Part shown: positions 1-64,000 of the stretch, in pieces
How positions within the stretch are numbered: the stretch's first letter is position 1
Layout of the letters: every line of letters begins with the position of its first letter
Assembly: GCF_033971325.1 (NCBI RefSeq)
Contig: NZ_CP117180.1
Location: 316,041 to 380,040 of the forward strand
Source: Hydrogenobacter sp. T-2
Lineage (GTDB): Bacteria; Aquificota; Aquificia; Aquificales; Aquificaceae
Direction of reading: 5' to 3'
DNA length: 64,000 bases
Notes under the pieces: generated by a model
What the model saw: the letters and a program-made list of their open reading frames with translations, nothing else
What the model was told of the DNA's origin: nothing
Databases searched by the model: none
Made by a program: the position numbers and the translations under genes

Positions 1-651
1 GGGTCTTCCCGGAACCTTTTCCCAATCTTTTAGGAATAGCTCTATACCCTTGTCTGTAAGAGGGTGTTGGAAAAGCTTTTTCATAACCTCAAAGGGCATG
101 GTGCATATGTCCGCACCAATGAGTGCAGCTTCCACCACATGCATGGGATGTCTTACGCTTGCGACTATTATTTCTGTATCTACGATGTCGTAGTTATCAA
201 ATATCTGTTTTACCTCTCTTATAAGCTTCATGCCATCGCTTGAGACATCGTCTATCCTACCTATAAAAGGAGAGACAAAACTTGCTCCTGCCTTTGCTGC
301 AATAAGAGCTTGAGCGGGTGAGAATATGAGAGTGACGTTGGTAGGTATACCTTCAGATTCCAAAGCCTGAACCGCCTTCATGCCTTCTGGGGTCATGGGA
401 ATCTTTACCACCACGTTGTCTCCAAGCTCCGCTAACATCTTTCCTTCCCTTATCATGCCCTCTGCATCCTTTGAGACAGTTTCCAGGCTTACAGGACCAT
501 CTACCAGCTGGAGTATCTCTTTTGCTACCTCTAAGAAAGGTCTTCCTGTCTTGGCTATAAGGCTTGGGTTTGTGGTTACTCCGTCAAGTATGCCCCAATC
601 AATGGCTTGCTTTATCTCATCCACCATCCCCGTGTCAAGAAAGAACTGCAT
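1..651 (-). CDS. tal: Transaldolase, FSA/TalC-like small type (3' end cut by window edge)
   Basis: This is a small single-domain transaldolase that moves dihydroxyacetone units between sugar phosphates in the non-oxidative pentose phosphate pathway, in the cytoplasm. The start is the ATG at 651. The family motifs DGVTTNPSL (residues 23-31) and VVKIPMT (81-87) are present, and Lys83 is the expected Schiff-base lysine. 217 codons are visible without a stop, which is close to the full length of this short family, so only a few residues should be missing beyond the window. It is the last gene of a tight minus-strand run (molybdoenzyme, pseudouridine synthase, thioredoxin-like), 3 nt after its neighbour. 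The split between true transaldolase and fructose-6-phosphate aldolase cannot be made from sequence alone. Confidence 0.9.
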
Positions 652-654
652 AGC

Positions 655-1023
655 CTACACCTCCTGAAGTATTCTCTGGTGCTTTACAACACCTACAAAA
701 GCTCTTTTAATTATACCATCTTTAACCACAAGGGTAGTGGGTGTTGCCATAATACCCAAATTCTGTGCATTCTTGAATCCTTCTGGCTTTGCCACATCAA
801 TCTCCAAAACCTCTACCTTTTCTTTTAGCTTTTCTATCTCGGGCTTCATTAGCTTACAAGCTCCGCACCTCTCAGAGTAAAAGTAAACCACTCCATCTGT
901 AATAAGGTCAATTTTTCTGCCTTGCATCTTTTTGCTCCTTAGGCTGGCATAAAACCTCAAACCTAGCATAAACCCAAAAAACAAAACAAGAAAAAGAGTA
1001 GCCAGTTTTAGGATATTTTCCAT
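655..1023 (-). CDS. Membrane-anchored thioredoxin-like protein
   Basis: This is a 122-residue thioredoxin-fold protein. Residues 1-22 form one hydrophobic anchor, followed by a basic linker (RSKKMQGRK), which predicts a tethered soluble domain. The redox motif is CGAC (Cys53, Cys56) instead of the CGPC of classical thioredoxin, and the cis-proline loop ATPT follows at about 93-96. It could be a cytoplasmic-membrane thiol-disulfide reductant or a cytochrome-maturation-type factor; the sequence does not decide which. The positive-inside rule places the basic linker, and therefore the redox domain, on the cytoplasmic side, but this is inference. It lies 3 nt from the transaldolase and 2 nt after the pseudouridine synthase gene, so it is in the same operon. 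Confidence 0.75.
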   Translation of the reverse strand: MENILKLATLFLVLFFGFMLGLRFYASLRSKKMQGRKIDLITDGVVYFYSERCGACKLMKPEIEKLKEKVEVLEIDVAKPEGFKNAQNLGIMATPTTLVVKDGIIKRAFVGVVKHQRILQEV

Positions 1024-1025
1024 GT

Positions 1026-1781
1026 CTATCTCCTCCCTACAGGCTTAATGTATAGGGCTTTGTGGAGGCTGTCTATCTCTTCCTTTGTCATATCTCTCCA
1101 CTCTCCAGATTTTAGACTTCCCAGTTTTATTGGACCTATTGCAGTCCTTTTGAGCCTTATAACCTTGTGTCCAAAATGAGATACAAACCTTTTGACTATG
1201 TGCTTTCTACCTTCGTGAAAGACTATCTCTAACAGACTTGCATCCCTTAGATGCTTTATCAGCTTTACGCTGTCTGGTTTGGCAAAGCCATCTTCAAGGT
1301 TCGCACCTCTTTTCATAGCGTCAAGGGTTTCCTTGCTTACTTTCCCAGAAGCCCAGACTAAATAGACCTTTGGAAGTTTATGTCTTGGATGCATTATTCT
1401 GTTTGCAAGTTCTCCGTCGTTGGTAAGTATAAGAAGCCCCTCTGCGTTGTAGTCAAGTCTTCCTGCTGGGTAGACCATCTCTGGGATGTCCTTGATAAGC
1501 TCCTTTATGGTTTTTTTGCCGTCCTTAGCATCACCAAGTGAAGTAAGATAACAGCAAGGCTTGTATAGGATTATATATCTGTGCCTTAATGGCTTTACTT
1601 CTTTTCCATCTACCTCCACCACATCCCTTTCTGGGTCTACCCTCCATCCCAGTTCCTTTACAACAAGCCCGTTTACTTTGACTTTCCCTTCTAGGATAAG
1701 CTCATCTGCCTTTCTCCTTGAAGCAACCCCACACATGGAAAGATATCTGTTTAACCTTACCAATAACGCTCCTCCTTCCAT
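1026..1781 (-). CDS. rluB: 23S rRNA pseudouridine synthase, RsuA/RluB family
   Basis: This enzyme isomerises a specific uridine to pseudouridine in ribosomal RNA. An N-terminal S4 RNA-binding domain (about residues 8-55) is followed by the catalytic domain, with the family motif GRLDYNAEGLL and catalytic Asp110. The length (251) is normal for RsuA/RluB. Two starts compete: ATG at 1781 (AGGAG four bases upstream) and TTG at 1763, which has GGAGGAG in front of it and gives the more usual N terminus VRLNRYL. The ATG start overlaps the upstream molybdoenzyme gene by 25 nt and the TTG start by 7. RluB is favoured over RsuA and RluE on overall resemblance, but the exact target uridine is not determined. 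Confidence 0.88.
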   Translation of the reverse strand: MEGGALLVRLNRYLSMCGVASRRKADELILEGKVKVNGLVVKELGWRVDPERDVVEVDGKEVKPLRHRYIILYKPCCYLTSLGDAKDGKKTIKELIKDIPEMVYPAGRLDYNAEGLLILTNDGELANRIMHPRHKLPKVYLVWASGKVSKETLDAMKRGANLEDGFAKPDSVKLIKHLRDASLLEIVFHEGRKHIVKRFVSHFGHKVIRLKRTAIGPIKLGSLKSGEWRDMTKEEIDSLHKALYIKPVGRR

Positions 1782-2353
1782 GGGTCTCCTCTCATGTTAT
1801 AGCCCCTCTGCTCCCAGAAGCCAGGGACATCTTCTTGTAAAAGCTCTATACCCCAAACATACTTGGCACTTTTCCATGCGTATAGCTTTGGAACTACAAG
1901 CCTAAGGGGGTAGCCGTGTCTTAGTGGTATGGGTTTTCCATACATCTTGTATGCCAGTATGCTGTCTTCTTCGTAAAGATATTCAAGAGGTAGGTTGGTG
2001 GTGTATCCCTCAAGGCATTGAACCATAACATACTTGGCTTCAGGCTTTGGCTTTGCAAGACTTAGTATATGTGAGGTCTGCACACCCTCCCATCTTATTT
2101 CCTTTACGCTCCATCGGGTCACACAATGAAAGTCCGCTACAAGCTCCACAGAGGGCAGGCTCAGGAGCTCTTCGTAGGTAAGCTCAAGGGGGTTTTCCAC
2201 AAGCCCAAAAACCCTAAAGCGGTATTTTCCTGTATCCCACTGGGGTATCTCATCCACTATGTCGTAGACTATTGGGGCGGATATCCATCTTTGACCGGGT
2301 GGTAGCCTATCTTCCCTAAGGTTTATGGAGCTTACAAGGGTTTTCTTCTCCAT
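1757..2353 (-). CDS. Molybdopterin-dependent oxidoreductase, sulfite-oxidase fold
   Basis: This 198-residue protein has the oxidoreductase molybdopterin-binding domain found in sulfite oxidase and MsrP/YedY. The DFHCVTRWS motif (about residues 75-83) carries the cysteine that ligates molybdenum, and the C-terminal stretch LRLVVPKLYAWKSAKYV matches the pterin-pocket signature of the family. Unlike MsrP there is no twin-arginine or other signal peptide, so as annotated it is cytoplasmic. It also lacks the C-terminal dimerisation domain of eukaryotic sulfite oxidase. The substrate is unknown; sulfite or an S/N-oxide are possibilities. It appears to be the first gene of a four-gene minus-strand operon, about 90 bp from a divergently transcribed membrane protein. 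Confidence 0.82.
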   Translation of the reverse strand: MEKKTLVSSINLREDRLPPGQRWISAPIVYDIVDEIPQWDTGKYRFRVFGLVENPLELTYEELLSLPSVELVADFHCVTRWSVKEIRWEGVQTSHILSLAKPKPEAKYVMVQCLEGYTTNLPLEYLYEEDSILAYKMYGKPIPLRHGYPLRLVVPKLYAWKSAKYVWGIELLQEDVPGFWEQRGYNMRGDPWKEERYW

Positions 2354-2409
2354 GCTTTTCTATTATAGGCTTTTCTCTTTTTCACACACTGTCCTTTGTC
2401 AGGAAGAGC

Positions 2410-2438
2410 TTGACAGGATATAAGTAATTGCTTACTAT
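2410..2438 (+). promoter_or_regulatory. Promoter with imperfect palindrome in the spacer
   Basis: TTGACA (2410-2415) and TACTAT (2433-2438) are 17 bp apart. The start site would fall at the ATG at 2445, giving a leaderless mRNA. A TATATA at 2436-2441 would instead make a 20-bp spacer. The spacer contains TAAGTAATTGCTTA (2421-2434), palindromic except for one pair, so a dimeric regulator could bind between -35 and -10. Confidence 0.5.
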
Positions 2439-2444
2439 ATATAC

Positions 2445-3581
2445 ATGTTTTATGTGTCAAAGGTAAGCTTGCCCTTTTTCTTTCTTGCGATACTGGACCT
2501 GTTGTATTCTCTTGCTGTAAAAAGCCTCCAGCTTGACCCGAAGATAGTTTGGATAACTGCAGTCTTTGGTTTTGTTGCCCATACCATAATGTCCGCTATG
2601 TATCAGATAGTTCCCAACTCTCAGGGTAGACCACTCAGACCTATTTGGCTCTCCTATGTGGTTTTTGCCCTAAGTCTTTTTTCTTCCTTTCTTTTTTACC
2701 TTTTTCAGACACTCTACGCAAGCCTTGTATATGCCTTTGCCTCTTTGCTTTTTGCCATAAACATTCTGCTCTCTATAAAAAACTGGCAACCTATAACTGT
2801 AAAGTTTATAGGTCTTGGCACTCTTTACCTCCTCTTTGCAAGTTTTTTCCTTCTACTTTCGGAGCTTGGTTTCCTTCCCTTAGCCCTCGCGGTTCACAGC
2901 CTTACTCTTGGCTTTATGCTTAATGTGGTGGTTGGCGTTGAGCTTGCATGGATTCCTATGCTTTACATGGAACCCCTCAACATAGTCCTAAGTAGAAGGC
3001 TTTTCTATCTTAGCCTCTTTTACCTTCCTCTTTTTCTCCTTAGCTTTTACCTTCTTGACTACAGGCTTATCTCTATTGCAAGTCTTCTCGTGCTTGCCTT
3101 TTCAGGATACTTTTTATATATCCTCTACTCAATGTTTTCAAAAAGACGCATGCCAAAGGAGATACCCCTCGTAGTTAGATATTTCATACTTGCTTTAATT
3201 ATGCTACCCTTCGGTCTTTTACTTGGCTCTATTATGGCAGGTGAGGGCATAGTCTCCTTCTTACTTCCCCTACACTTTGACCTGCTGGTTTATGGCTTTA
3301 CTGGGACAACCATAATGGGTGGGCTTGCTCACCTTTATCCAAGGATTGTGTATAACTGGAAGTTTTCCGGAGCAACGGGTGTCTCACTCTCAGACTTGCT
3401 TAGGGAGGATGCCCTAAAAAGGATAATCCTTTTAATCCCCTTTAGTCTTGCCTGGATGCTTTTTGCGGATGCCTATGGTGGTTTTCTTTCTTATATGTCC
3501 AGCCTGCCCTATATGCTTCTGTGGCTATACTTTGCATGGGCGGTGCTTTTGAGGGGTATGTTTTACAAGCCTACCAACTGA
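2445..3581 (+). CDS. Polytopic membrane protein with NnrS/heme-copper-oxidase-like histidine motifs
   Basis: This 378-residue protein is almost entirely hydrophobic, with roughly 10-12 predicted membrane helices. Histidines sit inside helices: His46 (AHTIMS, followed by QIVPN), His151 (AVHSLTLGF), His277 (LPLHFDLL) and His296 (LAHLYPRI, in a helix beginning GFTGTTIMGG). Helices of the type H-x(n)-G-x-x-x-x-x-x-G followed by a P turn are seen in NnrS proteins and in heme-copper oxidase subunit I, so a heme- or copper-binding membrane protein linked to nitric oxide or oxygen is plausible. It is not recognisable as a true oxidase subunit, which would need more conserved ligands. It converges on lptB with an 11-nt overlap. 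The product name is tentative. Confidence 0.5.
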   Translation: MFYVSKVSLPFFFLAILDLLYSLAVKSLQLDPKIVWITAVFGFVAHTIMSAMYQIVPNSQGRPLRPIWLSYVVFALSLFSSFLFYLFQTLYASLVYAFASLLFAINILLSIKNWQPITVKFIGLGTLYLLFASFFLLLSELGFLPLALAVHSLTLGFMLNVVVGVELAWIPMLYMEPLNIVLSRRLFYLSLFYLPLFLLSFYLLDYRLISIASLLVLAFSGYFLYILYSMFSKRRMPKEIPLVVRYFILALIMLPFGLLLGSIMAGEGIVSFLLPLHFDLLVYGFTGTTIMGGLAHLYPRIVYNWKFSGATGVSLSDLLREDALKRIILLIPFSLAWMLFADAYGGFLSYMSSLPYMLLWLYFAWAVLLRGMFYKPTN

Positions 3582-4287
3582 AATCCCTTCCAAGATAAAC
3601 TTCCCTTACATCTTCCCTTTCACTTACCTCGTGTGGTTCACCCTCAGCCAATATTCTGCCATCGCTTATTATGTAAACCCTGTCTACCATCCTTATTGTT
3701 TCCCTTACATTGTGGTCTGTTATGAGCACACCTATGTTTTGTTGCTTGAGGCTTAGTATGATTGACCTTATATCTGCAATCATTATTGGGTCAATACCTG
3801 TAAAAGGCTCATCAAAAAATATATATTTTGGCTTTGGTATGAGAGACCTGGCCACCTCAAGCCTTCTCTTTTGACCTCCGGATAACCTACCGGCCCTTTG
3901 GTTTCTTAGTTCCCATAGTCCAAAGTCTACGAGAAGCTCCTCTGCTCTTGCGAGCTGTGATTCTTTACCTTCCTCAAAAAATTCAAGGAATATGAGTAGG
4001 TTTTCAAGGACTGTGAGGTCTTCAAAAAGGGTATGCTCCTGAGGTAGGAAGGTTATACCTTTCCTTGCCCTCTCATGGGCAGGCATTTGGGTTATATCTT
4101 CACCGTCAAGCTCTATCTTTCCTCCATCTACGGACAAAAAACCCACAAGACAGTTAAACAGAGTCGTTTTACCAGCACCATTTGGTCCAAGAAGCCCCAC
4201 TATCTCACTCCTTTTAAGCTCAAGGTCTATACCCTTTAGAATTTCCCTTTTCTTGAAACTCTTCCTTATTTCTGTTGCGGTCAACAC
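3571..4287 (-). CDS. lptB: LPS export ABC transporter ATPase LptB
   Basis: This is the cytoplasmic ATPase that powers the LptB2FG transporter, which extracts lipopolysaccharide from the inner membrane for transport to the outer membrane. Walker A is GPNGAGKTT (about residues 34-42), the signature is LSGGQKRR, Walker B is YIFFDEPFTGIDP and the H-loop is ITDHN. The FLPQE Q-loop and the short total length (238) are typical of LptB and not of amino-acid-uptake ATPases. The start is GTG at 4287, preceded 7 nt upstream by TAAAAT, so a leaderless transcript is predicted. The partner genes lptA, lptC, lptF and lptG are not adjacent. Confidence 0.88.
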   Translation of the reverse strand: MLTATEIRKSFKKREILKGIDLELKRSEIVGLLGPNGAGKTTLFNCLVGFLSVDGGKIELDGEDITQMPAHERARKGITFLPQEHTLFEDLTVLENLLIFLEFFEEGKESQLARAEELLVDFGLWELRNQRAGRLSGGQKRRLEVARSLIPKPKYIFFDEPFTGIDPIMIADIRSIILSLKQQNIGVLITDHNVRETIRMVDRVYIISDGRILAEGEPHEVSEREDVREVYLGRDFSW

Positions 4288-4310
4288 ATTAAAGATTTTA
4301 AACTATTAGC
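4288..4310. promoter_or_regulatory. Divergent leaderless promoter pair lptB / rhomboid
   Basis: The whole gap between the two start codons is 23 bp. On the minus strand TAAAAT (4300-4295) ends 7 nt before the lptB GTG. On the plus strand TAAACT (4299-4304) ends 6 nt before the rhomboid ATG. The two -10 hexamers overlap by two bases, and neither gene has room for a Shine-Dalgarno sequence. Confidence 0.5.
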
Positions 4311-4964
4311 ATGATACCCATAAGGGACTTAAACCCACACAGGAGCTTTCCTGTAGTAAACCTTAGCATAATACTAATCTGTTCCTTTGTATGGCTCTAT
4401 GAGGTGAGCCTTTCTGAAAAGGAGCTAAACTTCTTCATATACCATTACGGGCTCGTGCCAGCTAACCTCGTTGAGAGACCTCAGACGCTCCTGACTCACA
4501 TGTTCCTACACGGAAGCTGGCTTCACATAATAGGCAATATGTGGTTTTTGTGGGTTTTTGGAGACAACGTTGAGGATAGATTAGGAAAGCTCAAATACCT
4601 TCTCTTTTACATACTTTCAGGTCTTGGCGCGGCGGTTATTCAAATGTTTGTTAGCTTTATCTTTGGTGGAGCGGATATACCCATGGTGGGAGCCAGTGGT
4701 GCAATAAGTGGTGTGCTTGGCGCGTATCTGTGGATGTTCCCACATGCAAGGATACTTGCCTTGGTTCCCATTTTCTTTTTCCTCACCTTTATGGAGCTTC
4801 CTGCGGTCTTCTTCATAGGCTTCTGGATACTTATACAGGTTATAAATGGGCTTATAACTCTTCCACTCTCTGGTGTTGGTGGAGTCGCTTGGTTTGCTCA
4901 CATAGGCGGATTTGTGGTAGGGTATTTACTTGCAAAAAGACTATATAGGAGAAGATGGTATTAG
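4311..4964 (+). CDS. Rhomboid-family intramembrane serine protease
   Basis: This is a 217-residue polytopic membrane protein of the rhomboid family, which cleaves transmembrane helices inside the lipid bilayer. The catalytic serine lies in GASGAISG (about residues 128-135), the partner histidine in AHIGG near the C terminus, and the N-terminal HMFLHGSWLHIIGNMWFL segment provides the conserved HxxxH and N residues of the L1/TM2 region. All expected residues are present, so the enzyme should be active. The bacterial substrate cannot be inferred. It is monocistronic: the gene upstream is divergent, and a hairpin follows the stop codon. Confidence 0.88.
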   Translation: MIPIRDLNPHRSFPVVNLSIILICSFVWLYEVSLSEKELNFFIYHYGLVPANLVERPQTLLTHMFLHGSWLHIIGNMWFLWVFGDNVEDRLGKLKYLLFYILSGLGAAVIQMFVSFIFGGADIPMVGASGAISGVLGAYLWMFPHARILALVPIFFFLTFMELPAVFFIGFWILIQVINGLITLPLSGVGGVAWFAHIGGFVVGYLLAKRLYRRRWY

Positions 4965-4973
4965 TGTCGGGGT

Positions 4974-4990
4974 GATGCCCGAAGGGCATC
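4974..4990. terminator. Hairpin between convergent genes
   Basis: This is a perfect inverted repeat, GATGCCC-GAA-GGGCATC, placed between the convergent ends of the rhomboid gene and the transglutaminase-like gene. The 7-bp stem with a 3-base loop could stop transcription from either side. The downstream T tract is poor, so it is a weak terminator at best. Confidence 0.5.
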
Positions 4991-5001
4991 TACTTTAATA
5001 T

Positions 5002-6063
5002 CTAAATTACCTGCACTTTATACTTAGAGTGCTCAAAAGTAAGCTTGTATTTGTCTATTGCCTTGCCTCCCACTTCTGCAACAGGATACATGAATTCGTT
5101 GAGAGATTCTACGCTGGACATGGGAGGCTTCAGCTTAAAGTCCCTTGCATAATTAAAAGCTACCCAGTGGACATCCCACTCGCCGAACATAAACTCTCTT
5201 ATCTGTGCCACTTTAGGATGTCTTAGGTCAAGCTCTTCTTCAAGTATTAGCTTCCTTACGTCTGCAGGGTCTGCAGGTATCCATCTGCCCAGATAGAATT
5301 CTGCCCTGCAATGCTGTGCTTTTGTGGCGTCACCTTGAACAGAGGATATTCCCTTTGAAAGCTCAGAAGGCAACACCCTTATCCCAAATATTTCCCTTGC
5401 TGGTATACCAGAAGCTCTACATAGTGCGACAAACAGAGAGTTTATATCTGTGCACTTTCCGCCAAAATATCCACTTTCCAGCATACTCTTCACGTCTCCG
5501 ACACCACAACCCAGAACTTTTGGGTCTCTAAAGGTGTTTTCTACAACCCAGTTATATATCGCCCTTGCTTTTTCTAAATCCGTCTTTGCTCCTTTTGTTA
5601 TTTTGTCTGCGTATTCTTTAACTATACCATCTGTCTGTATATGTTCCGTTGGCTTGAGATAAAGAGCCACATCCTCTGGTATTTTTCTATTATTAGCAGG
5701 TATAGTTTTCCAATCTATCTTATCTCTATTCCAAATTTCTACATGGAAGCTCACCTCTGCAAAGTTTCTTTCTGAACCACCCTGAAATTCTAAATACAGA
5801 ATAGGGGTCTTATAGATATTTTCCTCTGTCATAAGAATTCTGGAAGCATTACTCCTTACATCCACATCAACGAGCTTCTGATAGGAAGTGTTCATAGGAA
5901 CTGGAATCCATAACCTAACGAGGTCTTTATAGGGTAATTCCGTGGAGTAGGTCAGCTTCAACGCCTTTTTATTTTGTGATGTCTTGCTTAAAACAGTGCC
6001 GATGGGCATAGCCATAAGCGTAATTCCACACATTGCTCCCTTAAGAAGCGTTCTTCTATCCAT
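5002..6063 (-). CDS. Tat-exported transglutaminase-like protein
   Basis: This is a 353-residue protein with a twin-arginine signal (RRTLLKG near residue 3, then a hydrophobic stretch ending near residue 26), so it should be exported folded to the periplasm. The central domain is transglutaminase-like. The cysteine of GGKCTDINSLF (about 208), the histidine of QHCRAEFYLGRW (about 246) and the aspartate of PADPADV form the expected Cys-His-Asp triad. Bacterial members are usually peptidases or amidases, and the substrate is unknown. The N-terminal third (about 30-150) resembles the beta-sandwich often found before such domains. It is monocistronic and divergent from the cytochrome P460 gene, across a 178-bp gap holding the regulatory site described separately. 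Confidence 0.82.
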   Translation of the reverse strand: MDRRTLLKGAMCGITLMAMPIGTVLSKTSQNKKALKLTYSTELPYKDLVRLWIPVPMNTSYQKLVDVDVRSNASRILMTEENIYKTPILYLEFQGGSERNFAEVSFHVEIWNRDKIDWKTIPANNRKIPEDVALYLKPTEHIQTDGIVKEYADKITKGAKTDLEKARAIYNWVVENTFRDPKVLGCGVGDVKSMLESGYFGGKCTDINSLFVALCRASGIPAREIFGIRVLPSELSKGISSVQGDATKAQHCRAEFYLGRWIPADPADVRKLILEEELDLRHPKVAQIREFMFGEWDVHWVAFNYARDFKLKPPMSSVESLNEFMYPVAEVGGKAIDKYKLTFEHSKYKVQVI

Positions 6064-6170
6064 GGTTAACCTCCTTTAGTTTTTGGTTTCATGGCTTACT
6101 AATATAGAGCGACTTCAAGGACCTATCATCAGATTTATTCAAACAATCATCAAAAACCCTTTGAAAAGTT

Positions 6171-6212
6171 TGTAACTTTGTTACAGACAACAGAAAAGAG
6201 GCATCTCATAAT
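6171..6212 (+). promoter_or_regulatory. Crp/Fnr-type operator and -10 box upstream of cytochrome P460
   Basis: A perfect palindrome TGTAAC-TTT-GTTACA lies at 6171-6185 and a -10-like CATAAT at 6207-6212. A start site about 7 nt after the -10 (near 6219) puts the palindrome centre at about -41, the position used by Crp/Fnr proteins for class II activation. No good -35 box is present, as expected for such promoters. A Crp/Fnr-family gene lies immediately downstream of the cytochrome gene. Confidence 0.6.
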
Positions 6213-6241
6213 TTAAACAGAACCCTTAAGGAGGTGCTGTC

Positions 6242-6715
6242 ATGAAGAAACTTTTAGCTTTGGGAATCATGGCAGGTTTTAGCCTTGCCCTTGCAGAAGC
6301 CTTCAAGGTAGCTCCTGAGAAATACAGGAGCTGGAACCATGTAAAGAGTATGGTAATATTTGACCAGAAGCATCCCCTTTTTAACCCCTTCAGCGGTGTT
6401 CACCATGTTTATGTGAATGATAAGGGCTTGGAAACCATAAAGAAGGATGGAAAAAGGGTCTTTCCAGATGGAACGGTTATAGCCATAGTCTTTTACGAGC
6501 ATGTGCTTGATAATGGTGCCTATGTAGAGGGTGCAAAGAGGATAGAAGCCTTTATGGTAAAAGATAGTAAGAAATACAAGGCTACCGACGGCTGGGGCTA
6601 CTATGGCTACGATGGTAAGGGGAACAACTTGGTCAAGGACATGGCAAAGGACTGCCATGCTTGCCATGCTCAGGTAAAGGACAAGGACTTTGTCTTTTCT
6701 GTTTGGACTAAGTAA
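6242..6715 (+). CDS. Cytochrome P460 family protein, periplasmic
   Basis: This is a 157-residue exported c-type cytochrome of the P460 family. It has a short signal peptide (residues 1-19, cleavage near LALA-EA) and a single heme motif CHACH near residues 138-142, at the C terminus as in this family. P460 proteins of nitrifiers oxidise hydroxylamine or nitric oxide using a Lys-crosslinked heme; whether this homologue has that crosslink or activity is not evident. A strong Shine-Dalgarno sequence (TAAGGAGGT) precedes the ATG. Expression is probably controlled through the TGTAAC/GTTACA operator upstream. The convergent Crp/Fnr gene starts its stop codon 4 nt after this stop. Confidence 0.8.
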   Translation: MKKLLALGIMAGFSLALAEAFKVAPEKYRSWNHVKSMVIFDQKHPLFNPFSGVHHVYVNDKGLETIKKDGKRVFPDGTVIAIVFYEHVLDNGAYVEGAKRIEAFMVKDSKKYKATDGWGYYGYDGKGNNLVKDMAKDCHACHAQVKDKDFVFSVWTK

Positions 6716-6718
6716 AGC

Positions 6719-7348
6719 TCAGGGGCGGGTTATCCCTGCCCGCCTTTTCAGGGCCTCATAGTCCTTAATAAATATCCTTCCTCTACAGACCTCTATAAGT
6801 CCATCCCTTTCAATGTCCTTTAGGACCCTACTTACCACTACCCTAACACTTCCCACATCTTTGGCAATATCTTCATGGGTCTTTTCAATAAACCCTCTTC
6901 CTTTAGCCTCTGAAAGCAGGTAATGTATAAGCCTTTCTTCTACCCTGTTTGATACCATTGAGTTGATTATCTCCATTACAGAAAGAAGGTTTTCTGAGAG
7001 GACCTTCATAAAAAGGCTTCTCCACCAGTGATTTTCTTCAAACCATCTGAGGGCTATTTCTTTAGGTACCATGAAAATAACGGAATCTTCTTCAGCTCTT
7101 GTGTAGGCTGGATATTCCCTCTTGGAGTAAACCGTAATCATAGCAAGCATGCACATCTGACCGGGCATCACCCTATAGAGGGTTAGCTCCCTGCCTGAGT
7201 TTGATATAAGGTAAACCCTTAGCTCACCCTCCTTCACAAAAGGAACTGCAGAGCATAGACTACCTTCAGAAAAAAGCAAAGACCCTTTATTAACTCTCTG
7301 AGGTGGAAACATGCCCTCCAAAAGCTTTTTTGTTTCTTCTATCCACAT
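6719..7348 (-). CDS. Crp/Fnr family transcriptional regulator
   Basis: This is a 209-residue regulator with an N-terminal cyclic-nucleotide-binding-like beta-roll (about 15-110), a dimerisation helix (about 112-140) and a C-terminal winged helix-turn-helix (about 156-195). The recognition helix SVRVVVSRVLKDIE keeps the Ser-Arg pair of the family but has valine where Fnr has glutamate, so its DNA site need not be the Fnr box. The cysteines (32, 66, 188) do not form the N-terminal iron-sulfur cluster motif of Fnr. The start chosen is ATG 7348, because the longer reading frame would run into the divergent ridA gene and because TATATT lies 8 nt upstream. It may regulate the cytochrome P460 gene on its 3' side (inference). 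Confidence 0.85.
   Translation of the reverse strand: MWIEETKKLLEGMFPPQRVNKGSLLFSEGSLCSAVPFVKEGELRVYLISNSGRELTLYRVMPGQMCMLAMITVYSKREYPAYTRAEEDSVIFMVPKEIALRWFEENHWWRSLFMKVLSENLLSVMEIINSMVSNRVEERLIHYLLSEAKGRGFIEKTHEDIAKDVGSVRVVVSRVLKDIERDGLIEVCRGRIFIKDYEALKRRAGITRP
6724..6748. terminator. Rho-independent terminator after cytochrome P460
   Basis: GGCGGG (6724-6729) pairs with CCCGCC (6739-6744), with a 9-nt loop and then TTTT. It terminates the cytochrome transcript, and its sequence doubles as the last codons of the convergent Crp/Fnr gene. Confidence 0.7.
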
Positions 7349-7366
7349 TGACTTAAAATATAAAAC
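7349..7366. promoter_or_regulatory. Divergent leaderless promoter pair crp-like / ridA
   Basis: The 18-bp gap holds TAAAAT (7354-7359, plus strand, 7 nt before the ridA ATG) and TATATT (7362-7357, minus strand, 8 nt before the regulator ATG). The two hexamers overlap by three bases. There is no room for Shine-Dalgarno sequences. Confidence 0.5.
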
Positions 7367-7756
7367 ATGAAACCTATCTTTACCGAAAAAGCACCAAAAC
7401 CTGTGGGACCGTATTCCCAAGCACTTGTGGCTGGTGGTTTTTTGTTCCTATCGGGTCAGATAGGCATCGACCCAGATACGGGAAAGCTCAGAGAAGGATT
7501 TACAGAGCAAGTTAAACAGGTGTTTGATAACATAGAGGCAATACTGCAGGCAGGTGGTGTGGATAAGAAAAGTGTAGTGAGAGTTGTGGTCTATTTAAAG
7601 GACATAAGCCTTTTCAAGGAGTTTAACGCCCTTTATGAGGACTTTTTCAAGGATGTCCCTGTCAAGCCTGTGAGGACAACCGTTGAAGTAAGCGGACTAC
7701 CTCTTGACGCTCTTGTAGAGCTTGAGATTACCGCACTTGCCAAAGAAAGGACATGA
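7367..7756 (+). CDS. ridA: RidA family reactive enamine/imine deaminase
   Basis: This is a cytoplasmic trimeric hydrolase that releases ammonia from reactive 2-aminoacrylate-type enamines produced by PLP enzymes such as threonine dehydratase. The 129-residue length is normal. The family signatures PVGPYSQAL (about 12-20), FLSGQIGIDP and the C-terminal VEVSGLPLDALVEIE-like segment are all present, and the catalytic arginine is in the KPVRTTVEV stretch (about 102). It overlaps dnaB by 4 nt (ATGA), so the two are co-transcribed. Confidence 0.92.
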   Translation: MKPIFTEKAPKPVGPYSQALVAGGFLFLSGQIGIDPDTGKLREGFTEQVKQVFDNIEAILQAGGVDKKSVVRVVVYLKDISLFKEFNALYEDFFKDVPVKPVRTTVEVSGLPLDALVELEITALAKERT

Positions 7757-9153
7757 TACCCTCTGACCTTGAACCACCCTATGACGAGCTTGCGGAAAGG
7801 GCAGTCTTGGGTGCAATAATCGCAGACCCAGAGACCATGCCCACAGTGCTTGAGCATATCAGGGAGGAGGACTTTTATTTTGAAAATCACAAACTACTTT
7901 TCTCTTTGCTCTATAAGGTTTGGGAGGACAAGGGAAAGGACTGGGATGATATAGTTCTGAGAGAGTATATAGAGAAACGGGGGCTGAAGGAAAAGTTAGA
8001 TATGGCTTTTATTTATTCTCTCGTTGAAGAGGCTGCTACTGGAAGCCTTCTTGAAGAAGCCATAAGAAGCGTAAAGGAAAAGTCTGGACTTAGAAAATTA
8101 ATGGACCTATCTCTTAATGTGCTAAGGGGCATAAAAGAAGAGCCAGACCTTGAAAACCTCCTTGAACTCTTAAACACAAAGCTAATAGAAATATCCGAAA
8201 AACAGATAGTTAGCCATTACTGGCATATAAGGGATGTGGCGAGGGATGTTATTGACATTATAGAAAAGCACCGAAAGCAGGAAAAACTTATAACTGGTAG
8301 GGCAACGGGTTTTCTTGACCTTGACACTTTGACCACTGGTTTTCATCCCTCTGACCTTATCATAGTTGCTGCCAGACCGGGCATGGGCAAAAGTAGTTTT
8401 ATGCTCTCTATGGCAATAAACATGGCGATGCAGGAAAAAGCTCCAGTTGTCATATACTCTCTGGAAATGAGCAAGGAACAGCTCGTTATGAGGGCTTTGT
8501 CTATGCTCTCTGGAGTCCCTCTTCAAAACATAAGGAGGGGTTTTGTAAACGAAGAGGATAGAAACAAGCTCATATCTTCTGCTCTTGACCTTTCAAGATG
8601 TGAAATATACATAGATGATACTCCCGGTCTTTCTACCACTGACGTGAGAATAAAGACAAGAAAGCTAAAAAAGGAAAAGGGTGTGGAAGTAGCCTTTATT
8701 GACTATCTTCAGCTCCTTAGACCTCCCACAAGAAGGTCTTCAAGGCAGGAGGAGGTGGCGGAGATATCAAGAAACCTCAAAGCTCTTGCAAAAGAACTTG
8801 CCATACCCGTGGTGGCTCTGGCACAGCTATCGCGTCAGGTGGAACATAGGTCAGACAAAAGACCACAGCTTGCAGACCTAAGAGAGTCTGGACAGATTGA
8901 GCAAGATGCGGACCTTATAATCTTTATCCACAGACCAGAATACTATAAAAGAAACCCATCACCAGAAGAGCAGGGAACCGCAGAGATAATAGTGGCAAAA
9001 CAGAGACAGGGACCCACAGGAATCGTAAAGGTTGCCTTCCTAAAGGATACAGCCAGCTTTAGACCACTTATGGCAGGAGTATCTACCACCACAGAAGACT
9101 ACGAACAGGAGTTGGAGGACTTTTCAGAGGATGAATTTGACTTGGACTTTTAG
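7753..9153 (+). CDS. dnaB: Replicative DNA helicase DnaB
   Basis: This is the hexameric 5'-3' helicase that unwinds DNA ahead of the replication fork. The N-terminal primase-interacting domain (about 8-110, beginning with the usual PPYDELAERAVLGAI) is followed by the RecA-like motor. Walker A is ARPGMGKSS (about 215), Walker B is VAFIDYLQLL, and a DLRESGQIEQDAD motif follows at about 378. The length of 466 is standard and no intein is present. It is translated from an ATGA overlap with ridA. The C-terminal tail is acidic. Confidence 0.95.
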   Translation: MIPSDLEPPYDELAERAVLGAIIADPETMPTVLEHIREEDFYFENHKLLFSLLYKVWEDKGKDWDDIVLREYIEKRGLKEKLDMAFIYSLVEEAATGSLLEEAIRSVKEKSGLRKLMDLSLNVLRGIKEEPDLENLLELLNTKLIEISEKQIVSHYWHIRDVARDVIDIIEKHRKQEKLITGRATGFLDLDTLTTGFHPSDLIIVAARPGMGKSSFMLSMAINMAMQEKAPVVIYSLEMSKEQLVMRALSMLSGVPLQNIRRGFVNEEDRNKLISSALDLSRCEIYIDDTPGLSTTDVRIKTRKLKKEKGVEVAFIDYLQLLRPPTRRSSRQEEVAEISRNLKALAKELAIPVVALAQLSRQVEHRSDKRPQLADLRESGQIEQDADLIIFIHRPEYYKRNPSPEEQGTAEIIVAKQRQGPTGIVKVAFLKDTASFRPLMAGVSTTTEDYEQELEDFSEDEFDLDF

Positions 9154-9167
9154 CTTATAATCTTCCT

Positions 9168-10016
9168 ATGTTTAGTATGACCGGCTACGGCTCAGGAACT
9201 TTTGAAAATGAAGATTGGGCTGTTAACATATTCGTGAAAAGCCTAAACGGCAAGACTCTTGAGGTGTTTATAAAGTCAAACTACAACCTTATGTCCCTTG
9301 AATTTCTTGTGAGAAAACTGGTAAAGGAGTTTATCAGAAGAGGAACGGTCAACTTGCACATTGAGGTCAAAAGAAAGGGAATTATTGAACCCGTGAGCTT
9401 AGATGCCCTATTTAGAAACATAAACTTTTTTAAGATAATAAGGGAGAAGCTTAACTTAAATGTGGGGGATGACACCATCTTACACCTCGCTGCAAAGTTT
9501 TCAGAAGCTCCAAAGGAGGAGATAGACCCATCTCTTGAAGAGGCAGTTTCCTGTGCTTTGACGGATGCACTAAAGGAGCTTCTCAACAGAAGAGCGGAGG
9601 AGGGAGAACACATAAGGAAATATATGGAAGAGAGGCTTGTAAGTATTGAGGAGTTACTTCAGAAGATAATACAAAGCAGGGAAGAGGTTTACCAAAGGGT
9701 AAAAAAGAGGGTTTTGGAAAAGGCAAAAGAGCTTGGGCTTTCGGAAAACAACGCTTTGGTGCTCAACGAGATAGCTCTTATCCTCTCCAAAATGGACGTG
9801 GAAGAGGAGATAAGCAGGTTTAAAGCTCACCTTACCAAGAGTAGGGAGCTTTTTAGGTCGCAAGATGAGGTGGGAAGAAAGTTAGAGTTTCTCTTTCAGG
9901 AAATGCATCGGGAGATAACCACACTCTCCAATAAACTTCCAGACCTGTCGCATCTTGCGGTGGAGATAAAAACAGAAATTGACAGACTAAAACAGCAGGT
10001 GGCAAACGTGGAATAG
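9168..10016 (+). CDS. yicC: YicC-family endoribonuclease
   Basis: This is a 282-residue YicC/YloC family protein; the founding members are endoribonucleases affecting small-RNA turnover. The N terminus FSMTGYGSG and the C-terminal QEMHREITTLSNKL region with its downstream acidic helix are diagnostic of the family (N-terminal YicC-like domain about 1-150, DUF1732 about 190-282). The start ATG lies only 6 nt after a consensus TATAAT (9156-9161), so the mRNA should be leaderless. The gene begins 14 nt after the dnaB stop. The two tRNA genes follow on the same strand. Confidence 0.88.
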   Translation: MFSMTGYGSGTFENEDWAVNIFVKSLNGKTLEVFIKSNYNLMSLEFLVRKLVKEFIRRGTVNLHIEVKRKGIIEPVSLDALFRNINFFKIIREKLNLNVGDDTILHLAAKFSEAPKEEIDPSLEEAVSCALTDALKELLNRRAEEGEHIRKYMEERLVSIEELLQKIIQSREEVYQRVKKRVLEKAKELGLSENNALVLNEIALILSKMDVEEEISRFKAHLTKSRELFRSQDEVGRKLEFLFQEMHREITTLSNKLPDLSHLAVEIKTEIDRLKQQVANVE

Positions 10017-10037
10017 TGATATAATATATATACCTTA

Positions 10038-10109
10038 GCGGGCGTAGCTCAGTGGTGGAGCGGCTGCTTGCCATGCAGCAGGTCGCGGGTTCGAGTCCCG
10101 TCGCCCGCT
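10038..10109 (+). tRNA. tRNA-Gly (anticodon GCC)
   Basis: The cloverleaf folds with acceptor stem GCGGGCG/CGCCCGC, D arm GCTC/GAGC, anticodon stem GCTGC/GCAGC around loop TTGCCAT (anticodon GCC), and T arm GCGGG-TTCGAGT-CCCGT. The discriminator is T. CCA is not encoded. A TATAAT at 10020-10025 is the likely promoter. Confidence 0.96.
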
Positions 10110-10113
10110 TTTA

Positions 10114-10185
10114 GGCAACGTGGCCGAGCGGCTAGGCGAGGGACTGCAAATCCCTTCTACGGCGGTTCAAATCCGCCCGTTGCCT
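10114..10185 (+). tRNA. tRNA-Cys (anticodon GCA)
   Basis: The acceptor stem is GGCAACG/CGTTGCC, the anticodon loop CTGCAAA (GCA), the T loop TTCAAAT, and the discriminator T as required for Cys tRNA. It starts 4 nt after tRNA-Gly, so both come from one transcript, which probably continues into rpsT. CCA is not encoded. Confidence 0.96.
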
Positions 10186-10217
10186 TAGAAAAAAAGGTAG
10201 ACTTAAGGAGGTTGTTC

Positions 10218-10496
10218 ATGCCTAACACGAGGCAGGCTGAAAAGCGTATGAGAAGAGACGCAAAGAGGAGGATCAGAAACAGGTATCATCTATCAAAGAT
10301 GAAGACCTATATAAGGAAATTTAGAAGGATGGTAGAGGCTAGTCAACTGGAAGAGGCAAAGCAGTTTCTACCTCAAGTTGTAAGCATCATATACCATACC
10401 GCATCCAAGGGTGTTATACATAAGAAGGAAGCAAGCAGAAGGGCTTCAAGGGTTTCTACCATTCTTAACAAGGCTCTTCAAAAGGTTCAAGGGTAG
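10218..10496 (+). CDS. rpsT: 30S ribosomal protein S20
   Basis: This is a small basic protein (92 residues) that binds 16S rRNA in the body of the 30S subunit. The N terminus PNTRQAEKRMRRDAKRR and the C-terminal KGVIHKKEASRRASR segment are typical. The start is ATG 10218, preceded by TAAGGAGGT at 10204-10212; the longer upstream frame runs through tRNA-Cys and is not coding. It is probably co-transcribed with the two tRNAs. Its last 51 nt overlap the convergent murJ gene. Confidence 0.95.
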   Translation: MPNTRQAEKRMRRDAKRRIRNRYHLSKMKTYIRKFRRMVEASQLEEAKQFLPQVVSIIYHTASKGVIHKKEASRRASRVSTILNKALQKVQG

Positions 10497-11936
10497 GTAA
10501 GCTAAGGGCTCTTTAAGCATAAGAAGGCATAGCCAATAGACAGCAACCGCAAGGGGTATTGAGTAGAGCACTCCGTAAGGGGATGGTTTTAGTAAAAGGA
10601 CGGAAATACACATAACCAAGGTGGCAAAGATAGATTTCAACGCAGTTAGGAAGTAGGTTCTTATGTCTAAGTTTCTCTCTCTCCAAAAGTATAGCAAAAA
10701 TCCAAAGCCTGTTATAGATGAGCTTGCAGTTCCAAGGGCAAGACCCACCACGCCGAGTTTGAGGACAAAGGCAAAAACAAAAGCAAAAAACCCTTCAGAT
10801 AAAACTGCAAATAGAGAAGACAGCACTGGAGTTTTTGTGTCTCCTTTTGCAAAAAACACACTTGCCAATACCTTCTGAAGGGAAAAGAAAACGAGACCCA
10901 AGGAGTAAACCGCAAGCACTTTGCCTGCTACTGCTATGTCTTCCTCTAAAAACTTCCCCCTTCCGTAAAGTAAGGCTATTATCTGGTGCGAGAGCACCAA
11001 AAGACCTCCAGTGGCGGGAAGGGCAAGCAGTGTAATAAACCTAAAGGCGAGGGTGATGTTCTTCTTTGGGTCTTGTCCGCTTGCCAAGACAGAAAGCAAG
11101 GAGTTTGCCATACCCACAGACAAGGCACCCAAGGGAAGCTGGAATATCCTGTTGGCGTAATAGAGGTATGATATGGCACCCAATGCCAAAAAAGAAGCGA
11201 GAAAGGTATCTATAAAAAAGGAAAGTTGAGCAACACCAAATCCCATCAAAGCTGGGATAAGTCTCTTTAAAAGAAGGTTTAGGTCTCTGTCTCTTTTAAG
11301 CGTTGGCTGAGGTAGGAGCTTTTGAGAGACTACCGAAGGAAGGTGAAAAATTAACTGGGCAAAGCCCCCCGCTAAAACTCCTAAAACAAGAGCCATATAA
11401 CCCAAACTGTGAGAAGCGAGTGCAATACAAAGAGCCATTACTATGTTAAAGACCGCCTGTGCAAAAGCAGGAACAAAAAAAACTCCCCTTGTGTTTAATA
11501 CCGCCATAAAGAAGGCACTAAGTCCTACAAAAAAGAGATAGCTAAAGAGAAACCTTGCCATAAAGACCGCCAATTCAAAGTAGCTTTTACTTATTATCCC
11601 TGGAGCTATAAGCCTTATTATCCACTCCGCAAACAGAATGCCTGCAAGGGTTACCAAAAGATTAAAGAGCGTATAGTAGGTAAAGGTTGAATTGAGAAAC
11701 TCCCTTTCCGTTCCTTCCCTTACCCTCTTGGCAAAGATGGGAACAAAGGCTGCGTTAAAGCCACCCTCTCCAAAGAGCCTTCTAAAGGTGTTGGGAAGCC
11801 TAAAAGCTACAAAAAAGGCATCTGTTATATGAGAAACGCCGAAATAGTAGGCTATTAGGGCATCTCTTACATAGCCTATAATCCTACTTAAAAGGGTGGC
11901 GATGGAGAAGGAAATGGAGTGCTTGAGTAATCCCAT
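10446..11936 (-). CDS. murJ: Lipid II flippase MurJ
   Basis: This is an inner-membrane MOP-superfamily transporter that flips lipid II for peptidoglycan synthesis. It has about 14 membrane helices over 496 residues, with family motifs LSRIIGYVRDALIAYYFG and FRRLFGEGGFNAAFVPIF near the N terminus and conserved arginines in the early helices. The start chosen is ATG 11936 (MGLLKH). The frame stays open for 13 more codons, but those bases approach and enter the tRNA-Leu gene. It follows tRNA-Leu on the same strand and may be expressed from the tRNA promoter. It overlaps rpsT tail-to-tail by 51 nt. Confidence 0.93.
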   Translation of the reverse strand: MGLLKHSISFSIATLLSRIIGYVRDALIAYYFGVSHITDAFFVAFRLPNTFRRLFGEGGFNAAFVPIFAKRVREGTEREFLNSTFTYYTLFNLLVTLAGILFAEWIIRLIAPGIISKSYFELAVFMARFLFSYLFFVGLSAFFMAVLNTRGVFFVPAFAQAVFNIVMALCIALASHSLGYMALVLGVLAGGFAQLIFHLPSVVSQKLLPQPTLKRDRDLNLLLKRLIPALMGFGVAQLSFFIDTFLASFLALGAISYLYYANRIFQLPLGALSVGMANSLLSVLASGQDPKKNITLAFRFITLLALPATGGLLVLSHQIIALLYGRGKFLEEDIAVAGKVLAVYSLGLVFFSLQKVLASVFFAKGDTKTPVLSSLFAVLSEGFFAFVFAFVLKLGVVGLALGTASSSITGFGFLLYFWRERNLDIRTYFLTALKSIFATLVMCISVLLLKPSPYGVLYSIPLAVAVYWLCLLMLKEPLAYLPLNLLKSLVKNGRNP

Positions 11937-11948
11937 TTTTTCTACTAA

Positions 11949-12032
11949 TGCCGGAGGCGGGAGTCGAACCCGCACGCCCTCACGGGCACTGCCCCCTCAA
12001 GACAGCGCGTCTGCCAGTTCCGCCACTCCGGC
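11949..12032 (-). tRNA. tRNA-Leu (anticodon GAG)
   Basis: This is a class II tRNA with acceptor GCCGGAG/CTCCGGC, anticodon stem CTGTC/GGCAG around loop TTGAGGG (anticodon GAG), a long variable arm (TGCCCGTGAGGGCGT) and T arm GCGGG-TTCGACT-CCCGC. The discriminator is A. CCA is not encoded. It reads CUC and CUU codons. Confidence 0.95.
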
Positions 12033-12040
12033 TTAGGAGT

Positions 12041-12049
12041 TATATTATA
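12041..12049. promoter_or_regulatory. Divergent promoter core, tRNA-Leu / thiE
   Basis: TATATT (12041-12046) ends 7 nt before the thiE ATG on the plus strand. TATAAT (12049-12044) on the minus strand lies 11 nt before the tRNA-Leu 5' end, the right distance for a short tRNA leader. The two hexamers overlap by three bases. Confidence 0.5.
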
Positions 12050-12053
12050 CACC

Positions 12054-12647
12054 ATGGCTTTAAATTTGCCAAGATTTTACGCCATAACAGACAGCAAAAG
12101 ATACCCAGACATGTTCCAAAGGTTGGAGAAGGCTCTCAAGAAGGGTATAAGAATGGTTCAGCTCAGGGAAAAGGAGCTTTCTGGACTTGAATACTACCAG
12201 CTTGCAAAGAGGGTAAGAGAGCTTACGCAGGACTATGATGCGAAGCTTCTTATAAACGATAGGGTAGACATTGCACTGGCGGTGAATGCGGACGGAGTGC
12301 ACTTACCAGAAAAAGGTCTGCCACCAAGCGTGGTTAAGAGGATAGCACCAAAGCTCCTCGTGGGATACTCCTCACACAGCCTTGAGCAGGCTCTCTGGGC
12401 TCAAGAAGAGGGTGCGGATTTTATAACCCTTAGCCCCATCTTTAAAACCCAGTCCCATCCAGAAGCTGAGCCTGTAGGTCTTGGTTTGCTAAAAGAGGTT
12501 TCTGAAAGGCTTTCTATTCCTATATACGCTCTCGGTGGGATTACATGGGAAAGGTTAAAGCTATGTTATAAAAACGGTGCTTACGGTGTTGCTGGTATAG
12601 GATTATTCTTTGACCATGTTGATAGTAATTGGGGGAGCAACGGGTAG
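12054..12647 (+). CDS. thiE: Thiamine-phosphate synthase family protein (ThiE/TenI)
   Basis: This is a TIM-barrel enzyme joining the thiazole and pyrimidine phosphates into thiamine phosphate. It has the family start YAITD, QLREKEL (about 39-45), LLINDRVDIAL, DGVHLPE and GGI near the C terminus. At 197 residues it is slightly short. The TPIF-type loop reads LSPIFKTQSHP, where ThiE usually has a Thr-Lys pair, so a TenI-like aromatase role is an alternative. The leaderless-type promoter core lies 7 nt upstream. Its C terminus overlaps miaA by 38 nt. Confidence 0.85.
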   Translation: MALNLPRFYAITDSKRYPDMFQRLEKALKKGIRMVQLREKELSGLEYYQLAKRVRELTQDYDAKLLINDRVDIALAVNADGVHLPEKGLPPSVVKRIAPKLLVGYSSHSLEQALWAQEEGADFITLSPIFKTQSHPEAEPVGLGLLKEVSERLSIPIYALGGITWERLKLCYKNGAYGVAGIGLFFDHVDSNWGSNG

Positions 12648-13524
12648 CGGGAAGTCAGAAGTATGCTGTCTTTTAGCAAAAAGAATTGGAGGAGAAATAA
12701 TTAGTGCGGATTCCATGTGCGTTTACAAACATATGGACGTAGGCACCGCAAAGCCCTTGGAATGTATGAAAGAGGTCAAACACTATCTGTTAGACATTAT
12801 AGAGCCGGGAGGGCTTTTTGATGCTAAACTTTTTGAAGAGTATGCTCTTAGGGCTATAAGGGAAATAATAAACGGGGGAAAAGTTCCCATAGTATGCGGT
12901 GGGACTTATCTGTATATTCAAGCACTGCTCTATGGTATAGAGGAAACACCACCACCAGATTGGAAACTAAGGGAAAGGTTATACGAAATAGCCAAGGAAA
13001 AGGGAAGCGAATATCTCTACATTAGGCTCAGGGCTGTTGACCCACAATATGCGCAGAAAATATCTCCAAGGGATACAAGAAGAATAGTTAGAGCAATTGA
13101 AGTCTTCATAAACACGGGAAGACCATTTTCTTCTTTTCATCGCTGGAGCAAGCCGAGGTTTGACTTTATTGGATTTTATATCCGTTGGAGTTGGGAAAGC
13201 CTTTCTAAGAGGCTTGAAGAGAGGGCAAAGAGAATGCTTGAGATGGGTCTTATAGATGAGATTAAAAAACTTATGCAAATGGGCTTTGAAAACTTCCTTA
13301 CATCGCCTCAAGCTATTGGCTACAAGGAGTTTATTCCTTGCATAAAAGGACAAAAACTTCTTGAGGAGTGCCTTTCCGAAATGCTAAAAAACACAAGGGA
13401 ATATGCCAAAAGGCAGATAAGATGGTTTAGAAAACAGGGATGGCATGAGGTGGATATGGAAAGGCTTGGCACTTATAGTGCATTAGAAGAAGTTATTAAA
13501 ATAATTGAACTATACAGGCAATAG
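12610..13524 (+). CDS. miaA: tRNA dimethylallyltransferase MiaA
   Basis: This enzyme transfers a dimethylallyl group to A37 of tRNAs reading UNN codons. It has the P-loop GATGSGKSEV (about 9-18), the DSMCVYKHMDVGTAKP motif, GGTYLYIQALLYG and the PRDTRRIVRAIEV motif that contacts tRNA. The length of 304 is standard. The ATG at 12610 lies inside the end of thiE; a second ATG two codons later is equally plausible. There is no hfq downstream, unlike in proteobacteria. The gene ends 70 bp before the insertion-element region. Confidence 0.93.
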   Translation: MTMLIVIGGATGSGKSEVCCLLAKRIGGEIISADSMCVYKHMDVGTAKPLECMKEVKHYLLDIIEPGGLFDAKLFEEYALRAIREIINGGKVPIVCGGTYLYIQALLYGIEETPPPDWKLRERLYEIAKEKGSEYLYIRLRAVDPQYAQKISPRDTRRIVRAIEVFINTGRPFSSFHRWSKPRFDFIGFYIRWSWESLSKRLEERAKRMLEMGLIDEIKKLMQMGFENFLTSPQAIGYKEFIPCIKGQKLLEECLSEMLKNTREYAKRQIRWFRKQGWHEVDMERLGTYSALEEVIKIIELYRQ

Positions 13525-13594
13525 CTCTACATTCTCATAAAGACCATGAAAGTTTGACTCTTTTACTGCTTTGTCTAAGATATAATCTCTTTAA

Positions 13595-14501
13595 TAAGGT
13601 AGGAAAGAAATGAGAAACAGGGACTATAACAAGGAACTGGTTAAGAGAGGGGAAGTGCTCATTGACCTATCCCTTTTCGGAAGCCCGACCACTCCAGACA
13701 CAAAGCCAAAAAGAGGAAGACCATACACATACCCAAAAGCACTCATATTCCTACTCTTGCTCCTAAAATTCTCCCTCAGACTACCATATAGACAGACAGA
13801 AGGATTGGCAAGAAAAATCTTTTCCTCCTTGGGCGTTACCATCCCCAACTTTAGAACACTGCATTATAGATTAACAAAAGAAGAGATAAACCTTGAAGAC
13901 CTGCCACAGATAGAAAAGCTACAAGATGACTTTGTCATAGTGCTTGACTCAACTGGGTTAAAGGTCACAAACAGAGGAGAGTGGCTTAGAAAAAAGCATG
14001 GTAGGAGGACAAGGAAGGGATGGATAAAGCTACACGTAGCCTTTGACATAAATAGCAAGCAGGTGGTTAGTGTTGAAGTAACTGATGAGAAGACACATGA
14101 TAGCCAGAAGGCAGAGGAGCTTGTAGAGACAGCAAGGCAGAAAGCTAAAGAGAAGTGCAAGAGAGTAGAGAAGGTAATAGCGGACGGAGGCTATGACACA
14201 CACAGGATATTCAGGGACATGCATGAGAGAGGAATAGAGGCGTGTATATTGCCGAGGTCATCTGCGAGGATAAGTGGAAATATAGCGAGGGATAAGGTTA
14301 TAAGGCTAATAAGGAGAAGTAAGAGGGTGTGGAAAGAAGCGAGTGGTTATGGCAAGCGATAGCTTGTAGAGAGCTTTTTTTCTGTATTCAAGCGATGGTT
14401 TGGCGAGTATGTAAGTCATGTAAAATTTGAGAACATAAGGAAGGAGGTTGTGTTTAAGGTATGTATAATAAATCTATTTCTTAATTTGGGAACTTAAGGT
14501 A
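13595..14501. mobile_element. Degenerate IS5-like insertion sequence
   Basis: This is a single-gene element of about 0.9 kb. The same 7-mer TAAGGTA is found at 13595-13601, just before the transposase, and at 14495-14501, where it supplies the transposase TAA stop; this could be a target duplication. Removing one copy and the element joins the flanking minus-strand frames in phase. A competing boundary pair is the imperfect inverted repeat TGAAAGTTTGACTCTTT (13547-13563) versus its partner at 14572-14588 (13 of 17 matches). The ends are therefore not settled. Confidence 0.5.
13610..14497 (+). pseudogene. IS5-family transposase interrupted by an in-frame TAG
   Basis: This is a DDE transposase of 295 codons whose codon 251 is TAG (14360-14362). 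Before it are an N-terminal DUF4096-like region (RGRPYTYPKALI), the first catalytic Asp in IVLDSTGLKV (about 107) with the following EWLRKKHG motif, and the second in VIADGGYDTH (about 189). After the stop the frame continues as LVESFFSVFKRWFGE, which contains the catalytic Glu region of the family. Family members usually read GKRW-x-VE here, so a TGG-to-TAG change is the simplest cause. The truncated product would lack the third catalytic residue and should be inactive unless the stop is read through. Confidence 0.85.
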
Positions 14502-15115
14502 TATGTAATATTGTAATATAGTATAAACAGGAAGTGGAATTTTGATGGGAGTTTAAAATTTGCATTGTTGGACAGAGCAAATCTTTCAGCTTTTGCTCTT
14601 GCATCCTATATCTTTTAAACTCTCCTTTTCTATTGTTTGATGCTGACCTTACAGTTTGTGAAAAAGCAACAAGTAGAAGTTCATAGAAACCCGTTTTGTA
14701 TAGCTCTTCTAAGTTTTCCAAGGGCTTCAATTACCTGTGGTTTAAACCAATATTCCATGTTTTTCACCTTAGGCACCTCTGGATTGCTTGTCATAGCTTC
14801 TTTTATAATGGTATCTGTGGGAACATGAATGTCTAAGTTGGAAGACCTAACCTTTGCTATGAGTAGAGCCAAAGGGTTTATGTCAATACCCATAGCTTTT
14901 TTACCTGCCCTTATAGCCTCGCAAAGAGATACGCCACTACCGCAAAATGGGTCAAGCAAAACTTTTTTGTGTCTGCCAAACTTTTCTATAAGCTTTCTGA
15001 CAAGCATATAGTGAAGCATAGCAGGGTAGTCATGAATTCCGTATCTGCCCTCGCCTGCCCTATAGCCTACAAAATCCCAAGAAACCATCCTAATCTTGTT
15101 ATTCGTGCTTAACAT
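14502..15115 (-). pseudogene. Frameshifted, truncated DNA methyltransferase
   Basis: Residues 1-133 read in one frame: start ATG 15115, SAM-binding motif LDPFCGSGVSLCEA, then GIDINPLALLIAKVRS. Near 14712 the family-like sequence continues in the next frame (EELYKTGFYELLLVAFSQ, then RSASNNRKGEFKRYRM), which needs a one-base indel. The DPPY-type catalytic motif expected further on is absent, and the reading runs out into the insertion element. A minus-strand open stretch beyond the element (about 13510-13587, ending NFHGLYENVELLPV) could be the severed C terminus, but this is weak. The gene lies directly after tldD with no gap. A restriction partner is not visible. Confidence 0.75.
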
Positions 15116-16498
15116 CTAAACCTCCGTTCCACCCAAGACCATTGACCTTATTCTCAAGGTAGGTTGTGCGTCCGTTACTGGCACGCCCTGTCCATCCTTT
15201 CCACAGGTTCCTATGCTCCACCCCAAGTCATGACCTACCGCATCCACATCTATAAGAGCCTTTGGACCGTTGCCTATCAAAGTTGCTGACCTTATGGGAT
15301 AGGTTATTTTCCCATTTTCTATCATATACCCTTCCATAACCTCAAAGACAAAGTCTCCTGTGACCGTGTTAACCTCACCTCCACCCATCTTTACCACTAA
15401 AACACCCTTCTTCGTGTCCGCTATTATATCCTCTGGGTTGTCCTTGCCTGGTGCTATATAGGTGTTGGTCATTCTTACAATGGGAATGTGAGCGTAGCTT
15501 TGTCTTCTGCCGTTTCCAGTGGATTGCCTGCCTTCCTTCATAGCGGTTAGTCTATCATACATATAGCCTACAAGATAGCCTTCTTGTATAAGCACTGTCT
15601 TTTGTGCCTGCACACCCTCGTCGTCCACCGTAAAAGACCCATTGTAGCCTTCAAGGGTAGCGTCATCTATTACCGTTATAAGCTCACTTGCTACCTTTTG
15701 ACCTATCTTGTTCTTGTAGATAGACAGACCCTTTTGAACTAAGTCTGCCTCAAAGCCATGCCCAACCGCTTCGTGTATCATGGTCCCTCCCGCCTGACCT
15801 GAAAGCACCACTGTAAAAGGACCTGCGGGTGCAGGCTTTGCCTTGAGCATAAGCAATGCCCTTTCCGTTGCCTTTCTTGCTATCTCCTCCGGGCTTGTCC
15901 TTTCAAAAAGCTCAAAACCTCCCATTATGCCGGTGGACTCATACCCCCTCTGCATAAGTCCATCTTCTTGAGCGACCACATCCACGAAAAAGACCACCCT
16001 CTTTTGTATGTCCTCTGTGGTCTCCCCAAGACTGTTTATAACCATTATCTCCCTTGAGCGGTCCAAGAGGACCACAGTTACTTGCTTTACCTTGTTTCCA
16101 TAGCTTCTTGCCTTTTCGTTTACCCTGTAGAGAAAACTCGCTCTGTAGTTTATATCTACCTCATCTGGGTCTATAGTCAACTTCGTCCAACCTCTTATGT
16201 ATCTCTGACCCACCTTTATAGCTCCGTGTCCTGAACCCCTTGCGAGGGTCCTTACTATCTCCATTAGATTTTCAAAGGTAGGCTCTGTAGTGTATCCGTA
16301 ATAGGTTTTGCCACCCTTTATAAGCCTTATACCCACACCCTCATCAATACCCCATTGAACCTTATCTATTTTGTTGTCCTCAAGTTGAACTCTACAAAGC
16401 CTCACCCTCTCGTAAAAGATCTCTCCGTATTCTCCACCCTGAGAGAGTAAATTAGAAAGTAGATAGCCTGATTTTTCCTTTAGCATTTCCTTGACCAT
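15116..16498 (-). CDS. tldD: Metalloprotease TldD
   Basis: This is a TldD/PmbA-family zinc metallopeptidase of 460 residues. The TldD-type metal motif HEAVGHGFEAD (about residues 246-256) is intact, with the downstream cysteine in GTCGKDGQG near the C terminus. In other bacteria TldD with TldE/PmbA processes peptide antibiotics and unfolded small proteins; the partner TldE/PmbA gene is not in this window. A Shine-Dalgarno sequence TTTGGAGGT lies just upstream of the ATG. The gene is divergent from efp. Confidence 0.92.
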   Translation of the reverse strand: MVKEMLKEKSGYLLSNLLSQGGEYGEIFYERVRLCRVQLEDNKIDKVQWGIDEGVGIRLIKGGKTYYGYTTEPTFENLMEIVRTLARGSGHGAIKVGQRYIRGWTKLTIDPDEVDINYRASFLYRVNEKARSYGNKVKQVTVVLLDRSREIMVINSLGETTEDIQKRVVFFVDVVAQEDGLMQRGYESTGIMGGFELFERTSPEEIARKATERALLMLKAKPAPAGPFTVVLSGQAGGTMIHEAVGHGFEADLVQKGLSIYKNKIGQKVASELITVIDDATLEGYNGSFTVDDEGVQAQKTVLIQEGYLVGYMYDRLTAMKEGRQSTGNGRRQSYAHIPIVRMTNTYIAPGKDNPEDIIADTKKGVLVVKMGGGEVNTVTGDFVFEVMEGYMIENGKITYPIRSATLIGNGPKALIDVDAVGHDLGWSIGTCGKDGQGVPVTDAQPTLRIRSMVLGGTEV

Positions 16499-16543
16499 TT
16501 TGAACCTCCAAAGGTTTAAAAATATATGCTAAAATCATATACC

Positions 16544-17119
16544 ATGGGAGTGAAAATTGACATAAACAGCGTGCAAAGGGATATGTTTATTGAGCATAAT
16601 GGTATGCCCCATAGGGTGCTTGACTACGAACACGTAAAGCCCGGTAAAGGTCAAGCCTTCGTAAGGATAAAGGCTAAGAATATGCAAACGGGTAATGTTA
16701 TTGAGATTACCTACAAGTCCTCTGATGCCATTGAGCTTGCGGACTTTGAGCAGGTCTTTGCGGAGTATTCCTACTCTGACGGAGACTACTACTACTTTGT
16801 AAGCCAAACTACTTATGAGATGGTCCCTGTTTCTGCGGACAATATAAGAGAGGAGACCAAGTTTCTCAAAGAGGGTATGACAGTGGTGGTCTTCTTCTAC
16901 AAGGGACAGCCCATAGGTATTGAACTTCCAAAGCAGGTGGAGCTTGCGGTGGTGGAAACAGAGCCAGCCTTTAAAGGAGATACCGCAGCGGGTGGTTCTA
17001 AACCTGCCAAGTTAGAAACGGGTGCGGTGGTGCAAGTGCCCTTTTTTGTAAAGGAAGGAGACATAGTAAAGGTGGACACCCGCACCGGTGCATACATAGA
17101 GGTGGTAAAGAGAGCCTAA
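16544..17119 (+). CDS. efp: Translation elongation factor P
   Basis: EF-P rescues ribosomes stalled at polyproline stretches. The protein has 191 residues from ATG 16544, with the KOW-like N-terminal domain, the loop EHVKPGKGQAFVR whose tip lysine is the residue at the modifiable position, and the two OB domains ending in FVKEGDIVKVDTRTGAYIE. The start at 16544 is preferred to one six codons upstream because it gives the usual length and lies 8 nt after TAAAAT (16530-16535), another leaderless-type arrangement. No epmA/epmB-type modification genes are nearby. It overlaps accB by one base. Confidence 0.94.
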   Translation: MGVKIDINSVQRDMFIEHNGMPHRVLDYEHVKPGKGQAFVRIKAKNMQTGNVIEITYKSSDAIELADFEQVFAEYSYSDGDYYYFVSQTTYEMVPVSADNIREETKFLKEGMTVVVFFYKGQPIGIELPKQVELAVVETEPAFKGDTAAGGSKPAKLETGAVVQVPFFVKEGDIVKVDTRTGAYIEVVKRA

Positions 17120-17559
17120 TGGATAAGGATTTTGTAAAAGAGATAATAAACCTTGTAAAGGGTAGCGACATAAAACAGCTCACCATAGAAGCGGAAGGTT
17201 TCAAGCTATTCATAGAAACCCACCAAAAGGAAATACTTCAAAGGGTAGAAAATGCTCCAAGAGAAGTCCGCTATCAAGAGGTAATACCACCTTCAGAGGA
17301 TGTCCCTCAGGAAAACCTGCATGTGATAAAAAGTCCGCTTGTGGGCACCTTTTATAGGTCTCCATCTCCTGGTGCACCTCCCTTTGTAGAGGTGGGTGAT
17401 ACAGTGTCTCCAGGTCAGGTGCTCTGTATAATAGAAGCCCTAAAGGTTATGAACGAGATAGAGAGCGATGTGAGAGGCAAAGTGGTAAAGATACTGGTGG
17501 AAAACGGAGAAACGGTGGAATACGGTCAGCCTCTCTTTATAATAGATACCAATGTCTAA
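17119..17559 (+). CDS. accB: Biotin carboxyl carrier protein of acetyl-CoA carboxylase
   Basis: This is the biotinylated subunit that shuttles CO2 from biotin carboxylase to carboxyltransferase in fatty acid synthesis. The N terminus has the family helix (LVKGSDIKQLTIEAEGFKL), followed by a variable linker and the C-terminal biotinyl domain with the biotinylation motif EALKVMNEIESD (about 113-124). The usual Met before Lys is replaced by Leu, which is tolerated. The thumb insertion (SPLVGTFYRSPSPGAPPFVEVGD) is present. It overlaps efp at TAATG and the osmC-like gene by 8 nt. The accC gene is not adjacent here, unlike in E. coli. Confidence 0.92.
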   Translation: MDKDFVKEIINLVKGSDIKQLTIEAEGFKLFIETHQKEILQRVENAPREVRYQEVIPPSEDVPQENLHVIKSPLVGTFYRSPSPGAPPFVEVGDTVSPGQVLCIIEALKVMNEIESDVRGKVVKILVENGETVEYGQPLFIIDTNV

Positions 17560-17965
17560 TATGGAAGAGAAAAGGGTCAGCCTAAGACTTTCCGAACTTG
17601 AACACACATACGTAGGAAAGACCTCTTATGGTGAGCTTCTGGTAGGAGAACATGGCTACAAGCCTATGGAGCTTCTTCTTCTTGCCCTTGCGGGTTGTAG
17701 TGGTGTGGATGTGTCGCACATACTCAAAAAGAAAAGGCAAGAGGTAAAAGACATACAGATTGAGGTGGTAGGCATAAGGAGAGAAGAGCATCCAAGAGTA
17801 TACGAGAAAATACAGGTCAAGTATAGGGTTTATGGTAAAGGCGTAAAAGAAAAGGCGGTAGAAGAAGCCATTAGGCTTTCAGTAGAGAAATACTGTAGCG
17901 TGTATGCCATGCTAAAGGAGTCTGCCAACATAGAAGTTTTCTTTGAGGTGCTTAATGAGGCTTGA
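17552..17965 (+). CDS. OsmC/Ohr family protein
   Basis: This is a 137-residue OsmC-fold protein. OsmC and Ohr reduce organic hydroperoxides with two cysteines; here they are in LAGCSGVDV (about 50) and EKYCSVYAML (about 112), both in the expected positions, so a thiol-peroxidase role is plausible. The family subgroup resembles YhfA-type OsmC proteins. It overlaps accB at its start and trpA at its end. Confidence 0.88.
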   Translation: MSNMEEKRVSLRLSELEHTYVGKTSYGELLVGEHGYKPMELLLLALAGCSGVDVSHILKKKRQEVKDIQIEVVGIRREEHPRVYEKIQVKYRVYGKGVKEKAVEEAIRLSVEKYCSVYAMLKESANIEVFFEVLNEA

Positions 17966-18734
17966 AAACCTTTGGAAAAAGGGCAAAAAAGCCTTAGTGT
18001 CCTATATGATGGTGGGTTATCCAGACTATGAGACTTCTATGAAAGCCTTTAGAACCCTTCTGAGAGAGGGGACAGACATATTGGAGATAGGTTTTCCCTT
18101 TTCTGACCCTGTGGCGGATGGACCTACCATACAGACCGCTCACGAGTTAGCCTTAAGGGAGGGTATAAGCTCTAAGCATGTCTTTGAGCTCTCTCAGAGG
18201 CTAAGAGAGGAGTTTCAAGAAAAGCCCTTTCTCCTCATGACCTACTATAACCCAATATTTCGCATGGGTCTGGAAAATTTCTGCAGAAGGGCAAAAGACA
18301 GTGGAATAGATGGCTTTATAGTCCCTGACCTGCCACCAGAGGAAGGAATTGAGCTAAAAGGTGTTTGTGAAAAACTTGGTCTTTCTGTGGTCTTTCTTGC
18401 ATCGCCCACAAGCACAGAAAAAAGGCTCAAGCTCATATGCGAGAAATCAGACCATATGGTTTACTTTGTATCCTTGACTGGCACCACGGGTGCAAGGGAA
18501 GAGCTTCCCATACAAAGGCTTAGAGAGAGCCTAAGCCTCTACAGGTCTGTTTGTAAAAAGCCGGTGGTGGTGGGCTTTGGCATTTCAAAATCAGAGCAGG
18601 CGAGGGAGATTGCGAGCTTTTCGGATGGTATTGTGGTGGGTAGCCATTTTGTCAAGCTCGCAGGAAACAAGGACCTTGAGGGTCTTTCAAGGAGCGTAAA
18701 GGCGATAAAACAGGCTATAGAAGGCTTGGGATAG
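17955..18734 (+). CDS. trpA: Tryptophan synthase alpha chain
   Basis: This subunit cleaves indole-3-glycerol phosphate to indole and glyceraldehyde-3-phosphate. It is a TIM barrel of about 259 residues. Catalytic Glu and Asp lie in ILEIGFPFSDPVADGP (about 43-58), and the phosphate loop motifs VSLTGTTGAR and VVGFGIS are intact. The ATG at 17955 is chosen over one four codons earlier because it gives the usual N terminus MRLENLWKKG. It overlaps the osmC-like gene by 11 nt. No other trp gene is adjacent, so the pathway is dispersed as is usual in this lineage. Confidence 0.94.
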   Translation: MRLENLWKKGKKALVSYMMVGYPDYETSMKAFRTLLREGTDILEIGFPFSDPVADGPTIQTAHELALREGISSKHVFELSQRLREEFQEKPFLLMTYYNPIFRMGLENFCRRAKDSGIDGFIVPDLPPEEGIELKGVCEKLGLSVVFLASPTSTEKRLKLICEKSDHMVYFVSLTGTTGAREELPIQRLRESLSLYRSVCKKPVVVGFGISKSEQAREIASFSDGIVVGSHFVKLAGNKDLEGLSRSVKAIKQAIEGLG

Positions 18735-18755
18735 TTAAGTTAAAATATTAAACCT

Positions 18756-20129
18756 ATGTTTTTCTGGAGGAAGACAGAAGAAGAAAAGCTTGCGGAAAGG
18801 GGCGACAAGAACGCCATACTGACCCTAATAGAAAAGGGCAAAAAGGACAAGGCTATTGAGATATTGGAAAGGTTTAAGGAGAACCCAGAGCTAAGAGGCT
18901 TGTTATTCAGACTATACATGGAGGAGGGCAAATACTACTATGCTTACCAGCTTATAGAACACTATGACCCTGAGCTTGCAACCGCCAAAGAAAAGGCTCT
19001 TATATATGAGAGGGTGGGAGAGTTAGAAAAGTCCGCCACAGAGTATGCAAAGCTGGGAGATTGGGAGAGTTTAAAAAGGGCAGGTCTTTTGCTCTATGAG
19101 GCAAAAAAGCCAGAAAGGGCTCTTGAACTCTTAAACCGTTCTCTAAAACTTGCACCAGCCCTTAAAAGGCAGGAGGTAGAGGAGGTCATAAGAAGGATAC
19201 AGGAGGAGCTAGGTCTTATACAAAGGGAGAGCTTTCTGGAAAAGCTCAAAAAGGGTCTGAAAAAGACAAAGGAAGCGGTAGAGTTTGGCATACTCTTTGC
19301 AGGTAGGAAGATAGACGAGGAGCTCTTTGAAGAGCTTGAGGAAAAACTCATTAAGGCTGACGTGGGTGCTAAGGTCTCTCTGCAGATGGTGGAGGAGCTA
19401 AGAAAGGAAGCCATAAGGAGAAATCTCAAGACCTCAGACCAACTGGCTGGACTTTTGAAGGGTCTACTTCTTTCACAGATAAGTAAGTGTGAGGGCACGC
19501 TCAAGGAGCCTCACGAAGGGATAACCCTCTATCTCTTTCTTGGTGTAAACGGCTCAGGAAAGACAACTACCATAGGAAAGCTTGCCTACAGGTTTGTAAA
19601 GGAAGGTAAAAGGGTTCTCCTCGTGGCGGGAGATACCTTTAGGTCCGCCGCTATTGAACAGCTTGAGGTGTGGGCTCAGAGAAGTGGTGCGGACATATTC
19701 AAAAAGCACGAAGGTGCAGACCCCGCTTCTGTAGTATACGAAGCCTTGCAAAAGGCTACCTCGGAGGGTTATCAGGTTGTGCTTGTAGACACCGCTGGCA
19801 GGCTTCACACAAAAGAGCCTCTTATAAGAGAGCTTAGGAAGATAAGGGATGTGATTAAGAGGTTTTTACCGCAAGAGCCTACAGAAACTCTGCTCGTGTT
19901 GGATGCAACCATCGGTCAAAACTCCATACAACAGGCAAAGGTTTTCAAAGAGGCGGTTGAGGTAAGTGGACTAATTCTCACAAAGCTTGATGGCTCTGCC
20001 AAAGGTGGTGCAATAGTGCCCATATGTAGGGAGCTTGGCATTCCAGTAAAGCTCATAGGTGTAGGCGAAGGCATAGAAGACCTACAGCCCTTCGTGGCGG
20101 ATGCCTTTATAGAAGAGTTAATCTCTTAG
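18756..20129 (+). CDS. ftsY: Signal recognition particle receptor FtsY, with helical-repeat N terminus
   Basis: FtsY is the membrane-associated GTPase that docks SRP-ribosome complexes for co-translational insertion. The C-terminal NG domain (about residues 170-455) has G1 GVNGSGKTTT (about 263), LLVAGDTFRSAA, G3 DTAGR, and G4 TKLDGSAKGG. The first 150 or so residues do not resemble the disordered acidic A domain of proteobacterial FtsY. They are a run of short amphipathic helices (KDKAIEILERFKENP, then YYYAYQLIEHYDPEL, LEKSATEYAKLGDWES and PERALELLNRSLKLAP) that read as TPR-like repeats. The promoter hexamer TAAAAT ends 9 nt before the ATG. Confidence 0.92.
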   Translation: MFFWRKTEEEKLAERGDKNAILTLIEKGKKDKAIEILERFKENPELRGLLFRLYMEEGKYYYAYQLIEHYDPELATAKEKALIYERVGELEKSATEYAKLGDWESLKRAGLLLYEAKKPERALELLNRSLKLAPALKRQEVEEVIRRIQEELGLIQRESFLEKLKKGLKKTKEAVEFGILFAGRKIDEELFEELEEKLIKADVGAKVSLQMVEELRKEAIRRNLKTSDQLAGLLKGLLLSQISKCEGTLKEPHEGITLYLFLGVNGSGKTTTIGKLAYRFVKEGKRVLLVAGDTFRSAAIEQLEVWAQRSGADIFKKHEGADPASVVYEALQKATSEGYQVVLVDTAGRLHTKEPLIRELRKIRDVIKRFLPQEPTETLLVLDATIGQNSIQQAKVFKEAVEVSGLILTKLDGSAKGGAIVPICRELGIPVKLIGVGEGIEDLQPFVADAFIEELIS

Positions 20130-20138
20130 GAGGTAGGC

Positions 20139-22505
20139 ATGTTTCCAGAGGAGCTCATAAAGGTTCCAGAGGTCCCTAAGGAGGTTTTTGAAGTTCCTGT
20201 GATGCCTTTGAGGGACCTTGTGGTTTTTCCCACTATGGTGGTGCCTCTTTTTGTGGGTAGGAGCTTCTCCATAAGAGCTATAGAGGAGGCACTAAAAAGA
20301 GACAGGCTCATATTTTTGGTTTTGCAAAAGGATAAAAGCACAGAAAATCCTAAGATGGAAGACCTCTACACAATTGGCACTATAGCCCATATAGTCCGTT
20401 CCGCACCCATAGAGGAAAACAGGCTAAAGATACTGGTGCAAGGCATAAAAAGAGCAAGGCTTGTAGAATACAAACAATCTGGAGACTACTATGTGGCAAA
20501 AGTCCAACCTATAGAAGAAGTTGAGCCAGACCCAGAAACCCTCTCAAGCGAAGTCAAGGCATACATAAGGTCTGTAAAGGAACAGCTTGATACCGCTGTG
20601 TCTCTTGGCAAACAGATAATACCAGACTTGCTTATGCTTATAAGAGAGATTGAAGAGCCTGGAAGGCTTGCGGACTTAACTGCTTCCATATTAGACATAA
20701 AGGCGTCAGAAGCACAGCAGGTGTTAGAGACCCTTGACCCTGTGGAGAGGTTAAAGCTTGTCTATCAGTATCTCCAGAGCGAGATAGGTCTTTTGGAAGT
20801 CCAAAGCAAAATAAGAGGCGTAGCCAGAGAGAAGATAGAGAAGGAGCAAAGGGAATACTTCTTGAGGCAACAACTTAAGGCGATCTTGGAAGAGCTCGGT
20901 GAGGGTGATGAGCGTAGGGCGGAGATAGAGGAATATAAAAAGAAACTTAGCAAGCTAAGGATTCCAAAAGAATCAAAGGAGGAAATAGAAAAGCAGATAA
21001 GAAGGCTTGAAAAGCTACATCCCGAGTCCGCAGAGGCTGGAGTCCTTAGGACTTGGCTTGAGTGGGTGCTTGACCTGCCTTGGGATAAAAGCACAAGGGA
21101 TCGCTATGACCTTGACAAGGCACGGGAAATCCTTGACAGAGACCACTACAACCTTGAGAAGGTAAAAGATAGGATAATAGAATATCTTGCGGTCAAGAAG
21201 CTCACAAAGGGCAAAAGCCATGCGGTGCAGATACTTTGCTTTGTGGGTCCACCTGGGGTTGGGAAAACTTCGCTGGGAAGGTCTATAGCAGAGTCCCTTG
21301 GCAGAAAATTTATCCGAATAGCCCTGGGTGGTATAAGGGATGAGGCAGAGATAAGAGGTCACAGAAGAACCTACGTGGGTGCCATGCCCGGCAGAATAAT
21401 ACAGGCAATAAAGCAAGGAGGGACAAAGAATCCTCTTATAGTCCTTGATGAGGTAGATAAGCTCTCCCTTTCCTTTCAGGGTGACCCTGCGGCTGCACTT
21501 CTTGAGGTGCTTGACCCAGAGCAGAACAAAAACTTCGTAGACCTATACATAGGGCTTCCTTTTGACCTCTCTGAGGTCTTTTTTATATGCACCGCAAACC
21601 GTGTGGATACCATACCAAGACCTCTTTTAGACAGAATGGAACTTATACATCTCTCAGGCTACTCAGAAGAGGAAAAGGTCTTTATAGCCAAGAACCATCT
21701 ATTGCCAAAGCTACTTCCAGAGCATGGCTTTAGGGAAACAGAGGTGCACTTTAGCGCTGATGCCTTGCTTGAGGTTATAAGGGGATACACAAGGGAGTCT
21801 GGAGTGAGAAACCTACAGCGACAGCTCAGCTCCATACTTAGGAAATTAGCCCTCAGGAAGTTAAGGGGTGAAAAACTGCCCTTTGAGGTAAAGGCTCAGG
21901 ATATAAAGGGATTTCTTGGTGTGGCTAAAAGGCACACCATCTCCGAAGAAAAACCTATGGTGGGTATAGCGGTGGGGCTTGCCTGGACAGAGGTAGGGGG
22001 TGAGATAATGATTATTGAAGCAACGAAGTTTAAAGGCAAAGGAGGTCTTATACTCACCGGCTCTCTGGGAGATGTTATGAAAGAATCCGCACAGGCTGCA
22101 CTCTCCTATATAAAGTCAAAGGCGGAGGACTATAGCATAGATCCAGAGGTCTTTTCAAACTATGACGTGCATGTGCATGTTCCTGAGGGTGCAGTGCCCA
22201 AGGATGGTCCCTCTGCGGGTATAACCCTTGCGGTAGCCTTGCTTTCTCTCTTTACAGGAAAACAAGTAAGAACGGATATAGCTATGACTGGAGAGATTAC
22301 CCTAAGAGGAAGAGTCCTACCAATAGGGGGTCTAAAGGAGAAAATATTGGCGGCAAAGAGGGCTGGCATATACGAGGTTATACTTCCCTCAAAGAATAAG
22401 GATGAGGTGATGGAGGACTTGCCAGAGTATGTAAGGGAGAAGATGAATTTGCATTTTGTAGACCATCTTGACGAGGTTTTTGGTATAATATTTGGCAAAA
22501 CCTAA
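20139..22505 (+). CDS. lon: ATP-dependent protease Lon
   Basis: Lon is a cytoplasmic AAA+ serine protease degrading misfolded and regulatory proteins. The substrate-binding LON domain (about 20-210) is followed by the AAA+ module with Walker [11 protein letters not shown] (about 370) and Walker [11 protein letters not shown], then the protease domain with the catalytic serine in [10 protein letters not shown] and lysine in [10 protein letters not shown]. The length of 788 is standard for bacterial Lon. A GGAGGT Shine-Dalgarno precedes the ATG, which begins 10 nt after the ftsY stop; rpsU follows at 15 nt. Confidence 0.96.
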
Positions 22506-22519
22506 GGAGGTGAAAAGGT

Positions 22520-22720
22520 TTGGCAATAGTGGAGATTATGGAAAACGAGCCTTTTGAGAAGGCCTTTAAAAGGTTTAAGAGGATAGTAGAAAAAGAAGGC
22601 ATACTTACAGAGGTAAAGAGAAGACAGTTCTACGAAAAACCCAGCGAGAAGAAGAAGAGAAAGGAAAGACAGGCGAGGAAGAGAATAATCAAGGCTCTGA
22701 AGAAGAGAAGTCTTCTTTAA
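22520..22720 (+). CDS. rpsU: 30S ribosomal protein S21
   Basis: This is a small basic 66-residue ribosomal protein, beginning [20 protein letters not shown] as in S21 proteins and ending in a Lys/Arg-rich tail. The start codon is TTG at 22520, supported by AAGGAGGTG at about 22503-22511; the only internal ATG is seven codons later and would remove conserved residues. It overlaps the convergent PilZ gene by 32 nt. Confidence 0.92.
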
Positions 22721-23771
22721 GTTCGCCCATTTTGTAGGCTCTTAGTAGCTCTCTCTGTTCTTCTATTATAAACTTTCTTATATAGTCTTCATCCGCCTTG
22801 CTAAGATTTTCAAACTTTATGCCAAGGCATGTTTTGCTTGTGCCACTCCTTACATTCCTTACAGTTCCCAAAGCCCTTATAGGATGGGACTTGAGATCAA
22901 AGTAAAGGTAAACTTTCTGCTCTACCCTTGCCTCTAAAAAACCCGAGAAGCAAAGTTTTATACCCTGAATACTCAAATCTTCTATGGTGCCTTCTATAAA
23001 GTCCTCTGGCTCCTCAAGTGAGAGTGCATTGGCATCTTTGTATATATATGCCTTTGCAGGTATTTTCACCTTCCAACGAAGACTTTCTCTTAACTGGATT
23101 TTTGACAGCTGGTCTGTATGAGGTAGCACTATAATTAGCTTTGTCCCATCTCTGTAAGTTCTTAGCACATCGCCTTGAAAATAATACCTGCCGTCACCTT
23201 CTCTAAGAAAGGAAAACTTAACCTTTTCCCCGGACTGTATAGGTCTAAGAGGCGTATCGAGTATGGCAATGTGCAGTTCAAGCTCATTCTTTTCCCATAC
23301 AGCAGAACCGTAGGCGTTGTTTTCATAAGTTATGAATCCTGTCTGATAAAGTTCTATGTCCTTTGTGTTACTTAGAGGTAAAAACCAAGGAAGGCTGTCA
23401 AACCTTAGCTTTTTTCTTATTTGGGTTGCCATTTCTATCTTTGATGCATCTTCCTTTACAAGTCTTGAGATACACTTTTCAAACACTGCCTTGGTCTGCA
23501 ATATTTTGAGAGGCTCTTTTGTTATGTCTGCACATCTCCAGAGAAGCTCAATCTCTTCCTTTTCAAGTCCTAAAGACCTCCCTGTATTAAAAAAGTCCTT
23601 TTTGAGGTCTATCTTAGCCCTGTATCTTGACCAAAGATATGGAAGGATAATGAGAAACCCTACTGCGAGAGAAAAAAGTAAAACCACAAAAAGCACATCA
23701 GAAGGGCTCGGAGACCTAAACATATACTTAGTCGCTTCCCTAAAGGTTTCAAACCCTCCCTGATAGTTCAT
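22689..23771 (-). CDS. Membrane-anchored PilZ domain protein
   Basis: This 360-residue protein has one N-terminal membrane helix (about 25-48). The middle region (about 150-215) resembles the N-terminal beta-barrel of YcgR-like flagellar brake proteins, and a C-terminal PilZ domain (about 230-340) binds cyclic di-GMP. The PilZ signatures are [12 protein letters not shown] (RxxxR region, about 229-240) and DLSIQG (the D/N-x-S-x-x-G motif), both intact. A role in motility or surface attachment is likely, though the partner is unknown. Its ATG lies 15 nt before the end of trxB, which is transcribed towards it on the same strand, so it may be the last gene of the arsR-trxA-trxB operon. Confidence 0.82.
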
Positions 23772-23786
23772 GTCTAAACCTTTCCT

Positions 23787-24731
23787 TTAAAAATTTTCTT
23801 CTATATACCTTTCCGCCTCTATGGCGGATATACAACCTTCTCCAACAGCTACAGCTACCTGACCCGTTGCTCCGCTTCTGCAGTCACCCGCGGCAAAAAC
23901 TCCTTCCATAGAGGTCCTCATCCTTTGGTCGGTTATTATATAATCCTTATCGTCAAGGTCTATAGTTCCTTTAAGGAAACCTGTGTTGGGCTCAAGACCT
24001 ATGAAAATAAATACGCCATCTACTGGGAGTTCAGAGAAGCTGTTGTCCTTTGCGTCTCTCAGGAGTAGCTTTTCCACAAAATCGCCACCTTTTATCTCTT
24101 CTACCACCTTGTTTGGTACAAAGGTTATCTTTGGGTTTGAAAAAACCTTCTCCTGGAGATGCTTTTGAGCCCTGAGTTGGTCTCTTCTGTGAACGAGGTA
24201 AACCTTGCTGGCAAACCTTGTTAGAAAAAGGCTCTCCTGTGTGGCTGAGTCTCCACCTCCAATTACTGCTATAGGAACTCCCTCAAAGAGAGCACCATCA
24301 CAGGTAGCACAGTAAGAAACACCTCTGTTTAAAAACTCCTCTTCTCCCGGGACTCCAAGCCTTCTTGGATTTGAGCCTACGGCAAGTATAACAGTCTTGC
24401 TTCTAATAAGCTCGCCCGTTCTCAAATGAAGAACTATTTCCTTCCCAATCTTATCTATTTTTATGACCTCTTTTTTGAGTATCCGCAGACCAAACCTTTC
24501 CGCTTGCTCTCTAAACTTTTTTGTAAGCTCCTTGCCACTTATACCCTCTGGAAAGCCCGGGTAGTTTTCCACTAAGTCTGTGATGGCTATCTGCCCACCA
24601 AGTGTTCCCTTTTCAAAAAGAAGAGTGTTAAGCTTTGCCCTTGCACAGTAAAGCCCTGCGGTCAAACCCGCAGGACCACCACCTACTATAACACAATCAT
24701 AGAATATATCCTCAGAAAGCTCCACCATCAC
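23787..24731 (-). CDS. trxB: Thioredoxin reductase
   Basis: This is an FAD-containing enzyme that reduces thioredoxin with NAD(P)H. It has the FAD motif VIVGGGPAGLTAGLY near the N terminus, the redox-active CATC in YCATCDGALF (about 139), the pyridine-nucleotide motif IGGGDSATQESLFL, and a C-terminal FAD segment GVFAAGDCRSG. The length of 314 is normal for the low-molecular-weight class. The ATG at 24731 overlaps the end of trxA by 4 nt, so the pair is translationally coupled. Confidence 0.95.
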   Translation of the reverse strand: MMVELSEDIFYDCVIVGGGPAGLTAGLYCARAKLNTLLFEKGTLGGQIAITDLVENYPGFPEGISGKELTKKFREQAERFGLRILKKEVIKIDKIGKEIVLHLRTGELIRSKTVILAVGSNPRRLGVPGEEEFLNRGVSYCATCDGALFEGVPIAVIGGGDSATQESLFLTRFASKVYLVHRRDQLRAQKHLQEKVFSNPKITFVPNKVVEEIKGGDFVEKLLLRDAKDNSFSELPVDGVFIFIGLEPNTGFLKGTIDLDDKDYIITDQRMRTSMEGVFAAGDCRSGATGQVAVAVGEGCISAIEAERYIEENF

Positions 24732-25048
24732 AAGTGGCTGCTAATCATCTGTCTGAGAGCTTCTTTTGGTTGGACTCCAATGCGTGTGTCCACCACTTCA
24801 CCGTTCTTAAAGAGCATTATTGTTGGTATTGCCCTTATGCCATACCTCATGGCTATGTTGGGATTTTCGTCAGTGTTTAACTTGCCAAACTTTACCTTAT
24901 CTCCCATTTCCATCGCCAGCTCCTCTACTATAGGAGCTATTATCCTACAGGGTCCGCACCAAGGAGCCCAGAAGTCCACCACCACAGGCTTGTCAGAAGT
25001 GATAACCTCCGCTTGCCAGTTGCTTTCTGTGAGAACTATTACCGCCAT
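24728..25048 (-). CDS. trxA: Thioredoxin
   Basis: This is a 106-residue classical thioredoxin with active site WCGPC (about 31-35), cis-Pro loop AIPT and a buried Asp in VVDFWAPWC. It is the general cytoplasmic disulfide reductant, reduced by the TrxB encoded next. It starts 1 nt after the ArsR-family gene ends, so it is the second gene of that operon. Confidence 0.95.
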   Translation of the reverse strand: MAVIVLTESNWQAEVITSDKPVVVDFWAPWCGPCRIIAPIVEELAMEMGDKVKFGKLNTDENPNIAMRYGIRAIPTIMLFKNGEVVDTRIGVQPKEALRQMISSHL

Positions 25049-25049
25049 A

Positions 25050-25340
25050 TTACACCTCCTTGCTAAGTATTTCGTAGATTTTTACCACCCTTTCATCTTT
25101 GATGTAATAGCACACTATAGACCCATCCCTTTTACATCCTACTATGCCTCTGCTCCTGAGTATACTCAAGTGTTGAGAAACATTAGGCTGTGAGGTATGT
25201 AGAAGGTCGCTAAGGTTTTTCACACACTGCTTGCCTTCAATAAGCACTGCCACTATCCTTAGTCTGATGGGATGAGCCAATGCCTTTAAAAACTCTGCCC
25301 ACTCCTCTAACTTTTCTTCGCTTAGCATCTCCACTTGCAT
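25050..25340 (-). CDS. ArsR/SmtB family regulator heading the thioredoxin operon
   Basis: This is a 96-residue winged helix repressor. The helix-turn-helix is TSQPNVSQHLSILRSRGIV (about 49-67), and the wing is CKRDGSIVCYYI. Three cysteines are present: Cys39 just before the HTH, Cys69 and Cys77 in the wing. They do not form the ELCVCDL metal site of ArsR. Cysteine-bearing relatives such as BigR/SqrR sense persulfides or oxidants, and being followed at once by trxA and trxB fits a thiol-redox sensor (inference). A Shine-Dalgarno sequence GAGGTGAA precedes its ATG. Confidence 0.85.
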   Translation of the reverse strand: MQVEMLSEEKLEEWAEFLKALAHPIRLRIVAVLIEGKQCVKNLSDLLHTSQPNVSQHLSILRSRGIVGCKRDGSIVCYYIKDERVVKIYEILSKEV

Positions 25341-25359
25341 ATTTTCACCTCGTATGCTT

Positions 25360-25379
25360 ATATTCTATCATAGGAATAT
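25360..25379. promoter_or_regulatory. Inverted repeat between arsR-like gene and divergent membrane gene
   Basis: ATATTC (25360-25365) and GAATAT (25374-25379) form 6-bp arms around an 8-bp centre, which is the spacing of ArsR-family operators. It lies in the 37-bp divergent gap and would cover the minus-strand -10 region and the start of the plus-strand gene. Confidence 0.35.
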
Positions 25380-25794
25380 GGAAAAGGTATACATTTATAG
25401 AAAAAGGTCAAGACAGCTTCACTACGCCTTTGTGGCTTCCTTGGTTATCTTATACCTTGCCTGCATCCCCCTATACTTTTACTTTAGGCTTCCCCTCCAC
25501 AAAAACTTAGTGAACTTCTTTACCTTTTTTGTGGTAGCAACTGGAATAGTTTCCGTCCTTCCCGCAATCTTTATAAAAAGGAAGGTATTCCCTGTGGATA
25601 CCACGAAGGACCCTTACTGGAGCTACACCGCCACAAGAAGGTATTTCTGGCTTTATGTCCTGTGTCTTGTTCCCTTTGCCTTTGCCTTGCTAACCTTTAT
25701 AGCCTTTGCCTCTTTTCAGGTTTTGTCCGCCGGCTTTCTGGTTAGTCTTTGTGGTTTAATATTAGTAAGACCAAAAGAGGAGGATATAAGATGA
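25378..25794 (+). CDS. Small polytopic membrane protein, unknown function
   Basis: This 138-residue protein starts at ATG 25378, with a basic N terminus (KVYIYRKRSRQLHY) and about four membrane helices arranged as two pairs separated by a charged loop (KRKVFPVDTTKDPYWSYTATRRY). No family is recognised. It is followed with ATGA overlaps by a DUF465 protein and by yjbQ, so the three form an operon, divergent from arsR-trxA-trxB. Confidence 0.6.
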   Translation: MEKVYIYRKRSRQLHYAFVASLVILYLACIPLYFYFRLPLHKNLVNFFTFFVVATGIVSVLPAIFIKRKVFPVDTTKDPYWSYTATRRYFWLYVLCLVPFAFALLTFIAFASFQVLSAGFLVSLCGLILVRPKEEDIR

Positions 25795-26015
25795 CCAGAG
25801 AGGAGGCTATTCAAAAACTTCTCCAAGAAAACAAGGAGTTTAGGTATCACTACGAAAAGCACCATGAACTTGATGCACAGGTGGACAAACTGGAAAAACA
25901 TCATCCCATGACCCATGAACTGGAGATGGAAATAGAAAAACTAAAGAGGGAAAGGCTATACCACAAGGATATGATGGAAAAGATACTAAACGATTATCTT
26001 AAGGGAAACTCATGA
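25791..26015 (+). CDS. DUF465 (YdcH-like) small coiled-coil protein
   Basis: This is a 74-residue all-helical protein of the DUF465 family. The pattern [21 protein letters not shown] followed by a second helix rich in Lys-Arg-Glu ([15 protein letters not shown]) forms the expected helical hairpin. The function is unknown. The start at ATG 25791 overlaps the upstream stop as ATGA, and the stop again overlaps the yjbQ start. Confidence 0.75.
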
Positions 26016-26425
26016 AAAGCTATACCGCATATTTGACCTTTAACACAAAAAACAGAAGAGAGCTTATAAGGATAACAGACCAAGTAAAAAAGATAGTGGA
26101 AGAGTCCGGCATAAGAGAAGGTCTTTGTCTCGTATCTTCCATGCACCTTACCGCTTCTGTGATAATTCAAGATGACGAAGAGGGGCTTCACGAGGATATA
26201 TGGAAATGGTTAGAAAACCTCGCACCCTATAAGAAGGACTACAAACATCACAAGACAGGTGAGGACAACGCTGACGCTCATCTTAAAAACCTTTTAACTC
26301 ACCTCCAGGTAGTTTTGCCAATTACCAACGGAAAACTTGACCTTGGACCTTGGCAGGAGATATTCTATGCGGAGTTTGACGGACAAAGGAACAAAAGGAC
26401 GATAGTCAAAGTAATAGGTGTTTAA
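26012..26425 (+). CDS. yjbQ: YjbQ/UPF0047 family protein
   Basis: This is a 137-residue member of the YjbQ (UPF0047) family, some of whose members have weak thiamine-phosphate synthase activity. Conserved stretches are [23 protein letters not shown]-like [12 protein letters not shown] and [18 protein letters not shown], with the metal-binding histidines in AHLKN and in SSMHLTAS. The true cellular role is unsettled. It overlaps DUF465 at ATGA and the convergent queC-like gene by 20 nt. Confidence 0.87.
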
Positions 26426-27005
26426 GTGCCTCTTGTCTTTCCTTGCATTTTTCACATACTCCACAGGGGATTATCTTACCCATAGATTTCTTTGGTCTAA
26501 TGCAAGAAAGGGTCTTATCAAGAGGCACACCTTCTGAAAATCCTCTTATTACTTCGTGTTTTTCCATTCCCATAAAGGGCGTTAAAAGTTCTACGTTTAT
26601 AAGAGATTGCAAGCGTTTCATATAGTCCGCGTTGTTGTCAGGAAAGGGATATATGCCCAAACTGCCTATGGCTACGCATTTTATTCCTTTTAGCAATGCA
26701 TAGTTTCCCGCCATAGCAACAAGGTTTATGTTTCTGAGAGGAATAAAAAGGTTCTTATCATGCTTTCTATCCTTTACCCTTTCTGGATTTAACGTGGTTA
26801 AAACTCTTAGTGGCATTAGGTTTTTGTATTTTTTCTTCGTATAGAGCCACAGACCTTTTGCCCTTTCAAATTCAAGGCTTTCCCAAGGATATCCTGCCTT
26901 TACATAAACAGGATAAACGAGCCAACCCTTTTTTAAATACATGTATAGCATGCATGTGCTTTCCACACCTCCACTAAAGAGCACCACTACCTTATGAACA
27001 TTCAC
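26406..27005 (-). CDS. QueC-like ATP-pyrophosphatase (7-deazaguanine biosynthesis family)
   Basis: This is a 199-residue PP-loop protein. The P-loop reads SGGVEST (about 11-17), where QueC normally has Asp in place of Glu. It also has the QueC-type motif [17 protein letters not shown] and a C-terminal zinc-like set (Cys of LSCIRPKK, then CGVCEKC, about 165-190). QueC makes preQ0 for queuosine; this protein is shorter than typical QueC and divergent, so it may act on a related substrate. It overlaps the SDR gene upstream by 14 nt, so the two are coupled. Confidence 0.7.
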
Positions 27006-27723
27006 CTGATATATGCCTCCCGCTGTCTAACATAATAATTTCTCCTGTCATGCTTTCCACTTCGAGAAGGAGTTCTGTAAGTTTAACTACATCTTTTATA
27101 GATACAGTTCTCTTAAGAGGTGTTTTGTTTACATACTCTTGCCACTTTTCTTCAGAAAAGTCTGGAGGTTTTACAGTAGGACCAAGAGCTATGGCGTTTA
27201 CAAGCACATGAGGTGCAAACTCCTTGGCAAGCACCTTTACCGCTGTGTGCAAAGCACCCTTTGCTAAAAAGTAAGCCGAGTAGTTTCTATAGGGTGTAGT
27301 GTTTGTAGCCCAATCGCCAAAAGCAATTATTCTACCCTTTGTTCTACCTTCGTTTTTAAGCATATAAGGAAAGACCTCTTTGCACATTACTACAAAGGCT
27401 TGAGCTATGGGTTTAAAGTGATAGTCCAAGTCTTCTTCTCTTAGGCTCTCAATAGGCGTAGGCTCATAGGGGCTTGAGAGATGCAAAAGGGCATCAACAC
27501 CACCGAGCAACTGCACAAGTTCTCTTGTTGAACCTTCCGCTTCCTGCCAAAGGCTTAAGTCCGCTCTAACTCCATAAACTCTATCTCCAAAGGATTCTCT
27601 CAACTCTTTGTAGACATGCTCAGAGCCCTTATAGACAAGACCTACACTCCAACCCTTTTCAAGAAGACTTTTAGCTATTTCATAACCTATCCTTCTCACA
27701 CCTGTTATTATGGCTCTCTTCAT
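26992..27723 (-). CDS. SDR oxidoreductase, pteridine-reductase (FolM/PTR1)-like
   Basis: This is a 243-residue Rossmann short-chain dehydrogenase. The nucleotide motif is TGVRRIGYEIA (about 6-16), with the Arg-Arg-x-Gly typical of FolM and PTR1, which reduce pterins with NADPH. The catalytic Tyr and Lys are in YSAYFLAKGAL. The start ATG 27723 lies 7 nt from a TATAAT, which favours it over a start 14 codons upstream. It forms an operon with the QueC-like gene, and both protein families handle GTP-derived pterin/deazapurine compounds. The reaction itself is inferred from family only. Confidence 0.75.
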   Translation of the reverse strand: MKRAIITGVRRIGYEIAKSLLEKGWSVGLVYKGSEHVYKELRESFGDRVYGVRADLSLWQEAEGSTRELVQLLGGVDALLHLSSPYEPTPIESLREEDLDYHFKPIAQAFVVMCKEVFPYMLKNEGRTKGRIIAFGDWATNTTPYRNYSAYFLAKGALHTAVKVLAKEFAPHVLVNAIALGPTVKPPDFSEEKWQEYVNKTPLKRTVSIKDVVKLTELLLEVESMTGEIIMLDSGRHISGECS

Positions 27724-27739
27724 GGCTATAATTATATGC
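27724..27739. promoter_or_regulatory. Symmetric divergent leaderless promoter SDR / bioD
   Basis: The 16-bp gap is built around the perfect palindrome TATAATTATA (27727-27736). Read on the plus strand, TATAAT ends 7 nt before the bioD GTG (27740). Read on the minus strand, TATAAT ends 7 nt before the SDR ATG (27723). The geometry is exactly symmetric. Confidence 0.6.
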
Positions 27740-28393
27740 GTGAGGAGTGTTCTTATAACTGCCACAGATACTGGTGTTGGTAAAACCTTTATTAGCTATA
27801 ACTTAGTTTACGCCCTCAAAGAGAGAGGCATAAGGGTTGGCTATTTAAAGCCCGTTGAAACAGACGTCAAGGAAGTTCCTGCTGACGGTAGCCTCTTAGC
27901 TTCTCTCACAGGTCAGAGCCTTGAAGAAGCAGTCCCAGTAAGATACAAACTTCCTCTCTCTCCCTATGCTGGAATTTTGGAGGAAGGAAAGGACTTTTCC
28001 CTTGATGCCTTGAGAGAGCGTTATGAAAAACTTTTAGAAAAGTATGAGTTCCTTGTGGTAGAAGGTGCAGGTGGTGTTGCAGTGCCTATAAAAAGAAGCT
28101 ACGATTATGCAAAACTCGCAAAGGACTGGGGATTAAAGACCATACTTGTTGCAAGGGCAGGTCTTGGGACGATAAACCACAGCTTTCTAAGTTGGTATTA
28201 CATGAAGTCTATGGGCGTAGAGCCTTTTGTGATAATTATGAATGGCTTTGAAGGTAAGGACATCTCCGAGAGGACAAACCCAAATATAGTGGAGGAGTTA
28301 ACGGGTGTAAAGGTTATAAAAATTCCAAAAATACAGGAGCTTTTGCTACCTGCGGAATACAGGTCTTTACTTGCTGAGCTTGTCGGGTTCTAA
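27740..28393 (+). CDS. bioD: ATP-dependent dethiobiotin synthetase BioD
   Basis: BioD closes the ureido ring of dethiobiotin from 7,8-diaminopelargonate, CO2 and ATP. It has the P-loop TATDTGVGKTF (about 7-17), the lysine-bearing LKPVETDV, and VEGAGGVAVPI. The length of 217 from GTG 27740 is normal. This start puts the conserved RSVLITATDTG at the N terminus and lies 7 nt from the divergent -10; ATG codons further upstream would run into the SDR promoter and start. Its last 27 nt overlap the convergent PBP gene. No other biotin gene is near. Confidence 0.92.
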   Translation: MRSVLITATDTGVGKTFISYNLVYALKERGIRVGYLKPVETDVKEVPADGSLLASLTGQSLEEAVPVRYKLPLSPYAGILEEGKDFSLDALRERYEKLLEKYEFLVVEGAGGVAVPIKRSYDYAKLAKDWGLKTILVARAGLGTINHSFLSWYYMKSMGVEPFVIIMNGFEGKDISERTNPNIVEELTGVKVIKIPKIQELLLPAEYRSLLAELVGF

Positions 28394-30028
28394 TCGGTAA
28401 TAAAAGGCTACTCTTTCCACAAGCTCTTTGAAATAGGGTGCGGCCACCGTGCCTCCATATGGGTCGGGTCCTCTTGGTCTGTCCACCATTATACCCGCTA
28501 TATACTGTGGGTTGCTGGCAGGAAAGTATCCTACAAAATATGTAACTAAGTCTTCCCTTGAGTATCTTCCTGTCTTAAAATCAAACTTTTGGGAAGTGCC
28601 AGTTTTGCCTGCAATGCTAAAGTAGTCCGATTTAGCCCTTTGAGCTGTTCCTTCTTCAACTACCTTTGTAAGGTTTTTCTGTAGCCATTGAAAAACCTGT
28701 GGTGAGAATATGTTTTCTCTTAAAACCTCAGGTTCATCATCAAGCAATATTCTTGGCTTTACTATCCTGTTTGTAGCCAAGGCATTAAAGCTCACACACA
28801 GGTTCAGAAGGTTTGAAGCCATACCTTGACCTATGCTCGAATAGAGAATGTTCGCAGGATAATTAAAGTTAGGCAACTTAGGCTTTGCCTCTCCTGGAAG
28901 AATATTAAATCTATCTGTCAGGTGTATTTTTTGCATAAGCTCCTCTACATCCTTCTTTGAAAGGAATCGGGCAACTTTTATAGTTCCCACATTAGAGGAC
29001 TTTATTAACACTTGCTCAAGGGTAAGCTTCCTTGAAGGTTTCACATCCTTGACGTATCTACCAAAAACTTCTGTTCTACCACCTTCCGTGTCTATCCATA
29101 TACCAGGCTTTATATAGCCCTTCTGAAGAGCTTGTCCGATAAAAAAGGGCTTCATCACAGAGCCCGGTTCAAAGAGATCCGTGACTACAAAGTTCCTCCT
29201 CTGGGAAGGTGAAGATTTCTGATACTGATTGGGATCAAAGGTAGGATAGTTTGCCATACCCAGTATGTCACCGGTCTTGGCATCCATAAGCAGTATACCC
29301 ACCCTGTCAGGATTCCACTGTTTGACGATTTTGTCCCTTATATCCTCTAATATGGTTTGCACTCCAAGGTCTATGGTAAGCTGAACATCCTTAGAGGTAA
29401 AATCTTCAGATAGGGGGTTTACCGCCAACCTCCCTAAGTAAAAAACTCCTTTTATCTCCTTACCCTTCAAATCCTTGTTAAGTGCGTATTCAAGCCCCTC
29501 AAGCCCCTCTCCATCTATACCTACAAAGCCTACAAGGTTACTGGCAAGAGTGCCATGAGGATAAAATCTTTTATATTCCTCCTGCAGACCAACCGCTCTA
29601 TCATTGCCTGTGTCCCTTATAACCGCCCTTAAGTAGGGCATATAAACCTTATCCATGTGTCTTACAAGCCATACAAACCTTCTATCTGAGTTAAGCCTTT
29701 CTATGAGCTCCTTTTCCCTGACCCCCGGTAAGGCAGAAAGCCTTCTGACGAGTTCCTCCTTGTTTTGCACAAGATGAGGTGAGGCAAAAAGAGAAATAGT
29801 AGGAATGCTTATGGCAAGGTCGTTCCCTCTTCGGTCTTTTATAGAACCTCTGGAAGTAGATAGTCTCACTATAGAAGCCTTTGGAAACTTTTCTACCACC
29901 TTGTCTACATAACTTTCCTTTCCTATTAGTTGTATATAAGCGATCCTTACGGTTATTATGGAAAACCCTAAAAATAATAGAAAGGATATTAAAAGAATTT
30001 TTGCGTTACTACCTTTGAGATTGTGCAT
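28367..30028 (-). CDS. ftsI: Peptidoglycan transpeptidase, FtsI/PBP-2 type
   Basis: This is a class B penicillin-binding protein of 553 residues. An N-terminal membrane anchor (about 10-30) is followed by the pedestal domain and the transpeptidase domain. Active-site motifs are SVMK (SxxK, about 307), SSN (SxN, about 361) and KTGT (about 482). Class B PBPs crosslink septal or sidewall peptidoglycan. FtsI is preferred because of the DRRGNDLAISI motif and the absence of MreCD/RodA neighbours, but a PBP2 role is possible; the classical mra/fts cluster is not here. It overlaps carA by 20 nt, a curious pairing. Confidence 0.85.
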   Translation of the reverse strand: MHNLKGSNAKILLISFLLFLGFSIITVRIAYIQLIGKESYVDKVVEKFPKASIVRLSTSRGSIKDRRGNDLAISIPTISLFASPHLVQNKEELVRRLSALPGVREKELIERLNSDRRFVWLVRHMDKVYMPYLRAVIRDTGNDRAVGLQEEYKRFYPHGTLASNLVGFVGIDGEGLEGLEYALNKDLKGKEIKGVFYLGRLAVNPLSEDFTSKDVQLTIDLGVQTILEDIRDKIVKQWNPDRVGILLMDAKTGDILGMANYPTFDPNQYQKSSPSQRRNFVVTDLFEPGSVMKPFFIGQALQKGYIKPGIWIDTEGGRTEVFGRYVKDVKPSRKLTLEQVLIKSSNVGTIKVARFLSKKDVEELMQKIHLTDRFNILPGEAKPKLPNFNYPANILYSSIGQGMASNLLNLCVSFNALATNRIVKPRILLDDEPEVLRENIFSPQVFQWLQKNLTKVVEEGTAQRAKSDYFSIAGKTGTSQKFDFKTGRYSREDLVTYFVGYFPASNPQYIAGIMVDRPRGPDPYGGTVAAPYFKELVERVAFYYRLEPDKLSK

Positions 30029-31136
30029 AGCTCATTGCAAGGTCAACGAACTCTTTGAATATGCCCTTGGAGTCATGTGGTCCTGGTGATGCTTCTGGAT
30101 GATACTGAACACAAAAAACGGGGAGATGTTTATGCCTAAAGCCTTCAAGGGTTTCATCAAGAAGGTTTATATGGGTTATCTCCACTTCCCTTAGACTTTC
30201 TGAGTCTACCGCAAAGTTGTGGTTTTGTGCGGTTATCTCTATATGCCCGTCTCTTAGGTCCTTTACTGGATGGTTTCCTCCGTGATGTCCAAACTTTAGC
30301 TTGTATGTCTTCCCTCCCAAAGCAAGACCTATTATTTGATGTCCCAAGCATATACCCATTATAGGTAGCTTTTCCATGTATTTCCTCACAAGCCTTATAC
30401 CTTCTACTACCCTTTGTGGGTCTCCGGGTCCATTGGAAAGGAAAAGAGCATCTGGCTTTATTTCTTCAATATTTCTCTCCACATGGTAAGGTGGAACTAC
30501 AACAACCTTTGCACCCTCTTGAGTTAGCCTACGCAGTATGTTTCTCTTTACTCCATAGTCCACAACCATTATTAAAGGTTTGTGATTTTCCTTATGGATA
30601 TACCCCTTTCTAAGGTCCCAGTCCCCCTCTTTCCAGAAGTAGACTTCCTTAGTGGCTACCTTTTCAACTAAGTTCAATTCTGATATGTCAGGAAGTGTCC
30701 TTGCCCTTTGCACAAGCCTTATAGGATCTTGTTCAACGGTGGATATGACTCCTTTGAGTGCGCCCTTTTCCCTTATCCTTTTTACCAAGGCTCTTGTATC
30801 TATACCCCATATACCCACTACATGGTTTTCCGCAAGATATTCATGTAAACTCTTTACCGCTCTCCAATTGCTGTATACAGGAAATAGTTCCTTTATAACA
30901 AGTCCGTTTACTTGAATTTTAGAAGACTCCACATCCTCATTATTTACACCATAGTTGCCTATCTGAGTGTAGGTCATAACCACTATCTGACCCTTGTAGG
31001 ATGGGTCTGTGAGAATTTCTTGATAGCCTGTCATAGAGGTGTTAAAAACTACCTCTCCTGCGGTTTCTCCCTCTGCACCAAAGGAGTATCCTACAAAGTA
31101 GCTTCCATCTTCTAAGGCTAATATGGCTGTTTTCAT
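30009..31136 (-). CDS. carA: Carbamoyl-phosphate synthase small subunit
   Basis: This is the glutaminase subunit that supplies ammonia to CarB for arginine and pyrimidine synthesis. The N-terminal domain (about 1-150) is followed by a class I glutamine amidotransferase domain with nucleophile Cys in MGICLGHQIIG (about 260), SNGPGDP, and the His-Glu pair in QYHPEASPGPHDS. The length of 375 is standard. The carB gene is elsewhere, as is common in this lineage. It lies downstream of tRNA-Ser on the same strand. Confidence 0.95.
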   Translation of the reverse strand: MKTAILALEDGSYFVGYSFGAEGETAGEVVFNTSMTGYQEILTDPSYKGQIVVMTYTQIGNYGVNNEDVESSKIQVNGLVIKELFPVYSNWRAVKSLHEYLAENHVVGIWGIDTRALVKRIREKGALKGVISTVEQDPIRLVQRARTLPDISELNLVEKVATKEVYFWKEGDWDLRKGYIHKENHKPLIMVVDYGVKRNILRRLTQEGAKVVVVPPYHVERNIEEIKPDALFLSNGPGDPQRVVEGIRLVRKYMEKLPIMGICLGHQIIGLALGGKTYKLKFGHHGGNHPVKDLRDGHIEITAQNHNFAVDSESLREVEITHINLLDETLEGFRHKHLPVFCVQYHPEASPGPHDSKGIFKEFVDLAMSYAQSQR

Positions 31137-31152
31137 ACTTTATATGTTAACA

Positions 31153-31242
31153 CGGAGAGGGCGGGATTCGAACCCGCGGTAGGGCTGTTAACCCTACAAC
31201 TCCTTAGCAGGGAGCCGCCTTCGGCCTCTCGGCCACCTCTCC
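31153..31242 (-). tRNA. tRNA-Ser (anticodon GCT)
   Basis: This is a class II tRNA with acceptor GGAGAGG/CCTCTCC, anticodon loop CTGCTAA (GCT, for AGC/AGU), a long variable arm (TGTAGGGTTAACAGCCCTA) and T arm GCGGG-TTCGAAT-CCCGC. The discriminator is G, as for Ser tRNAs. A TATACT lies 11 nt upstream of the 5' end on the minus strand. Confidence 0.95.
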
Positions 31243-31336
31243 TGCAAGAAAATAGTATAAACATAAAATATGGCTCTTGCAAGCCAAAAGCGTTATACTC
31301 AATTTTCCAAAATAGCAAATCATCGCTTCTGGTTTC

Positions 31337-31365
31337 TTGCCTAAGGACACGCAAAAGTTTATATT
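31337..31365 (+). promoter_or_regulatory. Promoter of first TM/coiled-coil microprotein
   Basis: TTGCCT (31337-31342) and TATATT (31360-31365) are 17 bp apart, and the ATG follows 8 nt later with no Shine-Dalgarno sequence, so a leaderless mRNA is predicted. Confidence 0.6.
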
Positions 31366-31373
31366 AAACCCTT

Positions 31374-31604
31374 ATGGAATGGCAGACAGCATTGACTATA
31401 ATCGTGAGCGTAATAACCGCGCATGCTGTGGTTCTTGGACTGGTAGCTGGGCTTCTTAACAAAAGAATAGAAGACACTAACAAGAGGATGGATGACTTAA
31501 AGGTGGATATCAACAAGCGTCTTGATAGGATAGAGGAGGAGATAAGGGAGATAAGACAGCTTTTGTATAAGTTTCTTGAAGTTCCTCAAAAAGGTGGTAG
31601 CTAA
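31374..31604 (+). CDS. Small membrane/coiled-coil protein, tandem paralogue 1
   Basis: This is a 76-residue protein. A hydrophobic helix (about 3-28, ALTIIVSVITAHAVVLGLVA) is followed by a charged heptad coiled coil (NKRIEDTNKRMDDLKVD, then DRIEEEIREIRQLLYKF) and a short tail. No family is assigned; the shape recalls Borrelia Bdr-like and phage XhlA-type membrane-tethered coiled coils. It is 38 nt upstream of a second copy on the same strand, each with its own promoter. A free-standing membrane scaffold is a guess. Confidence 0.7.
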   Translation: MEWQTALTIIVSVITAHAVVLGLVAGLLNKRIEDTNKRMDDLKVDINKRLDRIEEEIREIRQLLYKFLEVPQKGGS

Positions 31605-31605
31605 C

Positions 31606-31635
31606 TTGACTTAGTTAATACTGAGGTTTTATATT
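31606..31635 (+). promoter_or_regulatory. Promoter of second TM/coiled-coil microprotein
   Basis: TTGACT (31606-31611) and TATATT (31630-31635) are 18 bp apart, and the ATG follows 7 nt later without a Shine-Dalgarno sequence. The bases TTTATATTAA-CCCTTATGGAATGGC around both starts are nearly identical, so the promoter was duplicated with the gene. Confidence 0.6.
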
Positions 31636-31642
31636 AACCCTT

Positions 31643-31894
31643 ATGGAATGGCAAACTGTTTTGACTGTAATCCTGAGCGTAATAACTGCGCATGCAGTAG
31701 TGCTTGGCTTAGTTGCTGGGCTTATTAACAAGAGAATAGAGGACACTAACAAGAGAATAGATGAGACCAATAAAAGAATAGATGAGCTAAAAGCAGACGT
31801 TAACAGACGCTTTGACAAGGTAGAGGATGAAATAAGAGAGATAAGACAACTTTTATACAAGTTCCTTGAAGTTCCTCAAAAAAGCGGAGATTAG
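31643..31894 (+). CDS. Small membrane/coiled-coil protein, tandem paralogue 2
   Basis: This is an 83-residue copy of the preceding gene. The hydrophobic helix and the C-terminal EIREIRQLLYKFLEVPQK are almost identical. The only length difference is exactly seven residues in the coiled coil: the copy has the repeat NKRIDET where paralogue 1 passes straight on. The difference is therefore gain or loss of one heptad, which keeps the coil register. It overlaps the convergent cstA gene by 4 nt. Confidence 0.7.
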   Translation: MEWQTVLTVILSVITAHAVVLGLVAGLINKRIEDTNKRIDETNKRIDELKADVNRRFDKVEDEIREIRQLLYKFLEVPQKSGD

Positions 31895-33903
31895 CTTGAC
31901 TTTCTTACAACAACAAAAACCCTATACAAGGCTATGGCTATAACACATAGCACGAGGGAGACATACAAAATTGCCATAAAGGCGTTTACATAGTTGTTAA
32001 AGATAACTCTATGGGCTATTTCTACGCTTGGAATGGTAGCTGGTAAGGTGTTTGAAATTATTGCGTTTTTTAGAAACTCCGCTTGGGCGAGAAAGCCTAT
32101 CGCCTTATCTGGATGAAAAACTCTTATAAGACCAGCACTTATGGTGTTTATTGCAAGGAAAAGTGCAGGAAGACCAGTTATCCATGCGTATTTTAGTTTT
32201 CCATTGTTTACCATATAAACGGTTGCAACAACGAGAGCGGTGGTTGCCAAAAGTTGGTTGGATATGCCAAAGAGAGGCCAGAGGGTTTTTATGCCCCCAT
32301 AAGGGTCAATAACTCCCACATACAAAAAGTATCCCCAGCCAGCTACCGTTATGCCACTGGTAAGCACATTTACCCAGAGGTTTCTGTAGTCTCTGAAGGC
32401 AGAAGATACGCCAGAGAGGAGGTCTTGAAGAATGTATCTGCCTACCCTCGTCCCTGTGTCTATGGTGGTTAGGATGAAAACCGCTTCAAAGAGTATGGCA
32501 AAGTGATACCAGAAGGCAAGCAGGGCTTCGCCTGTTATCTTTGCGAATATAAGAGCCATACCTATGGCGAGGGCTGGTGCTCCACCAGTTCTTGAAAGAA
32601 TAGTAGGCTCTTCAATTTTTCTTGCTATCTCCTCAAGGTATTCGGGTGTTATATAAAAGCCCCAGCTGGATATCTTCTGCGCTGCCTCTTGAACCGTTTT
32701 GCCTATCTCTGATGCTGGGCTATTTATGGCAAAGTAAAGACCCGGCTCCATAGAAACCGCAGCGATGAGTGCCATTATCGCCACAAGGGATTCTCCAAGC
32801 ATGCCCCCATAGCCTACAAGCCTCACATGGCCTTCTTTGTCAAGCATCTTAGGTGATGTTCCCGAGGATATAAGTGCATGAAAGCCAGATACCGCACCGC
32901 ATGCGATGGTTATAAAGAGAAAGGGAAAGAGGTCCCCCTTCCAGACGGGACCGTAGCCAGTAAAGGCATACTGTGTAAAGGCAGGCATCTTTATCTCTGG
33001 GTTTGCTATCGCCACTGCGATGGCAATAAGGATAATAGTTCCCAGCTTTAAGAAGGTGCTAAGGTAGTCCCTTGGAGCGAGCAAAAGCCAAACGGGTAAA
33101 ACGGAGGCAAAAAAGCCATAGACCATTAGGGCTATTGCCAGCTGAGGCTCAGAGAGGGTAAAGACCTTTCCAAGGGTCTCGTGCTGTGCCACAAGCCTGC
33201 CTACATAGAGACTTATCAAGAGTGCCACCACGCCAAAGATAAAGGACTGTAGCACCGCACCGGGTCTTATATGCCACATATAAATGCCCATGAGCATGGC
33301 GATGGGTATGGTCATGAAAACGGAAAAGGTTCCCCACGGACTTTCCGCCAATGCCTTTATAACCACAAGACCAAGAACCGCAAGAAGTATAATGAGGATG
33401 CTGTATATGACCAAAAGGGTTATAAAGCCACCTACTTTTCCAAGCTCCTCTCTTGCTATCTGCCCAAGGCTCTTGCCCCCTTTACGCATGGAAATGGTTA
33501 GCACCACCATATCTTGAACTGCACCAGCCAAAACCACACCGAGAAGTATCCAAAGAGTCCCTGGCAAGTATCCCATCTGTGCTGCCAGCACAGGACCCAC
33601 AAGAGGACCAGCACCCGATATGGAGGCAAAATGATGACCAAAGAGCACCCACTTATTGGTAGGCACATAATCAAGACCGTTGTAAAACTTGTGAGCTGGA
33701 GTGGGATTATTGTCGTTTATTTCAAAGGCTTTGTAGGCTATAAAGTAGGAGTAGTATCTATAACCTATCATATAGATAGAAAGGGTTGCTATTAAAATCC
33801 AGATTGCCCCCACAGGCTCACCCCTTGACAGGGCGAGCACCGCAAAGGCAAAGGCACCTAAGATAGATAATCCAAGAAGTATTAGCCTATCCTTCCACCT
33901 CAT
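31891..33903 (-). CDS. cstA: CstA-family carbon starvation / pyruvate transporter
   Basis: This is a 670-residue polytopic protein with about 16-18 helices. Members of this family import pyruvate or peptides. It has conserved stretches GHHFASISGAGPLVGPVLAAQMGYLPGTLW (about 67-95), FHALISSGTSPKML, and GSGGAPALAIGMA-like RTGGAPALAIGMA (about 440), and a long C-terminal extension typical of the CstA group. In Aquificales pyruvate uptake is not expected to be central, so a physiological role is uncertain. The ATG overlaps the dienelactone hydrolase stop by 4 nt, so the two are co-transcribed. Confidence 0.9.
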   Translation of the reverse strand: MRWKDRLILLGLSILGAFAFAVLALSRGEPVGAIWILIATLSIYMIGYRYYSYFIAYKAFEINDNNPTPAHKFYNGLDYVPTNKWVLFGHHFASISGAGPLVGPVLAAQMGYLPGTLWILLGVVLAGAVQDMVVLTISMRKGGKSLGQIAREELGKVGGFITLLVIYSILIILLAVLGLVVIKALAESPWGTFSVFMTIPIAMLMGIYMWHIRPGAVLQSFIFGVVALLISLYVGRLVAQHETLGKVFTLSEPQLAIALMVYGFFASVLPVWLLLAPRDYLSTFLKLGTIILIAIAVAIANPEIKMPAFTQYAFTGYGPVWKGDLFPFLFITIACGAVSGFHALISSGTSPKMLDKEGHVRLVGYGGMLGESLVAIMALIAAVSMEPGLYFAINSPASEIGKTVQEAAQKISSWGFYITPEYLEEIARKIEEPTILSRTGGAPALAIGMALIFAKITGEALLAFWYHFAILFEAVFILTTIDTGTRVGRYILQDLLSGVSSAFRDYRNLWVNVLTSGITVAGWGYFLYVGVIDPYGGIKTLWPLFGISNQLLATTALVVATVYMVNNGKLKYAWITGLPALFLAINTISAGLIRVFHPDKAIGFLAQAEFLKNAIISNTLPATIPSVEIAHRVIFNNYVNAFMAILYVSLVLCVIAIALYRVFVVVRKSS

Positions 33904-34604
33904 TTAAGGTGTTTGTTGAAGAAGGCGATAGTCTTTTCCCACACATCGCTTGCATACTCTTCATGATAAACTTCGGGTCTTGAGTCGTTAAAGAAGGCAT
34001 GGTCTACGCCAGAGTATATTAGGAACTGTGCGGGAACACCATGATTGTTGCACTCTTCGATAGCCTTTAACACATCAGAAAGAGGTATAAAGGCGTCTTT
34101 TCCTGCGTGAATTGCAAGCACCGGTGCTTTTATCTTTGAGAAGTCTATGGGAACTATGGAATAGAGACCGTAGTAAGGCACCAGAGCCTTAAAATCCTGT
34201 GCAAACTCTGCACCAAAATACCATGTGCATGTCCCACCACAACAAAAACCAGTGGCACCAAGCATAAACTCACCGGTCCTTGGCACATAGCCCATATCTT
34301 GCTCTTTGAAGTATTCTATGCAAGCTCTCACTATCTCTTTGGCTTCCGCAAACCTATTTTGGAAAAGGTCTTGCATGAGTTTTCCTGCATTTTCTGGGTC
34401 GCTGGCGGTTTTGCCCCCATATAGGTCAATGCCAAAGGCATAAAAGCCTTCCTTTGCATACCTATCGCACACATCCTTAATGTGGTCCACAAGCCCCCAC
34501 CACTCGTGGAATACAAGAACCATAGGACCCTTTCCAAACTCAGGCTCAGAGAGATAACCTGATACCTCAACTCCATTTTTTCTGAAAGACACCATCCTTC
34601 CCAT
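33900..34604 (-). CDS. Dienelactone hydrolase family protein
   Basis: This is a 234-residue alpha/beta hydrolase. The nucleophile elbow is GFCCGG (about 119-124), with cysteine as the nucleophile as in dienelactone hydrolases. The catalytic Asp lies in HAGKDAFIPLSD and the His in GVDHAFFND near the C terminus. The substrate is unknown; the enzymes accept a range of small lactones and esters. An AAGGAGGTG Shine-Dalgarno lies upstream of its ATG. It precedes cstA in an operon. Confidence 0.88.
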   Translation of the reverse strand: MGRMVSFRKNGVEVSGYLSEPEFGKGPMVLVFHEWWGLVDHIKDVCDRYAKEGFYAFGIDLYGGKTASDPENAGKLMQDLFQNRFAEAKEIVRACIEYFKEQDMGYVPRTGEFMLGATGFCCGGTCTWYFGAEFAQDFKALVPYYGLYSIVPIDFSKIKAPVLAIHAGKDAFIPLSDVLKAIEECNNHGVPAQFLIYSGVDHAFFNDSRPEVYHEEYASDVWEKTIAFFNKHLK

Positions 34605-34671
34605 GATACACCTCCTTTGGATTTTTTGAAAATTTTAGGGCATGTTCTTTGTGGATGCAAGTTCCTTATAT

Positions 34672-34704
34672 AAGATTTTTAAATCTTAAAATCTTACTAT
34701 CTTA
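34672..34704. repeat. AT-rich palindrome and 8-bp direct repeats upstream of cox
   Basis: A palindrome AAGATTT-TT-AAATCTT (34672-34687) runs into three copies of ATCTTA spaced exactly 8 bp apart (34683-34688, 34691-34696, 34699-34704). It lies in the 182-bp gap between the dienelactone hydrolase and the cox operon. It may bind a regulator of the cox promoter, or be only low-complexity AT sequence. Confidence 0.4.
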
Positions 34705-34726
34705 AAATATTATTAATTGATAACAC

Positions 34727-34757
34727 TTGACAAAAGACTAAAAATGATTTATATCAA
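34727..34757 (+). promoter_or_regulatory. cox operon promoter with Fnr-like box over the -10
   Basis: TTGACA (34727-34732) and TATATC (34750-34755) are exactly 17 bp apart. Overlapping the -10 is ATGAT-TTAT-ATCAA (34744-34757), which differs from the Fnr/Crp-type consensus TTGAT-N4-ATCAA at one base. A protein bound there would block RNA polymerase. The leader is about 25 nt with AAAGGAGGTG before the coxC ATG. Confidence 0.65.
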
Positions 34758-34786
34758 TTAGTAAAAATCACAAAGGAGGTGAAAAA

Positions 34787-35563
34787 ATGGCGCACGAGGG
34801 AACCCATGCGGCGCACCACGAAACCAGCGTATGGGCACTGCCCGTAGGTTTATCACCCTTTTTTCTGGCCCTTGCCGCCATAGCCTATTTCACCTGGAAC
34901 ATGGCCCTTCTGGCTGTTATAACTGGTGGGATCGGGTTGGCTCTGTTAGCTATAGGTATCGCAGGCTGGGCTAACGAATACTTCTCAAAGGGTCATGATG
35001 AAGGGCTTGGCTTTCAGGGTATTGTGTGGTTTGTCTTTGCGGAAGTGGTTATATTCGGAGCTGTCTTTGCAGGCTTTTGGATGGCAAGGGCAACCCATGC
35101 GGACGTATGGGTCAGAGAATGGATACCAGAGGGTGGCATGAACTTGGCACTTGTGGCGCTCCTCACTCTCATCCTTTGGACTTCCAGCTACACCATATGG
35201 AAGGCAGAACATAGCATCGAGCATGGAGACCTTGGAGGCTACAGAATGTGGCTTTTGGCAACCATGGTCTTGGGAACTGTCTTCTTGGTAATACACGCGT
35301 GGGAGTGGCTGCACCTTTGGCAGAAGGGCTTTACCATAAGTGCGAACATGTACGGAACGGGTTTTTACATGCTCACAGGGATTCACGCTTCTCACGTGCT
35401 TGTGGGTCTTGGTATGCAGTTAATACTTCTAATAAACAGTGGAAAGTCTCTTAACAAGAAGACACCTGCAAGGGCGGCAAGCTATTACTGGCACTTTGTA
35501 GACCTTGCTTGGCTACTTGTAGCGGGCACTGCTTACATTGTAGGTTCTTATGGTAAGTTCTAA
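34787..35563 (+). CDS. coxC: Cytochrome c oxidase subunit III
   Basis: This is a 258-residue membrane subunit of an aa3-type oxidase. It carries subunit III motifs: the E-rich helix FVFAEVVIFGAVFAGFW with its conserved Glu, the HSIEHGDL segment, HAWEWLHL, and TGIHASHVLVG. Unusually it is the first gene of the cluster, followed by SCO1, coxB and coxA. Subunit III stabilises the oxygen channel of subunit I. The protein starts with a His-rich, short cytoplasmic tail (MAHEGTHAAHHE). Confidence 0.92.
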   Translation: MAHEGTHAAHHETSVWALPVGLSPFFLALAAIAYFTWNMALLAVITGGIGLALLAIGIAGWANEYFSKGHDEGLGFQGIVWFVFAEVVIFGAVFAGFWMARATHADVWVREWIPEGGMNLALVALLTLILWTSSYTIWKAEHSIEHGDLGGYRMWLLATMVLGTVFLVIHAWEWLHLWQKGFTISANMYGTGFYMLTGIHASHVLVGLGMQLILLINSGKSLNKKTPARAASYYWHFVDLAWLLVAGTAYIVGSYGKF

Positions 35564-35566
35564 GCC

Positions 35567-36337
35567 ATGAGGGTTATAGTCCTTCTTTTCCTGTTTTGGG
35601 TCTTCGCCTTTGGCACACCGCAACCTAAGAATACACCTAGTATGTTTGATGCAACTATAATGCAGATAGAGGAAGAAAAATATCTTGGAAACAAGGTTGC
35701 GGATGTGGAGTTTATAAGGGAAGACGGTAAAAAACAAAAGCTTTATGACCTCATAAGGGGTAAGCCCACAGCTTTGATACTTGCCTACTTTACCTGCGAT
35801 TCCGCCTGCCCTCTCATAGTTAAGTCCGCCCTTGAAGCAACTAAGGGACTTGGAAAAGATGCGAACCTTCTCGTGCTTTCCTTTGATAAGGAAGATACTC
35901 TTGAGGATATAAAAAAGTTCAAGACCCAGCTTGGTGTAGAAAATCCAAAATGGACCTTTGGTATAATGAGAGAGGACCAAATTCAAAAACTCACCCAATC
36001 CTTGGGTTATAGGTTCTTCTATTCTCGTCAGGATAGGGTCTTTGTTCATCCTAATGTGGTTATATTTATAGCTCCAGATGGAAAGATAGTCAGGTATCTT
36101 TATGGCATATCTCCAAGAGAAAGGGACTTCCGTATTGCCCTCGCAGAAGCCGAGACCTTTAGGATAACGAAAAACACCATAGTGGATGTTGCCTATATGG
36201 TGTGCTACAGGTATGACCCAAATACGGGAAAGTATGGACTTAACCCAGCCATAATCTTCGCTTTTGGTGGGGCAATGCTTGCAAGCCTCACATTGCTTCA
36301 TGCCATAGTAAGAAAGAAAAAGGAGGTTAAAACATGA
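35567..36337 (+). CDS. SCO1/SenC-family copper chaperone
   Basis: This is a 256-residue thioredoxin-fold protein that delivers copper to the CuA site of subunit II. An N-terminal signal/anchor (about 1-16) is followed by the copper motif CDSACP (about 80-85) and the ligand His in VFVHPNVVIFI (about 160), all three expected ligands. A second hydrophobic helix at the C terminus (AIIFAFGGAMLASLTLLHAIV) makes it a two-anchor protein, which is unusual. It lies 3 nt after coxC and overlaps coxB at ATGA. Confidence 0.92.
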   Translation: MRVIVLLFLFWVFAFGTPQPKNTPSMFDATIMQIEEEKYLGNKVADVEFIREDGKKQKLYDLIRGKPTALILAYFTCDSACPLIVKSALEATKGLGKDANLLVLSFDKEDTLEDIKKFKTQLGVENPKWTFGIMREDQIQKLTQSLGYRFFYSRQDRVFVHPNVVIFIAPDGKIVRYLYGISPRERDFRIALAEAETFRITKNTIVDVAYMVCYRYDPNTGKYGLNPAIIFAFGGAMLASLTLLHAIVRKKKEVKT

Positions 36338-37113
36338 GAAACCTCTTGAGCCTGCTTTTGTTGGTAGGAACAGCCATGGCAAAAGAGGACATATTCGCCT
36401 ATCCAAGAGTCTACTGGGAAAATTCTGTAACCGTATGGTTCTGGGTGGCGGTAGCCATATACATCATAGTCGCAGTTCCCTCTATCTACTTCATGGTCAA
36501 ATACCGCTACAGACCAAAGGAAAATGAAGAAGGTGCTCACATTGAGGGGAACACCGCAATAGAAATAGTCTGGACTGTCATACCTACAATAATAGTCCTT
36601 TTCCTTGGAACCTACTCTTTTGCTAACTTCGTAAAGCAGAGAAATGCTCCCGAGGGTGCATTAGAGATAAAGGTTACCGCCTTCATGTGGGGTTGGGAGT
36701 TTGAGTATCCAAATGGTAAGAAGGTCTACACCTTCTTCAACCAGGTAGCTGACCCTGAGAAAAACATATACCTAATGCCAGAAAAGGTTGACGACTCTGC
36801 AAAAGCATACATACCCGCAGGCAAGCCCATTAAGGTATATTGCACCTCAAGGGATGTGATACATTCCTTCTTCGTTCACGAGGCAAGGGTTACAGAGGAT
36901 TGTGTTCCTGGAAGGATTACAAAACTTTGGTTCCAGTTCAACAAACCTGGTGAATACTGGGTTTTCTGCAGAGAATACTGCGGAACATGGCACTCAAGGA
37001 TGGCAAGTGTTCTAAAGGTTGTGTCTGAAGATGAGTTCAACGAGTGGCTGGGAGGGCAAGAAGCCCAGCAAACAGCTCCTGCAAATGAGCCGGCTCAGAC
37101 GGTTCAACAATAA
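36334..37113 (+). CDS. coxB: Cytochrome c oxidase subunit II
   Basis: This is a 259-residue protein with a signal peptide (about 1-17), two membrane helices, and a periplasmic cupredoxin domain that accepts electrons from cytochrome c. The CuA ligands are CREYCGTWHSRM (two Cys, His and Met) and an upstream His in SFFVHEARV. No C-terminal heme c domain is present, so this is an aa3- and not a caa3-type subunit. The tail (QQTAPANEPAQTVQQ) is low complexity. Its ATG overlaps the SCO1 stop. Confidence 0.95.
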   Translation: MRNLLSLLLLVGTAMAKEDIFAYPRVYWENSVTVWFWVAVAIYIIVAVPSIYFMVKYRYRPKENEEGAHIEGNTAIEIVWTVIPTIIVLFLGTYSFANFVKQRNAPEGALEIKVTAFMWGWEFEYPNGKKVYTFFNQVADPEKNIYLMPEKVDDSAKAYIPAGKPIKVYCTSRDVIHSFFVHEARVTEDCVPGRITKLWFQFNKPGEYWVFCREYCGTWHSRMASVLKVVSEDEFNEWLGGQEAQQTAPANEPAQTVQQ

Positions 37114-37132
37114 AAACTAAAGGAGGTATGTC

Positions 37133-38782
37133 ATGGCAGTAGCACATGTGCCACCTTCGGGAACCTGGTACGGTGCCACTCTCAAGGAGTGGATATTAAC
37201 CACTGACCATAAAAAGGTGGGGATGCTCTACTTTATCACTTCTCTCATCTTTTTCATAGTTGCAGGTCTTTTTGGTCTCATCATCAGGTTTGAACAAAGT
37301 GCCCCTGGTATACAGCTTCCAGGCATGTTTGGACAGGAAGGTGCGGACCTGTATAACTATGTTCTTACAGGTCATGGAGCAGTGATGCTCCTGTGGTGGG
37401 CAGTTACTGTATGGACTGGTGGCTTTGCTAACTTTTTAGTCCCTCTTATGATAGGTGCGAGAGATGTTGCCTTTCCAAGACTTAATGCCTTTAGCTATTG
37501 GTCTTTCTTTGGTGCAAGCCTTTTGGTTTTGCTCACTCTTATACCAAACAACTGGATTAAGATGCTTTGGACTGGCTACGCACCCTATTCCATGAACGAC
37601 AACGCAGGACCCACATCCCTTTACGTTCTCATAGTTCTCCTATATAGCGTCTCTTCAACTGCCGGTTCTGTTAACATGATAACCACCATAGTGAGCATGA
37701 GGGCAAAGGGTATGGGTTGGACAAAGCTTAACCTCTTTGTGCATGCCATAATGGCAGCAAGCCTTATACAGCTCTTTGGTGTGCCATCTCTTATGGGAAG
37801 TGTTATACTCCTCTTTACCGATAAGTATCTTGGCACAAACTTCTACAATCCTATGCTTGGTGGAGACCCGCTTCTGTATCAGCACCTCTTGTGGTTCTAC
37901 TCCCATCCTGTTGTTTATGTGATGATACTTCCTGCCTTTGGAGTTTTCTCCGAGGTCATATCCACCATGTCCAGAAAGCCCATCTTTGGTTATATATCCA
38001 TGGCTCTCGCCATATACGCTATAGCCTTTGTGGGTTTTGAAACATGGGTCCACCACATGTTTGTTTCCGGTGTGCCAGACTGGCTAAGGGTTCTCTTCTC
38101 TTATACCACCCTTTTTGTAGCAGTTCCCACTGGTATAAAGATATTCAACTGGGTTGCTACGTTGCATAAAGCTTCCATAAGGTATAACACACCCATGCTC
38201 TTTACCTTTGGCGGCATTCTTATGTTTCTAATAGGTGGTCTCACAGGTATCCCGAACGCGATGGTTTCCATAGACATTGGTATATCTGACTCTCTGTTTA
38301 TAGTAGGACACTTCCACTATGTGCTTGGTATGGCTCTTACATTTGGAGCTTTCAGTGGAATATACTACTGGTATCCAAAGGTTACTGGAAGGATGTTCTC
38401 AGAGGGTCTTGGAAAGCTCAGCTTCTGGCTAATGCTCGTAGGTGCCAACATCATGTTCTTCTTCCAAATGTATATGGGAATGGCTGAGGGAATGCCCAGA
38501 AGATATCCTGACTATCCACCTATTCCAGAATGGGTTCAGCTCATGCAGATACAGACTGTTGGTGCTCTCATCATGTCTGTGGGAATACTCCTATCCTTTA
38601 TAAATTGGTTTAGAAGTCTCAAGGGTCCGAAAGCTCCAGACAATCCTTGGGGTTCTCCATCCCTTGAGTGGAGCATGACAACCACACCAGTAGGACCCAA
38701 TAACTTCAAAAAACATCCAGTAGAAGTTCCTGACGACTGGCACCCCTATGCTTACTACAAGGGATACCATACGCATATTTAA
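37133..38782 (+). CDS. coxA: Cytochrome c oxidase subunit I
   Basis: This is a 549-residue catalytic subunit with 12 helices of heme-copper oxidase type. It has the low-spin heme ligand His in LTGHGAVML (about 83), the CuB His-Tyr helix around QHLLWFYSHPVVYVMILPAFG (about 251-263, with the cross-linked pair HPVVY and downstream HHMF), and the heme a3/a ligand helix VGHFHYVLGMAL. Proton channel residues typical of the A family are present in part (the SYWSFFGAS and GTKSMNDN-like regions). An AAAGGAGGTATGTC Shine-Dalgarno precedes the ATG. It is terminal in the core cox cluster. Confidence 0.96.
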   Translation: MAVAHVPPSGTWYGATLKEWILTTDHKKVGMLYFITSLIFFIVAGLFGLIIRFEQSAPGIQLPGMFGQEGADLYNYVLTGHGAVMLLWWAVTVWTGGFANFLVPLMIGARDVAFPRLNAFSYWSFFGASLLVLLTLIPNNWIKMLWTGYAPYSMNDNAGPTSLYVLIVLLYSVSSTAGSVNMITTIVSMRAKGMGWTKLNLFVHAIMAASLIQLFGVPSLMGSVILLFTDKYLGTNFYNPMLGGDPLLYQHLLWFYSHPVVYVMILPAFGVFSEVISTMSRKPIFGYISMALAIYAIAFVGFETWVHHMFVSGVPDWLRVLFSYTTLFVAVPTGIKIFNWVATLHKASIRYNTPMLFTFGGILMFLIGGLTGIPNAMVSIDIGISDSLFIVGHFHYVLGMALTFGAFSGIYYWYPKVTGRMFSEGLGKLSFWLMLVGANIMFFFQMYMGMAEGMPRRYPDYPPIPEWVQLMQIQTVGALIMSVGILLSFINWFRSLKGPKAPDNPWGSPSLEWSMTTTPVGPNNFKKHPVEVPDDWHPYAYYKGYHTHI

Positions 38783-38858
38783 AGTGGTGGTGCACCTTAT
38801 ACTCTTGCTCCCTATCTGGGGAGCTCTTTTTATTTTTTTATGGAGGTATATTATATGA
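38748..38858 (+). CDS. Possible 36-residue single-helix membrane peptide
   Basis: A frame opens at ATG 38748 inside the end of coxA and closes with TGA 38856-38858, which overlaps the ATG of the next gene. The product would be MLTTRDTIRIFK, then a hydrophobic helix VVVHLILLLPIWGALFIFLW and a short tail RYII. GTG starts just after the coxA stop would give about 24 residues. The overlaps at both ends favour a real gene. Against it, the same bases form a hairpin plus T tract that could simply be a terminator, and a T tract always encodes hydrophobic residues. Confidence 0.3.
   Translation: MLTTRDTIRIFKVVVHLILLLPIWGALFIFLWRYII
38807..38840 (+). terminator. Hairpin and T tract after coxA (terminator or attenuator)
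   Basis: GCTCCC (38807-38812) pairs with GGGAGC (38819-38824) with a 6-nt loop, followed by a 16-base tract of almost only T, a classical intrinsic terminator. It lies between coxA and the downstream membrane genes, whose ATG follows at 38855 with its own GGAGG, and inside the possible 36-codon frame. It probably reduces read-through into those genes. Confidence 0.65.
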
Positions 38859-39037
38859 CTCAAGAGCAAAAAAAGAAGCTGACGGGTATCATAGTTGGGC
38901 TTATAGTCCTCGGAGGTTTCCTCACTGGGCTTTTGGGGATGATCCTCTCTGAGAAAAACAGAGAACATTTTATAAACAGGCTTAAGAACATAAAGAACGT
39001 GCCCTACATAAGGCATGATAAAGACCCAACAAAATGA
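38855..39037 (+). CDS. Small single-helix membrane protein
   Basis: This is a 60-residue protein from ATG 38855, with Shine-Dalgarno GGAGG (about 38842-38846). A charged start (TQEQKKK) is followed by one hydrophobic helix (about 8-28) and a Lys-rich tail. It may be a small oxidase-associated subunit like CtaF or CoxIV-type peptides, judged only by size, topology and position after coxA. It overlaps the next gene by 4 nt. Confidence 0.6.
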   Translation: MTQEQKKKLTGIIVGLIVLGGFLTGLLGMILSEKNREHFINRLKNIKNVPYIRHDKDPTK

Positions 39038-39597
39038 ACTTTGATGCGGTCACGCTTGGACACATACTTATAGTAGTTGCAAGGCTCTTGGAGATGTTCA
39101 GCTTCGGCATGGTGCTTCTTTTTATCTTTAAAGGTGTGGCTATTAAGCATATATTCCTCACCGCAGGGGTAACTGTGGGTGGTATACTTATCTCCATATT
39201 TGGTTATTTGGGAAATTTCCTCTCTCCGTTTGCTTCTTTTGCGGTTGATGCTTTTGTTTTTTCTGTGGTTATTGCCATAGCCTTCTACGCTTTTATGGAA
39301 AAAAGGGAGTTTAGGATAAAACCACCGCCTCCTCCTCCAAAAGGAGCAAGATGTCCAGTATGTGGTGGTTTTGTAAAGTCCGAAGATGATTACGCTGTAG
39401 CAAGAGAAGGCAAAGACCTGCTCTATTTTGATTCAAAGGAACATCTTGAAAGCTTTCTTGAAAATTTTCAGGAGTATAAAAGGCTCAGGAAATTAAACTT
39501 CAGAAGGGTTGAAGATTTTTACATTAAGGGTTCTAAGGGCTGGGAAAAGGTTGAAGATTTAGGTAATAGAAGATATAATAAACCACATGAAGTTTAA
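39034..39597 (+). CDS. Membrane protein with C-terminal NosL/YHS-like CxxC domain
   Basis: This is a 187-residue protein. It has three hydrophobic helices (about 8-35, 40-62, 66-88), then a Pro-rich linker (KPPPPPPKG), and a soluble domain with CPVCGGFV (about 106-113) and LYFDSKEHLESFLENF (about 128-143). That CxxC plus FDS-x-EHL arrangement recalls NosL, YHS and TRASH metal-binding domains. Lying inside the cox cluster, it may help insert copper or organise the oxidase (inference). No assigned family fits the whole protein. It overlaps its neighbours on both sides. Confidence 0.6.
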   Translation: MNFDAVTLGHILIVVARLLEMFSFGMVLLFIFKGVAIKHIFLTAGVTVGGILISIFGYLGNFLSPFASFAVDAFVFSVVIAIAFYAFMEKREFRIKPPPPPPKGARCPVCGGFVKSEDDYAVAREGKDLLYFDSKEHLESFLENFQEYKRLRKLNFRRVEDFYIKGSKGWEKVEDLGNRRYNKPHEV

Positions 39598-40138
39598 AAT
39601 AGTTACTCTAACCTTCCTCTTTGCTTTTGCTTGTGCGGAAAAGACTACAGTTGTGGTAGCAGATGCACCACCTCCCTCAAGACCTCCAGGTTTAATCGTC
39701 GCTTCAGACAAAGCTCTTGAAAATGGAAAAAAGCACCTGCGAAAGGGCAACTGTGGGAAGGCTATAAAGGAGTTTGAAAAGGCTCTTAAGAAAAACCCCA
39801 ACAACTTTGAAGCCTTATATTGGCTTGGTGTGGCGGAGGGCATGTGTGGATACTACAGCAGGGCATACGACAGGTTTGTTCTTGCCTTAAGATACTCACC
39901 AGATAGGGGTTGGCAGGCGAGGGTAAACGCCACTATAGGCTTAACTCTTCTGTATATGGGCAGGGACGATGACGCGATAGTTTATTTTGAAAGGACAAGG
40001 GTTATTGACCCAAGGAACGAGATAATTATTGCCTATTACGACTGGGATGCTCCTGGGAAAGGTCCAAAAAAGCCAAAAATAAAGAAAAAGCCAAAGGATA
40101 GAGAAGGCTTTGAGATAACCCTAAGATGGCTTGATTAG
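39587..40138 (+). CDS. Exported TPR-repeat protein, possible lipoprotein
   Basis: This is a 183-residue protein with an N-terminal signal (FLFAFACAEK, where the Cys could be lipidated although the box is weak), a Pro-rich stretch (APPPSRPPG), then TPR-like helical repeats (ALENGKKHLRKGNCGKAIKEF, ALKKNPNNFEALYWLGVAE and two more), ending with a Lys/Pro-rich tail. TPR proteins are scaffolds; here the partner is unknown. It overlaps the preceding NosL-like gene by 11 nt, so it belongs to the cox cluster transcript. Confidence 0.65.
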   Translation: MKFKIVTLTFLFAFACAEKTTVVVADAPPPSRPPGLIVASDKALENGKKHLRKGNCGKAIKEFEKALKKNPNNFEALYWLGVAEGMCGYYSRAYDRFVLALRYSPDRGWQARVNATIGLTLLYMGRDDDAIVYFERTRVIDPRNEIIIAYYDWDAPGKGPKKPKIKKKPKDREGFEITLRWLD

Positions 40139-41091
40139 GGTATAGCCTCTGCGTAAGACCTGCTAAGTTTAAAGAGCCTGCGTGCTAACTCCTTAGCCTC
40201 GTCCTTTTTCTCATAATGAGGGTCGTCAAGCAAAAAGCTGTTTACCTTTCCTCTCACATAAGCCCTGTAGCATTTGAAAAAGGGCAAAAAGAGGTCAAAC
40301 TCTTCATCCTGCGTTATTTTCTTGTATTCTTCTTCATAGACTTGAGAGAGGTCTCTTCTTCCTACAAGCTCAAGCTCCATAGAGAGAAAGCACATATCGT
40401 TTACCACATCACCGCACCTAAACCTGTCATTAAACTCAATACAGTCAAAAACACAGATACCTTCCTCTAAAAAAGCCACATGCTCAAGCCTTATGTCTCC
40501 ATGTCCCTCTTTGATGCGTCCGTCCTTTATGCGTTTTTCAAAAAGGTCTGAGTATTTCCTATAAAAGTCTTCTGTTTTCTCCTTGATAAACTCGTAGTCT
40601 TCCTTGTCTATGGTTATGCCTATGTATTTTTCAGTTTGTAAAAAGTTTTCGTCGGTGTTGAACTTCATTACCTCAAGCCTTCCGAACTCATCCCGCCTTT
40701 CTGCCTTTGCATGGAAGTTTGCTATGTGTCTTGCAAGTTCTTTCATGTCCTCTTGAGAGACCTTTGAAAGCATGTTTTTTAGAAGCCTTTCCTCTGGTAT
40801 CCTTCTCATCTTCACCGCATACTCCACTGGGTTTGAGGGGTCTTCTATACGATATTCACCATCTACATAACTTATGGGAACCACATCCATGTATACCCAT
40901 CCACATAGCCTTCTGTTTAGCTCCAGCTCCTTTTTGCAGTTTTCAAGCCTTTTCTCTAAGGTAGAATAGTCCAGAAAGCCAAAGTTTACTGGCTTTTTTA
41001 TCTTGTAGACCACCTTCTCTAAAAGCAAGACCCAGCTTGTATGAGTCTGTAAAACCTCCGCACTTAGGCTTTTTGATAACTGTTCTATCAT
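40135..41091 (-). CDS. COG2187-type aminoglycoside-phosphotransferase-like kinase
   Basis: This is a 318-residue protein with the APH/protein-kinase-like fold. The nucleotide lysine is in VYKIKKPVNFGFLDY (about 30), the catalytic loop is HGDIRLEH (about 203-210), and the metal-binding Asp is in VFDCIEFND. This subgroup often occurs fused to a P-loop ATPase; here it is stand-alone. Substrate unknown. It is the third gene of a run with MNT and HEPN genes: its ATG overlaps the HEPN stop by 4 nt, so it is translationally coupled to them. Confidence 0.78.
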   Translation of the reverse strand: MIEQLSKSLSAEVLQTHTSWVLLLEKVVYKIKKPVNFGFLDYSTLEKRLENCKKELELNRRLCGWVYMDVVPISYVDGEYRIEDPSNPVEYAVKMRRIPEERLLKNMLSKVSQEDMKELARHIANFHAKAERRDEFGRLEVMKFNTDENFLQTEKYIGITIDKEDYEFIKEKTEDFYRKYSDLFEKRIKDGRIKEGHGDIRLEHVAFLEEGICVFDCIEFNDRFRCGDVVNDMCFLSMELELVGRRDLSQVYEEEYKKITQDEEFDLFLPFFKCYRAYVRGKVNSFLLDDPHYEKKDEAKELARRLFKLSRSYAEAIP

Positions 41092-41462
41092 GATATCAAT
41101 CCGTAAAGCCTTTTAAAGTATTCTAACACCTTTGGCAGTTCTTCGTATATTTTATCCGCTAACTCCTCATCGTAGGTGTGGGAGGTGAGGTTTCTATAGT
41201 CACATATCTGAAGCCAATAGGGGTCGTTATCTATTAGACCAACAGAGAAGGCAAGCCTTAGGCATCCCTTTGGAGACCTGCATTCAAGACCTTCCACCTC
41301 TTCAAGATATAACTTGAGGGTTTTCCACGCAAGGTCAAAGGTAAATTCAAACCTCTGTATAGCGGAGTCTCTAACCACTGAGTTTTTCTCAAGCTTTAGC
41401 ACCTCTTCCAACCTTTCTATAGCCTTTGCGAGCTTTTCAATGAATATCCTTCTCTGGCTCAT
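41088..41462 (-). CDS. HEPN domain protein (nucleotidyltransferase substrate-binding type)
   Basis: This is a 124-residue four-helix HEPN-domain protein of the HI0074 family. It has the HEPN motif RNLTSHTYDE (RN-x3-H, about 95-104) and the subgroup signature LECRSPKGCLRLAFSVGLI. With an adjacent MNT gene this forms the MNT-HEPN pair; in other bacteria the HEPN partner is a toxin RNase that the MNT protein adenylylates. It overlaps MNT by 26 nt and the downstream kinase by 4. Confidence 0.85.
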   Translation of the reverse strand: MSQRRIFIEKLAKAIERLEEVLKLEKNSVVRDSAIQRFEFTFDLAWKTLKLYLEEVEGLECRSPKGCLRLAFSVGLIDNDPYWLQICDYRNLTSHTYDEELADKIYEELPKVLEYFKRLYGLIS

Positions 41463-41763
41463 GAATGACCTCTATGTGCTTTAGGGCTTCTCTTTTGAAC
41501 TCTTCTGAGGTTTTGTTAAAGTCCACGAGGTCTATCCTATAAAGGGTTGGCAAGTTTTCTATCTCTTCTTCTATCTGCGTCCATTTGAAAGGGTCAATAG
41601 GTGGTCCCTCTATACCCACATCCACATCAGAGCCTCTTCCAGCCCTTCCTTGCAGCCTTGAACCAAAAAAGAAAACCCTGTATTTTGAAAGGTCAAGGTG
41701 CTTTGAAAGAACCCTAAGAAGCTCTTCCTTTAGCTCTTTAAGAAGTAAATCTTCAGAACTCAT
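41437..41763 (-). CDS. MNT minimal nucleotidyltransferase
   Basis: This is a 108-residue minimal nucleotidyltransferase. It has the catalytic motif FFGSRLQGRAGRGSDVDVGI (about 31-50; GSx10DxD), with the third carboxylate in YRIDLVDF (about 84-91). It would be the antitoxin or modifying partner of the HEPN gene that follows. The ATG at 41763 lies 8 nt after TAAAAT on the minus strand. The promoter core is shared with pdhA. Confidence 0.85.
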   Translation of the reverse strand: MSSEDLLLKELKEELLRVLSKHLDLSKYRVFFFGSRLQGRAGRGSDVDVGIEGPPIDPFKWTQIEEEIENLPTLYRIDLVDFNKTSEEFKREALKHIEVIHEPEKDIH

Positions 41764-41780
41764 CCCTTATAATTTTATGC
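41764..41780. promoter_or_regulatory. Divergent leaderless promoter pair MNT / pdhA
   Basis: The gap is 17 bp. TATAAT (41768-41773) ends 7 nt before the pdhA ATG, and TAAAAT (41777-41772, minus strand) ends 8 nt before the MNT ATG. The two hexamers overlap by two bases. Confidence 0.55.
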
Positions 41781-42752
41781 ATGAGCCAGACGCTGGCAGA
41801 AAAGTTTTACTACCTTATGAAGTTAGGGAGGGAATTTGAGATAAGGTGCAAGGAAGAATACTTAAAGGGAAATATATCTGGCTTTTTGCACCTTGCCATA
41901 GGTGAAGAGGCGGTGCATGTGGGTGCTGTGGTAGGCTTTGGAAAGGGAGACCTCTTCTGTCCCTATAGGGAGCATGTGCTGGCTTTGGCAAGGGGCATAG
42001 ACCCAAAGCTCATTATGGCGGAGCTTTTTGGAAAGGCTACGGGTGTTTCAAAGGGAAAGGGAGGCTCTATGCATCTTTATGAGCCAAAAATGGACTTTTA
42101 CGGTGGCAACGCCATAGTGGCAGCACACCTTCCTCATGCGGTAGGCGCAGCGTATGCCAGAAAGCTCATGGGCGAAAGGGCTGGGGTTCTTTGCATCTTT
42201 GGTGATGGTGCGACCAACAACGGCACCTTCTTTGAAGCCATAAACATGGCAAGCCTTTGGGAAGTGCCAATGCTATTTCTGTGCGAAAACAACTACTACG
42301 CCATAGGCACGCATGTGAACAGGTCATCTGCACTGAAGGACATTTATCTCAAGGCAAGGGATTACATGCCAGCGGAGGTTGTGGACGGCATGGATGTGTT
42401 TGCGGTCTACGAAGCAGTAGTTAAAGCCAAGCAGTACATAGAGGAATATGGAAAGCCTTACTTTATTGAGGCACACACCTATCGCTTTGAAGGACACTCT
42501 ATGGCGGACAAGGGAGACTACAGGTCTCCAAGAGAGTTAGAGATGTTTCGCAAAAAAGACCCTATAGACCTATTGCTCAAAAAAGCATATAAGGAAGGCT
42601 GGCTCACAGAGGAACAGGTAAGGCTCATAGACCAAAAGGTGGAGGCGGTCGTTGAAGAAGCGGTAGAGTTTGCCCTGAGCTCTCCAGAACCCTCCGAAGA
42701 GGAGCTATACACAGACCTATACTGTGGGGTATGCTCTGATGTTATACCGTGA
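41781..42752 (+). CDS. pdhA: 2-oxoacid dehydrogenase E1 alpha subunit (pyruvate dehydrogenase type)
   Basis: This is a 323-residue thiamine diphosphate enzyme subunit. It has the motif GDGATNNGTFFEAINMASLW (about 140-159; ThDP/Mg site GDGx(22-28)NN), the His loop GHSMADKGDYRS with conserved Ser, and KGKGGSMHLY. With the E1 beta subunit it decarboxylates pyruvate (or acetoin or a branched oxoacid) and transfers the acyl group to the lipoyl E2. Resemblance is to PDH and acetoin dehydrogenase alpha chains; the specificity is not settled. It starts the pdhABC-lpd operon and overlaps pdhB by 14 nt. Confidence 0.9.
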   Translation: MSQTLAEKFYYLMKLGREFEIRCKEEYLKGNISGFLHLAIGEEAVHVGAVVGFGKGDLFCPYREHVLALARGIDPKLIMAELFGKATGVSKGKGGSMHLYEPKMDFYGGNAIVAAHLPHAVGAAYARKLMGERAGVLCIFGDGATNNGTFFEAINMASLWEVPMLFLCENNYYAIGTHVNRSSALKDIYLKARDYMPAEVVDGMDVFAVYEAVVKAKQYIEEYGKPYFIEAHTYRFEGHSMADKGDYRSPRELEMFRKKDPIDLLLKKAYKEGWLTEEQVRLIDQKVEAVVEEAVEFALSSPEPSEEELYTDLYCGVCSDVIP

Positions 42753-43716
42753 TGCTTTAAACTTAGCCCTTGACTATGCTATGGAACATGACCCAAGGGT
42801 GGTAGTCCTTGGGGAGGATGTGGGTTTTTATGGTGGCAACTATAGAGTGACCGATGGTCTTTATGTGAAGTATGGACCAAAGAGGGTAATAGATACACCC
42901 ATAGCAGAGAACTCCATAGTGGGCACTGCCATAGGTATGGCTCTTATGGGACTTCGTCCAGTGGCGGAGATAATGACTGTAAACTTTGCCATGTTGGCTA
43001 TGGACCAGTTTGTAAACCAGATGGCAAAGCTAAGATACATGAGCGGTGGAAAGCTCTTTCTCCCTCTCGTGGTGCGCATGCCACAGGGTGTGGCAAAACA
43101 GCTCGCCTCACAGCACTCTCAAAGCCTGGAGCACTTTTTTGCCAGCGTGCCAGGGCTTTATGTCTTCTGTGCTTCGGACTCTATAAGTGCCTATCATGGG
43201 CTCTTGCATGCCATAAGGATGGATGACCCTGTGGTCTTTTTGGAGCATGTGCTCCTGTATGGTATGGACTTTCCCTCTGAGTATGTGAAAAACTTTGACC
43301 CCTTTAAGGCAAGAATTTTAAAGGAAGGAAAAGACATAACGGTAGTCTCCTATCTTAAAATGGTTCATGACACCTTGAAGGCTTGTGAGTGGTTGGAGGA
43401 AAGAGACGGGATTTCCTGCGAAGTTATAGACCTTATCTCCCTCAGACCCATAGACTTTGAGACCATATATGAGTCTGTTAGAAAAACCCACAGGCTTGTG
43501 GTAGTTTACGAAGCTCCAAAAACTCTTGGTCTTGGTGCGGAGCTGTCAGCAAGGATAAGCGAGGAGCTATTTTATTACCTTGATGCACCACCTCTTAGGA
43601 TAGCTGGAGAGGAAGTTCCCATACCTTACAACAGGAAACTTGAGCTAATGGCTATACCCACACCCGAGAAGATATATGAGCGTATACTTAGCTGGAGCAA
43701 AAGCCATGGACTATGA
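42739..43716 (+). CDS. pdhB: 2-oxoacid dehydrogenase E1 beta subunit
   Basis: This is a 325-residue transketolase-fold subunit. It has the conserved stretches VLGEDVGFYGGNYRVTDGL (about 24-42), DTPIAENSIVGTAIGMAL, MNQM-like FVNQMAKLRYMSGG and PQGVAKQLASQHSQSLEHFFASVPGL, where the PDH and acetoin-type family signature lies. The start at ATG 42739 lies inside the end of pdhA; a GTG five codons earlier is possible. It overlaps pdhC by 11 nt (chosen starts). Confidence 0.9.
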   Translation: MLYRDALNLALDYAMEHDPRVVVLGEDVGFYGGNYRVTDGLYVKYGPKRVIDTPIAENSIVGTAIGMALMGLRPVAEIMTVNFAMLAMDQFVNQMAKLRYMSGGKLFLPLVVRMPQGVAKQLASQHSQSLEHFFASVPGLYVFCASDSISAYHGLLHAIRMDDPVVFLEHVLLYGMDFPSEYVKNFDPFKARILKEGKDITVVSYLKMVHDTLKACEWLEERDGISCEVIDLISLRPIDFETIYESVRKTHRLVVVYEAPKTLGLGAELSARISEELFYYLDAPPLRIAGEEVPIPYNRKLELMAIPTPEKIYERILSWSKSHGL

Positions 43717-44953
43717 GGTTTTGATGCCCCAATTTTCAGACACGATGGAAAGGGGAAAGATAGTCCGTTGGCTCAAAAAGGAAGGAGACTATGTGGAAAA
43801 GGGTGAGGTCATAGCGGAGATAGAGGCGGAAAAGGCGGTTATGGAACTACAGAGCTTCAAAAAAGGCACAATAAAGAGGATACTTGTTTCAGAAGGTCAG
43901 GAGGTGGAGGTAGGGAAACCCATAGCCATAATGGAGTTGGGAGAGAGAATAGAAAAGCCAAAACTTGAGGAAAAGCCAAAATTGGAAGAAAAACCGAAGG
44001 TGGAAGAGAGGAAACCCCCTCCACCACCCAAGGAGATAGAGAAAGAGAAAAGAATTGAACTGCCACCCGGCTTTGCGTCTCCCTATGCAAGACTTTTGGC
44101 AAAGGAAAAGGGTATAGACCTAAAAGAGCTACAGGAGGAAGGCAGGCTACCCTCTCCAACCCATGCAAAGGATATAGAGGAGTTTGAAAAAGAGAGATAC
44201 TTTACACCAAAGGCACTGGAGCTCTTAAGGGAATATGAGCTTTCTCTTGAGGAGCTCCTCAAAGAATTTCCTAACAAAAAGATTGACGAAGACCTGTTCC
44301 TTGCCTATGTGGAACAGAAGGGCATTCCAAGAAGAGTCCCAGTGTCCTCTGTTCAAAAAAGCCTTATATCAAACCTCTCCAAAAGTTTTGTGATACCTCA
44401 CTATCACATGTACGAAGTCTTTGATCTTTCCCTTATCCCCTGGGACAAGGAGATAACCCTTACCCATTGGCTTGTAAAGATAGTGGGCGATGCCATGCAG
44501 TTTTTTGAAAGGCTCAGGGCGGTCTACAAGGAAGACCACTATCTGGTTTACCCAAGCTCTAACGTAGGACTTGCCATAGCGGTGGGAGATGAGCTCTACA
44601 ATCCTGTGATAAAGGAGGTAAACAGGAAGAGCCTAAGGGAGATAGCACAGGAGGTAAGAGAGCTAAGGAAAAGGGCAGAAGAGGGCAAGCTAAGCCTTGA
44701 AGATATAAGAGGTGCAACCTTAACCATATCCAACCTTGGCATGTTTGGAATTAGGGCTTTTGATGCGGTAATACCCTATGGACAGGTTTGCATAATAGCG
44801 GTAGGCATGCAAGAAGGCGACGGCAAAACCCATATGACCTTTACCTTTGACCATAGGGTTATAAACGGCTTTCATGGAGCTTTGTTTGTAAAGCACCTAA
44901 AGGAGAAGGTTTTAGACAAAAATTACATAAAAATGTTAAAGAAGGGAGCGTGA
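43706..44953 (+). CDS. pdhC: Dihydrolipoamide acyltransferase E2, compact
   Basis: This is a 415-residue E2 subunit. An N-terminal lipoyl domain has lipoylated Lys43 in EAEKAVM. A linker rich in Lys-Pro-Glu leads to the E1/E3-binding segment (FASPYARLLAKEKGIDLKEL, about 119-138, ending THAKDIEEF) and a second similar helical stretch (YFTPKALELLREYELSLEELL), then the catalytic domain with DHRVINGFHG. The active-site His is in DHRV. The catalytic core is shorter than usual (about 190 residues). The start is ATG 43706, ten codons after an upstream in-frame alternative. Confidence 0.87.
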   Translation: MDYEVLMPQFSDTMERGKIVRWLKKEGDYVEKGEVIAEIEAEKAVMELQSFKKGTIKRILVSEGQEVEVGKPIAIMELGERIEKPKLEEKPKLEEKPKVEERKPPPPPKEIEKEKRIELPPGFASPYARLLAKEKGIDLKELQEEGRLPSPTHAKDIEEFEKERYFTPKALELLREYELSLEELLKEFPNKKIDEDLFLAYVEQKGIPRRVPVSSVQKSLISNLSKSFVIPHYHMYEVFDLSLIPWDKEITLTHWLVKIVGDAMQFFERLRAVYKEDHYLVYPSSNVGLAIAVGDELYNPVIKEVNRKSLREIAQEVRELRKRAEEGKLSLEDIRGATLTISNLGMFGIRAFDAVIPYGQVCIIAVGMQEGDGKTHMTFTFDHRVINGFHGALFVKHLKEKVLDKNYIKMLKKGA

Positions 44954-44954
44954 T

Positions 44955-46187
44955 ATGTATGACTATGATGTGATAATTTTGGGAGGCGGGCTTGCCTATG
45001 TGGGTGCGGAGCTACTACAAAAAGCGGGCTTAAAGACCGCAATAGTGGAGAGGGAACAAGCTCATCTTGGTGGCGTCTGCCTTCATGAAGGATGTATACC
45101 TACAAAGCTTTACCTTTTTGAGGCAAGAAAGCTCTTTGAATTGAAAAACTCACCCTTGATATCTGTGAAAGACCTTAGCCTAAACTTGAAAAACCTAAAG
45201 GAGAAAAAACAAAGGCTAACAAAAACACTAAGAGACCAGATAGAAAAACTACTAAAGGGTGTGGACTTTATTTACGGATACGGAGAGCTTGTAGAACCAC
45301 ACGTGGTGGAGGTTGAAGGCAGAAGGATAAGTGGAAAATACATAATCCTTAACACAGGAAAGTCTTATCCTCAAAAGCCTAACGGTAATGACCTTTTGGA
45401 ACTGGAGGAGCTTCCAGGTAGCATAAAACTTGCAGGCGATGACCCAATACTTCTTGAGTTTGCATGCATGTATGCCCTTATGGGTGTGTCCGTTGAGGCT
45501 TACTTTGAGGAAAAAAGCCTTGAGTTTATGCACCCATCCATAAAAACAAGGCTCTTAAAAAGCCTAAAGGATTTGGGCGTGCTTTTTAAAACTATGCCTG
45601 ACACACCACCGGAGGCTGTTTATTGGCTAAAAAAGAGAGTGCCTAACTCACAGTGTATAAGGATTGACCTTGCACGGGACGAGAAGGGGCACATACTGGT
45701 AGACAGGAGCTACGAGACCTCTCTAAAAGACCACTATGCGGTGGGGGACATAAACGGTATAGTGGAGCTTGCACACGCAAGCAGGCTTCAGTCCTTTTCG
45801 GTGGCACAAAAACTCACAAAAGGTCAAGGCTTTTTCACACCACCCTATAAGATACCCTATGTGCTATACACTCAACCTTTGTCTTACGCAAAGGTGGGTC
45901 TCACAAGAAAAGAGCTTGAGGAGAAAAAGGTGGAGTTTTCAGAAAGGAGCATAAGCCTTAGAGCCTTTGCGGTAGGAAGTATATACCACACAGAAGAAGG
46001 TATGGCTTTTCTCTATTTTGACAAAAAGGGCTTTCTCCTTGGAGGTGAACTCCTATCAAGAGACGCAGGCGAGATAATATCTCTTCTCACCACGAGCCTC
46101 TTTTCAGAGCTAAACCTTGATATGCTCTCAAGGCTCTGCCTGCCACATCCTACACTGGCGGAAAGCCTCTTTTTAAGGCTTTTATGA
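44955..46187 (+). CDS. lpd: Dihydrolipoamide dehydrogenase-like E3, degenerate cofactor motifs
   Basis: This is a 410-residue flavoprotein-like E3, shorter than the usual 460-470. The redox pair Cys42-Cys47 (GGVCLHEGC) is intact and so is the C-terminal HPTLAE, the His-Glu base pair. The first FAD glycine motif reads GGGLAYVGAE in place of GGGPGGYVAA, and the NAD motif at about 160-168 reads AGDDPILLE in place of IGGGYIGLE. FAD binding may persist, but NAD binding as in normal E3 looks impaired. It begins 1 nt after pdhC and should be co-transcribed. Confidence 0.8.
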   Translation: MYDYDVIILGGGLAYVGAELLQKAGLKTAIVEREQAHLGGVCLHEGCIPTKLYLFEARKLFELKNSPLISVKDLSLNLKNLKEKKQRLTKTLRDQIEKLLKGVDFIYGYGELVEPHVVEVEGRRISGKYIILNTGKSYPQKPNGNDLLELEELPGSIKLAGDDPILLEFACMYALMGVSVEAYFEEKSLEFMHPSIKTRLLKSLKDLGVLFKTMPDTPPEAVYWLKKRVPNSQCIRIDLARDEKGHILVDRSYETSLKDHYAVGDINGIVELAHASRLQSFSVAQKLTKGQGFFTPPYKIPYVLYTQPLSYAKVGLTRKELEEKKVEFSERSISLRAFAVGSIYHTEEGMAFLYFDKKGFLLGGELLSRDAGEIISLLTTSLFSELNLDMLSRLCLPHPTLAESLFLRLL

Positions 46188-46253
46188 TTCAAAACATAAC
46201 CTTTCTATCATAGATGCGTAGAATAAAAGCATCAAGCGTAAGGAGGTGCTATC

Positions 46254-46397
46254 ATGTGTTGTTTTAGCAAAGAAGAGCTTGAGAAGATGAAGGCAATGGC
46301 GAAGGAAAGGAAGAAAATAAGGGAATCTCTTAAGAATATAAAGCCCTCTGACTTTGAGAAAAAGGAAGAAAAGACAGAGGTGTTTGTGAGCAAATAA
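46254..46397 (+). CDS. 47-residue charged helical protein with N-terminal Cys-Cys
   Basis: A short gene starting at ATG 46254 has a near-perfect Shine-Dalgarno AAGGAGGT (about 46240-46247) and ends with TAA 46395-46397. The product begins MCCFSKEELEKMKAM and continues as a very basic and acidic helix (KERKKIRESLKNIKPSDFEKK) with the tail VFVSK. The neighbouring cysteines at positions 2-3 could bind metal or be modified. No family is recognised. It lies alone between lpd and the flavoprotein gene. Confidence 0.6.
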   Translation: MCCFSKEELEKMKAMAKERKKIRESLKNIKPSDFEKKEEKTEVFVSK

Positions 46398-46455
46398 GCG
46401 AAATCTCAGGTTATGTAGAGGAGGTGTGGACGTTTTTGTTGTATAATAATGTTTT

Positions 46456-47058
46456 GTGAGGTACGATGTAGCTATTGTAGGTGGTGGAGCCAGTGGTCTT
46501 TCTTGTGCTTTGACCTTAGTGTCCGCAAGGGATAGAGGTTGGCAGTGGGCAGAGGGCAGAAGGTATATAGTTTTTGACACGGATAATTCAGACCTCAAAA
46601 AGGCTCTGCTTAGAAACGTGCCGGGCTTGGATACTATGCTTGGCACAGAGCTTTTGCAAAAGATAAGGGAGCAGATAGACCAGTGGGGTGGTGTGGACTT
46701 TTTGCAAGAAGAGGTAAAGAGCATACAGAAAAAGGAAGAGGGCTTTGAACTTCGGACTACCTCTGGTAAAAGCTTTACCGCAGACTATGTGGTTTTGGCA
46801 GGGGGCTTTCATTCTTTTAATATAGAAGGTCTGCAGGTAGAGGTGTTGGAAAACCCTAAATCTCCAAAGCCCGGTAGGGTTATGATAAAGCATAAGGACT
46901 TTGAAGTAGACAAAAACCTCTTTGTAACTGGAACTCTTGCTGGGTTTTCCTCTCACTTTACCTCTTGTGCTGGCTCTGGCGTTGAAGTTGCCATAGAGAT
47001 ACTCTCAAGGTTTGCAGGCAAAAGGATTGTTATCCACGACGTGCCAGAAAAGGATTGA
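46456..47058 (+). CDS. FAD-dependent oxidoreductase, short form
   Basis: This is a 200-residue protein with the flavin-binding fold at its N terminus (DVAIVGGGASGLSCALTL) and again at its C terminus (FVTGTLAGFSSHFTSCAGSGVEVAIEIL), the arrangement seen in thioredoxin-reductase-like and CzcO-like flavoproteins, but with no second dinucleotide domain between. The start is GTG 46456, 8 nt after TATAAT (46442-46447), giving another leaderless mRNA. Its stop overlaps the next gene's TTG start. Substrate unknown. Confidence 0.75.
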   Translation: MRYDVAIVGGGASGLSCALTLVSARDRGWQWAEGRRYIVFDTDNSDLKKALLRNVPGLDTMLGTELLQKIREQIDQWGGVDFLQEEVKSIQKKEEGFELRTTSGKSFTADYVVLAGGFHSFNIEGLQVEVLENPKSPKPGRVMIKHKDFEVDKNLFVTGTLAGFSSHFTSCAGSGVEVAIEILSRFAGKRIVIHDVPEKD

Positions 47059-47906
47059 AAAAACTCCTTCCCTTTGCCCTTACCCTTCTTTTCCTTGCTT
47101 TCCTTTTTTACTTTGTCCCTTTAGGTGAGCTTCTTTCCAGTCTAAAGGATGTTGAGCTTAAAAACCTGCTTTTTGCCTTTTTTCTATACAGCCTTAGCCA
47201 GTTAGTGAGGTCTATAAGATGGAAACTGCTTTTGAGAAACCTAAGCCTATATCAGGTTTTTCTCATAAACTCTGCTAACATACTCTTTAATAACCTTCTG
47301 CCCGCAAGGACTGGAGAACTTAGTTGGTTTTATTATGCAAAAAGGCTTGGAGTTAACTTGAGTGCTTCCCTTTGGTCTTTCTTTATGGGGCGATTATATG
47401 ACCTTCTTACCCTCTTTTTTCTGCTTTTTCTTAGCTTTTCTGTGGTTAATCTTTATGCACTTTTGGCTTCTGTGCTTGTTTTAATTTTATCTTTGAGTTT
47501 AAGGTTAGGATATTTGCTCCTGCCTTATAGAGGCAGGTTTGGTGAGTTAAAGGACTTTATCAAAAGGGAGCTTAGCTTTAGCTTGTCTTTTTTACTTTTT
47601 CTGCTTTCCTCTCTGTCTCATAGCCTAAAGTTCTTAGCCTTGATTGTTTTACTGCCTATAGATAGCATGGATATATACAAGGGCTTTCTTGCCTTTCTTG
47701 GTGGAGAGCTTAGCTCTGTGCTTCCCCTTCATAGCTTTATGGGTTTTGGCACTTACGAGTTTGCCTTTGGAATTCCTCTTAAACTTTTGGGTGAGAGCCT
47801 AAGGGAGTGGCTAAAAATGGGCTTTGTCTTTCATAGTTTTTTGCTTTTGTCTTCTTTCCTTTGGGGTGTGCCTTCCGCACTTGTTTTAAGCAGATACAGA
47901 GCCTAA
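47055..47906 (+). CDS. Flippase-like membrane protein (YbhN / LPG-synthase TM family)
   Basis: This is a 283-residue protein with about 7-8 helices. The family shares the membrane part of lysylphosphatidylglycerol synthase and the AglD/YbhN flippase-like proteins (UPF0104). It carries the typical RSIRWKLLL and NNLLPARTGEL motifs (about 50-95), and GFGTYEFAF near the C terminus. The start is TTG 47055, which overlaps the upstream TGA. It probably handles lipid-linked or amphipathic molecules at the membrane, but no substrate is known. Confidence 0.78.
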   Translation: MKKLLPFALTLLFLAFLFYFVPLGELLSSLKDVELKNLLFAFFLYSLSQLVRSIRWKLLLRNLSLYQVFLINSANILFNNLLPARTGELSWFYYAKRLGVNLSASLWSFFMGRLYDLLTLFFLLFLSFSVVNLYALLASVLVLILSLSLRLGYLLLPYRGRFGELKDFIKRELSFSLSFLLFLLSSLSHSLKFLALIVLLPIDSMDIYKGFLAFLGGELSSVLPLHSFMGFGTYEFAFGIPLKLLGESLREWLKMGFVFHSFLLLSSFLWGVPSALVLSRYRA

Positions 47907-47924
47907 AGCTGTTATAATTTGTTT

Positions 47925-48482
47925 ATGGAAAAGAGAATTCAAACACCACTAACTAACGAAGTCATCCAAGACCTAAGAGCAGGAGACAAAGTTCTCATTA
48001 CAGGCTACATATATACCGCAAGGGATGCAGCGCACAAAAGGATGGTGGAAGCTCTTCAAAGAGGAGAGCCTTTACCCATAGATGTAAAGGGACAGGTCAT
48101 ATACTATGTGGGTCCCACACCACCAAAGCCTGGGCAAGTTATAGGCTCTGCCGGTCCTACTACCTCTATAAGGATGGATAAGTATGTGGAAGATCTTCTA
48201 AAGCTGGGTCTAAAGGGTATGATAGGCAAGGGGTATAGGTCTCCTCAGGCAAGGGGGCTTTTGAAAAAGTATAGGGCGGTATACTTTGCAGCGGTGGGTG
48301 GCGTGGCGGTCTTGCTCTCTAAGTGTATAAAGTCCTCAGAGGTGGTTGCTTACGAAGACCTTGGCACGGAAGCTATAAGAAGACTATACGTGGAAGACTT
48401 TCCTGTTATAGTTGCCAACGATATATATGGAGGGGATGTCTTTGAAGAGGGAAGAAAAAGGTTTGCAAGGATAGACATATAA
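47925..48482 (+). CDS. Fumarate hydratase class I, beta subunit
   Basis: This is a 185-residue C-terminal half of iron-sulfur class I fumarase, the subunit FumB/FumC-type of the two-subunit enzyme. It has the family segments GYIYTARDAAHKRM, YYVGPTPPKPGQVIGSAGPTTS and GKGYRSPQ, with a Ser-rich substrate loop. The alpha subunit carrying the cluster cysteines must be elsewhere. In this lineage fumarase works in the reductive TCA cycle. The ATG lies 6 nt after TATAAT (47913-47918), so the mRNA is predicted leaderless, which also favours this start over a TTG two codons earlier. Confidence 0.9.
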   Translation: MEKRIQTPLTNEVIQDLRAGDKVLITGYIYTARDAAHKRMVEALQRGEPLPIDVKGQVIYYVGPTPPKPGQVIGSAGPTTSIRMDKYVEDLLKLGLKGMIGKGYRSPQARGLLKKYRAVYFAAVGGVAVLLSKCIKSSEVVAYEDLGTEAIRRLYVEDFPVIVANDIYGGDVFEEGRKRFARIDI

Positions 48483-48913
48483 TGTGGCAGGAGTTAATCG
48501 CCACGGGCTTTTACGTGGGACGTTTTAGGTATGCACCGGGCACAGTGGGAACTCTTCTTGGTGTCCCTCTTGTTTATCTGCTTGTTTACAAGTGGTGGCT
48601 CACCTTACTTTTTGGGCTTTTGCTGTATGCGGTTGCGGTCTGGTCTGCCAACTATATGATAGAACTAACAAGGGAGGAAGATCCAGAAGAGGTGGTAATA
48701 GACGAGATAGTAGGCTACTTCTTCTCTTTTCTCTTTATTGAACCTACACTAAAGACCATGGCGGTTGCCTTTATAACCTTTAGGGTCTTGGATATACTAA
48801 AGCCCTATCCCATAAAGCTCTTTGAAAAACTGCCAAAGGGTCATGGTGTAGTGGCGGACGATGTGGTCGCAGGTATTATGAACGCAGTCATACTGTATTT
48901 TCTTTTTGGCTAA
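48482..48913 (+). CDS. pgpA: Phosphatidylglycerophosphatase A
   Basis: This is a 143-residue integral membrane phosphatase that makes phosphatidylglycerol. It has the family motif RYAPGTVGTLLGVPLVYLL (about 16-34) and the acidic site DPEEVVIDEIVGYF (about 61-74), then VADDVVAGIMNAVILYFLF at the C terminus. It overlaps the fumarase stop by one base, so the two genes are likely co-transcribed. Confidence 0.9.
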   Translation: MWQELIATGFYVGRFRYAPGTVGTLLGVPLVYLLVYKWWLTLLFGLLLYAVAVWSANYMIELTREEDPEEVVIDEIVGYFFSFLFIEPTLKTMAVAFITFRVLDILKPYPIKLFEKLPKGHGVVADDVVAGIMNAVILYFLFG

Positions 48914-48925
48914 GATATTTTCATT

Positions 48926-49786
48926 ATGAGGCTTTTGGAGAAGTTTTTCCTTTCTCTGTATGACTACACTCTGGATATACTTCCCTTCTTCTTAATTGCG
49001 GTCCTCATAACCTCTATCCTGCAAGGCTTTACAAAACTTAGCTGGCTAAAAGTATTTCTCAAAAATAAAAGGACCGCACCCATATACACAGGCTTTCTTG
49101 GTGGGCTTTTGCCTCTTTGCTCTTGCTCCATGCTTCCTGTGGCAAACCTTATAAATAGTATGTCAAGGAGCTATGCACCCGTCCTATCCTTTCTCATAGT
49201 GGCTCCTGTGGTATCTCCAGTAACATTAATACTTACCTATGGATACTTCGGTCTTCCCATGACTGCCCTTAGACTTTTTGGCACCTTAGGTTTTGCCCTA
49301 TTTTTTGCTTACATGGCTGAGTTATTTTTCAAAAAACCCAGTAGTCTACCTCTTTCCTTTGGTGGTGCAAGCCAAAGCGGATGGAAGTCCTTTGGTACAC
49401 ACTTCAAGGACAACCTCTTTGGGATAGGTAAATACCTTCTTCTCGGTATAGTCATAGCCTCTCTCATAAAAACCCTCATACCACCAGAGCTCATAAGACC
49501 CATAGCGGGAAGTTTTCTTTCTTATCCTTTAGTCTCCTTTACATCTATACCCATATATGTGTGTTCTGGTGAAGAAGTTCCGATAGCTAAGGCTCTGAGA
49601 GATATAGGCTTTAGCTCAGGTGTGTCCCTTACCTTCATGCTTGGTGGCACGGGTATATGCATGCCTACAATAATTGCGACCCTTAAGTTTCTGCCAAAAG
49701 GTTTAGTGGTTGCCTATGTGATTTTTTGGGTCATCTTTTCTATAATCATGGGTGTTGTTTACGATATATTTCTATGGAAATTTTAG
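48926..49786 (+). CDS. UPF0718 (DUF318) permease
   Basis: This is a 286-residue membrane protein with about 8-9 helices. It has the duplicated motif typical of the family: PLCSCSMLPVANL (about 67-79) and SIPIYVCSGEEVPIAKAL (about 207-224), where the cysteines may bind metal or a sulfur species. Members are linked to arsenic or heavy-metal efflux in some bacteria. The substrate is unknown here. A TAAGAT 9 nt upstream of the ATG suggests a near-leaderless start. Confidence 0.8.
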   Translation: MRLLEKFFLSLYDYTLDILPFFLIAVLITSILQGFTKLSWLKVFLKNKRTAPIYTGFLGGLLPLCSCSMLPVANLINSMSRSYAPVLSFLIVAPVVSPVTLILTYGYFGLPMTALRLFGTLGFALFFAYMAELFFKKPSSLPLSFGGASQSGWKSFGTHFKDNLFGIGKYLLLGIVIASLIKTLIPPELIRPIAGSFLSYPLVSFTSIPIYVCSGEEVPIAKALRDIGFSSGVSLTFMLGGTGICMPTIIATLKFLPKGLVVAYVIFWVIFSIIMGVVYDIFLWKF

Positions 49787-49811
49787 TATAATTCTTAAGG
49801 AGGAGGGAAAT

Positions 49812-50165
49812 ATGGATAGATATACTCAGGTTCTACAGGAACTGATAAGAAACACAGGCTTAGAGGGTGCATCCCTCGTGTCTGCAGACGGATTGCCCAT
49901 AGCATCGGTTCTCAAACCGGGCATGGAAGAGGACCGAATAGCTGCAATGAGTGCGGCTATACTCTCATTGGGTGAACGCGTTTCAGAGGAATTAGCTAAG
50001 GGCAATTTGGAACAGATAACCGTCAAGGGGCATGATGGGTATGTTATTCTGACGGGAGTGGGAAGAGATGCAGTTATGGTGGTTCTTGCGGACAACAATG
50101 CCAAGCTTGGACTACTACTTATGGAGATAAAGAAGGCACAGGACAAAATAAAAGGGATGATATAA
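49812..50165 (+). CDS. Roadblock/LC7 domain protein, MglB-like
   Basis: This is a 117-residue protein, nearly all one Roadblock/LC7 domain (LVSADGLPIASVLK about 23-36; AMSAAILSLGERVSEEL about 45-61; MVVLADNNAKLGLLLMEI about 89-106). Such MglB-type proteins act as GTPase-activating partners of MglA. It is the first of a three-gene operon with DUF4388 and the GTPase. The start is ATG 49812 with a strong Shine-Dalgarno sequence (AAGGAGGAGG). A TATAAT lies at 49787-49792. Confidence 0.88.
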   Translation: MDRYTQVLQELIRNTGLEGASLVSADGLPIASVLKPGMEEDRIAAMSAAILSLGERVSEELAKGNLEQITVKGHDGYVILTGVGRDAVMVVLADNNAKLGLLLMEIKKAQDKIKGMI

Positions 50166-50171
50166 AAGGTT

Positions 50172-50864
50172 ATGGCTCTGACAGGTGACCTTAAAACTTT
50201 TAACTTTGTTGACATACTCCAGATAATAGCCAAAGATAGGAAGAGTGGAATACTCCTCGTAGAATGGAAAGATATAACAGCGGCTTACTATGTAAAGGAT
50301 GGGGAGATAATCTTTGCCCGTCCTGTGGATAGGGTGTTTAGAGTTTACGCGGAGAGGGACTTTGACCTTCTAATAGAAAAGCTCCGCATATCAAGAGATA
50401 ATCTTTTTAGGACTGTGCAGAGGTTTCTCATCGAAAGGCTTGATATGAAAGAAGGTGTATTTTCTTTCACGCCCGGTTTTGTTAGATACAGCTCTAATTA
50501 TTCAGTAGTCTACCCTGTTGAAGATATAATTATGATGGCATCTCGTACTCTCACCCCAGAGGAGGTTGAAAGAAAGATATCTGATGAACTTATCCTCTTT
50601 GAACCAGTAGAGGGTTCTGAGGAGAGGTTGAAGAAGGTAGAGCTCACTCCAGAGGAGCAAAGGGTTCTTTCTCTCATAAACGGTGAGAGGACGGTATACG
50701 ACATAAGAAAAGACTCTGGTCTTGAAAACCTTACGGTAGATAGAGCTCTATACGGTTTTCTTGCCCTTGGAGTTATAAAGAGGAAAAAGAGAGAGAGGAA
50801 GCAAAAACCGTCAATAGCCCTTGACCTTCTAATGAAAATAATAGAAAGGATAAGGGAGCTGTAA
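50172..50864 (+). CDS. DUF4388 domain protein (PatA-like N terminus)
   Basis: This is a 230-residue protein. An N-terminal DUF4388 (GDLKTFNFVDILQIIAKDRKSGILLV, about 5-30, with the second half to about 115) is followed by a winged-helix-like C-terminal region (LINGERTVYDIRKDSGLENLTVDRALYGFLALGVI, about 168-202). DUF4388 occurs in regulators such as PatA and in Myxococcus motility and signalling clusters; its molecular role is not settled. The gene sits between the MglB-like and the MglA-like genes, 6 nt and 1 nt apart. Confidence 0.82.
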   Translation: MALTGDLKTFNFVDILQIIAKDRKSGILLVEWKDITAAYYVKDGEIIFARPVDRVFRVYAERDFDLLIEKLRISRDNLFRTVQRFLIERLDMKEGVFSFTPGFVRYSSNYSVVYPVEDIIMMASRTLTPEEVERKISDELILFEPVEGSEERLKKVELTPEEQRVLSLINGERTVYDIRKDSGLENLTVDRALYGFLALGVIKRKKRERKQKPSIALDLLMKIIERIREL

Positions 50865-51412
50865 TGAGGACTATAAAGAAAATAAAGATAGTAATTGCTG
50901 GACCCTTTGCGGCGGGTAAAACTCAGTTTATAAACACAGTTAGTGAGATAAAAACTGTCAAAACTGAACGGAAAACCCAGGCAGTTGGCGAAAAGAGTGT
51001 AAAAGAATACACCACCGTTGCCATGGACTTTGGAAAAATTCGTATAGACGATGAACACGAGCTGTATCTCTTTGGCACGCCTGGTCAGTCAAGGTTTGAT
51101 TTCATGTGGGAGATACTCGGTGAGGGTGCTCTTGGAATAATAATATTGGTGGATAGCACAGACCCTTCCACTTTTCACGAGGCAAGAAAGATAATAAACT
51201 TCTTCCAGTCTCGCTTTCCTGTTCCCATGGTGGTGGGTGCTAATAAACAGGACCTACCTAATGCGTGGCCACCAGAGGATGTGGCTTCTGTTCTTGATAT
51301 AAGTGAGGATGAAGGTATACCAGTATTACCCGTTTCAGCAATTGACAAGGAAAGTGTCAAGAGGGTGCTTCTTTCTCTGCTCGAAATAATAAAAGAAGAA
51401 TTATCCGCTTAG
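50864..51412 (+). CDS. Ras-like small GTPase, MglA-like
   Basis: This is a 182-residue small GTPase of the bacterial MglA/Rup type. G1 is GPFAAGKTQF (about 13-22), switch I contains TTVAMDFGKI, the G3 motif reads LFGTPGQ in place of DTAGQ, G4 is ANKQD, and G5 is VSAID. The G3 change (FGT for DTx) occurs in other bacterial Ras-like proteins, so activity is expected. With MglB and DUF4388 it may switch a polarity or motility apparatus (inference). The last bases overlap argC by 4 nt. Confidence 0.87.
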   Translation: MRTIKKIKIVIAGPFAAGKTQFINTVSEIKTVKTERKTQAVGEKSVKEYTTVAMDFGKIRIDDEHELYLFGTPGQSRFDFMWEILGEGALGIIILVDSTDPSTFHEARKIINFFQSRFPVPMVVGANKQDLPNAWPPEDVASVLDISEDEGIPVLPVSAIDKESVKRVLLSLLEIIKEELSA

Positions 51413-52431
51413 GGAAACGTAGCAAGCCTCTTTAGTGCTAAGCCCTCCCCAAAACCCATCATAATATTAAAGTTCTGCACCGCTTGAGAGGATGCTCCTT
51501 TGCTCAGGTTGTCTATAACGCTTATAACCTCAAGGATAGAAGTCTCCCTGTGGTAGTGTAAATACAAAAGGCAAAAGTTGGTTCCGACTACATGTTTAAG
51601 GTGAGGAGGCTCCTGAGAAATAAATACGAAAGGTTCCCCTTCGTATGTTTCCTTATAAAGGCTAACAAAGTCCAGCTCTTCACATCTTGTATACACCTTT
51701 GCCATCATTCCACGCACTGCAGGTATCACCTGCGGTGTAAATCTCAGCTTAATATCCTTACCATACACCCTCTGAATAACATATTCCATCTCTGGAGTGT
51801 GTCTGTGCTTTTCCACAGAGTATGCAAAGGCGTTGCCTTCCATCTCAGGGTAGTGGAACTTCTGGCTTGTTTTTCTTCCCGCACCAGAAACCCCAGAGAG
51901 GGCATCAACGATAACAAAGTCCAACTCAATCCCTTCTCTGAGGATCGGATAAAGAGCCAAGAGTGTGGCGGTAGGATAACACCCCGGGTTTGCCACAAGC
52001 TGAGCGGTTTTTATGTGTTCTCTGAAAAGCTCTGGCAGTCCGTAGACAGCCTTATCCAAAAGCTCTGGATGAGTGTGCTCAAAGCCATAATATTCGGGAT
52101 ACTTGCTTTTGTCTCCGATCCTGTATGCACCAGAGAGGTCTATAACCCTTTTGCCCCTTTTGAGAAGCTCTGGCACAAGCTCAAGGGAAGTTTCATGAGG
52201 AAGGCAGAGAAAGGCTATGTCAAAGTCTTCTTCAGGCTCAGCGGTAAGAAACATAGAACCCAAGGGAGTGGGCAAAAAGGAAGGAAAGACCTCAGAGAGC
52301 CTTTTCCCTGCGTAGGATTGAGAGGTCAAAGAGACTATCTTAGCATATGGATGCTCCAAAAGTATCCTTAGGAGCTCAACTCCAGTATACCCTGTCGCAC
52401 CATAAACGCATACTTTTATCTCTTGCTCCAT
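51409..52431 (-). CDS. argC: N-acetyl-gamma-glutamyl-phosphate reductase
   Basis: This is a 340-residue arginine-biosynthesis enzyme reducing N-acetylglutamyl phosphate. It has a Rossmann motif VYGATGYTGVELLRILLEHP (about 8-27) and the active-site cysteine in NPGCYPTA (about 147-154), with the conserved His in MEGNAFAYSVEKHRHTPEM. The length is standard. The ATG overlaps the end of rpsI by 16 nt. Confidence 0.94.
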   Translation of the reverse strand: MEQEIKVCVYGATGYTGVELLRILLEHPYAKIVSLTSQSYAGKRLSEVFPSFLPTPLGSMFLTAEPEEDFDIAFLCLPHETSLELVPELLKRGKRVIDLSGAYRIGDKSKYPEYYGFEHTHPELLDKAVYGLPELFREHIKTAQLVANPGCYPTATLLALYPILREGIELDFVIVDALSGVSGAGRKTSQKFHYPEMEGNAFAYSVEKHRHTPEMEYVIQRVYGKDIKLRFTPQVIPAVRGMMAKVYTRCEELDFVSLYKETYEGEPFVFISQEPPHLKHVVGTNFCLLYLHYHRETSILEVISVIDNLSKGASSQAVQNFNIMMGFGEGLALKRLATFP

Positions 52432-52856
52432 CTGTAGGCTTTTCTTGCCTTCATAAGACCATACTTCTTCCTTTCCTTTTCCCTTGCATCTCTCTTTAGC
52501 AAGCCTGCCTTCTTTAGGGTAGGTCTTAGGTCTGGGTTGTATTTAAGCAGAGCCTTGGCAATTCCATACATTATGGCGTCCGCTTGACCGCTTATGCCCC
52601 CACCGCTCACGGTGGCGTATATACCAAACCTTCCCTCAAGACCAGTGAGCTTTATAGGATACAAGACCTTTTGATAGAGAGCCTCTCTTTGGAGATAGTC
52701 TTTTAGAGCATATTCCTTTCCGCTCTCTTTTACTTTGACAACTTGCTTGTCTGTTCCCCTAATGAGCCAGACCCTTGCAACGCTTTCCTTTCTTCTGCCA
52801 GTGCCATAAAAGGAGTTATCAAATCCTATTTTGAAGTCTTTCAGCTTTAAGCTCAT
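52416..52856 (-). CDS. rpsI: 30S ribosomal protein S9
   Basis: This is a 146-residue protein of the small-subunit decoding region. It has an N-terminal extension ([15 protein letters not shown]) before the canonical [16 protein letters not shown], and ends with [11 protein letters not shown], whose C-terminal Ser-Lys-Arg reaches the P-site tRNA. The start overlaps rplM by 4 nt; the S9-L13 pair is universally conserved. Confidence 0.96.
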
Positions 52857-53287
52857 GCTTCAACCTCCAATGTTTTGGGTTGTTGGGCTATGTGAGGATG
52901 TTCAGAGCCTCTGTAAACCTTTAGCCTCTTTAGCATTCTGTGCCCCAGCCTGTTTTTTGGAAGCATCCTCTTTACCGCAAGCCTTATTACCTCCTCTGGC
53001 TTATTCTCAAGCATCCAAGCAAGAGTTCTTTCCTTTAGACCGCCAGGATAATTGCTATGGAAGTAGTATTTCTTCTGCTCTAACTTTTTGCCAGTGGCAA
53101 CCACCTTGTCTGCATTAAGGACTATCACAAAATCTCCGCAATCCACGTCAGGCTGGTAATAGGGTTTGTGCTTTCCCATTAAAACCCTTGCTACTTGAGA
53201 AGCCAACCTGCCAAGGGTTTTACCTTGAGCATCTACAACCCACCAGCTTCTTACCACATCCTCTTTTCTAACATGATAAGTTTTCAT
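52853..53287 (-). CDS. rplM: 50S ribosomal protein L13
   Basis: This is a 144-residue protein that binds 23S rRNA early in 50S assembly. It has the family stretches [30 protein letters not shown]-like and [19 protein letters not shown]. It is preceded by a roughly 28-nt leader with Shine-Dalgarno AAAGGAGAAG and a minus-strand TATAAT (53327-53322), so unlike many genes here it has a conventional leader. It is co-transcribed with rpsI and argC. Confidence 0.96.
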
Positions 53288-53334
53288 CCTTCTTCTCCTT
53301 TAAGGGCTTTTAAGAAGTATAATTATAGCACAGA

Positions 53335-53757
53335 TTACTTCTCTGCCTGCAATTTATAGCCTCCTTCCATCCATCCCTCAGGATAATACCAATCTCTAAA
53401 GGACCTATAACCTAAGACTTTTAGCTTTGAACCTAGTCTTGTGTTTTGTGGCTCTATTCCCTTCTTTAGCTCCTGCATGGTTTGAGGGTCTTCGTAATAC
53501 TCTACGAAAATCCTTCTGAAATATTTTGCCAATACGCCATACAGCTCATCCTCAAGAGGAGAGCCAAAAAACTCAGGCTCTATATGGAAAAGCTCCACCC
53601 ACTCTTTCCAATAAGGTCTTCTGCCGTAGAAGGCTTTTATGAAAAGTATCCTTTTGCCGTCCTTGCCTAGGGTTATGTTCTCCTCTTCTGCGAACCTACC
53701 ACCTTCAACTTTGAGAAGTTGAAAATGCACAGCTAAATCTTTTTTGAAGGCCTCCAT
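53335..53757 (-). CDS. Unknown protein, possibly DUF1122
   Basis: This is a 140-residue protein without signal or membrane helices, rich in aromatic and charged residues (RRPYWKEWVELFHIEPEFF and YRSFRDWYYPEGWMEGGY). It resembles the DUF1122 group known from Aquifex and archaea, but this is a weak call from memory of sequence style. No catalytic motif is visible. The ATG 53757 lies 8 nt after a TATAAT shared with the divergent dksA-like gene, which supports this start. Confidence 0.5.
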   Translation of the reverse strand: MEAFKKDLAVHFQLLKVEGGRFAEEENITLGKDGKRILFIKAFYGRRPYWKEWVELFHIEPEFFGSPLEDELYGVLAKYFRRIFVEYYEDPQTMQELKKGIEPQNTRLGSKLKVLGYRSFRDWYYPEGWMEGGYKLQAEK

Positions 53758-53776
53758 GGTCTATAATTATAAGATT
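53758..53776. promoter_or_regulatory. Symmetric divergent leaderless promoter, unknown gene / dksA
   Basis: The 19-bp gap contains the palindrome TATAATTATA (53762-53771). On the plus strand TATAAT (53762-53767) ends 9 nt before the dksA-like ATG. On the minus strand TATAAT (53771-53766) ends 8 nt before the ATG of the divergent gene. No Shine-Dalgarno sequence exists for either. Confidence 0.55.
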
Positions 53777-54142
53777 ATGCATCACCTAACTCCAGAACAG
53801 ATAGCGGAGCTAAGGGAAGACCTTCTTAGGATGAGGGAGAGGATAATAAAGTATGCGGAAGAGCAGATAAGAGACCCTTCAAACGTTTCCTTTGAGGGCG
53901 GTGATGAAATAGACAGGGCAAACATCGAAACTGAAAGGTATATAAGCCTACAGAGAATAAAGACAAGGGAGCTAAAGCTATTGCGTAAGATAGACTATGC
54001 ACTTATGAAAATAGAGCAAGGCACTTACGGTATATGTGAAAGCTGTGGTGCCCTTATACCCTTTGAAAGACTAAAGGCAAGACCTGTAACCACCATGTGT
54101 ATAAACTGCAAAGAGCTTGAAGAGGAAGGAGAGCATGAGTGA
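53777..54142 (+). CDS. dksA: DksA/TraR family zinc-finger protein
   Basis: This is a 121-residue protein with an N-terminal coiled coil (about 5-65) and a C-terminal four-cysteine zinc finger [17 protein letters not shown] (about 85-101), then MCINC. DksA binds the RNA polymerase secondary channel and works with ppGpp; shorter TraR-type relatives do the same. The coiled-coil tip carries acidic residues ([14 protein letters not shown]). The ATG at 53777 is chosen because of its leaderless-type promoter. It overlaps the aminotransferase by 8 nt. Confidence 0.85.
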
Positions 54143-55346
54143 AAGCTGGATGTTTCCAAGGGTAAGCAGACTTCCCAAGTATGTCTTTGCCATGGTCAAC
54201 GAGCTAAAGTATAAGCTAAGGCGTGAGGGGGAGGACATAGTAGACCTTGGCATGGGAAACCCAGACCTTCCACCTGCAAACCATATAGTGGAAAAGCTCT
54301 GTGAGGTAGCAAGAAGAGACAACGTGCATGGCTACTCCGCCTCAAAGGGAATTCCAAGGCTCAGAAAAGCCATATGCGACTTTTACCGTAGAAGGTATGG
54401 CGTGGAGCTTGACCCAGAGAGAGAAGCTATCCTCACTATAGGTGCAAAGGAAGGATATTCACACCTTATGTTGGCGATGCTTGAGCCTGGTGATACGGTG
54501 CTCGTTTCTAACCCCACATACCCCATACACTACTACGCACCCATCATAGCAGGTGGCGATGCCATATCTGTTCCCATAATACCCGACGAAGGAGAGGATT
54601 TTGAGGAGAGCTTTCTAAGAAGAATCCAGGACACACTCAGGGCTTCCTTTAGAAAACCAAGGGCTATAGTGCTTAGCTTTCCCCACAACCCTACCACCCT
54701 CTGCGTAAGCCTTGACTTTTTCAGAGAGATGGTAAAGTTGGCAAAAAGAGAAGAGGTTTGGCTTATTCATGACTTTGCCTACGCAGACCTGGGTTTTGAT
54801 GGATACGAACCTCCCAGCATACTTCAGGTAGAAGGTGCAAAAGAGGTGGCGGTGGAGCTTTATTCCATGTCAAAGGGTTTTTCTATGGCAGGTTGGCGTG
54901 TTGCCTTCCTTGTGGGAAACGAGGTGCTCATAAAGAACCTTGCACACCTTAAGAGCTACCTTGACTATGGTGTTTTTACCCCCATTCAGGTTGCCTCCAT
55001 AATAGCCCTTGATAGTCCTTATGAGATAGTGGAAAAAAGCAAAGAGGTATACAGAAAAAGGAGGGATGTGCTTGTGGAAGGTCTTAACCGTATAGGCTGG
55101 ACTGTGGAAAAGCCAAAGGGAAGCATGTTTCTTTGGGCTAAAATTCCTTCTTGGGTTGGTATGAATTCCTTAGACTTTTCTCTATTTCTTTTGAAAGAGG
55201 CTAAGGTGGCGGTATCTCCCGGCATAGGCTTTGGTGAATACGGCGAGGGTTATGTGAGATTTGCCCTTGTGGAAAACGAACATAGAATAAGGCAGGCGGT
55301 AAGAGGTATAAAGAGAGCATTTGAGAAGTTCACGCAGAGGGTATGA
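54135..55346 (+). CDS. Class I/II aminotransferase, AlaC/DapL-like
   Basis: This is a 403-residue PLP enzyme. The PLP lysine is in [19 protein letters not shown] (about 245-263), and the cofactor contacts are [19 protein letters not shown] and [12 protein letters not shown]. It resembles alanine transaminase AlaC (E. coli YfdZ) and LL-diaminopimelate aminotransferase. Because Aquificales make lysine by the DapL route, DapL is a serious alternative; the two cannot be told apart from sequence alone. It overlaps both the dksA-like gene and the following MNT gene. Confidence 0.85.
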
Positions 55347-55654
55347 AATACAAGGCAAAGGATATAACGCAGAGGGTTGTTGACCTTCTGAAGCAGGAAC
55401 TGAACCCCGAAAGGATAATTCTTTTTGGCTCAAGAGCAAAGGGCAATGCAAAGCCTTACTCAGATATTGACATAGCTGTGGAAGGTGGTAAAATCCTTGA
55501 CTACAGAGAAAGGAGAAAGCTAAAGGAAAAGATAGAAGAGATAAGTGGCATATACAGTTTTGACCTGATTTTTCTTGATAGTGTAGAGGATGACTTCGCG
55601 GAGATAATTAGAAAAACAGGTAGAGTTTTGTATGAAAAGGGAAGAAGTGCTTAA
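55343..55654 (+). CDS. MNT minimal nucleotidyltransferase, second pair
   Basis: This is a 103-residue nucleotidyltransferase. The motif is [20 protein letters not shown] (GSx10DxD) with the third carboxylate in FDLIFLDS (about 71-78). It overlaps the aminotransferase stop at ATGA and the HEPN partner by 23 nt. It is a probable antitoxin, as for the pair at 41088-41763. Confidence 0.87.
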
Positions 55655-56021
55655 ATCTTACGATAAATTGAGAAGGTCTTTTGAAACCCTAAGAGAAGCG
55701 GTTTTGACAGCAGGGACTTCCCTTGAAATAGACGGAACATTGCAGAGATTTGAATACACCTTTGATACTTTTTGGAAATTTTTGAAAATTCTATTAGAAT
55801 ACCACGGCTTTGAGTGTAGAAGTCCAAGAAGCTGTATTAAAACAGCTTTTAGAGTAGGCTTTCTCGGAGAAGAGGAGATATTTTTGGACATGCTTGAAGA
55901 TAGAAACCTCATATCTCATATATACAGCGAAGAAGAAAGTAGGAAAGTGTTTGAGAGGATAAAAAATCTCTACACAAGAGTCCTTGAGGAATTTATAAAA
56001 AACATACAAAACTCCTTCTAA
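55632..56021 (+). CDS. HEPN domain protein, second pair
   Basis: This is a 129-residue HEPN protein paralogous to the one at 41088-41462. Both contain F-E-C-R-S-P-(R/K)-x-C, an A-F-x-V-G-(F/L) stretch and the motif RN-L-(I/T)-S-H; here RNLISH is at about 95-100. The gene pair is intact and is not linked to the kinase seen in the first pair. Its last 4 nt overlap the convergent comF gene. Confidence 0.85.
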   Translation: MKREEVLKSYDKLRRSFETLREAVLTAGTSLEIDGTLQRFEYTFDTFWKFLKILLEYHGFECRSPRSCIKTAFRVGFLGEEEIFLDMLEDRNLISHIYSEEESRKVFERIKNLYTRVLEEFIKNIQNSF

Positions 56022-56659
56022 GCCTTTGCCACAAAATAGGCGTGAACCTCTTGTGCTCCTATGGACATTAGGAGATAGGCAAGCCTTTCAATAGTGGAGC
56101 CAGTGGTTAGCAGGTCGTCTACTACCAGCACCTTTTTGTTTTCAAGAAAGTCAATGAGCTCCTCTTTTAGCCTATGCTCCAAGACTGCCTTTTGTCTTTT
56201 TTCCGCATTTAGAAAAGCCATAGGTTTGTGCATATCACTTCTTTTGAAAACTTTCATGTATGGCACACCCGCACCTATAAGTATATATTCCACGTGGTTA
56301 AAACCCCTTATCCATAGTCTTCTAAGGTTTAAAGAAGGGAAAGTTATTATGTCTGGATTTGTCTCTTCTATATACTCCCATAGATGCTCCCTTATTGCTT
56401 TGCCAAGAAGTAGTGCAAGGCTTTTGGAGCTTTTAAACTTCATGTGGTGGACTATCTCCTTTAGGACACTCTCATACCTGCCAAAAACCCTGTATGAAAC
56501 CACATACTCAAGCCTATTTGAATAATCCATTGGATGGATAGGCTTTATAGACCCAAGACATTCATCACACAAGTAGCCTTGAGAAAAACCCACAAAGACC
56601 TTTCCACAAGAGATACACCTCTCTGAAGACAACCCAAGCCTCTGCAAAAGTCCTATCAT
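56018..56659 (-). CDS. comFC: ComF family phosphoribosyltransferase-like protein
   Basis: This is a 213-residue protein with an N-terminal zinc-ribbon-like CISCGKVFVGFSQGYLCDEC (about 16-35) and a C-terminal phosphoribosyltransferase fold with the PRPP motif VLVVDDLLTTGST (about 176-188). ComF proteins are needed for natural DNA uptake, though the reaction is unknown. It is the last gene of the long minus-strand operon that begins with mtnA, overlapping radC by 4 nt. Confidence 0.87.
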   Translation of the reverse strand: MIGLLQRLGLSSERCISCGKVFVGFSQGYLCDECLGSIKPIHPMDYSNRLEYVVSYRVFGRYESVLKEIVHHMKFKSSKSLALLLGKAIREHLWEYIEETNPDIITFPSLNLRRLWIRGFNHVEYILIGAGVPYMKVFKRSDMHKPMAFLNAEKRQKAVLEHRLKEELIDFLENKKVLVVDDLLTTGSTIERLAYLLMSIGAQEVHAYFVAKA

Positions 56660-57333
56660 ATATAACCCTCCCTTCTAAGAGATATGTAGCCTTTTTTGTT
56701 TACTATGAGATGGTCAAGAAGTTCAAAGCCTATAAGTTGACAGGCATCTTTAAGCCTCTTTGTAAACTCTATGTCTTCTCTTGAAGGCTTTAGTTCACCC
56801 TTTGGATGGTTGTGTGCTATGAGTATAGAATAGCAAGCGGTATTTATAGCATGGTAAAGAATTTCCTTTGGCTCTGCGTGCAAAGCGTTCATCCTCCCTA
56901 TGGCTATAATCTCATGGGCTATCAACTTGTTGGTAGGAGTGAGATATAGGGCTATGAGGTGTTCCCTACGTTCGTCCATCATATTTTTCAAAAACCTATA
57001 AGCATCCTCTGGGTTATTTATATAAACACCTTCGTATGGGTCGTTTATTCTTTTTGCAAGCTCCAATATTGCTTTTATTTGACATGCCTTTGCCTCACCT
57101 ATACCCTTAAAGCTTTTCATAATCTCACCTATAGTCATCCTGCTTAGCTTTTGCCATCCAACCCTTACTATCTCCGCAGATAAACTAAGCACATCCCTTT
57201 CCCTTGTGCCAGAGCCAAGTATAATAGCCAAAAGCTCCTCTTCTGTAAGACTGTCCGCTCCCACTCTGAGCATTTTCTCTCTTGGCTTTAGGTCTTCTGG
57301 AAGCTCCTTTAGACTTTTGACCTTTTTATACAT
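56656..57333 (-). CDS. radC: RadC/JAB domain protein
   Basis: This is a 225-residue RadC-family protein with a helix-hairpin-helix-like N terminus (LGSGTRERDVLSL and FKGIGEAKACQIKAILELAKR, about 37-90) and the JAB/MPN metalloprotease motif IAHNHPKGELKPSRED (about 173-188). RadC proteins occur widely and interact with DNA repair and uptake in some species; no enzymatic activity is firmly assigned. It overlaps comF by 4 nt and the CNNM/CBS gene by 8 nt. Confidence 0.9.
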   Translation of the reverse strand: MYKKVKSLKELPEDLKPREKMLRVGADSLTEEELLAIILGSGTRERDVLSLSAEIVRVGWQKLSRMTIGEIMKSFKGIGEAKACQIKAILELAKRINDPYEGVYINNPEDAYRFLKNMMDERREHLIALYLTPTNKLIAHEIIAIGRMNALHAEPKEILYHAINTACYSILIAHNHPKGELKPSREDIEFTKRLKDACQLIGFELLDHLIVNKKGYISLRREGYI

Positions 57334-58549
57334 GCTTTTCTATCCTTACCTTTATTATCCTCCTTTCATCCCTCTGGAGCACCTTAAAGCGATAGCCTTC
57401 ATATTCTACAACTTGACCCTTTTCGGGAAATCCTTTAAGCATAAAGGAAATAAAGCCTCCCAAGGTTGTATAGGGTCCCTCTGGAAGTTTTATACTTAGA
57501 AGCCTCTCTATTCTTTCTTTTTCAATACCGCCCTCTGCTATCCATATATCCTTTTCTATCTCCACTATATCCTCGTCCTCCTCAGTTTTTCCTTCATAAA
57601 GACCACCTATTAGGTAGCTTTGAAGGTTATCCCATGTGATAATTCCTAAGATATTCCCCCTTTCGTCTACTACAACACCCATCTGTTCCTTGCTACTTTT
57701 GAAGGATTCAAAGACCTTATCAAGGGTAGTAAACTCCGAAAAATAATGGACAGGTCTTATGAGCTCTCTTATAAACCTCGCATGCCTGCTCTGAATCAGG
57801 TCAAAAAGGTCTACATAACCCACTATCTGGTCAACTCTTTTTCTGTAAACGGGGAGCCTCCTGTATTGACTTTCCTTCATGAGAGACATAACTTGCTCAA
57901 TGCTGGCATTTTCCTCTACCATTACTACCTCTTTTATGGGTTTTATCTCCTCTGTTACAAAGAGGTCTTTCATAGTTATGCTTTGCAATGCTATACGCAG
58001 GCTCTCCTCTTTGTTTGTGACCTGCTCCATGAGCTTTATGAGGTCTTCCCTCTCAAGTTTTTCTTGGTATCTACCTTTGAAGTTGCTAGTTATAAGCCTA
58101 CTTACAACTCTTGAGAGGACGAGGATGGGTTTCGTAAAAATCTTTAGTTTGCTCAAGGCCCAAAGGGAAGGTAGCACAAGCCTTTCCGCATGTTTCTGGA
58201 ATAGACTTTTAGGAAGCAGTTCCCCAAGGATTAGTGTAAAGACCACAAGGCTTGCGGAAAAAACCACCTCAAAGCCTCTTATAAAGGTCAGATAGTCGGA
58301 TAGTTCTATAACCGCCAAGGTGTAAAAAGTAGAAGCAAAAACTATGCTAACCGTGTATCCAAGCATGGTGAGAGTTATGTATTCCTCTGGGTTTTCATAA
58401 AAATCCTTCAGAAACTCCTGCTTTGTCTTTCTGTATAGGTTCATTACCCTCCCCCTATCCACGCTCACAAGGGCTATTTCAGAGCCAGCAAAAAAAGCCT
58501 CAAGAAGTACAAAGAAGAATGCACCAAGAAGAAAGCCTAAGACTTCCAT
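57326..58549 (-). CDS. CNNM/CorC-type transporter with CBS domains
   Basis: This is a 407-residue membrane protein. The DUF21 membrane part (about 1-185, four helices with FAGSEIALVSVDRGRV) is followed by two CBS domains (about 205-325) and a C-terminal transporter-associated domain (about 340-400, ending GYRFKVLQRDERRIIKVRIEK). The family moves Mg or Co ions, or regulates their transport. It overlaps prmC by 13 nt and radC by 8. Confidence 0.88.
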   Translation of the reverse strand: MEVLGFLLGAFFFVLLEAFFAGSEIALVSVDRGRVMNLYRKTKQEFLKDFYENPEEYITLTMLGYTVSIVFASTFYTLAVIELSDYLTFIRGFEVVFSASLVVFTLILGELLPKSLFQKHAERLVLPSLWALSKLKIFTKPILVLSRVVSRLITSNFKGRYQEKLEREDLIKLMEQVTNKEESLRIALQSITMKDLFVTEEIKPIKEVVMVEENASIEQVMSLMKESQYRRLPVYRKRVDQIVGYVDLFDLIQSRHARFIRELIRPVHYFSEFTTLDKVFESFKSSKEQMGVVVDERGNILGIITWDNLQSYLIGGLYEGKTEEDEDIVEIEKDIWIAEGGIEKERIERLLSIKLPEGPYTTLGGFISFMLKGFPEKGQVVEYEGYRFKVLQRDERRIIKVRIEKHV

Positions 58550-59352
58550 CCTAACACTACCCTCTCCTGTCCCGAGTAGTCTTTAATTATATTTACCTTA
58601 AACCCCTTTTCCTCAAAGAGTTTTTTGACCACTTCTCCTTGGTCATGACCTATCTCAAAGGCTATAAGTCCTTTGGGCTTAAGGTAGTTATCTATGGTGC
58701 TGGCTATCCTCTCGTAAAATTCCCAACCCTTTTCCCCGCCTATGAGGGAAGTATAACCCTCAAGTTTTACACCTGTTGGAAGGCTTTCCCAGTGCTTCTT
58801 TGGAATGTAAGGTGGATTTGAAAGGATTAATTCAAAGGGATAAGGCTTTATGGGACTAAAGAGGTCTCCTGCAACGAGGAAAAACCTCTCTAAAACACGG
58901 TGCCTGAGGGCATTTTTCTTTGAAAGCCTTAGCGACTCCAAATTTATATCCACTCCTATTATACGGAGGTTTGACCTCTCACATAGTAGGCTTACGCTTA
59001 TACATCCAGTGCCTACACCCAGCTCAAGACCAACCATAGGTTCATCTTTGGGAATTTTTTTGAGGACTTCCTCTACAAGCACCTCCGTCTCTGGTCTTGG
59101 TATAAGGACACCTTCTTTTACGAAAAAGCTCCTCCCGTAGAAATCCCATTCTCCCAAAATATACTGAAGAGGATAGCCCTCCTCAATCCTTTCTAAGTCT
59201 TTAAGGAAGCTCTCTAAGACCTGCAAGGGAACTTCAAGGTCTTCCATAAAGTAGATATCCTTATGGTTTACTTTCAGATGGTGTGCCAGAAGGAGCTGTT
59301 TGTCCCTGAGGGTTGCTCTGCTGGGTTTGGACAGGAGGTCTTTTATCTTCAT
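58537..59352 (-). CDS. prmC: Peptide-chain-release-factor glutamine methyltransferase PrmC
   Basis: This is a 271-residue SAM-dependent methyltransferase that methylates the GGQ glutamine of release factors. It has the SAM site LELGVGTGCISVSLL (about 110-124) and the catalytic NPPY in ILSNPPYIP (about 180-188). The N-terminal helical domain begins at once with MKIKDLLSKPSRATLRDKQL, which supports the start at 59352 and implies a real 92-nt overlap with secG. Confidence 0.9.
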   Translation of the reverse strand: MKIKDLLSKPSRATLRDKQLLLAHHLKVNHKDIYFMEDLEVPLQVLESFLKDLERIEEGYPLQYILGEWDFYGRSFFVKEGVLIPRPETEVLVEEVLKKIPKDEPMVGLELGVGTGCISVSLLCERSNLRIIGVDINLESLRLSKKNALRHRVLERFFLVAGDLFSPIKPYPFELILSNPPYIPKKHWESLPTGVKLEGYTSLIGGEKGWEFYERIASTIDNYLKPKGLIAFEIGHDQGEVVKKLFEEKGFKVNIIKDYSGQERVVLGWKS

Positions 59353-59596
59353 CTCCTATAAGTGAGCCTCTCTTTGAAGGATGGGTTAGGGCAAGGAGTA
59401 TGGCTAAAGCCATAAGGGAAAAGCCAAGCCAGTAGGTTATTTTTGTTAGAATTGTATCTACTCCGCCTGGTCCAAACACACCCTGTCCCATTCCACCAAA
59501 GGCTGTGCCCACATCCCCTCTGCTTCTTTGCATAAGCACTACTATAATTAACAAAAAGGCTACAACTATAAAAACTGTAAGAAGTAGGTAATACAT
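59261..59596 (-). CDS. secG: Preprotein translocase subunit SecG
   Basis: This is a 111-residue protein with two hydrophobic helices (about 4-22 and 53-70), separated by the conserved loop VVLMQRSRGDVGTAFGG, typical of SecG. The C-terminal tail (about 75-111) is Gln/Ser/Pro-rich (QTQQSNPQGQTAPSGTPSESKP), unordered, and it is this tail that overlaps prmC by 92 nt. It is part of the long minus-strand operon, 8 nt after lolD. Confidence 0.92.
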   Translation of the reverse strand: MYYLLLTVFIVVAFLLIIVVLMQRSRGDVGTAFGGMGQGVFGPGGVDTILTKITYWLGFSLMALAILLALTHPSKRGSLIGDEDKRPPVQTQQSNPQGQTAPSGTPSESKP

Positions 59597-59604
59597 AGCT
59601 ACTA

Positions 59605-60261
59605 TTATACAAGCTCTCCGTCCTTTAGTCTGTAGATTCTGTCAAAGTAGGGTTTTAGTTCCTCGTTATGAGTTGCCACGAGCATGGTAAGACCTCTTTC
59701 TTCCCTTAGTTTAAGGAAGAGGTCAAAAATCCTCTTACCCTCTGCAAGGTCAAGGTTGCCTGTAGGTTCGTCTGCGAGCAGAATCTTTGGGTCAAGCATG
59801 AGAGCTCTTCCAATAGCTACCCTTTGCTGTTCACCACCTGAAAGCTGACTGGGTCTGTGTTTTAGCCTGTGTGAAAGTCTTAGATATTCAAGTATCTGAA
59901 GTGCTTTCTCTTCTGATCTTTCAACGCCAGCCAACTGTCCTATGAGGATTAGGTTCTCTAACACGTTAAAGTCTTCTAGAAGATAGTAAAACTGGAATAC
60001 AAAGCCTAAATGCCTTTGTCTAAAAGAGGCGAGCTGGTCTTCGTCCATAAGATGTATGCTTTGACCCATGACATAAATTTCCCCCTCTGTGGACTTTTCA
60101 AGACCTGCGGTTATATGAAGTAGGGTGCTCTTGCCTGAGCCAGAGGGTCCCATAAGACCTACTATCTCCCCCTCAAACACTTCAAGGCTAATATTCTTAA
60201 GGGCTTGAACCCTGCCTGGATATGCTTTCCAGAGATTTTTTATTTGTATTATTCTATTCAT
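59605..60261 (-). CDS. lolD: Lipoprotein-release ABC transporter ATPase LolD
   Basis: This is a 218-residue ATPase that drives release of outer-membrane lipoproteins from the inner membrane. Walker A is GPSGSGKSTLL (about 37-47), the LolD-type Q-loop region is GFVFQFYYLLEDFNVLEN, the signature is LSGGEQQRVAIGRAL, and Walker B is ILLADEPTGNLD. It overlaps the permease gene by 8 nt; together they form the LolCDE-type system with a single permease. Confidence 0.93.
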   Translation of the reverse strand: MNRIIQIKNLWKAYPGRVQALKNISLEVFEGEIVGLMGPSGSGKSTLLHITAGLEKSTEGEIYVMGQSIHLMDEDQLASFRQRHLGFVFQFYYLLEDFNVLENLILIGQLAGVERSEEKALQILEYLRLSHRLKHRPSQLSGGEQQRVAIGRALMLDPKILLADEPTGNLDLAEGKRIFDLFLKLREERGLTMLVATHNEELKPYFDRIYRLKDGELV

Positions 60262-61420
60262 TCCTCAATACCCTTACTATGCTTTCCTTTCCTGCTCTGT
60301 AGGCTGGAAGAAGGCTTGCCAAAAGAGAGAGAAACAAAGCACCCAAAAGGGTGAAAAGTATGTCATTTATTTCAAAATGGACGGGCACGTAGTCCATAAG
60401 GTACACATCCGCAGGCACTCTAATGAGCTTGTATTCGTTTATAAGATAGCCTCCCACCAAGGATAGCAGAAAGCCTACAAGAGCTCCAGAAATACCTAAT
60501 ATAAAACCTTGAAGGAGAAATATGTAAACCACCTGTCTTTTTCTCAGACCAAAGGTTCTCAAAACCGCTATGTCTCTCACCTTTTCCTTTACCTTCATAA
60601 AGAGGAGACTTGTTATGTTAAAAGAGGCTATAACCACCATAAGCATAAGCACAAAGAATATTCCCACCTTCTCAAGCTGTAGGGCGTTAAAAAGAGGTTT
60701 ATTAAGGTCTATCCATGAACGGACTATGGAAGCATCACCCAGCTTCTTTTCTAACTCTTCCTTTATCTCCTGAGCCTTATATGGGTCTCTTATGTATATT
60801 TCATAGCCTGCAAGCTGGTAGCTATCACCAAAAAAGTCTACCGCAGTTTGCCTATTCATAACTATGGTGGCGTAGTCCTGTTCAAAAACCCCCTTTTGGA
60901 ATATTCCTTCCACCACAAAAGTCCTTGCTCTTGGAACTATACCAAAGGGAGTGCGTGTCCCCATAGGCGACAGCACTATAACCTCATCTCCCACATTGAG
61001 CCCAAGTATATCCGCAAGCCCTCTGCCTACCAGAATACCCTCTTTTAAATTCAATCCGTATATTTTGTAGACATCCTCCGGCTTTAGGGCTTTTACGCCT
61101 ACACTGTTTAACCTTCCTTCTTTTGATATAAGCCCGTTGTAGAGTAGGACTGAATAAAACTTTTCTATGCCTTTGGTCTGAGTTATTATCTTATCGTACT
61201 CTTTACCCTCTTCGTAGCTGAGAAGACTTACTATTATGTGAGGTGATGCGGAGAGGATTTTTTCCCTTAGAGCCTGCTGAAAGCCGGCAAAAACTCCCAT
61301 AGTAAGAAGAAGAGCACTTACGCTTAAAACAACCCCAAGGAAGGCTATAAAAGATACAAGCAGGGTTGTTCCTCTGCTGGAGAGAAGATATCTCAAGGAA
61401 AGCCTAAAAATTGGCATCAT
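60254..61420 (-). CDS. lolC: Lipoprotein-release permease, LolC/LolE type
   Basis: This is a 388-residue permease with the FtsX/LolC architecture: one N-terminal helix (about 18-40), a periplasmic MacB-like domain (about 45-240), and three C-terminal helices (about 265-375). It has the typical start RLSLRYLLSSRG and the FLLQGFILGISGALVG motif between helices 2 and 3. A single permease gene next to lolD suggests a homodimeric transporter (LolF-like) in place of LolC plus LolE. It overlaps PilZ2 by 4 nt. Confidence 0.88.
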   Translation of the reverse strand: MMPIFRLSLRYLLSSRGTTLLVSFIAFLGVVLSVSALLLTMGVFAGFQQALREKILSASPHIIVSLLSYEEGKEYDKIITQTKGIEKFYSVLLYNGLISKEGRLNSVGVKALKPEDVYKIYGLNLKEGILVGRGLADILGLNVGDEVIVLSPMGTRTPFGIVPRARTFVVEGIFQKGVFEQDYATIVMNRQTAVDFFGDSYQLAGYEIYIRDPYKAQEIKEELEKKLGDASIVRSWIDLNKPLFNALQLEKVGIFFVLMLMVVIASFNITSLLFMKVKEKVRDIAVLRTFGLRKRQVVYIFLLQGFILGISGALVGFLLSLVGGYLINEYKLIRVPADVYLMDYVPVHFEINDILFTLLGALFLSLLASLLPAYRAGKESIVRVLRNE

Positions 61421-62109
61421 ATTGACTTTAACTGCTCCAATATTTCCCTTTGTCTTCGTATTATGTATTGTCTTATCTTTCTGGTTTGCTCTTCTCTTAG
61501 GTTTATCTTAAATCCGAGCCTAACGTACAAGTCTCTTTCTTTGCTTATTATGTTTTTTAGCTCTCCCTGTGCCCTTACCGTGCCTTCCCTGGGAAGCTCT
61601 ATTTCAATCTCAAAAGTGGTGTGTATTTTGGATGCGTCCGTCGCTATTTGTGATAGGATATCTATCAGTTTTTTTGTATCCTCTTTGTTTAGCAGGATAC
61701 CAACCCCAGATTCGCTTATATCAGCTGTCCTTGTCCTTACCACGCATTTATCCTCAACGCAAAAAGATACATAAACGGGCTCTTTCTCTGTAGGCTCAAC
61801 CCTTATAAACTCTCTAAGCACTATAGGTGGAGCTGGCACTGGCGAGTCAACCTCAAGAACCAGCTCGTCTCTTATATTACTAAAGACCTTGCATATGAGA
61901 AATAACTCTTTTACCTTTATGTAAACTGGAACAGTGTCTGAAAAGACATGTCTAAACTTGCAGTCCTTAAAATAAAAGCTTACAAATCTTTCTTGAGGAG
62001 AAACCCATCTAATCGAGAGTTTTACTCTTATGGGTATTTCTTTCCACGATGTAATTACCTCACAAGACTTTTCCTTATCTAAATCCTTAAGTATTTCGGA
62101 TACCGTCAT
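61417..62109 (-). CDS. PilZ domain protein, soluble
   Basis: This is a 230-residue protein without membrane helices. An N-terminal YcgR-like domain (about 5-100) is followed by a PilZ domain (about 100-215), with REFIRVEP (RxxxR region) and DISESGVGI (D-x-S-x-x-G) and a long helical tail. It probably binds c-di-GMP and controls motility or envelope functions. It is inserted between mtnA and lolC with 4-nt overlaps on both sides. Confidence 0.85.
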
Positions 62110-63053
62110 AGTTTTATTATACCTTCCTCTGTTATTATTGCAGTTATGTTCTCTGGTGGTGTTATATCAAAGGCAATGTGGAGAGCAGGAGAATCTTCAG
62201 GAGCTATGGGAATGCCTCTTATAAACTTGATCTCTTTCTCGCTTCTTTCCTCTATAACTATACCATCTCCTGTAGTATATGGGTCAAAGGTAGACTTTGG
62301 TGCTACCACGTAAAAGGGTATTCCATGAGCTTTTGCGAGCACTGAGAGAGCATATGTTCCTATTTTGTTTGCCACATGGTAGTCCTTTGTTATTCTGTCC
62401 GCACCAACTAAAATGCAGTCCACTAAGCCCTTTTTCATTAGAAAGCCCGCGGTGGAATCGGTTATGAGCTTATGAGGAATGCCTTCCTTTAGAAGTTCCC
62501 ATGCGGTCAGCCTTGAGCCCTGAAGGTATGGTCTTGTCTCGTCAACCCATACAAAAATGTTTTTTCCTGCGTAGTGGGCTGACCTGATAACTCCAAGGGC
62601 TGTGCCCCAGCCAGCGGTTGCCAGAGCACCAGTGTTGCAGTGAGTTAGCACCCTCGCACCAACTGGAATAAGAGCCTGACCTATCTCCCCCATACTTTTG
62701 TTAGCCTTGTAGTCCTCTTCTTCTATAGCTTTTGCCTCTGCCTCAATGTCTTTTCCTTCCTCAAAAGCCTTTTTCATCCTATCCAGTGCCCAAAAGAGGT
62801 TATAAGCGGTGGGTCTTGTGTTTTTGAGAGTCTCGTAGACCTTCTCTGGGTTCTCTCCAGCCTTTACGCCGAGGACAAAGCCATAAGCAGCAACGCATCC
62901 AATAGCGGGTGCTCCCCTTACAGCCATATCCCTTATAGCCTGAGCGACTTCTCCGTAGTCCTTTAGGCTTAACCAGATTTCTTTGTTGGGAAGCTCTCTC
63001 TGGTCTAATAGTTGAAGAACATGTCCTTTCCAGTAAAAAGCTTTAACCTCCAT
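62106..63053 (-). CDS. mtnA: Methylthioribose-1-phosphate isomerase
   Basis: This is a 315-residue enzyme of the methionine salvage pathway that converts methylthioribose-1-phosphate to methylthioribulose-1-phosphate. It has [14 protein letters not shown] (about 45-58), the catalytic cysteine in [19 protein letters not shown] (about 137-155) and the Asp in [19 protein letters not shown] (about 217-235). The related ribose-1,5-bisphosphate isomerase is possible but less likely given these motifs. It is first in a nine-gene overlapping operon. Confidence 0.92.
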
Positions 63054-63093
63054 AGCCTATACAAGAAATACTTGCAAATTTAGCATAGGGAAT

Positions 63094-63116
63094 TATAATT
63101 ATACCCGAGTTCGGGT
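63094..63116. promoter_or_regulatory. Divergent promoter core with GC palindrome, mtnA / right-edge gene
   Basis: TATAAT is present on both strands (63094-63099 plus; 63103-63098 minus). Right after it ACCCGA-GT-TCGGGT (63103-63116) is a perfect 6-bp inverted repeat across the expected plus-strand start site, a possible operator. Here both genes have real leaders: about 24 nt with GGGAGG for the plus strand. Confidence 0.45.
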
Positions 63117-63129
63117 TTGAGGGAGGAAA

Positions 63130-64000
63130 ATGAAAACGCAAAGCTTAGAGGGACTGCTTCAAGGAGCTGGATTGGTTCAAAGTGTATCTCCACAGTATAA
63201 CAACATATCCTTTGAGGGTGTTCTGCTTGAGGTTTTTGATGGGATAGGCTTAGATGGACAAGTTTCTTCCGAAGGATTGGGTCAAAAGGAACATTCAGAC
63301 CTTTCAGGGGAAAACCACTACATACAAATACTTTCTGAGATATCGGGCATGATGATGGTCTCTCAGACTGGGGTTGGAGAAGCTCAAATATCCTTAGATG
63401 CTCATATATCAAATCGTGCAGATATCAAAGAAGTTCAAATAACTTCAGATACTAACATATCAAGAGATGGGGTTTTCAACACAAGTGTTTTTGAGAAGAC
63501 TTTTGGGGATGTTGAAAAACAGCTTAATTATATAGAGACTTTGGGAAATCCAAAGAAAGGCAGTATACAGATTGATGGCCTCAGATACTACCAGGAACCT
63601 ACCAGTGGTTTAGAGGCAGGTTTACCAGCAGATGTATCTCAAGAACATGAAAGACCTATGACTCAAGAGTTGTATGGTTATGTGGAGATGTTAAGAAGTG
63701 AAAAGGACACGGAGCAGAGGTATGATGCTATTTCAAAACCTCAAGAGCAAGTTAAAAAAGCGTCATCCGAAGAACCTTTTGTTGGAAAAGAATTGTCTTC
63801 TTTTGTTTCCACCCAGTCTGAAGAATATACGCACGGAAATGTTCATGTAAAAACTTTTGACCAATCCAGAATGTTTTATGGAGAGATAAGACAGGGCAAC
63901 AATGTGAAGTTTGAAAAAGATAGGGTCCAAGAGAATAAATCCTTAAGAGAAGCAGTTTTTGAAACAAACCCAGATTATACAAATTTTGAAGAGCCTCAAG
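63130..64000 (+). CDS. Unidentified Gln/Ser/Glu-rich protein, FliK-like region possible (3' end beyond window)
   Basis: The frame opens at ATG 63130, after GGGAGG, and stays open for 290 codons to the window end. The sequence starts KTQSLEGLLQGAGLVQ and is low-complexity, rich in Ser, Gln, Glu and Asp, with short repeats of the type (A/N)-(D/N)-I-S. No globular domain is recognised; such extended N-terminal regions are typical of flagellar hook-length control protein FliK, and PilZ proteins are near. This is a guess, since the diagnostic C terminus is outside the window. Confidence 0.45.
   Translation, partial: MKTQSLEGLLQGAGLVQSVSPQYNNISFEGVLLEVFDGIGLDGQVSSEGLGQKEHSDLSGENHYIQILSEISGMMMVSQTGVGEAQISLDAHISNRADIKEVQITSDTNISRDGVFNTSVFEKTFGDVEKQLNYIETLGNPKKGSIQIDGLRYYQEPTSGLEAGLPADVSQEHERPMTQELYGYVEMLRSEKDTEQRYDAISKPQEQVKKASSEEPFVGKELSSFVSTQSEEYTHGNVHVKTFDQSRMFYGEIRQGNNVKFEKDRVQENKSLREAVFETNPDYTNFEEPQ

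Follow-up and report, generated by a model that had tools for sequence, protein, structure and literature searches.

A predicted TPR solenoid ahead of the GTPase domain in the SRP receptor FtsY of Aquificaceae

The FtsY of Hydrogenobacter sp. T-2 carries, ahead of its GTPase domain, an N-terminal domain that is predicted to fold as a TPR solenoid. We class the protein as an FtsY with a TPR domain, the fold being predicted and its Pfam score borderline, and not as one with an acidic A domain of the E. coli type. FtsY, the receptor at which ribosomes engaged in making membrane proteins dock, is nearly universal. In E. coli the A domain is described as intrinsically disordered and in contact with lipid and SecYEG (passages of PMC9099147), and density that is unresolved between the NG domain and the translocon has been assigned to it (PMC5454536); the N-terminal part being disordered and unresolved there, what this variable part of FtsY does has stayed open. 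A domains are not uniform in sequence or size, and in most cases the receptor has been cut down to NG, according to PMC2572998. With a compact, confidently predicted domain in this place, a thermophilic FtsY lets nature itself test which property the connector must have: reach, charge, order or binding.

The ftsY open reading frame occupies positions 18756–20129 of the window, by which we mean the whole 64,000-nucleotide stretch analysed, on the + strand, and encodes 457 amino acids plus a stop. It sits between frames that we take to be trpA-like and lon-like, all in the same direction. Elsewhere in the window lie two tandem tRNA genes 4 bases apart (10038–10185) and a third tRNA gene at 31153–31242 (−). 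The initial annotation had placed the FtsY N terminus at 18756–19220, and these coordinates are right, spanning residues 1–155 of one ORF. Residues 185–455 are recognized as the NG domain by TIGR00064 (341 bits against a cut-off of 260.7), and in a structure search with the whole model the NG fold matches E. coli FtsY (2yhs; E 8e-26, TM 0.91 by target length, 2.3 Å). The same genome has an Ffh-like match (G000:C1:239917-240765). By its sequence, the protein is the SRP receptor FtsY; a GTP-dependent complex with Ffh and ribosome targeting are assumed from family membership. The best 50 matches listed in the structure search are SRP GTPases, and the TPR domain was therefore searched separately. 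The features of the protein are listed here.

18756..18776, + strand: residues 1–7 (MFFWRKT), αA1-like aromatic-basic tip; family pattern [MV]-[FLIV]-F-[WF]-[KR]-[KR]-[ST] with few exceptions; low pLDDT (below 50 for residues 1–3)
18777..18797, + strand: residues 8–14, predicted first helix (AlphaFold2), with the top mean conservation among the ten helices
18807..18875, + strand: residues 18–40, predicted TPR-like hairpin 1 (AlphaFold2; TPR_19 match 24–73)
18885..18962, + strand: residues 44–69, predicted TPR-like hairpin 2 (AlphaFold2; TPR_19 match 24–73)
18984..19055, + strand: residues 77–100, predicted TPR hairpin 3 (AlphaFold2; 5/8 canonical positions; PDB profile match of 83–137 to consensus TPR)
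19062..19151, + strand: residues 103–132, predicted TPR hairpin 4 (AlphaFold2; 7/8 canonical positions)
19158..19211, + strand: residues 135–152, predicted capping helix (AlphaFold2, domain alone)
19227..19295, + strand: residues 158–180, αN1-like amphipathic helix region, aligned with E. coli FtsY; net +4 over 158–185
19308..20126, + strand: residues 185–457, NG GTPase domain (profile and structure matches)

The assignment of the N-terminal domain to the TPR fold draws on profiles and on models. Scanned alone, residues 1–155 match Pfam TPR_19 with 28.4 bits, against a cut-off of 25. TPR_2 matches 38 of 39 Aquificaceae N-termini at E ≤ 0.01, the best at 5.7e-14, and TPR_14 likewise matches 38 of the 39 at this threshold; as a negative control, none of ten FtsY N-terminal extensions from other phyla matches any Pfam family at 0.01. 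Searched against the PDB, the family profile finds consensus designed TPR proteins, with a best value of 4.1e-23 that is a sum over repeats, no single stretch being significant alone, and it finds 7obi at 2.5e-16 with three stretches significant individually. The canonical TPR residues, scored at eight positions, are present at seven in repeat 4, at five in repeat 3 and at fewer than five in each of repeats 1 and 2.

The AlphaFold2 model of the whole protein, built from 48 aligned sequences, has helices at residues 8–14, 18–26, 30–40, 44–56, 60–69, 77–87, 90–100, 103–115, 119–132 and 135–151. Block means of pLDDT are 90–97 over residues 11–130, and the whole-model pTM of 0.66 leaves the orientation of the TPR domain to NG unsettled. 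Modelled alone, the domain shows the same ten helices, the last extending to residue 152, with a mean pLDDT of 96.1 and a pTM of 0.87. VIA-align places this model at Z 10–11 to MamA, YfgM, EMC2, SRP68/72 complexes and designed TPRs. Of 981 chains, 381 reach at least Z 8; the matches listed are mostly TPR proteins by title, and Z under about 13 is common among repeat folds. In the same alignments, 73–80 residues of repeats 3–4 and the cap superpose on small TPR chains or TPR stretches at 1.8–2.4 Å. These data support residues 8–152 as a predicted TPR solenoid of four repeats and a capping helix, at a borderline Pfam score. The TPR-like helical N terminus proposed in the initial annotation is thus borne out by the Pfam matches in relatives and by the confidence of the domain model; structure prediction returned ten confident helices, not disorder or a normal A/N1 helix only.

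We give almost no credence to an artefact, in which a misread start, a frameshift fusion or chance helical composition produces the appearance of a TPR domain. Such a reading could point to the TPR_19 score within the whole protein, which at 23.8 bits falls under the cut-off of 25, and to Foldseek, where the domain alone has no match in the PDB at E ≤ 0.001 (the best, at 3.6e-3, is a consensus TPR). It is contradicted by a stop-free frame that is matched from residue 3 or earlier in 54 Aquificaceae genomes, by the TPR models matching all but one of the 39 members, and by the conserved start: the first residues, [MV]-x-F-[WF]-[KR]-[KR]-[ST], are kept across Aquificaceae FtsY with few exceptions. 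Among 33 Aquificaceae ftsY loci measured, 16 on the other strand being left out, the frame is closed 6 codons or fewer upstream of the start in 20.

A survey of the phylum, covering 136 Aquificota genomes at E ≤ 1e-60, shows how the domain is distributed. Among the 64 genomes of Aquificaceae (family f1), 56 have a near-complete FtsY and all 56 of these carry the TPR domain. The profile match begins at residue 3 or earlier in 54 of the 56, one of which is cut by a contig end; the later starts are from residue 6 in G020, also cut by a contig end, and from residue 28 in G028. In the remaining eight genomes the search picked up only Ffh or had no match at all; two of them, G005 and G071, contain fragments of FtsY. 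One genome rated 99% complete, G019, has an Ffh-like match and no FtsY, which probably reflects a gap between contigs. A profile of the domain (A2) matched 19 of 19 Aquificaceae N-termini, 18 of which were in its build, and gave E 0.36 or worse for 22 other testable N-termini.

The related families differ from one another. All seven genomes of family f2 have a shortened homologous form, with about 90 residues ahead of αN1; hhalign of A2 columns 2–77, covering repeats 1–2, against five f2 sequences gives 96.7% (E 3.8e-10). The f2 form (L110–L116) consists of about two repeats and has a strongly basic MVFGFF tip. Family f5 has FtsY in 21 of 22 genomes, and the 20 that were read have a TPR-like N-terminus of about 155–175 residues, mostly opening with MFGFF or MLGFF and basic residues and matching TPR_21 in 13 cases. 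Hydrogenothermaceae (f3) have FtsY in 37 of 41 genomes and the domain in none, the open frames being 304–343 aa long in the 36 of 37 that are in one piece. Family f4 gave no match in either of its two genomes at E ≤ 1e-60. It belongs to the same class, and its only FtsY-like candidate is a divergent protein of ~270 aa (L166:1291-2106, +; L169:1483-2286, −) with 38% identity over the matched G domain, under the FtsY cut-off. Separate copies of the domain were sought in 14 genomes at E ≤ 1e-6, in a search that failed to pick up the forms of f2 and f5 as well and so finds close copies only: each of the four Aquificaceae genomes gave a single match, which lay at FtsY, and the remaining 10 gave none, with no stand-alone copy in the seven Hydrogenothermaceae.

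In a tree of the NG domain the families branch as (outgroups,(f5,(f3,(f1,f2)))), with f5, f3 and f2 strongly supported and f1 at 75/90. This tree is compatible with a domain that was gained once, at the root of the class, and then became shorter in f2 and disappeared from f3, and also with separate gains in f5 and in f1 plus f2. The Aquificaceae and f5 domains align by hhalign at 69.6% (E 4.2e-5 over 117 columns), which is too weak to separate descent from general TPR likeness, and a single origin was not adopted on this ground.

Outside Aquificota we surveyed 320 genomes of four phyla (118, 61, 80 and 61), leaving aside Campylobacterota, Bacteroidota and archaea. At E ≤ 1e-80 this gave 307 FtsY matches, some of them fragments, and 13 genomes without a match. 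The measure was how early a match to the A1 profile begins; applied inside Aquificota, it gives a start before residue 100 in 15 of 21 f5 proteins (all by 111) and in none of seven f2 proteins, so that short or divergent TPR forms could escape it. Nine of the 307 matches begin by residue 120 in a stop-free frame, and none of the eight that were read is a TPR protein; the ninth, G176, begins at 120. Only two begin before residue 100, G340 (76) and G400 (79), and both have Ala/Glu-rich low-complexity connectors. A match in G139, from residue 62 and with internal stops, has an acidic connector. Judged by these sequences, the full-length TPR domain appears lineage-specific, with none among the 307 outside matches by a measure that is blind to short forms. 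Within the phylum to which L022 belongs, two FtsY proteins (L240:199-1575, +; L241:153-1523, +) carry a GFF tip, then an acidic linker and then a helix-rich-looking stretch of ~85 residues that matches no Pfam family at 0.01 and is perhaps another structured connector.

What was exchanged in Aquificaceae appears to be the connector and not its ends. The N-terminal tip is αA1-like, and αN1 aligns with that of E. coli FtsY. By sequence and model, tip and αN1 both remain; what differs is the stretch that joins them, which elsewhere is acidic and disordered and here is a predicted folded scaffold. After residue 10 the net charge of the domain averages +1.3 across 39 Aquificaceae sequences (range −3 to 8), and residues 8–158 of the Hydrogenobacter sp. 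T-2 protein carry a net −3. Among 15 outgroup FtsY, hand-picked for long extensions or an early profile match, the extensions range from +2 to −54 and 13 are negative; 13 additional extensions from outgroups, each at least 60 residues long when measured from stop to stop, are all negative (−15 to −45). Most of the 15 have an aromatic-basic start, for example MFKWFKRKK or MLAWFKKK, and the connector that comes next is mostly of low complexity. The Aquificaceae domain is thus neither acidic nor, at the high confidence of its predicted fold, disordered as an A domain of the E. coli type is. The phrase "in place of the acidic A domain" in the initial annotation therefore holds for charge and predicted order, and falls short in that the tip and αN1 remain.

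The E. coli lipid contacts are αA1 in a Dynamic mode and αN1 in a Stable mode, as set out in sections of PMC5533587. Since the tip and αN1 are kept, both of these contacts are, by analogy, probably kept in Aquificaceae FtsY. The membrane half of the proposal that the receptor docks in a different way is weakened accordingly by the aromatic-basic tip and αN1, while the translocon half may still hold, the predicted folded module hinting at another means of keeping the receptor at the channel in the membrane. The Aquificaceae tip itself is weakly charged, at only about +2 across residues 1–7 with acidic residues next; over the first ten residues the mean charge is −0.1, against +3.8 in f2 and +3.6 in f5.

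In order, the protein comprises an aromatic-basic membrane tip, a predicted four-repeat TPR solenoid with its cap, the amphipathic αN1 and the NG GTPase. As in E. coli, lipid would be bound by the tip and by αN1. The folded solenoid would take over from the fluctuating tether, and its fixed surface would hold the receptor at SecYEG or YidC; alternatively, that surface may orient the receptor toward ribosome-bound SRP. In E. coli the disordered A domain is described as providing a search volume for NG (PMC9099147, in part); in Aquificaceae NG would be held in a defined geometry with no flexible-leash search, the rigid solenoid shortening and fixing its reach. Our best explanation, which we hold tentatively at not quite an even chance, is that the TPR solenoid replaces the acidic connector and, through a protein contact, keeps FtsY in place at the translocon or insertase. 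A more specific form, to which we would give two chances in five, makes the solenoid a rigid docking platform: it would attach to some cytosolic part of SecYEG, YidC or the ribosome and set the geometry of the receptor. Such a platform may go back to the ancestor of the class, with a shortening in one family and a loss in Hydrogenothermaceae. Counting against docking, the C-tails of Ffh, YidC and SecY compared below (14–16 genomes) gave no partner motif, Hydrogenothermaceae do without the domain, and the charge of the Aquificaceae tip is weak.

Conservation bears on this explanation and on its alternatives. The N-terminal domain is under purifying selection, with omega within the range of the GTPase: 0.026–0.080 for the domain (6 of 10 pairs computable) and 0.047–0.105 for NG (9 of 10), synonymous change being near saturation in most pairs and dS below 1 in both parts only for the two nearest. 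Across 39 Aquificaceae sequences the commonest residue accounts for a mean of 66% per column over residues 11–155 versus 78% over 186–457, so that by this sequence measure the GTPase is the better conserved of the two. Within the TPR domain, the helices from 8–14 to 44–56 carry the most mean information (3.2–3.3 bits), helix 77–87 comes next (3.1) and the cap has the least (2.35). The best-conserved helices coincide with the portion retained by the shortened f2 form, and K6, S7, E10, K11, E14 and K29 are near-invariant. From this pattern, residues 1–56, the best-conserved part, would be the likeliest contact surface.

The solenoid might instead be a folded spacer, a heat-stable connector of fixed length between two membrane contacts that needs no partner. 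The flanking lipid motifs are kept, so that a connector is all that is strictly required, and its length varies across the class from about 90 residues in f2 through 155 in Aquificaceae to 155–175 in f5. We consider a spacer unlikely, if not strongly so, as omega resembles that of the GTPase, the near-invariant polar and charged positions exceed what a spacer needs, and Hydrogenothermaceae have dropped the connector altogether. Less probable still is a regulator in cis, in which the solenoid packs on NG or αN1 and keeps free FtsY inactive or membrane-averse until SRP or the translocon opens it, using shape instead of charge. The acidic A domain of E. coli hinders stable membrane binding by αN1, by the account in part of PMC5533587, and an equivalent may be needed; here, however, no packing is seen, the pTM falling from that of the domain alone to the lower whole-model value, and the TPR domain lacks a strong net negative charge.

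For protein contact at the translocon or insertase, a partner was sought by co-occurrence. The C-tails of Ffh (16 genomes), YidC (14) and SecY (14) were aligned across f1, f2, f3 and f5, and no motif in them tracks the domain, in a weak test in which several Ffh and SecY rows ran from a later start and the SecY of G056 was a wrong ORF. An Ffh tail of the P-x-[FL]-PF type was rejected as the partner, being also present in the TPR-less Hydrogenothermaceae, as was a basic YidC tail that occurs in some Aquificaceae and is absent from f2 and f5. Ffh of Aquificota (L213–L228) mostly ends in a Pro-Phe tail, such as LPKFPFPF or FPFPFM, with or without a TPR domain in FtsY.

If the preferred reading of a solenoid that holds FtsY by protein contact is true, Aquificaceae and their kin would achieve with an ordered structure the tethering for which other bacteria rely on disorder in co-translational targeting. 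Related families in which the domain is complete, shortened or absent lend themselves to comparison, and Aquificaceae FtsY should be well suited to structural work on the receptor–translocon complex. Among the papers listed in searches of the open full-text literature, none is, by title or start of abstract, on a TPR-bearing FtsY; domain databases or other papers may have it.

Known systems resemble the Aquificaceae receptor in different parts. The domain resembles MamA (Z 11.3, 140–141 residues, 4.8–5.0 Å) and designed CTPR2 (1na3; Z 10.9, 76 residues, 2.1 Å), both of unrelated function. Structural matches show a TPR solenoid fold in common with the human SRP68/72 complex, EMC2, YfgM and yeast Sec72, which, judging by entry titles, act in SRP, insertase and translocon complexes. 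These are separate subunits of other machines, and the similarity is that of TPRs in general, with no sign of common descent. The short FtsY of Thermotoga maritima (1vma) and Hydrogenothermaceae, thermophiles like Aquificaceae, share αN1 and the NG domain and, unlike Aquificaceae FtsY, are without an N-terminal connector. E. coli FtsY (2yhs, 5gad) is alike in its NG domain (48% identity over 305 columns), in αN1 and in a basic tip that is followed by a long connector (PMC5533587, in part). That connector is acidic and intrinsically disordered according to portions of PMC5533587 and PMC9099147, whereas in Aquificaceae it is neutral and predicted to be a TPR solenoid.
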